Of a stretch of DNA of 37,207 nucleotides, positions 1 through 37,207 are shown in pieces. The notes under the pieces were generated by a model, which saw nothing but the letters and a program-made list of their open reading frames with translations, ran no database searches and was not told the DNA's origin. The translations under genes were made by a program, and so were the position numbers. The first letter of the stretch is position 1. Every line of letters starts with the position of its first letter. The DNA is taken from the NCBI GenBank assembly GCA_020719385.1, contig DYQK01000020.1:1-37207 (forward strand), read 5' to 3'. The DNA comes from Rikenella microfusus. GTDB lineage: Bacteria; Bacteroidota; Bacteroidia; Bacteroidales; DYQK01.

Positions 1-55
1 TTGGAATGTTATTTTTTTCTCAAAAACTACTGTTTTTATAAATATGTATTTTTTC

Positions 56-63
56 TAAATTTG
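56..63 (+). promoter_or_regulatory. Bacteroidetes -7 box upstream of the GH123-like gene
   Basis: TAAATTTG fits the Bacteroidetes -7 consensus TAnnTTTG and lies 26 bases before the ATG at 90. No clear -33 TTG is seen at the usual spacing, so only the -7 half is supported. Confidence 0.5.
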
Positions 64-89
64 CAGCGAAATTAATAAATTTTTGTAAA

Positions 90-2645
90 ATGAAAAAAAT
101 TTTTCTCTTTTTGATGTTAGTTTCGCAATTTTTGTACTCGCAAGATTACGAAACTTATACGTATAAACTTTCGCAGTCTAATGCAAATTATACGTTTTGG
201 ACAACTTTGCCCTCGATTCGCGTGTTTAAAAATTCAGAAATTCCGACAGAAACAGGAAATTTAGTGAAAATTTATGCTGCGAAAAACGAATTTGAACCGT
301 TTGTAGTGGTTGTTAAACCAAAAACTTCGGGCAAAATTAAAATTGATTTTGGAAGTTTTGGAAACGAAATGACGACAGAAATGTACGTTGTAAAGTACAT
401 AAATATCACAAAAGTAAGTGATAATTTGGGCAAAACAGGTGCTTATCCCGATGCACTTTTTCCCGTAGAAAATCATTCGACTATTGATGTAACGGCAAAC
501 GAAAATATTTCGCTTTGGTTCTCGGTGTCTGTCTCGCAAAACGCAACGAAAGGAGATTACTCCACAAATGTTTCGGTGGCAGGAGTTAATATTCCTGTGA
601 AATTGCACGTTTTTAACTTTTCTATTCCTGCCGAACTGCACACACATTCGTTGATGTATTTTTCTTTTCAAAATGTTTTGACGAAATATGGCGTCCAAGG
701 AACAGGAACGGAATACTGGAATTACGTTGATAAAATCAAACAATTTTTTATTGACCATCGTCTCACGCCGAGCAACCCGCTTTGGTCGGGAGGTTTAACT
801 TCCAACGGCGGAAATCCGTATATTGACTACGACTGCAACGGCAAATTTACCGACAAAGACGGCATTTGGGGTTTCGAACAGCCTGCAGAGAAATATCTCA
901 AAGGTAAAGATTTCAATAACGGCACAGGTTTTCCGTCATTTATGGCGGCAACATATCGCAACAACGATGCTTCTGCCGACCAACGTCCTGATAATTTTTG
1001 CGGAGTAACAAAATCCTCGTCAGACTGGTACACTGCGGCAAATCCCAATACAAATTACAACACAAAATGGTTTAATTACGTTAAAGCGATGCAAAATTAT
1101 TTGAGCGAAAAGTCATTGTTGAACAAAAGTTATTATTATTTTGCCAATGAACCGCAAGATCAAGCAGATTATGACGCAGTTGCGTGGTATTCGCAAGAGT
1201 TAAAAAAAGTTGCCCCGAATCTGAAATTAATGGTTTCTGAAGAACCTAAACCTGAAATTTTTAATCATTCTAAGTATAAAAACGCAAAAATCGATATTTG
1301 GTTGCCTGTTTTACAAAATTATAACCCGACAATTTCTTTCGACAGAGAGTTAAATCACAAAGAAGAGACTTGGATTTATTTTTTGCACAGCACGCGTCCA
1401 CCGTATTTTAACCCAATAACGTTAGACCATCCAGGAATCGAAAGTAAATTTACAGGTTGGTTTTTGTGGAAATACAGAATCAAAGGAATTGCGTATTACT
1501 CGACCAATAATTGGAGTCAAAATCCATATACTTCGCCGATGAACAGCAATCATAACGGAGAATTATTTTTACTTTATCCGCCTTCGCTAAATAATTCTAA
1601 TATTGCGTATGGCTCGAATCATCATCGTTTTGTGCCTTCGATGCGTTTTGAGTTAATTAGAGACGGACTTGAGGATTACGAATATTTTTATCTTTTAAAC
1701 GGAAATAAAAATCCTGTTCCAAAAACAGCAAATTCTTCGGACAAGCAAGTTGATAAAATCATTCTTGGTTTAACTTCTTACACAAGAGATGACGAATTTT
1801 TATATAATTTGCGAAGGTTAGTCGGTTTAAAACTCGGAAACGAAATTGCAACAATTCCTGATATTAAACCGAATAATTTACATCCGCGTTCTCAGGGAAA
1901 TCCTGGAAATTATTATATAAATTTTCAAGACCCGCAAGGCGAACCAAAGGCGAATCCGTTAGTTGTCGGTGGAAAAACGTACACAAAAATCGGGTGGAAT
2001 TCGTATGACGCAAAACTTGGTTTTGGTTGGTTCGGCGATTTGTCGCACATTAAATATCAATTTCTCTCGTCAGGAAATAACATTTTGCAACAAAGCATCA
2101 TTTATGACGATTGGGGCAGACAAAAAACTTTCGAATTTGACTTGCCAAATGGAAATTATAACGTAACGGTCTCGGTTGGTTGGAAGGATAAAACTTATTC
2201 GCATCAAAAAATTTCTATTGAGGGAATAAATTTTATCAACGATGAAGCAACAACACCTGCGGCACCTTATTTAGTGCGAAAAAAGCAAATTTCAATAACA
2301 GATTACAAATTGACGATGGAAATGGGAATTTTCGATGAATATACGATGTTAAATTATCTGATTATTGAGGCTGTCGGAGGAAATTTTATTAATGAAAGTG
2401 AAAAAGAGTTAATAAATATTTCTCCAAATCCTGCGAAAGAAAATTTAACGGTTTATTTAGGTGAAAAAATTCCTTGCTCGCTGCAAATTTTTGATAACAA
2501 AGGCGTTTTAATTTCGCATTTTGAGAATATTAAGACTTCAGAATTTAATTTCAACGTTTCGAATTTTGCGAAAGGAATTTATTTTCTAAAAATTGTTGAA
2601 AATTCTTCGCAAAAACAACATTTCGCAAAATTTATTGTCGAGTAA
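90..2645 (+). CDS. Secreted GH123/DUF4091-like glycoside hydrolase with T9SS sorting domain
   Basis: An 851-residue secreted protein, probably a carbohydrate-active enzyme. Residues 1-18 form a signal peptide ending near YSQ. The middle part (about 40-600) resembles the GH123/DUF4091 family: YYFANEP around residues 349-355, a WKYRIKGIAYY strand segment, and RDGLEDYEYFYLL, a family hallmark. Family members act on N-acetylhexosaminides. The acid-base pair is normally Asp-Glu, but here it reads Asn353-Glu354, so activity or substrate may differ. Residues about 620-770 look like a malectin-type carbohydrate-binding beta-sandwich (FDLPNGNYNVTVSVG). The last ~75 residues, starting at ISPNPAKENL and ending in a short beta-strand tail, are a T9SS type A sorting domain, implying export across the outer membrane. 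It stands alone, with its own -7 box and a bidirectional terminator downstream. The hydrolase assignment is by motif recognition only. Confidence 0.8.
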   Translation: MKKIFLFLMLVSQFLYSQDYETYTYKLSQSNANYTFWTTLPSIRVFKNSEIPTETGNLVKIYAAKNEFEPFVVVVKPKTSGKIKIDFGSFGNEMTTEMYVVKYINITKVSDNLGKTGAYPDALFPVENHSTIDVTANENISLWFSVSVSQNATKGDYSTNVSVAGVNIPVKLHVFNFSIPAELHTHSLMYFSFQNVLTKYGVQGTGTEYWNYVDKIKQFFIDHRLTPSNPLWSGGLTSNGGNPYIDYDCNGKFTDKDGIWGFEQPAEKYLKGKDFNNGTGFPSFMAATYRNNDASADQRPDNFCGVTKSSSDWYTAANPNTNYNTKWFNYVKAMQNYLSEKSLLNKSYYYFANEPQDQADYDAVAWYSQELKKVAPNLKLMVSEEPKPEIFNHSKYKNAKIDIWLPVLQNYNPTISFDRELNHKEETWIYFLHSTRPPYFNPITLDHPGIESKFTGWFLWKYRIKGIAYYSTNNWSQNPYTSPMNSNHNGELFLLYPPSLNNSNIAYGSNHHRFVPSMRFELIRDGLEDYEYFYLLNGNKNPVPKTANSSDKQVDKIILGLTSYTRDDEFLYNLRRLVGLKLGNEIATIPDIKPNNLHPRSQGNPGNYYINFQDPQGEPKANPLVVGGKTYTKIGWNSYDAKLGFGWFGDLSHIKYQFLSSGNNILQQSIIYDDWGRQKTFEFDLPNGNYNVTVSVGWKDKTYSHQKISIEGINFINDEATTPAAPYLVRKKQISITDYKLTMEMGIFDEYTMLNYLIIEAVGGNFINESEKELINISPNPAKENLTVYLGEKIPCSLQIFDNKGVLISHFENIKTSEFNFNVSNFAKGIYFLKIVENSSQKQHFAKFIVE

Positions 2646-2680
2646 ATTTATTTTTTCACAAAATTTTGTTTGCAAAAAAT

Positions 2681-2716
2681 AAAAACCGCAAGATTTTTGA
2701 GAATCCTGCGGTTTTT
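2681..2716. terminator. Bidirectional terminator between convergent genes
   Basis: AAAAACCGCA (2681-2690) pairs perfectly with TGCGGTTTTT (2707-2716). A further four pairs (GATT/AATC) form beyond one mismatch. The A-rich and T-rich flanks let it end transcription of both the hydrolase (plus) and the metalloprotease (minus), which converge here. Confidence 0.85.
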
Positions 2717-2736
2717 ATTTTTACAAAAAACAAAGT

Positions 2737-5700
2737 TTACTTCTGAATAATCATTTTCTTTGTCTCTCGCAACGTTTTTGACTGCACTAAAATAGTGTAA
2801 ATTCCTGTCGCAACGTTTGAAATATCGATTGTTTCGTGATATTCTCCGCTTTGATTTCCGATTCGTTTCTCAAAAATAGTTTTTCCCGTTTCAGAAATAA
2901 TGCGAATAGTTACAATTTCGCAAGGATTTCCGTGCAACGTTAAACAAAATACGCCATTATTGGGGTTCGGAGAAAGTGTTAAAATTTGCATTCCAAAAGT
3001 TTCGATTCCTGTCAACAAAGTTTTAAACGTACTATCTGCACCAAAAACTACGTTACCCGCTGCGTCAACCGCTTTGATTCTGTAATGATATAATGTATTC
3101 GGTGAAAGTTGAGTCAAATTGGCAGAAACCTGAACATCTGATGAGTCAACAGAAATATTAGGAATCGCATCAACACTGTCGCCGTATTGCGTTGTTGTGC
3201 CAAATTCAAACATAATTTTTGTCAACATTCCTTTTGTGTTCACCATTCCGTTTAATGTTGCAGAAACATTCGAAATATTTAACGCACTTTTCGTTACCGC
3301 AACGAAAGATTCTGTTTTGAAAGTTTTATTTTCACCGACCACAATTCCGTCTTTATTCATCGCTTTTATTCGAAAATAAAAAGTCGTATTAGGTGCAAGT
3401 CCGCTTAAAATGGCAGTTTTCTCAACAAAATCATTCGAAGTAAAAGTATCAGACCATTGAGTTTGATAGCCCAAATTCTCTGTTAGTCCGTACTCGAAAG
3501 CAAAATTTGTCGGCAAACCGTTAGAATTTATCGAAGCATTTAAAATTGCATTCGTTAACCCAATGTTAGTCGCAGCTTCGGTTTTTGCAACGGGCAAACG
3601 TTCTGTTGTTGTAGAAAATTCTTGGATTTCTCCATCGAAGACTCGTTTTCCTTGCAAAAGTTTCACTCTAAAATAATATTTAGAGTTAGGTTTTAAATCT
3701 GTGATTTCTCTTGAGACGTGAAAATTTCCTGTATCATTGAGCGAGACAGGGTTCGCAACGACTGACGTCCAAGATTCTGTGGTATCTTTTGAGAATTCAA
3801 AAATAACTGATGCTGAGAATCCTTTTGCGGTAACTTTTCCGTTCAAAACCGCAGCATTCGAAGCAATATCTGTTGCAGGCAATGTTGTTGCTTGTCCTCG
3901 GAGGTCAATTTGTTCGGTTTTTTCCGCCATTCCGCAGCGATTCTCACCCGTGAGAGTTACTGCATATAAGTCAGATTCGAGATAAACGTGAGTCGGATTT
4001 TCACTTCCTGATGAAGTTTTATCACCGAAGTACCACAAAAAGTTCTCGATATTTTGCGACTGATTTTCGAAAAAGACTGAATCTTTGTGAATTTGATATG
4101 AAAAATCGATTGTCGGGATTTTATCAATTGTTGCTGTTGCTTTTGAACGAATACTTTTACATTCCTTAGGTGCAACTTCAAAATCATAAAAACATGGATA
4201 AACATCCAAATAACCTTGTCCGTTAATTAATCCGACTCCCAGTGCAATTAAATTATTAATTTCGTATGGAAACTGCACATTCGAAGTGTTCATATAAAGT
4301 CCGCTGTTGGGTTCGTAAACAATTAACCCATAAGTTCCTTTTTCGAGAGGGAAATTAATATTCACCCGACTTTCACCTGTGGGCAGGTCAACGGAATTAT
4401 TCCAAATCGGAGTTTGAGTGTTGATGTCAAAAATGTAAAGTGAACGGTAACCTGAATTTTGTGCGTACACTTTTACTGATTTGAGGGTACAATTTTCTTT
4501 TACAATAAAACCAATGCCTGATATTCCTTCTGTGCAATAAATTCCTTCTCCGAAGGTGTTAGTTCTTGGTCCAACATGCAACGGTGAGGGTGTTTCTGCG
4601 ACGAAAAATGTTTTTGAAGAGTCTAAGTTTTCTAAAACGAGCGAATCACCTTCTTCGATTTCGTTTCCACCGATTTCTGTTTCGTACCATTTCAATTTTC
4701 CACCGAATGTTGATGCTGCTTTTAACGTGAGATTTCCTGTGCCGCATCTTTGAGCAGAAAAAGTTTGAGGTGCCGCAGGACGTTGAACTAAAATTACCTC
4801 GTTTATTGAGATAGAATCTTGCCCAAAAGAGTTTTTTACTTTCAATTTTACGGTAAATAAACCGTTTTGTGTGTAAATATGAGATGGATTTTGTTCAATA
4901 CTTGTGTTTCCATCGCCGAATTCCCAAAACCATTCTGTTGTTGGGTTTTGAGAAATGTCGAAAAATTGTATTTCACCCGTGCAAGTATAGTTTTCTGAAA
5001 GTTTAAACATTGCTTTTGGTTTTTCGTTGTTGTGATTGCACAACCAATTCACAGAAAAACCTTCACCTACATCTGATATGTTATGCAAAACTTGATAAAT
5101 TCCGACAATTCCTTTTGTTGAACGAATAATTCCATTTCCATTGGGCAAATTTATTCCCGTATATTCACCGATAAGAGTGTAATTTAACGAGTCAATGATG
5201 TCATAAATTTTCAGCGTGTCGTCGAGAGATAAGTTAAATTCGGTGAAAATCAATGTAATGTTATCTGCCTGTGGCGGGTCAATGGGAATAAAACTTTGTG
5301 CTTCGAGCGGATTTTCACTTCCTTTGTCAAAGATTGTTCCCTCGCAGCCTGTCTGCACATTTCCTTCTCCTGATTCGGGCATCGCAACGCGGCACGGATG
5401 AGCAGGCGAGATAGAAATTAAGTTTTCTTGTAGTAAAGTATCAGAAATACCGCAAGAAGCGTTGCTTGTTGCAATAAGTTTTACCGAGAAATTTCCTGTT
5501 GCGAGATAAGTATGTTTTGGGTTCATTTCGGTGCTTGTTGTTCCGTCTCCGAAGTCCCAAAAATACGAGACGGCGTTGCTGCTTGAGTTTCTGAACGAAA
5601 TTGTAGCAGGTGCTGAGCAGAAATTTGTTTGAAAAACGTTAAATTTTGCGTCTGCTTCGGGAGAATATTTGTTTCCAATTCCTACTGCATAAAAAGCATT

Positions 5701-7353
5701 TATTGTCGAAGCAACTTGCGGCGAGCAAACGCCGAATAAATCTGTTGCTGCCTGAATGGCAAAAAATCTTGCTTCGTGATAATTGGAAGTTTGTGTGAGA
5801 TAAACACTCATTGTTCTGTACGCAATGATGGCTGCTGTGTCCCATCCGATTCCTTGAACGTTGTATTCGTTACCTAAATCGTTGATTCCTGTTCCTCCTT
5901 CGACTAATAAATAAAACCATCTTGAGAGAACCGAGCTGTTATGATGTACTTCTTGCTGTATTGAGTCCCAATAAAGTCCTTTGTACGTTTCGGGTTGTTG
6001 AAACATTTTAGGATTTTTCATTGAGCGAAAATATTGTCCGATGTCTTCGCCGATGAGCCAATTAGTGTTGGATGGTTTGACAAAATGTTCAATGCAAGAA
6101 CCAAAGATGTCGCTAAAACCTTCATTTAAAGCACCTGATTCGTTTTGATAATCGAGATTTGCTGTATGTTCGTCTACTCCGTGCGTGATTTCGTGTCCTG
6201 CGATGTCGAGAGTTGTGAACGGCATTAGTCCGTATGCTGCGTTTCCGTCTCCGTAGACCATGAATTGTCCTGTCCACATTGCGTTGGGCCAGTTGTTGTA
6301 AAAGTGAACTAAACTTACCATCGGCATATTATTTCCGTCAATTCCGTTTCTGCCAAATTTTGTGAGAAAATAATCATAAACAACTTCTGTCGCCCAATGT
6401 GCGTCGGTAGCGATTTCGTCAAGGTTTGAGTTAAAATTATTCCACACATTATTTGAGTCTAAAAAGTCTACTGCGGAGGCAAAATTGGTTCTTCTTTGTA
6501 AATTTAACGTGATAATTGGAACATTTCGCTGCGAGAGTTCGCGGAGTCTGTACATTTGTGTTCCGTTTATTGTTGTGTCGGAGGTTGTAATTGTGCGTTC
6601 TCCGCTGAATTTTGTGTGTGCGGTGGCGGGAAACTCTGTGTTTTTGAGTCTGTTAAATTTCACAATTAACTCTCCTGTTTCTGCATCGATAAAAATGAAA
6701 TTTCGTGACAAGGGTTCGTGAGCAAAAATATCAAAACGATACGCAAGTCGATAATTTTTCGATTTGTCGCTTCCATTTTCGGTGATAAAAATTAATTCTC
6801 CTTTTGGGAAATATGTTGCTGCATTTCCAAAAAGATTTTTCAACATTGCTTCTTCTTCGGGAATTTCCCATTTGTACTTCGAAGCACCTGTTGCGGCAAG
6901 AGCTTTTCCCAACGCATCTTTTTCAGACAACGAGGGTTTCGAATTTGTGGAAAGATTTCGAATTAATTTGCCGTTCATTGAAGAAATTTTCCCGTCTTTT
7001 GTGTGAACGAGATAAATTGCTCCGTGAATTGGAATTCCATCGAAAGTTTCCTGATAGCGATAATGTGAAAAACCGAGTAAATCGGTTTCCGTGTTTAAAA
7101 GTTGAAAATTCACTTTTCCGTCCATCGCAAAAGCAGTTTTCAGATAATTCTCAACATTTTCAAACACAACATTCGCTTCTTTTCGATATTGAACAAACGT
7201 AGGAATCGAAAATTCATCAGAAACGGTGATTCTTTCAGCACCCCTAAGACGAATCTCGGCATCGTTTCCCCAATAATCTTTCTGCGAAAATGCATTATTC
7301 CCGCAGAAAATGGTCAACAAAAATAACCATTTTATTACACAAAACTTTTTCAT
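2737..7353 (-). CDS. Secreted M4 (thermolysin-like) metalloprotease, multidomain, T9SS-exported
   Basis: This is a secreted zinc endopeptidase of 1538 residues. The frame opens further upstream to 7401, but a -7 promoter box (7391-7398) lies in that extension, so Met at 7353, followed by a clear signal peptide, is the better start. FTP/PepSY-type propeptide regions occupy about 40-200. The M4 domain has HEITHGV with zinc ligands His387 and His391, catalytic Glu388, third ligand Glu411 in GALNEGFSD (24 residues after the first His, as in thermolysin), and catalytic His470 in VHHNS. Downstream, in order: PKD (WDFGDG, about 585-640), a CUB-like stretch (655-775), a second PKD (WEFGDG), an Ig-like domain, a third PKD-like domain (WYFGDK, about 1080-1145), three fibronectin-III-like repeats (1150-1440) and a T9SS type A sorting domain (from LSPNPNNG). 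It probably supplies nutrient proteolysis outside the cell. Catalytic residues are complete. Confidence 0.93.
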   Translation of the reverse strand: MKKFCVIKWLFLLTIFCGNNAFSQKDYWGNDAEIRLRGAERITVSDEFSIPTFVQYRKEANVVFENVENYLKTAFAMDGKVNFQLLNTETDLLGFSHYRYQETFDGIPIHGAIYLVHTKDGKISSMNGKLIRNLSTNSKPSLSEKDALGKALAATGASKYKWEIPEEEAMLKNLFGNAATYFPKGELIFITENGSDKSKNYRLAYRFDIFAHEPLSRNFIFIDAETGELIVKFNRLKNTEFPATAHTKFSGERTITTSDTTINGTQMYRLRELSQRNVPIITLNLQRRTNFASAVDFLDSNNVWNNFNSNLDEIATDAHWATEVVYDYFLTKFGRNGIDGNNMPMVSLVHFYNNWPNAMWTGQFMVYGDGNAAYGLMPFTTLDIAGHEITHGVDEHTANLDYQNESGALNEGFSDIFGSCIEHFVKPSNTNWLIGEDIGQYFRSMKNPKMFQQPETYKGLYWDSIQQEVHHNSSVLSRWFYLLVEGGTGINDLGNEYNVQGIGWDTAAIIAYRTMSVYLTQTSNYHEARFFAIQAATDLFGVCSPQVASTINAFYAVGIGNKYSPEADAKFNVFQTNFCSAPATISFRNSSSNAVSYFWDFGDGTTSTEMNPKHTYLATGNFSVKLIATSNASCGISDTLLQENLISISPAHPCRVAMPESGEGNVQTGCEGTIFDKGSENPLEAQSFIPIDPPQADNITLIFTEFNLSLDDTLKIYDIIDSLNYTLIGEYTGINLPNGNGIIRSTKGIVGIYQVLHNISDVGEGFSVNWLCNHNNEKPKAMFKLSENYTCTGEIQFFDISQNPTTEWFWEFGDGNTSIEQNPSHIYTQNGLFTVKLKVKNSFGQDSISINEVILVQRPAAPQTFSAQRCGTGNLTLKAASTFGGKLKWYETEIGGNEIEEGDSLVLENLDSSKTFFVAETPSPLHVGPRTNTFGEGIYCTEGISGIGFIVKENCTLKSVKVYAQNSGYRSLYIFDINTQTPIWNNSVDLPTGESRVNINFPLEKGTYGLIVYEPNSGLYMNTSNVQFPYEINNLIALGVGLINGQGYLDVYPCFYDFEVAPKECKSIRSKATATIDKIPTIDFSYQIHKDSVFFENQSQNIENFLWYFGDKTSSGSENPTHVYLESDLYAVTLTGENRCGMAEKTEQIDLRGQATTLPATDIASNAAVLNGKVTAKGFSASVIFEFSKDTTESWTSVVANPVSLNDTGNFHVSREITDLKPNSKYYFRVKLLQGKRVFDGEIQEFSTTTERLPVAKTEAATNIGLTNAILNASINSNGLPTNFAFEYGLTENLGYQTQWSDTFTSNDFVEKTAILSGLAPNTTFYFRIKAMNKDGIVVGENKTFKTESFVAVTKSALNISNVSATLNGMVNTKGMLTKIMFEFGTTTQYGDSVDAIPNISVDSSDVQVSANLTQLSPNTLYHYRIKAVDAAGNVVFGADSTFKTLLTGIETFGMQILTLSPNPNNGVFCLTLHGNPCEIVTIRIISETGKTIFEKRIGNQSGEYHETIDISNVATGIYTILVQSKTLRETKKMIIQK

Positions 7354-7390
7354 AAACGTACTTTTATATATAACGTTATTTTTAATAAAA

Positions 7391-7398
7391 CAAAGGTA
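7391..7398 (-). promoter_or_regulatory. -7 box of the M4 protease promoter
   Basis: On the minus strand this reads TACCTTTG, a perfect TAnnTTTG match, 38 bases before the Met at 7353. A second match (TATTTTTG at 7450-7457, minus, with a TTG 21 bases upstream of it at 7479-7481) offers an alternative upstream promoter. Confidence 0.55.
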
Positions 7399-7431
7399 CA
7401 AAATAACAAAAAAATTTCGTAATAATGTACT

Positions 7432-7455
7432 TTTTTGTAAAAATTTTTACAAAAA
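7432..7455. repeat. Perfect 24-bp AT-rich palindrome in the divergent intergenic region
   Basis: The half-site TTTTTGTAAAAA (7432-7443) is followed directly by its reverse complement (7444-7455). It lies in the 250-base gap between the divergent protease and antiporter genes, which otherwise holds only promoter boxes and A/T runs and no gene. It could be an operator or a cruciform-forming sequence. Chance is not excluded, given the extreme A+T content. Confidence 0.45.
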
Positions 7456-7572
7456 TACAACATTTTTTATTTATTTTTCAAAAATTTTAACAAATTTTAG
7501 TTTAAAATTAACATTTTACTCAAAAAATTTTTAATTTTTTTTACTTTTCTCTTTTATTTTGAGAAAAAAATT

Positions 7573-7580
7573 TACCTTTG
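7573..7580 (+). promoter_or_regulatory. -7 box of the antiporter-subunit gene
   Basis: TACCTTTG matches TAnnTTTG and lies 24 bases before the ATG at 7604. It falls inside the longer frame that would begin at a TTG codon at 7559, which argues that 7604 is the real start. Confidence 0.6.
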
Positions 7581-7603
7581 CCCCAAATAAAATAATAAAA
7601 TTT

Positions 7604-9031
7604 ATGTTAGGTTATTATTTTGCTTTTGCATTATTGATGTGTGCAGGTATTTTTTTCACAAAAAATCGCTTAATTGCACGTTTGGGAATCTCTTTTTTCT
7701 TAATGATTCAGATTTTGTTAAATATTTACGCATTTTTTCATTTAGATAAAATTGATTCTTTATATTTTAGTTTCGACAAATTAGGCGTTTTATTCCTAAC
7801 TATTTTGTCAATAATAGCGATTCCAACGGTTTATCACAGTTTTATTTATCTAAGAGAAGATAAAACGAAACATTTTTTTCATTATCTCGTTGCCCTCACA
7901 GGACTAATGACCGCTCTGACGGGTGCATATTTGGCAACTTCCTTGACCGTTACGTGGATTTTTGTGGAAGCAACAACACTTGCCGCAGCGATGTTAATTT
8001 ATCACGATAGAACCGCCGCCGCTCTGGAAGCAACTTGGAAATATATTTTTGTCTGTTCAATAGGGATTGCCCTTGCGTATATGGGAATTTTGTTTTTCTC
8101 TTCCACCGTTCAAGCAACAGGCGAGGACGAAATGGGACTCAATACGCTTGCGAAAATGGTCGCAAACACCGAGCCAATTTATTTGAAAATTACATTTCTC
8201 TTTGTTTTAATTGGTTATAGCACAAAAATGGAATCTTTTCCGATGCACACCGTCGGCATTGATGCGAACTCTGTTGCTCCGCCTCCTATTGGTGCGTTTA
8301 TCTCTACAACGGTGGTCAATATGGGTTTTTTGGTGATTTTTAAAACCTACGCAATATTGGCTGCTCACCCTGAGGTTCATATTTGGATGAATAATGTTTT
8401 GATTTTTGTCGGAATATTATCTCTGTTTGTTGCTTCGGGATATATGCTCAAGGCACGTCATAACAAGCGAATGCTTGCGTATTCGTCTTTGGAAAATGTC
8501 GGAATTGTAACTATTGCGATGGGACTTGGAAGTACGGGATATTTCGTTGCGATATTGCACCTAATATTACATTCCTTCACTAAATCGAGTTTATTTTTTC
8601 AAATCGGACAATCTTTTCGAGTTTTTGGTTCGTACAGAGTTGCTGAATCAGGAAATTATCTCAAACTTCATCCAACAGGTGCGTTAGTTTTGATATTAGG
8701 TTTGCTTTGTATTACCGCCATTCCTCCGTCGGGAATGTTTATTACCGAATTTTTATTGATAAAATCTCTCATTTTTTCAGGAAAATGGATAATTTTGGGT
8801 TTATTGGTTTTATTTTTGTGTTTTGTTTTGTACGGAATGGCAACGCGATTCTTTCACTTGCTTTACAGCAAGCCCGTCGAGGAAGTTGTGAATTTTAAAC
8901 CTGAAAAAATTTCTTTCACCGAATCTATCTCGCAATTTGTCTTCTTAGGAATTGTTGTTGCGTTATGTTTTTATCAGCCAACATTCTTGACTCAATATAT
9001 TCAAGATGCTTTGTTACCTCTAACAAAATGA
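7604..9031 (+). CDS. Orphan HyfF/NuoL-like proton-conducting antiporter subunit
   Basis: A 475-residue integral membrane protein of the complex I/Mrp/hydrogenase-4 antiporter-subunit family, closest in feel to hydrogenase-4 component F. About twelve or more hydrophobic helices are visible. Conserved proton-path residues are present: Glu122 in WIFVEATTLA (TM5 Glu), Lys208 in the STKMESFPMHTVGIDANSVAPPP stretch (the NuoL counterpart is HTWLPDAHSEAPTP), and Lys327 in LHSFTKSSLFF. The PPSGMF segment is also typical. Such subunits normally sit beside hydrogenase or Nuo genes, and none is seen here. The gene is flanked by a divergent protease and by sixA, which it overlaps by ATGA. It may serve a complex encoded elsewhere or act alone as a cation/proton transporter. 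Family confident, partner unknown. An upstream TTG start at 7559 is rejected because a promoter box lies within it. Confidence 0.85.
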   Translation: MLGYYFAFALLMCAGIFFTKNRLIARLGISFFLMIQILLNIYAFFHLDKIDSLYFSFDKLGVLFLTILSIIAIPTVYHSFIYLREDKTKHFFHYLVALTGLMTALTGAYLATSLTVTWIFVEATTLAAAMLIYHDRTAAALEATWKYIFVCSIGIALAYMGILFFSSTVQATGEDEMGLNTLAKMVANTEPIYLKITFLFVLIGYSTKMESFPMHTVGIDANSVAPPPIGAFISTTVVNMGFLVIFKTYAILAAHPEVHIWMNNVLIFVGILSLFVASGYMLKARHNKRMLAYSSLENVGIVTIAMGLGSTGYFVAILHLILHSFTKSSLFFQIGQSFRVFGSYRVAESGNYLKLHPTGALVLILGLLCITAIPPSGMFITEFLLIKSLIFSGKWIILGLLVLFLCFVLYGMATRFFHLLYSKPVEEVVNFKPEKISFTESISQFVFLGIVVALCFYQPTFLTQYIQDALLPLTK

Positions 9032-9522
9032 TTATGAAACACTTAATACTAATGAGACACGCAAAAGCACAACCTTTTGACTACTCAATAACCTCAGATT
9101 ATTTGCGTTCTTTAACTAAAAGCGGAATCGAAGACGCAAAAAAAGTCGGGAAAATGTTTTTTGAAAATAATTTAATTCCTGATTTAATTCTCGCCTCAGG
9201 CGCAGCAAGAACTTCAGAAACTGCCGACTTGGTTGCGAAGGAATGTAATTATGCGGGAAAAATATTGCTTCGAAAAGATATTTTTAACGCAATTATAATT
9301 CCTGAGATTTTAACTATTCTCAAACAACAACCAGATTCGGCAAATTTTATTTTGTTCATCGGACATAATCCGTTGATAAGTGAAACTGCGACAAAATTGA
9401 TTGTTGAAAATCATTATTTGTCTTTTGGAACGGCAAATGCAGTTTATATTGCGTTAAATATTGACAAATGGAGCGAGGTTGAACTTCGCAAAGGAAATTT
9501 TAAACAAATTTTTATGCCGTAA
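9028..9522 (+). CDS. sixA: SixA-like phosphohistidine phosphatase
   Basis: A cytoplasmic protein of 164 residues from the histidine phosphatase superfamily. It begins with LILMRHAKA, whose RHA motif (Arg10-His11) carries the phosphate-accepting His. It continues with LASGAARTSETA (second catalytic Arg) and FIGHNP (second His). SixA proteins remove phosphate from histidine in phosphotransfer domains. The natural substrate here is unknown, since no HPt protein is nearby. The start at 9028 overlaps the upstream TGA by four bases (ATGA), suggesting translational coupling. Met at 9034 is an equally plausible start. The frame extends upstream to 8965, but that part overlaps the preceding gene and lacks family similarity. 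Confidence 0.88.
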   Translation: MIMKHLILMRHAKAQPFDYSITSDYLRSLTKSGIEDAKKVGKMFFENNLIPDLILASGAARTSETADLVAKECNYAGKILLRKDIFNAIIIPEILTILKQQPDSANFILFIGHNPLISETATKLIVENHYLSFGTANAVYIALNIDKWSEVELRKGNFKQIFMP

Positions 9523-9525
9523 AGT

Positions 9526-10152
9526 TTAATCTGGCTGTTCATTTTCGATGCGAAAAATTATGTCTTCTATCATTCGGTCTTCGCCCTCAGAATCGTATTC
9601 AGATTTTAAGTCATCACCGACAATTTTTGCGATAGTTTGCCAAAAAAACGCAGAAAATGAACCTTTCAACTCTTTGATAATTTGATAAGTGGTTTTTCCT
9701 GTCTCTCTATCGACAAGTTTTAACAAAATTTTCCCCTCAGAAATTGTTAAATTTACCAATTCTTTCTCAAATTTACCAAATAATTCTTTCTCTTTTTGTT
9801 TAAAAAAAGTTTTGCGTTCTTTCTCGGTTTTTAATGTCTCAAATCTGTGTTCAATTTCCATCAAAGTGAGTTTTACCATTTTTGCGTAAGGGTAAACTTT
9901 GCGAATTTGTCTCTCAAGTTTGCTGTATTTTCGTGCTTCTTTCTCGGTTTTAAACTTCATCGGCGGGACAACAACAAATTCTTTCATCTCGATTTGTAAA
10001 ATTGTGTCACCGTTTTCGATTTTTCCCTTCACAAAAACTGCATTTTTCAGCAAAGAAGAATCCTGCAAATCTTTCCCAATCAAAATATGTTGAGAAAGTA
10101 CGTTTTTTTCGACAAATAAAAATATCGAAAAGTATAAAATTAAGTTTTTCAT
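9526..10152 (-). CDS. DUF4294 domain protein, exported
   Basis: A 208-residue protein with an N-terminal signal-like hydrophobic segment (1-20) and a body typical of DUF4294, a family essentially confined to Bacteroidota. Recognisable parts are VPPMKFKTEKEARKYSKLERQIRKVYPYAK and the C-terminal IIKELKGSFSAFFWQTIAKI. The function is not established. It is highly charged with heptad-like Lys/Glu helices. It lies 49 bases downstream of the NamZ-like gene on the same strand, so the two may be co-transcribed. Its stop lies four bases from the convergent sixA stop, with no room for a strong terminator. Confidence 0.85.
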   Translation of the reverse strand: MKNLILYFSIFLFVEKNVLSQHILIGKDLQDSSLLKNAVFVKGKIENGDTILQIEMKEFVVVPPMKFKTEKEARKYSKLERQIRKVYPYAKMVKLTLMEIEHRFETLKTEKERKTFFKQKEKELFGKFEKELVNLTISEGKILLKLVDRETGKTTYQIIKELKGSFSAFFWQTIAKIVGDDLKSEYDSEGEDRMIEDIIFRIENEQPD

Positions 10153-10201
10153 AAAATTGTTTGTTGAGAAAACGAAAAATTTGAAAATTTATTTTACAAA
10201 G

Positions 10202-11359
10202 TTACTCAAAATCTTCGTAAAGGAGATATTTTTTTCGCAAAATTTTATATTTCTCAATATCTTTTTTCCACGACTCTTTTATTTCAGATTCACTTTTGCC
10301 CTCAATAATTTGTTTTTGCAAATCAGAATTCCCTGCTAATTTGTTAAAAAACTCTTTCTGAACGAAAAACTTCTCTTTCCAACCCGATTTTCGATAAAAT
10401 TCTAAAAAATATTTCAACGAAAATTTTGAATCGAGAGCTGCGTCACGCAAATCTATTCCATAACAAATTTTATTTTGATGCAAAGGTTTTGATTCCATGT
10501 TTTTTTTCGAAACAGGTGTGAAGGAAAAATCTCCGAATTTTTTATCAGGAAAACCAATAATTTGAAAAGGAAATTCCGTTCCGCGACCAACACTGACATT
10601 TGTCCCCTCAAACAAACACAAAGACGGATATAAACGTATCGAAACAGCATTGACAAGATTCGGAGACGGTTTAATATCGGGAAAAAACTGCGTTTTATGT
10701 GAATAATTTTTCATTTTCACTACTTCCAAATCACATTGAACCTTATTTTTCAACCATTTTTCGCCGTTTATCATTTTTGCGAGTTCACCAATTGTTAGTC
10801 CGTGAACTATCGGAATCGGATGCATTCCGACAAAAGAGCGAAATTCGTTTTTCAAAACAGGTCCATCAACATAATCGCCAAGCGGATTTGGGCGGTCAAG
10901 AATAATCAATTTTTTTCGATTCTCCGCACACGCTTCCATAACGTAATGCATCGTACTGATGTAAGTAAAAAATCTTACTCCAACGTCTTGAATATCAAAG
11001 AGAACGACATCAACATTTTGCAATTGTGCTGCCGAAGGTTTGTGATTTTTTCCGTACAACGAAACAATTGGAATTTTACTTTTCTCATCAATAGAATCAG
11101 GAATATTTTGCCCTCTGTCCGAATTTCCGCGAAAACCGTGTTCGGGGGCAAAAATTTTTATTATTGAAATTCCTTTTTCGCACAAAACATCAACTAAATG
11201 TTTGTCGTTAATTTTCGCTGTGTGATTCACCACAAGAGCAACTTTTTTATTTTGCAAAAAAGGTAAATAATTTTCAAATTGCGAGTTCCCAAAAATAATT
11301 TGAGATTTTAAGAAATAATTTAACGTTAAAAAAATTGTTAAAAAGAAAATTTTTTTCAT
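10202..11359 (-). CDS. namZ: NamZ-like exo-beta-N-acetylmuramidase (DUF1343, GH171)
   Basis: A 385-residue protein with a signal peptide (about 1-20), belonging to the former DUF1343 family. Its founding member, Tannerella NamZ, releases MurNAc from the non-reducing ends of peptidoglycan fragments. Motifs seen are VALVVNHTA, the FAPEHGFRG segment with the conserved Glu-His, LFDIQDVGVRFFTYISTMHYVMEA, LDRPNPLGG-like LDRPNPLGDYVDGP, and GTNVSVGRGTEFPFQIIG, all hallmarks of the family at the usual length. It likely acts in the periplasm in wall recycling. It follows the GyrI-like gene after a hairpin and precedes the DUF4294 gene. Confidence 0.9.
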   Translation of the reverse strand: MKKIFFLTIFLTLNYFLKSQIIFGNSQFENYLPFLQNKKVALVVNHTAKINDKHLVDVLCEKGISIIKIFAPEHGFRGNSDRGQNIPDSIDEKSKIPIVSLYGKNHKPSAAQLQNVDVVLFDIQDVGVRFFTYISTMHYVMEACAENRKKLIILDRPNPLGDYVDGPVLKNEFRSFVGMHPIPIVHGLTIGELAKMINGEKWLKNKVQCDLEVVKMKNYSHKTQFFPDIKPSPNLVNAVSIRLYPSLCLFEGTNVSVGRGTEFPFQIIGFPDKKFGDFSFTPVSKKNMESKPLHQNKICYGIDLRDAALDSKFSLKYFLEFYRKSGWKEKFFVQKEFFNKLAGNSDLQKQIIEGKSESEIKESWKKDIEKYKILRKKYLLYEDFE

Positions 11360-11388
11360 TTTTTTCGAGATATTTTTTTTATTAAAAC

Positions 11389-11417
11389 CCTGTCAGGTGT
11401 TTTTTGCACCTGACAGG
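11389..11417. terminator. Hairpin with CCTGTCAGGTG arms
   Basis: CCTGTCAGGTG (11389-11399) pairs perfectly over 11 bp with CACCTGACAGG (11407-11417), with a seven-base loop. It lies between the GyrI-like stop and the NamZ-like start on the minus strand. Only a short T-run follows, so it may partly terminate or protect RNA ends. Its CCTGTCA core recurs in the hairpin at 35975-36006. Confidence 0.7.
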
Positions 11418-11423
11418 TTAGAG

Positions 11424-11975
11424 TTAGCGTTTTGGTGAAATTTCCATTGTGTAGAGAATTTTTCCATCGGAATAAATTTCCATCGAAGGCATTAACTGAA
11501 AATTATGACTTGCTGCGTATTCGTTGATGGCAGGATATGCTTTCATAATTCCAAACATTATTGACAAAGAAGTGCGAAAGGGAAATTCTGCGACCATCGC
11601 TTTTGTTTGCCCCATTTTTTCGATTCTTATTCCGTTTCTCGTTAATTCTGCGAATTTTAACGAGTCTGCTTCGTTGAGAATACAGCCAATGATGCTGTGC
11701 AGAGAGTCAACTTTTTTACGTTGCGGGTTGTCATAATAGATTCCGAAGGTTTCTGAGTATTTTACATTTTGCTTTTCGATTATTTTTCGTATGGAATCGA
11801 TGAATTTTCCACTTTTCGAATAATCGCCATAACGTTCGATGAACGCAAGTTGATAAGGTCCAATTTCTTTTTCCTCGACTTTTACGGATGAGAAAATTCC
11901 TGAGTAACCGACATAACCGAGAATCGCAATAATTAAAATTGCTAAAACCAAGAGTGCGTATTTCATAAACTTCAT
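11424..11975 (-). CDS. Membrane-anchored GyrI-like small-molecule-binding protein
   Basis: A 183-residue protein with one N-terminal transmembrane helix (about residues 5-27) followed by a domain resembling the GyrI-like/SOUL-type ligand-binding fold. Features include VEEKEIGPYQLAFIERYGDYSKSGKFIDSI, the core FGIYYDNPQ, and the end MPSMEIYSDGKILYTMEISPKR. Family members bind small amphipathic ligands or inhibit gyrase when cytosolic. The membrane anchor here points to a periplasmic or surface role, which is unknown. A good minus-strand promoter (12004-12033) sits about 30 bases upstream. Met at 11966 is an alternative start. Confidence 0.75.
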   Translation of the reverse strand: MKFMKYALLVLAILIIAILGYVGYSGIFSSVKVEEKEIGPYQLAFIERYGDYSKSGKFIDSIRKIIEKQNVKYSETFGIYYDNPQRKKVDSLHSIIGCILNEADSLKFAELTRNGIRIEKMGQTKAMVAEFPFRTSLSIMFGIMKAYPAINEYAASHNFQLMPSMEIYSDGKILYTMEISPKR

Positions 11976-12003
11976 AAAAATAAATTTTTAAAAATTTCGA
12001 AGA

Positions 12004-12033
12004 CAAAAATACAATTTTTTTGTAATTTTTCAA
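12004..12033 (-). promoter_or_regulatory. Promoter of the GyrI-like gene (-33/-7)
   Basis: On the minus strand TTG (12031-12033), a 19-base spacer and TATTTTTG (12004-12011) fit the Bacteroidetes promoter pattern closely. It is back to back with the sensor promoter at 12082-12111. Confidence 0.7.
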
Positions 12034-12081
12034 CATTTTTTTCGTTTAGAAAAAGAATTTTTTTAATTTTTTGAGAAAATT

Positions 12082-12111
12082 TTTGTTTTTCAAAAAAAAA
12101 ATGTAAATTTG
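12082..12111 (+). promoter_or_regulatory. Promoter of the sensor-lipB-cheD operon (-33/-7)
   Basis: TTTG (12082-12085), an 18-base spacer and TAAATTTG (12104-12111) match the Bacteroidetes consensus. The sensor ATG lies 44 bases downstream. Confidence 0.75.
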
Positions 12112-12155
12112 CGGCAAACCTGATTCCTTATTATCTCTTTGTAAAAAATTTTTTT

Positions 12156-14501
12156 ATGCGTTTTAAACTGCAAGCAAAATTATTATTAACGATATTAAGT
12201 ATTTCTTTACTTATATATTTTCTATCTTTTGGGTACATTGGTTATACTATCAATAATATGTCTATTGAGCAGGCAACCAAACTCACTGACGCCGTGGCGG
12301 GGAAATATGCGAACTTGACAAAAGCAAACATCAATGTTGACATTGATATTGCTCGTGCCTTGGCTCAAACTTTTACGAGTTACAACAATATTCCTGCAAA
12401 AATGCGAGATAGAATTTACAAAGATATAATAAAAGATGTATTAATTAAGAATCAAAATTTTTTATCTGTGTGGGTAAATTGGGAGTTGAGTGCTATTGAC
12501 AGCAGTTACACAAAACCTTATGGTAGAATTCGTATTTCGTATTATCGTTCTCGCGGGACAATAATTCCCAAAGATGATACTTTAAATTTGCAGGGCGATA
12601 ATTTTGAGGGCGCTTATTATAGGACGAAAGTTTCGCAGAAGGAAGTAGTTACTGACCCATATTTTTTCTCTTACACAAATGCGAAGGTTGATGAGGTTTT
12701 AGAGAGTTCTGTTGGTGTTCCGATAATTATTGATGGAAAGTTCGCTGGTTTAACAGGTGTTGATGTTGGTTTAGAGCGTTTTGAAAAAATAATTCAAGAG
12801 ATTCGTCCTTATGAGAATTCGTATGCGTTTTTAGTTGCGAATAATGGTCGTTTTGTTGTTGTTCCTGATAAAAAATTAGTCAACGAGAGTGTGATTCAGT
12901 TGGGAGTTAAACCTTCGGAGCAGGAATTTGTTTTAGAAAATATCCGAAATGGGAAACAATTTTCGTTTTTTTATCAAAATGCTTACGAGGAGGAATTTTA
13001 CGTTTCATTTTCTCCTTTTCAAATCGGAAATTCACAAACGTCGTGGGCAGTCGGAATTATGGTTCCTGTTAAAATAATTATGCAAGAGGCAAATTCTTAT
13101 TTGTATATCTCGATGTTAGTCGCTTGCTTGGGATTAATAATTCTTTCAGTAGTTATTTGGTTGATTGCCCGTGAGTTGACAAAACCGTTATTGACTATTG
13201 CTCAAACGTTGGAAAGTTTATCAAAAGGCGAGATTGACGAGTCAAAGAAAATTCACAGCAAACGGACAGACGAATTGGCTGAGATTCAGCATTCTATGAA
13301 TAGTTTAGTTGATGGTTTGAATCGTATTGCAAAGTTTGCGGTTCAAATTGGAGAGGGAAATTTGTTGTCGCAATTTACGCCCCTGAGCGAGAAGGACAGT
13401 TTAGGAAACGCACTTTTGGAAATGAGAAAAAGTCTGCAACTTGCTCATAATGAAGACATTAAACGCAAAGAAGGAGACAAAAAAATGAATTGGGCAACGC
13501 AAGGAGCAGCACAATTTGCAGAAATTTTGCGACACAACAACGACAATATCGAAGTTCTCTCGTACAATATTGTCAGTAATTTGGTGAAATATCTTCTTGC
13601 GAATCAAGGTGGTTTGTTTTTGATAAATAATACCGATAAGGATAATTTGTTTGTCGAATTGACTGCGGCTTATGCGTATGAACGGAAAAAAATGCTTCAA
13701 AAAAAGATTCCTTGGGGCGTTGGTCTTATTGGTCGTTGTATTTTGGAAAGCGAAACAATTTATATTTCTGATTTGCCCGAAGATTATATCAATATTACGT
13801 CTGGACTTGGCGAGAGTGTTCCGAGTTCGCTGCTTTTGATTCCTTTGAAATTTAACCGTGAAGCCTTCGGCGTTATTGAACTTGCTTCTTTCAACGAATT
13901 TGAACCTTATCAAATACAATTTGTCGAAAAAATTGGCGAAAGTATTGCGTCAACGTTGTCAAGTGTGAAGATAAATTTGCGTACCGTTCAACTTTTAGAG
14001 GAATCTCGGATTCAGTCGGAAGAGTTAGCCGCACAAGAGGAAGAAATGAGACAAAATATGGAAGAAATGCAGGCAACGCAGGAGGAACTTTCGCGAAAGG
14101 CAAACGAGATTAGCAATGTTCTCGATGCCATCAACACTATTTCTTATGTTGCTGAGTATGATATGCAAGGAAAATTAACTGAAATTAACGATTCATTCTT
14201 GGCATTTATCGGAATGACAAAAGAAGAAATGGTCGGGAAATATCAGGGAAGTTTTGATTCCGAGACATCTTACGAGCAACGAATCGAAAAGTTTAAGTCT
14301 CTTTGGGAAGATTTGCGTGCGGGAAAAAGCCGCAGAGAAATTCAGCACGTTCATATTGCTGGAAAGGAATTTTGGTTATCTGAAGTTTATACACCGATTT
14401 ATGATGAGGCAGGACTTCCGTACAAAGTTTTAAACATTTCTATTGACATAACAAACAGCATGCAAACAAAACTTCGCGAGCAAAATATCGTTTTAAATTA
14501 A
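12156..14501 (+). CDS. Membrane sensor: Cache-HAMP-GAF-coiled coil-PAS, no output domain
   Basis: A 781-residue sensor. TM1 is at about residues 8-30, followed by a periplasmic double-Cache domain to about 310 (VGVPIIIDGKFAGLTGVDVGLERF and YAFLVANNGRFVVVPD are typical Cache strands) and TM2 at about 317-338. Then come a HAMP domain, a GAF domain at about 444-610, a Glu/Gln-rich coiled coil at about 610-648 (EELAAQEEEMRQ, ATQEELSRKA) and a PAS domain at about 650-770 (VLDAINTISYVAEYDMQGKLTEIN). The protein stops just after PAS, with no kinase, phosphatase, cyclase or methyl-accepting signalling hairpin. It therefore probably signals by protein contact, plausibly to the kinase-like protein encoded at 15791. 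CheD in the same operon hints at covalent modification of a receptor. It is the first gene of the run to 17175. Confidence 0.85.
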   Translation: MRFKLQAKLLLTILSISLLIYFLSFGYIGYTINNMSIEQATKLTDAVAGKYANLTKANINVDIDIARALAQTFTSYNNIPAKMRDRIYKDIIKDVLIKNQNFLSVWVNWELSAIDSSYTKPYGRIRISYYRSRGTIIPKDDTLNLQGDNFEGAYYRTKVSQKEVVTDPYFFSYTNAKVDEVLESSVGVPIIIDGKFAGLTGVDVGLERFEKIIQEIRPYENSYAFLVANNGRFVVVPDKKLVNESVIQLGVKPSEQEFVLENIRNGKQFSFFYQNAYEEEFYVSFSPFQIGNSQTSWAVGIMVPVKIIMQEANSYLYISMLVACLGLIILSVVIWLIARELTKPLLTIAQTLESLSKGEIDESKKIHSKRTDELAEIQHSMNSLVDGLNRIAKFAVQIGEGNLLSQFTPLSEKDSLGNALLEMRKSLQLAHNEDIKRKEGDKKMNWATQGAAQFAEILRHNNDNIEVLSYNIVSNLVKYLLANQGGLFLINNTDKDNLFVELTAAYAYERKKMLQKKIPWGVGLIGRCILESETIYISDLPEDYINITSGLGESVPSSLLLIPLKFNREAFGVIELASFNEFEPYQIQFVEKIGESIASTLSSVKINLRTVQLLEESRIQSEELAAQEEEMRQNMEEMQATQEELSRKANEISNVLDAINTISYVAEYDMQGKLTEINDSFLAFIGMTKEEMVGKYQGSFDSETSYEQRIEKFKSLWEDLRAGKSRREIQHVHIAGKEFWLSEVYTPIYDEAGLPYKVLNISIDITNSMQTKLREQNIVLN

Positions 14502-14517
14502 AAATTTTTCGAAAAAA

Positions 14518-15117
14518 ATGTCTGAATTTACGTTGTTTTCTGTTGAAATGGAGAAAAAATTTTTGCAGAAGGAAAATTTTTCCCCCGAATTTCGAAAATT
14601 TATGGATCAAAAATATCAAAAACATTTTTCTCCCGAAGAAATTTTTGCGTACATTTATGCAATTTTGCACAGCCCAACTTATCGCGAGGAATATTTCGAA
14701 GAATTGCAAAATGATTTTCCGAGTATTCCGTTTGTTGATGAAGTTGTTGATTTTCAAGGACTTGCAAAACTTGGAAGCGAGTTGATGCAAAAACATTTAT
14801 TTCTCGAAATGCCGCAGGAAAAAAAATATCAACAAATCGGAATTTTTGAAGGTGAAGGAGAAAACAAAGTTTTGAAAGTTAAATTTCGAAATGAGAAATG
14901 TTATATCAATGAAAATCAATATTTTAGTAATATCTCAAAAGAAATTTTTGAGTTTAAAATTGGAAATTATTTTGTTATTGAGAAATTTTTAAAAGAAAGA
15001 AAAAATAGTTGTCTCTCGCAAAAAGAGGTGGAAAAAGTTTCACAAATAACGCAGATTCTCGCTTTTACAATAGACAAAATGCAAGAAATTGATACAAAAA
15101 TTCAACATTTTTTATGA
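14518..15117 (+). CDS. Stand-alone C-terminal (target-recognition) segment of a Type ISP restriction-modification enzyme
   Basis: A 199-residue protein whose sequence matches the C-terminal specificity region of single-chain Type ISP restriction-modification enzymes. The segment FSPEEIFAYIYAILHSPTYR followed by EEYFEELQNDFPSIPF is diagnostic. The end EIFEFKIGNYFVIEKFLKER plus TIDKMQEIDTKI matches the enzyme's closing motif (normally F.VGGYQV..KWLK.R ... ETI..M.EID). The nuclease, helicase and methyltransferase parts of the ~1500-residue family enzyme are absent here and immediately upstream. The frame is intact and starts 16 bases after the sensor. Its TGA overlaps the lipB ATG (ATGA), so it seems translated and coupled. 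It may be a domesticated DNA-binding domain or a relic. Confidence 0.75.
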   Translation: MSEFTLFSVEMEKKFLQKENFSPEFRKFMDQKYQKHFSPEEIFAYIYAILHSPTYREEYFEELQNDFPSIPFVDEVVDFQGLAKLGSELMQKHLFLEMPQEKKYQQIGIFEGEGENKVLKVKFRNEKCYINENQYFSNISKEIFEFKIGNYFVIEKFLKERKNSCLSQKEVEKVSQITQILAFTIDKMQEIDTKIQHFL

Positions 15118-15785
15118 AAACAGTTATTTTTCAAGACCTTGGACTCAAAGATTACAAAGAATCTTGGGATTATCAGCAGGAATTGTTTGACAAAATTGTT
15201 TCGCAAAAGCAAAATTCCGCAGAAACTGAAAATTTTTTACTTTTTTGCGAACACCCAAACGTTTATACGTTGGGCAGAAGCGGAAATGTCAATAATTTGC
15301 TGATTCAGGAGAGTTTTCTCAAACAAATACAGGCAACTTTTTACAAAATTGACCGCGGCGGTGACATCACTTATCACGGTCCAGGGCAAATTGTTGGTTA
15401 TCCGATTTTAAATCTCGAAATTTTGCATTTGACATTGAAAAATTACATTTTTCGTTTGGAGGAAACAATTATTCGCACTCTCAAAAATTTTCATCTCAAC
15501 GCTGAGAGACTCAACGGTGCAACAGGCGTTTGGTTGACGGACAACAATTTAGTGCGAAAAATTTGTGCCATCGGGGTAAAAGCAAGTCGAATGGTTACGA
15601 TGCATGGTTTTGCGTTTAATATCAACACAAATTTGCAATATTTCAATTATATTAATCCTTGCGGCTTTGTAGACAAAGGAGTAACATCGCTTTCCAATGA
15701 GTTGAGTCAAGTTGTTGATATAGAAGAAGTTAAGAACATTTTGAAAAAACATTTTTCTGAAATTTTTGAAATCGAGTTAATTTAA
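15114..15785 (+). CDS. lipB: Octanoyl-[acyl carrier protein]:protein N-octanoyltransferase
   Basis: A 223-residue LipB that transfers octanoate from acyl carrier protein to lipoyl domains, the first step of lipoate synthesis. Family signatures are LGRSGN, the RGGDITYHGPGQIVGYPILNL motif, AIGVKASR with catalytic Lys156, and NPCGF with catalytic Cys183. The length is normal. It overlaps the preceding Type ISP-like gene by ATGA and is followed after five bases by the kinase-like gene. It is thus a housekeeping gene embedded in a signalling operon, and lipA is not in the window. Confidence 0.95.
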   Translation: MKTVIFQDLGLKDYKESWDYQQELFDKIVSQKQNSAETENFLLFCEHPNVYTLGRSGNVNNLLIQESFLKQIQATFYKIDRGGDITYHGPGQIVGYPILNLEILHLTLKNYIFRLEETIIRTLKNFHLNAERLNGATGVWLTDNNLVRKICAIGVKASRMVTMHGFAFNINTNLQYFNYINPCGFVDKGVTSLSNELSQVVDIEEVKNILKKHFSEIFEIELI

Positions 15786-15790
15786 TTTTT

Positions 15791-16678
15791 ATGACAGACG
15801 AGGAATTATTAGGCGAATTAAAAAGACGTTTCGAGGAGAATAAAAAATCTTTGCAAGAACTTCGCGAATTAAATGAGCAGTTAATCATCGTAAATAAAAA
15901 ATTAACTGAATCGGAGGCAATGAAAACGCATTTTATCTCTCACATTACTAACGAGATAATAAATCCTTTCACCTCCATAATTGGTCTTGCCGAGAGTATT
16001 TTGTCTTTGCCCGACAAGGACTGGACGCGAATGCGAAGGATGACAAATTTGATTTATTCCGAAGCCTTCGGACTCGATTTTCAGTTGAAAAATATTTTTA
16101 TCGCTGCCGAGATAGAAGCAGGTGAAGTTTATCCGTGTGTTTCGAATGTAGATGTGAAAAGTGTTATTGAGAATGTTATTGAAATTTTTCAACGCGAGGC
16201 AATGCAAAATCAAATTTCTATCGAAATGATTTGTAAACCTTGCGAAAACTCCGAAAAAAAACGTTTTTTCAAAACGGATGCCGAAAAATTACGAATTATT
16301 GTCGCAAATTTACTTAGTAATGCGTTAAAATTTTCTTTTCAAAAAGGGAAAATCATTGTTCATATTGAAAAAGAAGACTCAATATTGAAAATTGCTGTGA
16401 AAGATTTGGGTTCAGGAATTTCGAAAGAAAATCAACGCATCATTTTTGACCGTTTTGAGCGTCTAAATGCAGGTATTGACTCGATTCATCGCGGACAAGG
16501 ACTCGGACTTTCGGTGGTAAAAGCGATTCTTGATATGCTTGAGGGCAGAATCGAAATTAGCGATAACAAACCTCAAGGGGCTATTTTTACAATATTTTTG
16601 CCTGAATCGAACATTTCTGTTACCGATTTTTCAGAAAATGGTGATGAAATATTTTTTGGAGAAACTGAAATTTTTTAA
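15791..16678 (+). CDS. Soluble histidine-kinase-like protein with Asn in place of the H-box His
   Basis: A 295-residue cytoplasmic protein: N-terminal coiled coil (1-42), HisKA-like helical hairpin (about 43-110) and an HATPase domain (about 155-275). The ATP-binding motifs are intact: N box LRIIVANLLSNALKFS, G1 DLGSGI from Asp205, F box FDRFERL and G2 GQGLGLSVV from Gly235. The H box reads HFISHITNEIINPFTSIIG. Aligned to the usual F..(M/I)SHE(I/L)RTPL...IIG, the phospho-accepting His is Asn54. His51 lies three residues earlier and is out of register. It may be a pseudokinase, an ATP-driven scaffold, or use another His. It lacks its own sensor domain, so the Cache sensor of the same operon may supply the input. 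Confidence 0.85.
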   Translation: MTDEELLGELKRRFEENKKSLQELRELNEQLIIVNKKLTESEAMKTHFISHITNEIINPFTSIIGLAESILSLPDKDWTRMRRMTNLIYSEAFGLDFQLKNIFIAAEIEAGEVYPCVSNVDVKSVIENVIEIFQREAMQNQISIEMICKPCENSEKKRFFKTDAEKLRIIVANLLSNALKFSFQKGKIIVHIEKEDSILKIAVKDLGSGISKENQRIIFDRFERLNAGIDSIHRGQGLGLSVVKAILDMLEGRIEISDNKPQGAIFTIFLPESNISVTDFSENGDEIFFGETEIF

Positions 16679-16692
16679 ACCTCCATCAAAAA

Positions 16693-17175
16693 ATGATTCC
16701 TGAAAAACATTTTCTTTATCCAGGTGCATTGTTTGCGAGTCTAAAATCTGCCGAAATTACAACTATTCTTGGCTCTTGCGTGGCGGTTTGTCTTTGGGAT
16801 AGTGCGTTAAATATCGGCGGAATAAATCATTTTATGCTTCCACTTTGGAACGGACAAGGACTTGCCTCGCCGCGCTACGGAAATATTGCCATCGACAGAC
16901 TTATCAAAAAAATGATTACGTTAGGAAGTAATAAAATTCATCTCATTGCGAAGGTTTTTGGCGGCGGCGAAGTGATTTCGACTAACATCAGTCAGTTTCA
17001 TATTGGGCAACGCAATATTATGTTGGCGAAAGAATTTCTTGAGGAAGAGAAAATTCCGATAATTAGTTCGAGTGTGGGAGGGAAAATGGGCAGAAAAATC
17101 GTATTTCACACAACGACAGGAGAAGTAATTCAGCGTTTTATTCCAATGCAAAACATGCGAGTGGATGAAAATTAA
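16693..17175 (+). CDS. cheD: CheD receptor glutamine deamidase
   Basis: A 160-residue CheD. These enzymes deamidate glutamines on chemoreceptors. The triad is present: Thr23 and Cys29 in TTILGSCVAVCLWD, and His46 in GGINHFMLP. KVFGGG and the segment around IGQRNI are further family motifs, and SSSVGGKMGRKIVFHTTTGEV is the usual end. It starts 14 bases after the kinase-like gene, as the last member of the operon. No cheA, cheW, cheY, cheB, cheR or classical methyl-accepting receptor is in the window, so the substrate may be the non-canonical sensor encoded at 12156. That link is inferred from operon position only. Confidence 0.93.
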   Translation: MIPEKHFLYPGALFASLKSAEITTILGSCVAVCLWDSALNIGGINHFMLPLWNGQGLASPRYGNIAIDRLIKKMITLGSNKIHLIAKVFGGGEVISTNISQFHIGQRNIMLAKEFLEEEKIPIISSSVGGKMGRKIVFHTTTGEVIQRFIPMQNMRVDEN

Positions 17176-17247
17176 GAAATTTAGGATTTCTAAACATTTT
17201 TCGAGATTTTGAGTGATAATTGTTTTTATTTTTTCAAAAAAAAATTT

Positions 17248-17255
17248 TATCTTTG
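17248..17255 (+). promoter_or_regulatory. -7 box upstream of arsR
   Basis: TATCTTTG matches TAnnTTTG and lies about 70 bases before the arsR ATG. A TTG at 17220-17222 is 25 bases upstream, longer than the normal spacer, so the -33 is uncertain. The rest of the 150-base gap holds no gene. Confidence 0.5.
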
Positions 17256-17324
17256 CACCGCAAAAAGAGAAGTAAATTTTTCTTTTTTGTTAAAATTTAT
17301 TCCGTTATTTTGTAAAATATTAAA

Positions 17325-17624
17325 ATGAACAAAAATAATTTTTCTGAAAAACATTTATTACTCGCTAAATTTGCAAAAGCAATTAGTCATCCTGTGCGAA
17401 TTTATATTTTGGAAAAACTTTCGAAAATGAATTCTTGCTGCTATAGCGGCGATATTGCGTTAGAATTAAAAGTTGGTCGTTCCTCGCTCTCGCAGCATCT
17501 CAAGGAATTGAAACTCGCAGGGCTGATTCAGGGAGAAATCGAGCCGCCGTTTATAAAATATTGCATAAATCGAGAAAATTGGCAAATTGCAAAACAATTA
17601 TTCAAAGAATTTTTTATTGAGTAA
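17325..17624 (+). CDS. arsR: ArsR-family repressor
   Basis: A 99-residue winged-helix regulator: AKAISHPVRIYILEKLS opens the domain, GDIALELKVGRSSLSQHLKELKLAGLI is the helix-turn-helix, and EPPFIKYCINRENW forms the wing. Cys38-Cys39 (NSCCYSGD) immediately before the HTH and Cys80 after the wing could bind As(III) and release DNA, as in related ArsR proteins. It is followed after 53 bases by the arsenic enzyme, and a perfect palindrome lies in that interval. Autoregulation of the unit is therefore likely. Confidence 0.9.
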   Translation: MNKNNFSEKHLLLAKFAKAISHPVRIYILEKLSKMNSCCYSGDIALELKVGRSSLSQHLKELKLAGLIQGEIEPPFIKYCINRENWQIAKQLFKEFFIE

Positions 17625-17640
17625 AATTTTTTTAAACTTC

Positions 17641-17660
17641 ATTTCGTTAATTAACGAAAT
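17641..17660. promoter_or_regulatory. Perfect 20-bp palindrome, candidate ArsR operator
   Basis: ATTTCGTTAA is followed directly by its reverse complement TTAACGAAAT, without a loop, between the arsR stop and the arsenic enzyme start at 17678. The absence of a loop favours a dimeric repressor site over a terminator. No second copy was seen upstream of arsR, and no TAnnTTTG box is evident between it and 17678. Confidence 0.6.
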
Positions 17661-17677
17661 TCTAAAATGAATTTGTT

Positions 17678-18898
17678 ATGAAAATCTTAATTATCTGCAC
17701 AGGAAATACCTGTCGAAGTCAAATGGCTGAAGGTTTTTTAAAATCTTTAGACAAAAATTTGCAAGTTTTTTCTGCAGGAACGTTCGCACAGCAAAATGTT
17801 AACCCTCACGCAATCAAGGCAATGGCTGAAATTGGAATCGATATTAGTGAGAATGTTCCCAAAAATGTGAAGAAATTTTTGAATGAAAATTTCGATTTCG
17901 TTGTAACGGTTTGCGATGGGGCGAAAGAAATTTGCCCGAATTTTACAGGCAATGTTAAACATCGTTTTCACATTGGTTTCGAAGATCCTGCTTCCGCAGA
18001 AGGCACAGAAAATGAAATTTTGTCGGTTTATCGAAAAGTACGAGACGAAATTTGCGAACAATTTAAACAATTTTATCTCGAAAATTTACGAGATATTAAG
18101 GAAATTGTTAAGGAAAAATACAGCGAAATTGCGTTGCAGTCGCAGCAGGAAAACGAAACTTCTTGCTGCGGAAGCGGCACTTGTTGCAATATCGATTATG
18201 TCGTTTTTAGCGAAAATTATGAAAAATTGCAGGGTTACAACGCAGCCGCCGATTTAGGTTTAGGTTGCGGACTTCCTACGGAATTCGCACAAATCAAAAA
18301 AGGAGACACCGTCATCGATTTGGGTTCGGGAGCAGGAAACGATTGTTTTGTCGCAAGAGCCATTGTCGGCGAGGAAGGTTTAGTTATCGGCGTTGATATG
18401 ACGGAAGCGATGATTTTAAAAGCAAAAACCAACGCTGAGAAATTAGGTTACAAAAACGTTCAATTTCGTTTGGGAGACATTGAAAAGTTGCCCGTCACAG
18501 CGAATAAAGCCGATGTTGTTGTCAGCAATTGCGTTTTGAATCTTGTTCCTGACAAGGAAAAAGCATTTTCTGAAATTTTTCGCGTGTTGAAATTGAACGG
18601 GCATTTTTCGATTTCTGATGTCGTTTTAGTGGGAAATTTGCCTGCAAAATTGGCAAACGCTGCGGCAATGTATGCGGGTTGCGTGGCTGGAGCAATGCAA
18701 AAAAATGATTATCTCGAAATTATTGAAAAAACAGGTTTTAAAAACATTCAGATTCAGAAGGAAAAACAAATTCATATTCCTGACGAAGTGCTTTTAAATT
18801 TTCTTTCGAATGACGAATTAGAAAATTTTAAAAAATCGAATGTCGGCATTTTCAGTATTACCGTTTATGCAAAAAAACAGAAATGTTGCTGTTGTTAA
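17678..18898 (+). CDS. arsC-arsM: Arsenate reductase-arsenite methyltransferase fusion (ArsC-ArsM)
   Basis: One 406-residue chain joins two arsenic enzymes. Residues 1-135 are a thioredoxin-coupled, low-molecular-weight-phosphatase-type arsenate reductase: P-loop CTGNTCR (Cys7-Arg13), with the resolving pair Cys79 and Cys86 in CDGAKEIC, the same spacing as Staphylococcus ArsC. After a linker to about 160, residues about 165-400 are an ArsM SAM-dependent As(III) methyltransferase: a CCGSGTCC cysteine cluster, ADLGLGCGLP, the SAM motif IDLGSGAGND, GVDMTEAMI, SNCVLNL and YAGCVAGA. These include the three cysteines expected to bind arsenite. A CCCC tail ends the protein. It could reduce As(V) and methylate the As(III) product without release. 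No efflux pump gene is adjacent. The frame is continuous across the junction, so this is a true fusion in this sequence. Confidence 0.93.
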   Translation: MKILIICTGNTCRSQMAEGFLKSLDKNLQVFSAGTFAQQNVNPHAIKAMAEIGIDISENVPKNVKKFLNENFDFVVTVCDGAKEICPNFTGNVKHRFHIGFEDPASAEGTENEILSVYRKVRDEICEQFKQFYLENLRDIKEIVKEKYSEIALQSQQENETSCCGSGTCCNIDYVVFSENYEKLQGYNAAADLGLGCGLPTEFAQIKKGDTVIDLGSGAGNDCFVARAIVGEEGLVIGVDMTEAMILKAKTNAEKLGYKNVQFRLGDIEKLPVTANKADVVVSNCVLNLVPDKEKAFSEIFRVLKLNGHFSISDVVLVGNLPAKLANAAAMYAGCVAGAMQKNDYLEIIEKTGFKNIQIQKEKQIHIPDEVLLNFLSNDELENFKKSNVGIFSITVYAKKQKCCCC

Positions 18899-19056
18899 AT
18901 TTTTTAGGATTAGACAACTTTCCAATTAAATTTGAACAAGATTTTTTCGACCATTTCTCTATTTTTTAATCAAATTCATCTGTTTTTCGGTATTCTAAGA
19001 TGCAATTTTTCTCAAAAAATTTTTCGAAAAAGCAAAAAGTTTTCTCAACACATTTT

Positions 19057-19087
19057 TTTGCAAAAATATAATTTTTTTTTATCTTTG
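19057..19087 (+). promoter_or_regulatory. Promoter of tyrS (-33/-7)
   Basis: TTTG (19057-19060), 19 bases, then TATCTTTG (19080-19087) is a textbook Bacteroidetes promoter. It ends 18 bases before the ATG at 19106, which fixes that start. The region 18899-19056 holds no recognisable gene. Confidence 0.8.
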
Positions 19088-19105
19088 CAAAAAATTTGTG
19101 AAAAA

Positions 19106-20392
19106 ATGAAGTTTATTGATGAAATACGTTGGCGCGGAATGTTGCATTCTTTTACTCCTGGAGTCGAGGAACTCCTTGATAAAGAAATGGTTACCGCTTA
19201 TATCGGTGTTGACCCAACAGCCGATTCGCTTCACATTGGACATCTCGCTGCGATAATGATGTTAAAACTTTTTCAAAAATCGGGACACAAACCCATTCTC
19301 GTTATGGGCGGTGCAACAGGAATGATTGGCGACCCTTCGGGAAAATCTGCCGAAAGAAACCTTCTTGACGAGCAAACTCTCCGCAAAAATCAAGAAGGAA
19401 TTTATAAACAAATGCAAAGATTTCTCGATTTTAGTGAAATTCCCAACAAAGCAGAGATTGTCAACAATTATGACTGGATGAAAAATTTTTCCTTTCTCGA
19501 TTTTATTCGAGACATTGGAAAACACATTACCGTCAATTATATGATTGCGAAGGATTCCGTCAAGCAACGAATGGACAAGGACGGTGCTGGACTTTCGTTC
19601 ACAGAATTTTCGTATCAACTTGTTCAAGGTTATGATTTTCTCTATCTTTTTGAGAATAAAAATTGCAAATTGCAGATGGGCGGCTCCGACCAATGGGGCA
19701 ATATCACGACAGGCACCGAATTGATTCGCAAAAAACTCGGCAGCGAAGCATTCGCCTTAACTTGCCCCTTAATCACAAAATCTGACGGAAAAAAATTCGG
19801 AAAAACAGAAAAAGGAAATGTTTGGTTGGACAGCCAATTAACCTCACCTTATGAGTTTTATCAATTTTGGATTAATACTTCAGATGAAGACGCTGAAAAA
19901 TATATTAAAATTTTCACCTTTCTCTCGAAAGAAGAGATAGAAAATTTGATTTCTGAACATCAAAAGTCTCCGCATTTGAGAATTTTGCAGAAAAAACTTG
20001 CCTCAGAAATTACTTTGATGGTGCATTCGGAAAAAGATTTGCAAATTGCGATGAACGCATCAGAAATTTTATTTGGAAAAGCAACGAAAGAATTACTCGT
20101 TTCGTTGGATGAAAAAACTTTTCTCTCAGTTTTTGAAGGCGTGCCGCAACATTTTGTCTCGAAAAATGAACTCGAAAATGGAATCGATATTTGCGAGTTG
20201 TTGTCTGTGAAAACTTCGATTTTCCCTTCGAAAAGTGAAATTCGAAGAACAATTCAGGCAGGCGGACTTTTGATTAATCAAAATAAAATTTCAGACGCAA
20301 ATATTTCGATTTCGTTGAAAGATTCGTTAAATGAACGTTATATTTTGATTCAAAAAGGCAAAAAAAATAATTTTTTAATTATCCTGTCGTAA
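19106..20392 (+). CDS. tyrS: Tyrosyl-tRNA synthetase
   Basis: A class I aminoacyl-tRNA synthetase of 428 residues that charges tRNA-Tyr. Signatures are HIGH in [53 protein letters not shown] and the KFGKT form of the KMSKS loop ([14 protein letters not shown]). The end carries an S4 RNA-binding domain ([19 protein letters not shown]). An open frame extends upstream to 18932, but those 58 codons are low-complexity, lack homology and contain the promoter, so they are not coding. The stop codon directly abuts the rsmH ATG. Confidence 0.96.
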
Positions 20393-21301
20393 ATGTCGGA
20401 ATATCATAAACCCGCATTGTTGGAAGAGAGTTTGTCTGCGTTAAATGTCAAGGATTCGGGGATTTATCTCGATGCAACCTTCGGCGGCGGCGGGCATTCG
20501 CAGGCAATTCTTTCTCGTTTAAAAACGGGCAAACTTCTCGCTTTCGACCAAGACAAAGATGCTGAAAAAAATGCAAAATCGTTGTCTGAAAATAAAAATT
20601 TCGTTTTTAACAGAGTAAATTTTCAATTTTTTGATAATTTTTTAAATTTTTATCAAATTTCGAAAGTTGACGGGATTCTTGCCGATTTAGGTGTTTCGTG
20701 GCATCAATTTGATTCGGCTCAAAGAGGTTTTTCTTTCCGTTTTAACGGCAAAATTGATATGCGAATGAATCAAAATTCGGAAAAAAACGCAGAGAAAATT
20801 TTGCAAACTTACTCGACAGAAAAATTAACGCAAATTTTTTCTGAATTTGGGGAAATACGCAATGCGTATCAAGTGGCAAAAAGTATTGCGAAGTTTCAAC
20901 AACAGCGAAAAATTTCTACTATCGAAAATTTGCTCGAAGCCGTGAAAAATTGCGTGCCGCAACGCGAGAATCATCATTTTTTGGCACAAATGTTTCAAGC
21001 ACTTCGCATAGAAGTCAATAATGAGATGGGAAATTTAAAACGTTTTCTCGAAAAAACTACACATTTTCTCAAGCCGCAAGGTCGCTTGGTGATTATCTCG
21101 TATCATTCTTTGGAAGACCGAATAGTGAAAAATTTTATGAAAACAGGAAATGTTGACGGCGAGGTGAAAAAAGATTTTTTTGGAAATATTCTTTGTCCGT
21201 TGAAAATGATAAACAAAAAACCAATTATCCCAACGGAAGCGCAAGTCGTTGAAAATAACCGAATTAGAAGTGCGAAACTTCGCATTGCTGAATTAATTTA
21301 A
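20393..21301 (+). CDS. rsmH: 16S rRNA (cytosine-1402-N4)-methyltransferase
   Basis: A 302-residue RsmH (MraW) that methylates C1402 in the ribosomal P site. Motifs are HKPALLEESLSAL, the SAM loop DATFGGGGHSQAIL, DGILADLGVSWHQFD, RGFSFRFNGKIDMRM, QALRIEVNNEMGNL and the C-terminal ISYHSLEDRIVKNFM. The length is normal. It starts immediately after the tyrS stop and probably shares its transcript. In most bacteria rsmH opens the dcw division cluster after mraZ, and here no mraZ, ftsL or mur genes flank it. Confidence 0.95.
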   Translation: MSEYHKPALLEESLSALNVKDSGIYLDATFGGGGHSQAILSRLKTGKLLAFDQDKDAEKNAKSLSENKNFVFNRVNFQFFDNFLNFYQISKVDGILADLGVSWHQFDSAQRGFSFRFNGKIDMRMNQNSEKNAEKILQTYSTEKLTQIFSEFGEIRNAYQVAKSIAKFQQQRKISTIENLLEAVKNCVPQRENHHFLAQMFQALRIEVNNEMGNLKRFLEKTTHFLKPQGRLVIISYHSLEDRIVKNFMKTGNVDGEVKKDFFGNILCPLKMINKKPIIPTEAQVVENNRIRSAKLRIAELI

Positions 21302-21316
21302 TTTTTTTACAAAATT

Positions 21317-22288
21317 ATGTCGCACCTAACTTTTTTTAAAATCGAAAATTTTAAACGTTTCGAAAGTTTTGAACTTTCGAATATTGGGCAGTTTAACATT
21401 ATTGTCGGCGATAATAATGTCGGCAAAACTACTCTTCTCGAAGCCTTGACGGTGCATTCTGCTTTCGATTTGAAAAATTATCTCTTTCATTCTGACATTT
21501 TTCAGAAACTTTTGCAGGCAAAAAACGCAAATTTCACTCAAAAACAAAACGAAGTTTTTAATTTATTTTTAAACAAAGATTCTAAAAAAGATTTTTTAAA
21601 TATTTTTTGGAATTCGGGGCAAAAAACTTTCATTAACGAGAAAAATTGTAAATTAAACGATTTGCCCATTTCTTTTCAAAACGAGAAAGAGTTAAAATTT
21701 CCTTATATTCCGTTTTATAAGGCGTATGATGAGGATTTGGTCGATTTTTATAATCAAATTCGCAAAGACAGAAATAAAAAACGTCAATTAATCGAGCAAT
21801 TGAAAATTTTTATTCCGAATATTGAAAATATTGAGGTCAATACGGAGTATGAAAAACGAATTATTGAAGTTTACGAGACAATTTCTAATTCGCCGCACCC
21901 AATAACTTCCTACGGAGATGGGGCAAATAAACTTTTGAGAATTTTATTTGAGATTGCGACTAACGAAAATGAGAAATTAATGGTTGACGAAATTGAAACA
22001 GGAATTCATTTTTCGCGTTTCGAAAAATTTTGGGAAATTGTTATAACCGCTGCAAAAACGTTTAATGTGCAATTATTTCTCACAACGCATAATGCGGAAT
22101 GTTTGTTGTATTTTAGTGAAGTTTTGAAAAAAGAGAATCTCAAAAAGTTGCAAAAAAGCACGCGTGCTTACACCTTGCGAGAACTTCCTGACAAAAAAAC
22201 CGTAAAATCTTATTTGCGAGAATTTGAGGAATTTGAGTATATCGCAAATTATTATCGCACCGAACAAAATGCAGAAATGAGAGGGTAA
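21317..22288 (+). CDS. AAA/ABC-type ATPase of the OLD/AAA_15-21 group
   Basis: A 323-residue ATPase. Walker A is GDNNVGKTTLL (Gly31-Thr38), after the family opening FFKIENFKRFESFEL. The signature-like stretch ITSYGDGANKLLRIL, Walker B EKLMVDEIETGIHFSRF and the H-loop FLTTHNAECL follow. It is shorter than full OLD proteins and has no TOPRIM of its own. The next gene, three bases away, supplies a TOPRIM-like protein, so the pair resembles split OLD-family systems such as PARIS. It lies between housekeeping rsmH and the AddB-like gene, with only 15 bases after rsmH. The specific system cannot be named from sequence alone. Confidence 0.85.
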   Translation: MSHLTFFKIENFKRFESFELSNIGQFNIIVGDNNVGKTTLLEALTVHSAFDLKNYLFHSDIFQKLLQAKNANFTQKQNEVFNLFLNKDSKKDFLNIFWNSGQKTFINEKNCKLNDLPISFQNEKELKFPYIPFYKAYDEDLVDFYNQIRKDRNKKRQLIEQLKIFIPNIENIEVNTEYEKRIIEVYETISNSPHPITSYGDGANKLLRILFEIATNENEKLMVDEIETGIHFSRFEKFWEIVITAAKTFNVQLFLTTHNAECLLYFSEVLKKENLKKLQKSTRAYTLRELPDKKTVKSYLREFEEFEYIANYYRTEQNAEMRG

Positions 22289-22291
22289 AAT

Positions 22292-22885
22292 ATGAAAACA
22301 GTTTTTATTTTTGTAGAAGGCAAAGCCGACCAAAAATTTTTCAAAGATTATTTCAATTTTCTTTCCTCAAAAGATATTCGTTTCAAAGATGTTTTTAAAA
22401 TTATTGAAATCGGAGGAAAAGATAATTTAAAAAATCGAATTGCGACAATTAAGGAAAATATGGAGCAACATATTCCTACTTTGCTTATTTTCGATGCCGA
22501 TTCTGTTGAAAATGAAGGCGGTTTTGAGAAAAGATGCAGTGAAATCGAAGATTTTCGCAAAGAAAAAGAGTTAAATTTTGAGTATTTTCTGCTGCCAAAT
22601 CACAAAGATGACGGCGATTTAGAAAATTTATTGGAAAAAATTACAAATTCTGACAACAACGAGATTTTTAGTTGTTGGGGAAAATACGAAAAATGTTTAG
22701 AAAATATCGAAATAAAAGGGAAAAAGTTAAAACTTCCTGCTCGAAAAACTAAAATGTACGCATATTTAGAAGTTTTGAACGGAAATCCGAGTTATGAAAA
22801 ACGAGATTATACCGATTCTGAACATTGGAATTTAGAAAACGAATTTTTAAAACCATTGAAAAAATTTTTCGAAAAATTTGTGTAA
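22292..22885 (+). CDS. TOPRIM-like DUF3226 protein, partner of the ATPase
   Basis: A 197-residue protein with a TOPRIM-type core: FVEGKADQKFF with acidic Glu9, and LLIFDADS with Asp68 and Asp70 in the DxD motif. The GGKDNL segment and the end TDSEHWNLENEFLKPLKKFF are typical of DUF3226. TOPRIM proteins of this kind are often metal-dependent nucleases or effectors paired with an ATPase. It lies three bases after the ATPase and three bases before the AddB-like gene, so co-translation is likely. Whether it cuts nucleic acid is not known from sequence. Confidence 0.78.
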   Translation: MKTVFIFVEGKADQKFFKDYFNFLSSKDIRFKDVFKIIEIGGKDNLKNRIATIKENMEQHIPTLLIFDADSVENEGGFEKRCSEIEDFRKEKELNFEYFLLPNHKDDGDLENLLEKITNSDNNEIFSCWGKYEKCLENIEIKGKKLKLPARKTKMYAYLEVLNGNPSYEKRDYTDSEHWNLENEFLKPLKKFFEKFV

Positions 22886-22888
22886 ATT

Positions 22889-25795
22889 ATGAACAGTTTT
22901 TTGTACGAAGTGGCTGTCGATATTTTGAAAAAATATCAACAACGAGATAAAATTGCCCTTGTCGTTTTCAATAAACGAACAGGCGAAAATTTGCGAAATG
23001 CATATAAATCATTGACTAACAATGACTTCACTCCCGATATTTATGTTCTCGAAGCATTTGTTCGCAAATTAACGGATTTAAAAAATACAGATAAATTGTC
23101 AATGTTGTTTGAGTTGTACGAAATAACGCAAAAATGTTTTCACGAAAACGCTGTTATTCAAACACATTTAGAAAGTTTTGACAGTTTTTATCATCTCGGA
23201 AATATTTTGTTAGACGATTTTGACGAGATTGACGCTTTTTTGGCAGATGTGAAGCAAATTTTTCTCAATATCAAAGATATTTCTACCATTGACACCATTT
23301 TCGAATATTTCTCAGAAGAGCAAATCGAGATTTTACAGACTTATTGGAAAAATTTTTCCATCGAAAAAAATAGCAAAGAAAAAGAAAGACTCATCGAACT
23401 TTGGAACGAAATTCCGAATATTTATCAACGTTTTACGCAAACACTTTTGCAGCGTCAAGAGGCGTATAACGGTTTAATGTATCGCAAGTTAGCAAAAATG
23501 ATTGAGGAAAATTCTTTGAAAATTTCGAAATATAAAACCATCATTTTTGTCGGTTTTAACGCATTGAACAAGGGACAATTCTCGCTTTTTAAACATCTCA
23601 AATATCTCGATTTGGCAAAGTTTTATTGGGATGTAGACTCGTATTATCTCCGCGATTTTCGACAAGAAGCAGGACATTTTTTGCGACAAAACTTAAAAGA
23701 TTTTCCCAACGAAATCTCCCTGCCGTCAAATATTTTATCTGTGGAAAAGAAAATCGAGTTAATCGGCGTGCCGCTTGAGGTCGGACAAGCAAAAGTTATC
23801 CCAAATTTGCTTTCAAAAATCTCTGAAACCTCGCAAAACGCTACAGCCATCGTGCTTTGCAACGAATTTATGTTGTTTCCTGTTTTGTATTCTTTGCCCG
23901 CAGATGTCGAAAAAATCTCTGTCGCAATGGATTATTCCTTGAAAAATAGCACTTTGTACAGTTTTTTGGAACAATATTTTCGGATGCAAAAAATGATTCG
24001 CAAAAACCGCGAGGGAATAATTATTTTTTATTTCAAAGAAGTAATTGCTCTTTTGCGACAATCTGAAGTTTGGAATCGCACAAAAGACTTAGCCGCAAAT
24101 TTAATTTCAGAAATTCAGATAAATAAAAAAATTTATCCCGAATTGGAATATTTGATGTCAAAGGAAAATTCTTTGTTCCACAAAATATTTCTCCCCGTTG
24201 CCTTAGAAAATGACGGACAACGATTATTGTCGCAAATCTTAGAAATTCTGACGGAATTATACAATACTTTGCCGCAAAAAAACAATTTGGAATCAGAAAT
24301 CTTGGCACAAATGTATCGCAGTATCAAGGAATTGCAAGAAATCATTAAAACGAAAATTTTTTCGAATCAAAAAATTGGGTGCGAGGTGGCAATTAAACTT
24401 TTGCGAAAGGTGTTGGCAGAGATAAAAATTTCTTTCGAAAGTGAAAAAAATGAACTTTTGCAAATTATTTCGATGGGTGAAACGAGAAATGTCGATTTTG
24501 AAAATATAATTGTGCTTGGACTCAACGAAGGAATTATGCCTGTTATTCGCCGCCGCCCAACATTTGTGGCAGAAAGTTTGCGTTTTGCCTTTGGGTTGCC
24601 TGTTGTTAAACATCAAGATTCGATTTATGCGTATCTTTTTTATCGACTTTTGCAGCGTTCAAAAAATATTTTTCTGCTTTACAACAACATTACCTCGTCA
24701 GATTCGGGAGAATTAAGTCGTTTTGTGCAACAATTAATTTATGAGTGGGAAACGCCTATTGAACATCGGCATTTTAAACAAGATATGATGCCTCTGATTC
24801 ACGCATCTTTGGAAATTCAAAAAACGGAATCGGTTTATCAAGGTCTTGCGAAATATTTTCAAACAGAAAACACTGAAAAAATTGAGTTCTCCGCCTCTGC
24901 CATAAATTGTTGGTTAGATTGTAAATTGCAATTTTATTTTCGTTACATTGCTCGGATTCCTGAACCCAAAAATGTCGAAGAGGAAATTTCTTTGTCCGAT
25001 TTTGGAAGTCTTTTGCACGAAAGTATTGAAAGTTTATACCGCGACAGAGTTTTAGAAAATAAAAATTCACTCATTTCTCTTCGAGATTTAGAAGTTTTAA
25101 AATCGAGAATTGACTTTTATATCGAAAAATCTTTTCGCAAACATTTTTATATTGACGAAAATAAAAAATTTGTTTACGAGGGTAACCAATTGATTATCAA
25201 AGAAGTAATGAAAAATTACATCGAGATAATTTTAGAAACAGACAAAAAATATTTGCCCTTCGAGGTAATATCGCTTGAGGAAGGTTGGAATTGTCGCGCA
25301 GAATTTGAAATAGAGATTTTTGGGAAAAAAGAAAAAGTCGGTTTAAAAGGCGTTATTGACCGTTTGGACTGCAAAGACGGAATATTTCGCATTATTGACT
25401 ACAAAACGGGAAGCATCGATTTAGAATTTTCCTCCGTTGAAAATTTATTTTCTCCCGAATCGAAAAAAAGAAACGGGGCAATTTTGCAAACATTTCTCTA
25501 CGGTTTATTGCTTTTGAAACGCAACAATTTTGCGAAAGTGCCGTTATTTCCTGCTTTATATTCTTTGAGAGATATGCAAAATGACGAGTTTTCGCCACTT
25601 TTGATACAAAAACAAGAGAAAGAGAGAATTCCTGTTACCGAGAACAATTTTAAAAATTATTTGCCCGAATTTGAGGAATTGTTGTTGAAAACTTTGCAAG
25701 AAATTTTTGATTCAGAAATACCTTTTTCTCAAACTGACGAGAAAGAAACGTGTCGTTATTGTAAATATTCCGCTTTTTGCAACATTGAAAACTAA
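22889..25795 (+). CDS. AddB-like PD-(D/E)XK helicase-nuclease subunit with Fe-S cluster
   Basis: A 968-residue protein resembling the Bacteroidota AddB-like repair subunit. The N-terminal helicase-like region opens with VAVDILKKYQQRDKIALVVFNKRTGENL, where a Walker A would sit in other AddB proteins, but none is present, as is usual in this lineage. The C-terminal RecB-family nuclease has SDFGSLLHESIESLY, GVIDR (Asp824), IDYKTG (Asp837, Lys839) and LQTFLYGLLLL. Cys678 (LDCKLQFYF) with Cys955, Cys958 and Cys964 (CRYCKYSAFC) form the AddB-type 4Fe-4S cluster ligands. It would work with an AddA/UvrD-like helicase in double-strand-break repair, and that partner is not in the window. It is more likely a core repair gene than part of the upstream ATPase pair. 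Confidence 0.85.
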   Translation: MNSFLYEVAVDILKKYQQRDKIALVVFNKRTGENLRNAYKSLTNNDFTPDIYVLEAFVRKLTDLKNTDKLSMLFELYEITQKCFHENAVIQTHLESFDSFYHLGNILLDDFDEIDAFLADVKQIFLNIKDISTIDTIFEYFSEEQIEILQTYWKNFSIEKNSKEKERLIELWNEIPNIYQRFTQTLLQRQEAYNGLMYRKLAKMIEENSLKISKYKTIIFVGFNALNKGQFSLFKHLKYLDLAKFYWDVDSYYLRDFRQEAGHFLRQNLKDFPNEISLPSNILSVEKKIELIGVPLEVGQAKVIPNLLSKISETSQNATAIVLCNEFMLFPVLYSLPADVEKISVAMDYSLKNSTLYSFLEQYFRMQKMIRKNREGIIIFYFKEVIALLRQSEVWNRTKDLAANLISEIQINKKIYPELEYLMSKENSLFHKIFLPVALENDGQRLLSQILEILTELYNTLPQKNNLESEILAQMYRSIKELQEIIKTKIFSNQKIGCEVAIKLLRKVLAEIKISFESEKNELLQIISMGETRNVDFENIIVLGLNEGIMPVIRRRPTFVAESLRFAFGLPVVKHQDSIYAYLFYRLLQRSKNIFLLYNNITSSDSGELSRFVQQLIYEWETPIEHRHFKQDMMPLIHASLEIQKTESVYQGLAKYFQTENTEKIEFSASAINCWLDCKLQFYFRYIARIPEPKNVEEEISLSDFGSLLHESIESLYRDRVLENKNSLISLRDLEVLKSRIDFYIEKSFRKHFYIDENKKFVYEGNQLIIKEVMKNYIEIILETDKKYLPFEVISLEEGWNCRAEFEIEIFGKKEKVGLKGVIDRLDCKDGIFRIIDYKTGSIDLEFSSVENLFSPESKKRNGAILQTFLYGLLLLKRNNFAKVPLFPALYSLRDMQNDEFSPLLIQKQEKERIPVTENNFKNYLPEFEELLLKTLQEIFDSEIPFSQTDEKETCRYCKYSAFCNIEN

Positions 25796-25813
25796 ACTTT
25801 TTTTCAAAAAAAA

Positions 25814-25893
25814 TTGTAACCATTTTGTAACTCAAAATTCGTAAAATTTTCATATTTTTAAAATAAAATTGTAATTATTTTTTCTGATTTTTG
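25814..25893 (+). promoter_or_regulatory. Pho-box promoter of pstA-pstB-phoU
   Basis: Two TTGTAAC direct repeats (25814-25820 and 25825-25831) have an 11-bp period, the layout of PhoB/PhoP-type response-regulator sites. A third, degenerate TTCGTAA follows. TTGTAAT lies at 25869-25875, and GATTTTTG at 25886-25893 resembles a -7 box with its first T replaced. All these elements recur with identical spacing upstream of the porin gene at 28327-28406. The off-consensus -7 box suits an activator-dependent promoter. Confidence 0.8.
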
Positions 25894-25913
25894 CAGCGTA
25901 AAAAAATGATTTT

Positions 25914-26813
25914 ATGTTGCACAGAAAATTTAAAGATATTCTTAGTGTCGGAGCAACACTTTTTAGTGTCTGTCTGATTCTTTTAATTATCTTTTCAATC
26001 TTAATTACAGTTTTGATACAAGGTTGGGAGAAAGTGTCGTGGTCTTTTCTTACCGAATTTCCCAAAGAAGGAATGACACAAGGCGGAATTTTTCCTGCCA
26101 TTGTCGGAACAACATTGATGGTTTTATTAATGACCCTTGCCGCAGTGCCTTTTGGGACAATTACTGCAATTTATTTAGCCGAATATTCTTCTGAAAAATC
26201 AGTTATCGCAAAAACTATTCGATTTGCAGTGCGAACTCTTGCTGTTGTACCATCAATAATATTCGGATTATTTGGATTGGGTTTTTTCATCAAATTTATT
26301 GGGACCAATATTGACGATTTTTTCAACAACGGAATTTTACATTGGGGACAACCCAATATTTTGTGGGCAAGTCTTACGATGGCATTATTGACGCTTCCTG
26401 TAGTTATTGTTTCTGTTGAAGAGTCGATTCGCACCGTGCCGCGCGAATTGCGTGAGGCAAGTCTCGCTTTAGGTGCAACAAAATGGCAAACAATCAAAAA
26501 AATTGTGATTCCAGGTTCTTTGTCTGGCATTTTAACGGGAACAATTTTGGCAGTTAGTCGCGGGGCAGGCGAAGTTGCACCGATTCTTTTTACAGGAGCA
26601 GCTTATTATTTGGCAGAATTGCCCAATTCTTTGAACGAACAGTTCATGTCACTCGGCTATCATATATATATAATGTCCACACAATCGACTAATGTTGATG
26701 CCACCGTTCCCATTCAATTTGCAACAACACTCATTTTATTACTTCTAACCTTCGGCTTAAATCTTTCTGCCGTTTTTCTTCGAAGCCGAATACGCAAAAA
26801 ACAAGTGAAATAA
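25914..26813 (+). CDS. pstA: Phosphate ABC transporter permease PstA
   Basis: A 299-residue inner-membrane permease with about six helices. Family motifs are [88 protein letters not shown] (the cytoplasmic EAA-type loop that contacts PstB) and [17 protein letters not shown]. It is the first gene of its unit, directly after a Pho-box promoter. The usual order is pstS-pstC-pstA-pstB-phoU, and here pstS and pstC come last in a separate unit downstream. Confidence 0.94.
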
Positions 26814-26820
26814 ACATTTT

Positions 26821-27579
26821 ATGAAAGAAATTAAGGTAAAAGTGAATCATTTGTCGCTTTTTTACGGAGAAAAGCAAGCATTGAAAAATATTTCAATGAA
26901 CATTCCTTCGCAAAAAGTTACAGCACTTATTGGTCCTTCAGGTTGTGGAAAATCGACTTTTTTGCGCGCCCTGAACCGAATGAATGATTTAATCGATAAT
27001 GTTCGTGTTGAAGGCGAAGTTCTCATTGATGAGGTCGATATTTATAGCAAAAATATTGATGTGGTAAATTTGCGTAAACGAGTCGGGATGATTTTTCAAA
27101 AATCGAATCCTTTCGCAAAATCAATTTACGAAAATGTCATTTATGGTTCTCGAATCAATGGAATCCATAACAAAAAAATCTTAGACGAGATAGTTGAGTT
27201 CTCGCTCAAGCAAGCCGCCATTTGGGATGAAGTAAAAGACCGTTTACATTATTCTGCACTCGGATTATCGGGCGGACAACAACAACGGTTGTGTATTGCG
27301 CGAACATTAGCGGTAAATCCTGAAATTATTTTAATGGACGAACCCGCAAGTGCGTTAGACCCAATTTCGACCTCAAAGATTGAGGAATTGATTCATCATT
27401 TGAAAAAAACATTCACCATCGTGATAGTTACGCACAATATGCAACAAGCCGCTCGCACAAGCGATTATACGGCGTTTTTTTACCTCGGCGAACTCGTAGA
27501 AATGGATAAAACAAAGACTATTTTTACCTCGCCGAGTAAAAAACAAACAGAAGATTATATTTCAGGACGTTTTGGTTAA
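26821..27579 (+). CDS. pstB: Phosphate ABC transporter ATP-binding protein PstB
   Basis: A 252-residue ATPase that powers phosphate import. Walker [10 protein letters not shown], the PstB-typical [12 protein letters not shown]-loop [16 protein letters not shown], signature [16 protein letters not shown], Walker [13 protein letters not shown] and H-loop [23 protein letters not shown] are all present. The length is normal. It starts seven bases after the pstA stop, so translation is probably coupled. Confidence 0.96.
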
Positions 27580-27600
27580 AAATTTTTTAAATTTTTCATT

Positions 27601-28287
27601 ATGCAGGTATTTTTTGAAAAAGAAATTACAAAATTGCAGAATCAAATTGCAAAATTGTTCGATTTGGTTTATTTGCAGATAGAAAAGATTATTCTCGCAC
27701 TTTTCTCAGAGGAAGACAACGATTTTGACGTCATTCGACAGAATGAAAACAAAATTGACAAAATTGATGTCAAAATTGATAAATTATGTCAGAAAATTTT
27801 TGCACTTGCTCAGCCTGTTGCAACAGATTTACGGTTTTTAATGTCATCTTTAAAAATTAACAACGAATTAGAACGCATCGGCGATATTGCGTTTAATATT
27901 ATTCACCGAGCAGAAATTGTGAAACAAATGCCCGAGATGTTGTTGAAATTGAAATTTGACGAGTATGTGCAAATTATTTTGTCGATGTATAAAAATGTTC
28001 ATCTGTCGTATCAAAATCAAGATTCCGAGCAAGCAAAAGAAATTGTTTTGCAGGGAAAACAACTCAAGGAAAAAAGTCAGGCAATATTAAACGAGATTAT
28101 CTCCCAAATGATTGCAAAAACCGAAGTTTTAATCATTGCAACAGATTTGATTTTGATTTTGCGAGAAATGGAAAGAATTGTCGGACATATCGAAAACATT
28201 GCGGAATCAATAGTTTTTGTTACCGAAGGGAAAATTATTCGACATCCGAAGTTAAAAGATGCAGAAAATCTTGATGATGAAGACTAA
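27601..28287 (+). CDS. phoU: Phosphate signalling regulator PhoU
   Basis: A 228-residue all-helical protein with the two-repeat PhoU fold: F.KEITKLQNQIAKLFDLVYLQIEKII, then DLRFLMSSLKINNELERIGDIAFNI, and in the second half DLILILREMERIVGHIENIAESIVFVTEG. Both metal-binding-type E/D...ERIGD-like clusters are present. PhoU damps transport and Pho kinase signalling when phosphate is plentiful. It closes the first pst unit and is followed by a terminator. Confidence 0.94.
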   Translation: MQVFFEKEITKLQNQIAKLFDLVYLQIEKIILALFSEEDNDFDVIRQNENKIDKIDVKIDKLCQKIFALAQPVATDLRFLMSSLKINNELERIGDIAFNIIHRAEIVKQMPEMLLKLKFDEYVQIILSMYKNVHLSYQNQDSEQAKEIVLQGKQLKEKSQAILNEIISQMIAKTEVLIIATDLILILREMERIVGHIENIAESIVFVTEGKIIRHPKLKDAENLDDED

Positions 28288-28297
28288 ATATTTCAAA

Positions 28298-28328
28298 AAA
28301 TTCTCTTTTCAAAAAGAGAATTTTTTTT
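28298..28328 (+). terminator. Terminator after phoU
   Basis: AAATTCTCTTTT (28298-28309) is complementary to AAAAGAGAATTT (28312-28323), with a tight loop in which the innermost pairs must open, and the T-run continues to 28328. The T-run runs into the first TTGTAAC of the next Pho promoter, so the two pst units are clearly separated. Confidence 0.8.
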
Positions 28329-28406
28329 GTAACCATTTTGTAACTCGAAATTCGTAAAAATGTTACATTTTCTCAACCAAGTTGTAATAATTTTTTTTGA
28401 CTTTTG
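28327..28406 (+). promoter_or_regulatory. Pho-box promoter of porin-pstS-pstC
   Basis: TTGTAAC repeats at 28327-28333 and 28338-28344 (11-bp period), the following CGTAAAA stretch, TTGTAAT at 28382-28388 and GACTTTTG at 28399-28406. Offsets from the first repeat are 55 and 72 bases, exactly as in the promoter at 25814. The first ~30 bases differ at one position only. Confidence 0.8.
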
Positions 28407-28441
28407 TAACGTGAAAAATAAAATTTTTAACACACAAAAAA

Positions 28442-29635
28442 ATGAAAAAACTCGTCACATTTTTGGGTTTAACGTTTTTCTTTTTTCAAAGTTTCGCACA
28501 AATTTCTGTGGACTCGTTAAACGAAAAAGTCGGTGAACAAAACGGCAGAATCAATGCCTTGGAGGAAAGTTCAGCCGCCATGCAAAGCGATTTAGGAAAA
28601 TTAACAAAAATTAAGGTTTCGGGCTACATTCAAGCACAATACGAAAATTATGAAACCGATTTAGTCAAAAAAACAGGCGACCCTTTTGATGTCTTTTTCA
28701 TCCGCCGAGCAAGAGTGAAGTTCACCTACGAAGCACTCGAAGGTGTTCAATTCGTTTTACAACCCGATTTTTCTACCAACAATCTCTCGCTCAAAGATGC
28801 TTATGTGGTTGTAAACGACCCTTGGCTGAACATTTTTTCCCTTTGGGCAGGACAATTTAATCGACTCAATTATGAAGTGGAATATTCCTCTACGCAAAGA
28901 GAAGTGCTTGAACGCTCAAGAGTAATTCGCAGTATTTATCCTGGAGAACGCGAAATTGGGTTAAAATTGGAAATTGCTCCGCAAAAAATTCCGTTAAAAT
29001 TTCAAATTGCAATGTTAAACGGAAACTTCACAGGAAAAGAAGCGAAAGATTCTGACGGAAAGAAAGATATTATGGCAAGATTAATTTATTCGGTAAATTT
29101 GTCAAGTCTTGGAATCGGAATCGACCTCGGCGGACATTTTTATAACGGCGGAATCCGACAAAACTCCACAAAGTATTTCTCCGACATTGACAGCAAAATC
29201 GACAGCACTTCGCAATTTGATTATCTCAAAAAACAATGGTTCGGACTCGAGGCACAAATGTATTTTGACATCTTAGGCGGAATGTCGTTGAAAGGCGAAT
29301 ATATAAACGGTGTAAATTCCTCCATCGGCGATTCGCAAAAAAATCCGTATAAATCAAGAGAATTTTCAGGTTTTTACGCATATTTTATCAAAAATATCGG
29401 CACAAAACATCAACTTGTTGCTCGTTATGACTTCTTCGACCCAAATACAAAAACAGCAAGCGAGGAAGCAAGCAGCGAAGTGTTTTATAAAACCTGGACT
29501 TTTGCGTGGCAATATTATTTCAATGATTTTATCCGAATCTCGTTTAATTACGAAATGCCGCAAAACGAAACAAACAGCAAAAACAAAGATTTAAAAGACA
29601 ATGTTTTTGGAATTCGTTTACAGGCAAAATTTTAA
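28442..29635 (+). CDS. Outer-membrane phosphate-selective porin (OprO/OprP family)
   Basis: A 397-residue outer-membrane beta-barrel protein: signal peptide to about residue 19 (FFFFQSFAQ), a short coiled coil (about 22-60: LNEKVGEQNGRINALEES) that probably trimerises it, then barrel strands beginning KVSGYIQAQYENY. FFIRRARVKFTYEALEGVQFVLQPDF and the end FGIRLQAKF with terminal Phe are typical of the OprO/OprP family. It sits between a Pho-box promoter and pstS, so phosphate or polyphosphate uptake across the outer membrane is the likely role. Specificity is inferred from context. Confidence 0.9.
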   Translation: MKKLVTFLGLTFFFFQSFAQISVDSLNEKVGEQNGRINALEESSAAMQSDLGKLTKIKVSGYIQAQYENYETDLVKKTGDPFDVFFIRRARVKFTYEALEGVQFVLQPDFSTNNLSLKDAYVVVNDPWLNIFSLWAGQFNRLNYEVEYSSTQREVLERSRVIRSIYPGEREIGLKLEIAPQKIPLKFQIAMLNGNFTGKEAKDSDGKKDIMARLIYSVNLSSLGIGIDLGGHFYNGGIRQNSTKYFSDIDSKIDSTSQFDYLKKQWFGLEAQMYFDILGGMSLKGEYINGVNSSIGDSQKNPYKSREFSGFYAYFIKNIGTKHQLVARYDFFDPNTKTASEEASSEVFYKTWTFAWQYYFNDFIRISFNYEMPQNETNSKNKDLKDNVFGIRLQAKF

Positions 29636-29663
29636 TTCACAAAATAAAAAAATCTTTACAAAA

Positions 29664-30488
29664 ATGAGAAAAGTAAGTTTAATTCTCGGTTTAATTGTGT
29701 CAATAATTGGTTTATCTTTTGTTTTACAAACCAAAATTACCGTTAAAGGTTCAGACACAATGGTCATTCTCTCGCAACGATGGGCAGAATTGTATATGAA
29801 ACAACATTCCGATGTTTCCATTCAGGTAACAGGCGGCGGCTCGGGAGTCGGTATTTCTGCGTTGATAAATGGGACAACAGACATTGCAAACTCAAGTCGT
29901 CCAATTAAAAAAACGGAAATTGAAAAGTTAAAATCTCGTCATAACACTTTGGGCGTCGAAATTCCTTGTGCAAAAGACGGAATAACCATTTATTTACACG
30001 AATCAAACAAAGTTTCCGAACTCAGTTTGAAACAGTTGAGTGATATTTATGCAGGTAGAATCACAAACTGGAACCAAGTCGGCGGCGAAAATGCTGAAAT
30101 AAAATTGTACGGCAGAGAAAATAGTTCAGGAACTTATATGTACTTCAAAGACGAAGTCGTAAAAACCGATTATGCCGCTTCCTGTCAAACACTTCCCGGC
30201 ACCGCTGCTGTGGTCAACGCAGTGAAAAAAGATAAACTCGGAATCGGATACGGCGGAGCAGCCTTCGCAGTTGGAGTAAAACATTGCAAAGTCAAGAAAA
30301 ATGCCAATTCGCAAGCATTTTTGCCGACAAAAGAAACCATCGCAAGCAACGAATATCCCATTTCTCGCTATCTCTATATGTATTTACGTTCACGACCAAC
30401 AGGTGAAACGAAAAAATTTATAGATTGGATTCTTGGTGCCGAAGGACAAAAATTGGTTACTGAAGTGGGTTATTTCCCTGTAAAATAA
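29664..30488 (+). CDS. pstS: Phosphate-binding protein PstS
   Basis: A 274-residue periplasmic binding protein. The start at 29664 gives a signal peptide (MRKVSLILGLIVSIIGLSF). The longer frame to 29601 overlaps the porin and lacks a signal. Ligand motifs are KGSDTMVILSQRWAE, VTGGGSGVGISALINGTTDIANSSRPIK, GRITNWNQVGG, and GRENSSGTYMYFKDEV, whose Arg-Glu-Asn-Ser-Ser-Gly-Thr contacts phosphate in relatives. It belongs to the short PstS-like group. It follows the porin by 28 bases and is separated from pstC by a hairpin and T-run. Confidence 0.93.
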   Translation: MRKVSLILGLIVSIIGLSFVLQTKITVKGSDTMVILSQRWAELYMKQHSDVSIQVTGGGSGVGISALINGTTDIANSSRPIKKTEIEKLKSRHNTLGVEIPCAKDGITIYLHESNKVSELSLKQLSDIYAGRITNWNQVGGENAEIKLYGRENSSGTYMYFKDEVVKTDYAASCQTLPGTAAVVNAVKKDKLGIGYGGAAFAVGVKHCKVKKNANSQAFLPTKETIASNEYPISRYLYMYLRSRPTGETKKFIDWILGAEGQKLVTEVGYFPVK

Positions 30489-30500
30489 TTTTTTAAACTT

Positions 30501-30546
30501 TCGAGATGATTCAATAAGTGAAAAATTGAGTTATCTCGATTTTTTT
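30501..30546 (+). terminator. Hairpin and T-run between pstS and pstC (attenuator-like)
   Basis: Arms 30501-30515 and 30525-30539 pair over 15 positions with two imperfect ones, one of which can be a G-U pair. The loop is nine bases, followed by a run of seven Ts. No promoter box is seen before pstC at 30554, so partial read-through would give more binding protein than permease. Confidence 0.72.
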
Positions 30547-30553
30547 CGAAAAA

Positions 30554-31678
30554 ATGAAAAAAATGAAAACACAAGAAAAAAATAATTTAGAGAAACAAAG
30601 TTTTCGAGACTCCGTTATGCGAAAACAATTTCGTCTTTCCGAATTTTTGATAGAAAAATTTATTCAGTTAATAGCGTTTTTGTCTATTGCGATAGTTTTG
30701 TTGATTTTTATTTTTGTCTTTCGAGAGACTTTGCCGATTTTTCAACATTCCGAAAAACCTAACACTTCGATTATTGCTGATTCAACAAAGTTAAAACCTG
30801 AAACTTACGGCGAAAATACTGAAGAGTTAAAACCCGAAACTTATGGCGATGTTGTTGCTCAAGATTCTGCGAAAAAACCGGAAGTAAACGATTCTGAATC
30901 TCGAAAAACAGAAAACGAAGGCAGTTTAAGTACGTTATTATCAAAAGATTGGTTGCCTGTTTCTGATGAACCGCGTTATGGACTTTTGCCCTTATTGGTT
31001 GGAACGTTAAAAATTACAATTATCTCGATTTTAATTGCGGCACCTTTAGCGATTTTGGCAGCGTTATATACCTCAGTTTTTGCCCCAAAAAGATTGCGAG
31101 AATATATAAAACCAGCAGTCGAGTTGTTGGCAAGTTTTCCGTCTGTCGTGATAGGATTTTTTGCTTTGACAATCTTAGCAAGTGTTTTTCAGGATATTTT
31201 TGGATATTCCTCTCGTTTGAATGCGTTTGTCGGTGGAATTGCTATGGCGTTAGCCGCCATTCCTGTCATTTACACCATTACCGAAGATGCTTTGAGTTCT
31301 GTTCCCAAAACTTATACCGAAGCAAGTTTAGGACTCGGTGCAAATTTGCGACAAACCGCTTTTATGATTATTCTCCCTGCTGCCACGCCGGGAATTTTTG
31401 CCGCCATACTTTTAGGAATCGGACGAGTTTTTGGAGAAACGATGATTGTTTTGATGGCAACAGGAAATGCTGCAATTATCTCGGCAAATCCGTTTGATTC
31501 GGTGCGAACCTTCTCCGCAACTATCGGCGCAGAAATGGCAGAAGTAGTTTTCGGTGATACACATTATAGCGTTTTATTTTTAATCGGCTCTTTGCTTTTT
31601 ATTTTCACTTTTTCCCTCAACGCCATTGCAGAATTTTACGTCAAAAACAAGTTAGTCAAAAAAATTCAGGGGAAATAA
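30554..31678 (+). CDS. pstC: Phosphate ABC transporter permease PstC with periplasmic insertion
   Basis: A 374-residue permease. TM1 lies at about residues 36-58, and the other helices follow after residue 140. Motifs are YGLLPLLVGTLKITIISILIAAPLAILAALY, KPAVELLASFPSVVIGFFAL, ITEDALSSVPKTYTEASLGLGANLRQTAF and GIGRVFGETMIVLMATGNA. Between TM1 and the conserved DWLPVSDEPRYG segment there is an unusual hydrophilic stretch (about 65-125) with a duplicated LKPETYG and many Glu/Lys/Ser residues. It probably projects into the periplasm. A start at the second Met (30563) is possible. It is the last gene of the porin-pstS-pstC unit. Confidence 0.93.
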   Translation: MKKMKTQEKNNLEKQSFRDSVMRKQFRLSEFLIEKFIQLIAFLSIAIVLLIFIFVFRETLPIFQHSEKPNTSIIADSTKLKPETYGENTEELKPETYGDVVAQDSAKKPEVNDSESRKTENEGSLSTLLSKDWLPVSDEPRYGLLPLLVGTLKITIISILIAAPLAILAALYTSVFAPKRLREYIKPAVELLASFPSVVIGFFALTILASVFQDIFGYSSRLNAFVGGIAMALAAIPVIYTITEDALSSVPKTYTEASLGLGANLRQTAFMIILPAATPGIFAAILLGIGRVFGETMIVLMATGNAAIISANPFDSVRTFSATIGAEMAEVVFGDTHYSVLFLIGSLLFIFTFSLNAIAEFYVKNKLVKKIQGK

Positions 31679-31680
31679 AA

Positions 31681-31720
31681 AAATTCCTTCGTTCATTTTT
31701 GATAAACGAAGGAATTTTTT
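31681..31720. terminator. Bidirectional terminator after pstC
   Basis: AAATTCCTTCGTT (31681-31693) pairs perfectly with AACGAAGGAATTT (31705-31717), flanked by A- and T-runs. It serves pstC on the plus strand and the C10 protease gene on the minus strand, which converge here. Confidence 0.88.
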
Positions 31721-31740
31721 ATCTCAAAATAGAAAAACTT

Positions 31741-34700
31741 TTATTCTACAACAATTTTTGCTGTACGAGTTTCATTTTTGCCTCGCAGAATAACTTGATA
31801 AGTACCTTTTGAAACTTTACCTCTCAAATTTATTTTTGTCGATTCGGTAGCAAAACGAATTTCTTGCGAATAAACCATTTTTCCACTCATATCAAAAACG
31901 AAAATTGTTCCGTTCACGCCATTTAACGAAATTTCAAATTCGCCTTGAGAAGGATTCGGGAAAATATTCATCGTTTTTGTCTCCAACGACTCAATACCAA
32001 CAGGATATAACATTTTCATCGAAATAGTTGTGTCTTTTGTAACGTTAAACGTAACACTCGTATCGCGAAGTGAACCTGTTTTTTTGAAAGTAAATGTCTT
32101 TTCTCCACCCGAAACTTCCAAAGTTGCTTTTCCCTGAGCATCAGTTGTTGCAAATTTTGTATTTAAACGAACTTCAACACCTGCCACAAATTGTTCATCG
32201 CTATTTTTTACCACAAAATTAATTTTGTAGAATTTTTCTAACGAAATATTTTGTGTTAAACTTGTGTCAATGTCTAATGTTCCTGAAATATTTTTATAAC
32301 CTTGCTTCGAAACTGAATACGCAACGCCTGTTGCTGGGTGTAAACCGTTAAATTCTGCAACGCCGAGAGCATTTGTCAACAAAGAATCACTTCCTAATTT
32401 CACTTTTGCACCTTCAAGAACAACATTTTTGTTATCTTTCACAACGAAAGTAACCGTATTGAGTCGAATCAAAACTGCTTTAATCGTTGTATTTTGAGAA
32501 ATATTTGTTTTTCTCTCAACTGTTTCGTAACCATCTTTCGTTACAACATAAGTTAAACCCGTGTCGGGGAGAATATTTTCGAAAGTTGCGATTCCTGTTG
32601 CGTTAGTATTCTCAATAATTTCTTTGAAAGTAACTTTTGCACCTGCGAGTAATCGATTTTTATCATCTCTTACCTCAAAAGATACGTTGTATTTTTTCAA
32701 AATCAATGTTAAAGCAACTTCTGTGTTGTTTGAAACGTTAATTTTTCCGTTAAGAGTTTCATATTTCTCTTTTGTAACTTCATAAGTTAACGAGTCTGCG
32801 GGTAAAACGTTTTCAAAGACAGCAATTCCTGAAGCGTTTGTGTTTAAAGTTTGTTCGTTGAAAGCAATTTGAGCATTTTCGACAGGAATATTTCCTTCAT
32901 CTGAAATCAAAAATTGAACATCATAACGAATTAATTGTAAATTAATTGTTAAAGTATCATTTCCTGTCACTTTAGTTTTTCCAAGCACATCAACATAAGC
33001 AGTTTTTTTAACTTGATAATTTAAAGAATCAAGCGAAACATTCAAAAATGTTGCTGTACCTGTTGCGTCAGTGATTAAAGTATCATTTTCCAAAATCACA
33101 GTTGCACCTGCGAGGACTTCATTTTGTTCACCTTTTACAATAAAAGTTAAAGATGGCATTTTAGTCAATGTGACAGGAACGGTAATATTTTGATTTGTTA
33201 CCACCACTGGACCGTCTGCGGGGAAATAACCTTCTTTTACAACTTCGTAGCCGTATGGATTTTTGTTGTTGTAGACCGAATCAATAACAACGATTCCGAG
33301 TTCATTTGTTGTGAATACTTTTTCGTCAAAATTGACTGTTGCTCCCGAAACGGGATTATTATGGTTGTCTTTTACTTCGAAAGTTACCGTGAATGGCAAA
33401 GGTTCAACAAGACTTCCTATCCATTTATAAATTCCTCCTTCGGTGGCAGTTTGGTTAAAACTTCCTGCCCATCCTGTTTGTGCGTTGAGGAAGGCAACTT
33501 CGGTATATTGAACGCCAGCGTCAATGGCATAGAATGTTTCGCAGTCATCGAAACTTACCGATGAACCCGAACCTGTTTGATTATTTGCACTTACATTAAT
33601 CCAAGTTTTTGCAGTTCCAGGAACGTGAACGAGATTGTCGCCGGGTAAAAATGCACCTTGAGGTGTATATTCTGTCCATGTTGCTCCGCCGTCAATGGTT
33701 TTTGCAATGTGAAATCCTGTTTCTGATGTTCCAAGGGCAAAACCGATAAGAGAATTTCTGAATACAGGTTTAGTTTGATATTGAGCAGGAATTGCTGAAG
33801 TAAAAACTTCCCACGTTTGTCCTTTGTTGGGTGTTCGATACATTCTTCCGAGATTTGTTCCAAACCAAAGTGTGTCGCCACAAACATCATAAAAGTTAAC
33901 TGTTCCTGCTTCGCTTGCTTGTGCGTCAGGAATGTTAGCGATGGGTACTTGATTCCAAGTTGTTCCGCCGTCGTTGGTTGTGTAAAGCATAAATTCCCAA
34001 TGTCCTGATACTTGATAAGCATCTCCTTGAGCAAGTCCGTCATTTGCGTTCCACATGTGAACGAAGTTAGCCCAACTTCCTGTGAAAGGAGCAGAATTTT
34101 GAATGGTCCATGTTAAACCGCCGTCTGTGGTTTTAACGATTTTCCCACCAGTTCCGCTTGTTGGATACATACAAGCCCATGCTTCGTTTTCGCTAAGTGC
34201 AACAATGTTCGAAACTCCATAAGATGTTGAGCCGCTAAACGTAATATTGCCTGGAGTCCAAGTTTGTCCGCCGTTAGTTGTTTTTGTAAATTGACGAATA
34301 ACACTTCCTGTGCCGCCTCCATCGTATGCTTTCGCCCAAACGACATCGGCATTAACAATACAAATTTGGTCTATTCCGCGTGAGGCTTGAGTAAAACCTG
34401 AACTTTGAGTAACCCAAGCTTCTTGTGCCAAGTTAAAAGGAACATTATGTGCGGCAATATTAGAATCTTTTACTCCGACTAACGAGAGAACGTGTGTTCC
34501 TCCTGCGAATCCTGTTGTGTTTAATGAGAAATCAATGCTATCGGAAGAGATAGAATCAAATTTTATTCCATCAACGTAGAGAATCAATTTGTCAACATCG
34601 CCGCGGATGGCTTTTCCTTTAACAGAGAAAGTTTCACCTGCCGAGAATGTTGGAATTTCGTATGCTCTTGCGTAAACGGGTTCTGTGATTCTGACAACCA

Positions 34701-35847
34701 AATTCGGATTAGCAGGAGACATGTTTATAATTACTTCGTTGTCATCGTTGAAAGAACTGCCTATAGGGTTTATTGCTCCGATGTAATAATAACCGTTACC
34801 TGACCCGCCCCAACCGAAGTTGAAGTGAAATTTATTTCCTGACATTCTATAACCATCACATACAAATGCGTGTCCGCCTCCGTCACCGCGACCGCCATAA
34901 TACAAAGGTATTCCTTTGTCTAATTCGCCGCGAAGTAATGCGTACCATTCATTAATTGTTGCGAGACTTGCTTTTGAAACAAGTTGTGCTTGAGGTGAAT
35001 AATTGAAGAAATTTGCCATTGCGAAAGGCACCATTGTACTTTGTGCACCTGAGGCGCAATCTGTGCTGTGTGCAAAATTCATCTCAACTCCAACTGCCGC
35101 ATGATAGCATAATAATGAAACAGCTCTTTTTTGTTCAATAGTCGCTGTAGACATTGTATTTGGCATCAAATCCCATTGATAATGCGTTGTATCAAAAATT
35201 GCAGACAAATGTGCTTTCATTGTACTTGTTGTGTACTCGTATTGACCGATTCCTTGGGCGGGGAAATTAAAATATTTCATAATTTGTGCCATCGCAATAG
35301 CGACACAACCTGCCGTTGCTCTGCCGCCCGGACAAGTCGAATACGTTGAAGTGGGTGCATACAAATTTGTATTTGCATCTTGGTCCCAACGAGTTTGTAA
35401 CAATTCAGCAACATCTTTGCCGCTTTCAGCAGGAAATTGATTATTTAAAATCGCATTCCACTCTTTGCGAGTCTCTACGTTGCTCGTTTTGTTGTCCATA
35501 ACGTATTTTATTTGTTTGCCATAATTGTCAAACCAATCTTTTACGAATGGATTATCAATGTTTGATGGAATATAACTGTTGTAGGAATAACCCAAAACAG
35601 GAATACTTGCGTCATCGGCTGCGACAAGCACAAAACCTCCTGCCGAGAAACGAACACCAAAATAGACCACCGTATTTTGATATTTGTATTCAAACACATC
35701 AGCCACGCTAAAATCGGTGATAGTTGATGGAGCATAATGGCGATAATGATTAGTTGCGACTTTCAGAGCCTCATTTTTACTCACTGGAGACGCAAAAACA
35801 CTTAATGCCAAGAAAAAAATCAATAGAAAACTTGATAAATTTTTCAT
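31741..35847 (-). CDS. Secreted C10 (streptopain-like) cysteine protease with propeller, repeats and T9SS domain
   Basis: A 1368-residue secreted protease. Met at 35847 gives a good signal peptide, and the further-upstream Met (35889) lies almost at the promoter. Residues about 21-135 are a Spi-type propeptide. The C10 domain follows with catalytic Cys181 in RATAGCVAIAMAQIMKYF, the His in GGGHAFVCDGY and the FNFGWGGSGNGYYY motif. Residues about 465-810 carry at least five Asp-box/Ycf48-like repeats (for example TTDGGLTWT, TIDGGATWT), suggesting a beta-propeller. About 810-1280 hold six repeats of roughly 80 residues of carboxypeptidase-regulatory-like type (F.V.D..N..L.GA.V ... TNA.G.A.F). 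The tail is a T9SS type A sorting domain (from IFPNPSQGEF). It likely degrades protein outside the cell or on its surface. Confidence 0.92.
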   Translation of the reverse strand: MKNLSSFLLIFFLALSVFASPVSKNEALKVATNHYRHYAPSTITDFSVADVFEYKYQNTVVYFGVRFSAGGFVLVAADDASIPVLGYSYNSYIPSNIDNPFVKDWFDNYGKQIKYVMDNKTSNVETRKEWNAILNNQFPAESGKDVAELLQTRWDQDANTNLYAPTSTYSTCPGGRATAGCVAIAMAQIMKYFNFPAQGIGQYEYTTSTMKAHLSAIFDTTHYQWDLMPNTMSTATIEQKRAVSLLCYHAAVGVEMNFAHSTDCASGAQSTMVPFAMANFFNYSPQAQLVSKASLATINEWYALLRGELDKGIPLYYGGRGDGGGHAFVCDGYRMSGNKFHFNFGWGGSGNGYYYIGAINPIGSSFNDDNEVIINMSPANPNLVVRITEPVYARAYEIPTFSAGETFSVKGKAIRGDVDKLILYVDGIKFDSISSDSIDFSLNTTGFAGGTHVLSLVGVKDSNIAAHNVPFNLAQEAWVTQSSGFTQASRGIDQICIVNADVVWAKAYDGGGTGSVIRQFTKTTNGGQTWTPGNITFSGSTSYGVSNIVALSENEAWACMYPTSGTGGKIVKTTDGGLTWTIQNSAPFTGSWANFVHMWNANDGLAQGDAYQVSGHWEFMLYTTNDGGTTWNQVPIANIPDAQASEAGTVNFYDVCGDTLWFGTNLGRMYRTPNKGQTWEVFTSAIPAQYQTKPVFRNSLIGFALGTSETGFHIAKTIDGGATWTEYTPQGAFLPGDNLVHVPGTAKTWINVSANNQTGSGSSVSFDDCETFYAIDAGVQYTEVAFLNAQTGWAGSFNQTATEGGIYKWIGSLVEPLPFTVTFEVKDNHNNPVSGATVNFDEKVFTTNELGIVVIDSVYNNKNPYGYEVVKEGYFPADGPVVVTNQNITVPVTLTKMPSLTFIVKGEQNEVLAGATVILENDTLITDATGTATFLNVSLDSLNYQVKKTAYVDVLGKTKVTGNDTLTINLQLIRYDVQFLISDEGNIPVENAQIAFNEQTLNTNASGIAVFENVLPADSLTYEVTKEKYETLNGKINVSNNTEVALTLILKKYNVSFEVRDDKNRLLAGAKVTFKEIIENTNATGIATFENILPDTGLTYVVTKDGYETVERKTNISQNTTIKAVLIRLNTVTFVVKDNKNVVLEGAKVKLGSDSLLTNALGVAEFNGLHPATGVAYSVSKQGYKNISGTLDIDTSLTQNISLEKFYKINFVVKNSDEQFVAGVEVRLNTKFATTDAQGKATLEVSGGEKTFTFKKTGSLRDTSVTFNVTKDTTISMKMLYPVGIESLETKTMNIFPNPSQGEFEISLNGVNGTIFVFDMSGKMVYSQEIRFATESTKINLRGKVSKGTYQVILRGKNETRTAKIVVE

Positions 35848-35890
35848 TTGAAAACTGAATTTAATGAAATTAATAAAAAATTTTTGCACA

Positions 35891-35920
35891 CAAAAATACG
35901 AAAAAAATTAATATTCTCAA
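35891..35920 (-). promoter_or_regulatory. Promoter of the C10 protease (-33/-7)
   Basis: On the minus strand TTG (35918-35920), 19 bases, then TATTTTTG (35891-35898) fit the consensus. Transcription would begin close to 35885, excluding the upstream Met at 35889. Confidence 0.75.
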
Positions 35921-35974
35921 TATTTTTCGTAAAAAAATGTTATTTTTGAGAAAAATTGTTGTTCTTCGTAAAGA

Positions 35975-36006
35975 AAACCTGTCAAATTATAAAATTTGAC
36001 AGGTTT
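35975..36006. terminator. Perfect 14-bp hairpin after the threonine dehydrogenase gene
   Basis: AAACCTGTCAAATT (35975-35988) pairs without mismatch with AATTTGACAGGTTT (35993-36006), with a loop of ATAA. It lies just past the minus-strand dehydrogenase stop and ends in T-rich sequence in that direction. The outer AACCTGTCA/TGACAGGTT arms resemble the hairpin at 11389-11417. Confidence 0.8.
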
Positions 36007-36015
36007 AAACTTTGT

Positions 36016-36984
36016 TTAATAACCGACATTGTCTTTTTTAAACTTTTTTCGAATTTCCTGAATCATAATTTCGACCATTTTTGCGAGGTCGTATTTATGT
36101 GTCCAACCGTCATTGGCTCTTGCCACGCTGTCATCAATAGTTTGCGGCCAAGAATCGGCAATTGCCTGACGAAAATCGGGTTTGTACGTAATCTCGAAAC
36201 TTGGGATGTGTTTTTTTATCTCTGCGGCTAACTCTTCGGGCGTAAAACTCATTCCGCCAACGTTATAACTGCTTCGAATAGACATTTTGCTTGCGTCTAA
36301 CTCCATCAGCGAGATGGTTGCGTCAATGGCGTCAGGCATGAACATCATTGGTAAACGAGTGTCGGGCTTGAGAAAACATTCGTATCTCTCATTTTTAATT
36401 GCTTCGTAAAAAATTTCGACTGCGTAATCGGTTGTTCCGCCGCCTGCTTCGGTTTTATAACTGATTAATCCAGGGTAGCGAATGCTTCGTACATCGACTC
36501 CGAATTTGCGAAAATAATATTCGCACCATCTCTCGCCTGCTTGCTTGCTGATTCCGTAAACCGTGTTTGGCTCCATAATGGTCATCTGAGGCGTATTGAC
36601 CTTTGGTGTTGTTGCCCCAAAAACGGCTATTGAACTGGGCCAGAAGACTCGTTTAACATCTTCGACCAAGCGGGCAGTTTCCAAAACGTTGAACAAACTG
36701 TCCATATTGATTCGCCATGCTTGCAAAGGAATTTTCTCAGCATTACCAGAAAGCACTGCCGCAAGATGATAAATTTGCGTAATTTTATGTCGAATGACAA
36801 AGTGAATTAAACGTTTATCATCTAAGATGTCCAACATTTCGGTTGGTCCGCTTTCTCGAATATCTCTTGGAAGTTCCTTGATATCGGTTGCAAAAACGTT
36901 TTCTTTGCCGTATTTCTCTCGTAAAGTAAGAGTAAGTTCAGAACCAATTTGTCCTGCTGCACCTATTATTAATATGTTTTCCAT
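36016..36984 (-). CDS. tdh: SDR-type L-threonine 3-dehydrogenase
   Basis: A 322-residue NAD-dependent extended short-chain dehydrogenase that oxidises threonine to 2-amino-3-ketobutyrate. The nucleotide loop is GAAGQIG (Gly8-Gly14). The triad is Ser118 (WPSSIAVFG), Tyr143 and Lys147 (YGISK). The family-specific segments PNTVYGISKQAGERWCEYYF, RSIRYPGLISYKTEAGGGTTDYAVEIFYEAI and LKPDTRLPMMFMPDAIDATI distinguish it from UDP-galactose epimerases, and the length is typical. It is a single gene with a hairpin terminator. No kbl (glycine C-acetyltransferase) gene is visible beside it. A weak -7-like CACCTTTG lies upstream on the minus strand, near 37033-37040. Confidence 0.9.
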   Translation of the reverse strand: MENILIIGAAGQIGSELTLTLREKYGKENVFATDIKELPRDIRESGPTEMLDILDDKRLIHFVIRHKITQIYHLAAVLSGNAEKIPLQAWRINMDSLFNVLETARLVEDVKRVFWPSSIAVFGATTPKVNTPQMTIMEPNTVYGISKQAGERWCEYYFRKFGVDVRSIRYPGLISYKTEAGGGTTDYAVEIFYEAIKNERYECFLKPDTRLPMMFMPDAIDATISLMELDASKMSIRSSYNVGGMSFTPEELAAEIKKHIPSFEITYKPDFRQAIADSWPQTIDDSVARANDGWTHKYDLAKMVEIMIQEIRKKFKKDNVGY

Positions 36985-37045
36985 TTTTTTTTTTCAAAAA
37001 AAAAGTAAAAAAACTGATTTTTTTTAATTTTACAAAGGTGAATTA

Positions 37046-37068
37046 CCCCTTTGCTGCTGACAAAGGGG
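37046..37068. terminator. GC-rich hairpin near the right edge
   Basis: CCCCTTTG (37046-37053) pairs with CAAAGGGG (37061-37068), with a seven-base loop. It lies just beyond the stop of the partial minus-strand ORF and could be its terminator, although the following T-run on that strand is poor. Confidence 0.45.
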
Positions 37069-37072
37069 CTTC

Positions 37073-37207
37073 TTAGCATTGTGCCAAGAACTTTTCTTGG
37101 TTCTTCGATAGTATGCTTTTTAGGTTTCTTGCGAAACGGTCATCCACAGAGACTATCTCCCCAAGCGTCACTTCGGAACATTCCATTCCTAGAAAGAACA
37201 TAGAGAT
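37073..37207 (-). CDS. Partial ORF tail at the window edge, unidentified
   Basis: Reading leftwards from the window edge, 44 codons stay open and end with TAA at 37073-37075. The residues include MECSEVTLGEIVSVDDRFAR and end in KFLAQC. The family is not recognised. Local G+C is clearly higher than in the neighbouring genes, so this may be the end of a transferred gene or mobile element. An open frame this short could also be chance. Confidence 0.35.
   Translation of the reverse strand: MSMFFLGMECSEVTLGEIVSVDDRFARNLKSILSKNQEKFLAQC

Follow-up and report, generated by a model that had tools for sequence, protein, structure and literature searches.

Several proteins are known in which the arsenate reductase ArsC is fused to another arsenic-related protein. 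The accessible excerpts of PMC6205960 list ArsR-ArsC, Acr3-ArsC of M. tuberculosis, AqpS-ArsC of Salinispora (Wu et al. 2010, cited therein) and ArsN-ArsC, and convey the opinion that ArsC seems 'predestined' to be fused. For the arsenite methyltransferase ArsM, the partial text of PMC10190100 describes an ArsR-ArsM fusion from Brevundimonas sp. M20 that made E. coli resistant to arsenic when expressed there, and that of PMC5552862 reports arsM fused with selD in Naegleria. Here we describe a gene that encodes ArsC and ArsM on a single chain. It resembles the ArsC fusions above in joining the reductase to another arsenic function, but in those named in the PMC6205960 excerpts the partner is a regulator, a transporter, a channel or ArsN, not a methyltransferase. 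It also resembles the Brevundimonas protein as a natural fusion of the ArsM type, although the partner there, according to the partial text of PMC10190100, is ArsR and no reductase is present. No description of an ArsC-ArsM fusion was found in the literature searched, which consisted mostly of titles and covered few subscription journals. As far as this search reaches, the combination is undescribed, both enzymes being well known.

The stretch of DNA analysed, called the window below, is an entire contig (C247) of 37,207 bases, from a genome of 3.66 Mb in 288 contigs that is 98.1% complete. The fused arsC-arsM gene is located on the plus strand at 17678..18898, behind an ArsR-family gene, and its 406 codons are not interrupted by any stop. 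The original prediction of ArsC and ArsM in one frame is borne out by the domain search of residues 1-406, which gave two family matches, LMWPc at residues 3-132 and NF008823 at residues 138-402; residues 1-134 are assigned to ArsC and residues 138-402 to ArsM. The fusion exceeds chance, because two curated families share one frame and the layout recurs in 7 other complete loci. Given the fragmentation of the source assembly into 288 contigs, an assembly or binning artefact could be suspected, yet the uninterrupted frame and the identical layout of the seven other loci make this extremely improbable. The reading that we prefer is that of a two-domain arsenic-detoxifying enzyme under a dispersed ArsR regulon, and as a whole explanation we give it a probability of about 0.75. 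That the fusion is bifunctional, with both activities predicted from sequence, is likely.

The ArsC half (17678..18079, plus strand) has the LMW-PTP fold according to Pfam, alignment and fold match. Its score with PF01451 (LMWPc, Pfam) is 74.7 bits, above the cut-off of 23.2. With the more specific thioredoxin ArsC family TIGR02691 (NCBIfam) residues 4-132 reach 129 bits, below the cut-off of 174.3. This sub-cut-off score looks like a lineage trait and not decay, because four unfused ArsC of related genomes (126.1-134.9 bits) and another fusion (123.3 bits) score alike. Cys7, Cys12, Cys79 and Cys86 align with cysteines of B. subtilis ArsC (1jl3, E 1.5e-29), an alignment in which the CX5R catalytic cysteine and two resolving cysteines are present, and all four are invariant across the 8 fusions. 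We take Cys7, Cys79 and Cys86 to be the catalytic cysteines. The LMW-PTP fold and the relay cysteines are thus those of thioredoxin-type ArsC (1jl3, and Deinococcus indicus ArsC2, 8p6m). The differences are the TIGR02691 score, which lies below the cut-off as in the four unfused relatives tested, and the last ArsC helix, which is predicted to continue into ArsM. Though outside the TIGR02691 equivalog, the ArsC half is predicted to work like a thioredoxin-type ArsC: it would use Cys7, Cys79 and Cys86 as a relay to convert As(V) into As(III), and a thioredoxin-like protein would recharge this relay. The fusion holds the sole LMWPc match in the 98%-complete genome, and a family search of the same genome found no PF03960 ArsC.

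The ArsM half (18089..18883, plus strand, residues 138-402) is assigned by NCBIfam, alignment and fold match. It scores 347.9 bits with the arsenite methyltransferase family NF008823 (NCBIfam, cut-off 263), and residues 206-353 match Methyltransf_31 (Pfam) with 146.7 bits, above the cut-off of 27. Cys197, Cys285 and Cys335 align with cysteines of CrArsM (5evj), are invariant across the 8 fusions and are presumably the As(III)-binding cysteines, at which As(III) would be methylated with SAM. The active-site residues expected for the two halves have in this way all been found in their place. The three As-site cysteines and the fold are shared with ArsM/AS3MT enzymes (CrArsM 5evj, CmArsM 4fr0, human AS3MT 8xt7); in contrast to these, the ArsM of the fusion has no free N-terminus and is probably made only as a second half. 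Codons 110-240 contain no in-frame ATG, GTG or CTG, and the sole start-type codon among ATG, GTG, TTG and CTG is TTG, at codons 115, 153, 184 and 215. With no in-frame ATG in this region, ArsM is therefore probably produced only within the fusion, with no separate product. The genome contains only one other match to the fusion query, with 27% over 103 residues.

In the AlphaFold2 model of the fusion (pLDDT 90.4, pTM 0.80) the domains are joined by a predicted continuous helix of residues 111-153 (18008..18136, plus strand). Residues 1-138 of the model superpose on two ArsC structures, 8p6m (Z 22.7, rmsd 1.1 with 129 residues aligned) and 1jl3 (Z 20.9, rmsd 1.4 with 121), and residues 179-403 on CrArsM 5evj (Z 24.7, rmsd 2.5 with 212). 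The Foldseek and VIA match lists for the model consist mostly of methyltransferases. The second fusion modelled, L026, which belongs to a separate lineage, also has a continuous helix (residues 111-161; pLDDT 90.0, pTM 0.86), longer by 8 residues. Two cysteine-rich stretches of the window's protein had attracted attention, a CCGSGTCC cluster (18164..18187, plus strand, residues 163-170) and a CCCC tail (18884..18895, plus strand, residues 403-406), which, it was proposed, could hand over arsenic between the two sites. In such a channelling mechanism, As(III) would be passed from ArsC to ArsM via the cysteine cluster without being released, and this would be the reason why the fusion was selected. 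Two successive pathway steps on one chain, the occurrence of the fusion in more than one lineage and the position of the cluster between the domains, where model confidence is low, would be consistent with it. However, the cluster is usual in unfused ArsM. Among 129 distinct ArsM rows (121 non-fused, including L101, which is cut at a contig edge, and 8 fused), an N-terminal cluster, defined loosely as CC with another Cys at most 8 residues away or Cys then CC, is present in 112 of the 121 unfused rows and in 7 of the 8 fused ones, L053 and L054 being sliced short and scored as lacking it; the fused L029 has only CCC. At least two cysteines within the last 12 residues are found in 72 of the 121 unfused rows and in a single fused row, that of the window, the tail being absent from all 7 other fusions. 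The reading of the cluster and tail as a fusion-specific relay was therefore rejected. If the joining helix is rigid, its greater length in L026 would alter both how far ArsM lies from ArsC and at what angle, and the differing helix lengths would speak against one fixed channel geometry. We consider channelling unlikely. For the two-domain enzyme that we favour, the main effect of the fusion would probably be fixed 1:1 production and co-location of the two activities rather than a sealed channel.

How widespread is this arrangement? Scanning of the contigs of 84,980 species confirmed at least 512 relatives, and the seven other complete fused loci all belong to Bacteroidales or near kin. The best 80 of these at least 512 relatives include six complete fusions (L023-L027 and L029), together with L101, which is cut by the contig edge; the fused loci in this set come from records titled Bacteroidales bacterium, save L027, whose record is titled Draconibacterium orientale. 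In the genome scans, which could miss a fusion if its match were broken into two parts, one uninterrupted match to the whole query was obtained in three of the 393 genomes scanned from the order, i.e. the window's own genome, G153 (locus L103) and G230, and among 395 genomes of the phylum in the own genome only. The G230 fusion corresponds to the L029 locus (identical ArsM). Neither the family of G153 (3 genomes) nor that of G230 (9 genomes) yielded another fused match. Among plasmids, four records span 80% or more of the query, and in each of them the reductase and the methyltransferase are annotated as separate genes. The survey of fused versus separate genes comprised 131 distinct ArsM rows, after removal of five identical rows (L002, L028, L104, L110, L117) and short matches. 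Eight are fused, 32 have arsC directly before arsM and 10 have it farther apart, 22 have the two genes in the other order, and 59 have no arsC in the DNA examined. Six candidate fusions with long open frames were discarded, either for stops between the genes (G052, G017, G106) or as separate genes (G151, G144, G118). Matches to the whole query that contain a stop were obtained for G155 and at two places of G552; G155 is locus L102, whose junction was inspected, and the first G552 place is L126, classed as adjacent by script.

Trees of both halves bear on the origin of the fusion. On the careful ArsM tree (56 of the 131 rows, chosen around the fused lineages, for which the bootstrap had not settled; L101 unscored) the fused label requires 3 changes, and on the quick ArsM tree of all 131 rows, where L101 counts as non-fused, it requires 4. 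A single ancient fusion that was lost repeatedly, or one fused gene in which the ArsM half was replaced, would fit the tree of the shorter ArsC half, built from the 40 loci in which arsC precedes arsM by no more than 150 nt; 3 changes are needed there too. With the groups for pairwise AU tests picked after the first tree, the ArsC tree rejects neither a single clade (p-AU 0.194) nor the pairs (0.252 and 0.225), whereas the ArsM tree rejects a single clade of all fusions (p-AU 0.0068) and also a grouping of the window's fusion with the main fused clade (0.0016) or with L029 (0.021); a grouping of L029 and the main clade is borderline (0.0526). The junction sequences differ too: the main clade has 8 residues that are absent from the window, and in five of its six members these include a Met, perhaps the former start of ArsM. 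Because the ArsM tree rejects one clade and the junctions differ, our reading of the ArsM evidence is that it points to at least two independent fusions, perhaps three, and a single origin appears rather unlikely.

The spacing of unfused genes suggests how such events may have happened. For 31 of the 32 adjacent arsC-arsM pairs, with arsM assumed to begin at the closest ATG upstream, stop and start overlap in 16 cases (10 by ATGA) and are 1-4 nt apart in 8 more, so that a small indel could fuse them. The fusion may thus have formed by loss of the stop and start between tightly coupled neighbours. Such ease of formation is also what would be expected if the fusion were near-neutral, both domains working with no gain from being joined, and the scarcity of uninterrupted matches in the order (three genomes of 393, own included) is in line with this. 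However, one fused clade, comprising six complete loci and the truncated L101, has been retained over some divergence (79-87% for L026 versus four other members), and the fusion is therefore at least well tolerated. We rate near-neutrality at somewhat below even odds. In the reading of a functional two-domain enzyme, the fusion represents a natural protein that would tie arsenate reduction to arsenite methylation, seemingly in two or more distinct lineages. Since both steps are on one chain, the effect of their coupling on free As(III) could be tested by cutting the chain.

The predicted ArsR gene is indeed found beside the fusion (17325..17624, plus strand, 99 aa), with PF01022 at 37.9 bits (cut-off 22) and NF033788 at 48 bits (cut-off 55). 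A CheD chemotaxis gene (PF03975, 93.8 versus cut-off 25; window 16693-17175) is located directly upstream of arsR. TAnnTTTG is a Bacteroidetes promoter element, and DNA alignment of upstream regions revealed a promoter-like TATCTTTG upstream of arsR (17248..17255, plus strand), in a leader common to arsR and acr3 (contig C187) and partly to arsG (contig C46). The same alignment revealed that a 31-bp element within the leader of arsR, acr3 and arsG is also present ahead of the fusion. Its first copy in the window, which is operator-like, overlaps the arsR start (17299..17329, plus strand), and the second (17641..17671, plus strand) is situated between arsR and the fusion and includes a perfect 20-bp palindrome (17641-17660); 0.2 palindromes of at least 20 bp are expected per window (dinucleotide model, 20 simulations). 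A longer perfect palindrome, of 24 bp and A/T-rich, is present between divergent genes at window 7432-7455. In the 3.66-Mb genome the 31-bp element has four sites, each with 0 mismatches, and no further sites at up to 3 mismatches, the reversed-pattern control giving 0; as the pattern was written from these four sites their recovery is circular, and the informative result is that no sites occur beyond the arsenic genes, which were found by protein family. The shorter pattern TTCGTN6ACGAA, which represents the half-sites of the palindrome, was considered as well. In 1.09 Mb of loci it occurs at 10 distinct places. At 7 of them, the window's included, an arsR-like ORF is adjacent or overlapping, which leaves 6 of 9 outside the window, the exceptions being L025, L026 and L035; eight control patterns of the same composition have 0-5 places. 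As a specific operator it was rejected in view of 16 exact places in the own genome, where 374 places are found with at most 1 mismatch versus 145 for the reversed control.

Acr3 of this genome (TIGR00832, 451.9 bits versus cut-off 282.8) is followed by a gene for an ArsE-family thioredoxin (TIGR00412, 110.5 versus 62), and ArsG (NF040495, 311.6 versus 200) by an ArsP_1 permease (253.6 versus 32.3) that is below every NCBIfam cut-off. The locus had been described as lacking an efflux gene. This is correct for the window, whose 37,207 bases contain no acr3 because the genome's only Acr3 match sits on another contig, but not for the genome, where acr3-arsE and arsG-permease are found elsewhere, on contigs assigned to it by binning. 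In the fused loci, acr3 is present in the DNA examined in 6 of 8 cases, the two others being the window's own locus and L025 (9.9 kb examined). Since the 31-bp element precedes acr3-arsE and arsG-permease as well as arsR and the fusion, we infer a dispersed ArsR regulon comprising all four. ArsR would bind the shared palindromic element, repress these genes and be released by As(III). Inorganic As(III) would exit by Acr3, and because Acr3 can export it, methylation would constitute a second route and not a substitute for efflux. A compact shared element may thus tie methylation, Acr3 efflux and an ArsG-type permease operon together across one genome. Elsewhere, acr3-arsE is followed in locus L140 by a 140-aa ORF (1612-2034) that begins like a lipoprotein and contains a CxxC motif; it has no Pfam match and has relatives in some other ars loci.

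Other ArsM fusions were met in the same phylum, in one to three genomes each and with every partner above its curated cut-off. In L168 (G132, 1712-2788, minus strand), from a genome of the same taxonomic order as the window's, an ArsE-family thioredoxin (TIGR00412, 103.6 versus 62) is found at the ArsM N-terminus. L169 (G582, 1197-2699, minus strand) has ArsM fused to an ArsN2 acetyltransferase (NF040501, 159.3 versus 125) and a Cys tail, and in L173, L174 and L176 (G591, G622, G734) a C-terminal ArsD metallochaperone follows ArsM, above curated cut-offs in 3 of 3. Like the window's protein these join ArsM to an arsenic protein, but the partners differ. It could be imagined that the ArsC-ArsM proteins are convergent single-chain enzymes that turn arsenate into methylarsenite with no release of free As(III), as one case of a wider Bacteroidota habit of fusing ArsM to suppliers, carriers or modifiers of arsenic (ArsC, ArsE-type thioredoxin, ArsD chaperone, ArsN2), which we regard as doubtful. 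Two further regions of the window deserve mention. An apparent phosphate-uptake (pst/phoU) operon, named by eye from translations, is present at 25914-31678 and is a possible entry for arsenate. Neighbouring genes for an AAA_21 ATPase and a DUF3226/OLD-like TOPRIM protein (21317-22885) resemble AbiLi/AbiLii and PDC-M38, which are candidate phage-defence pairs.
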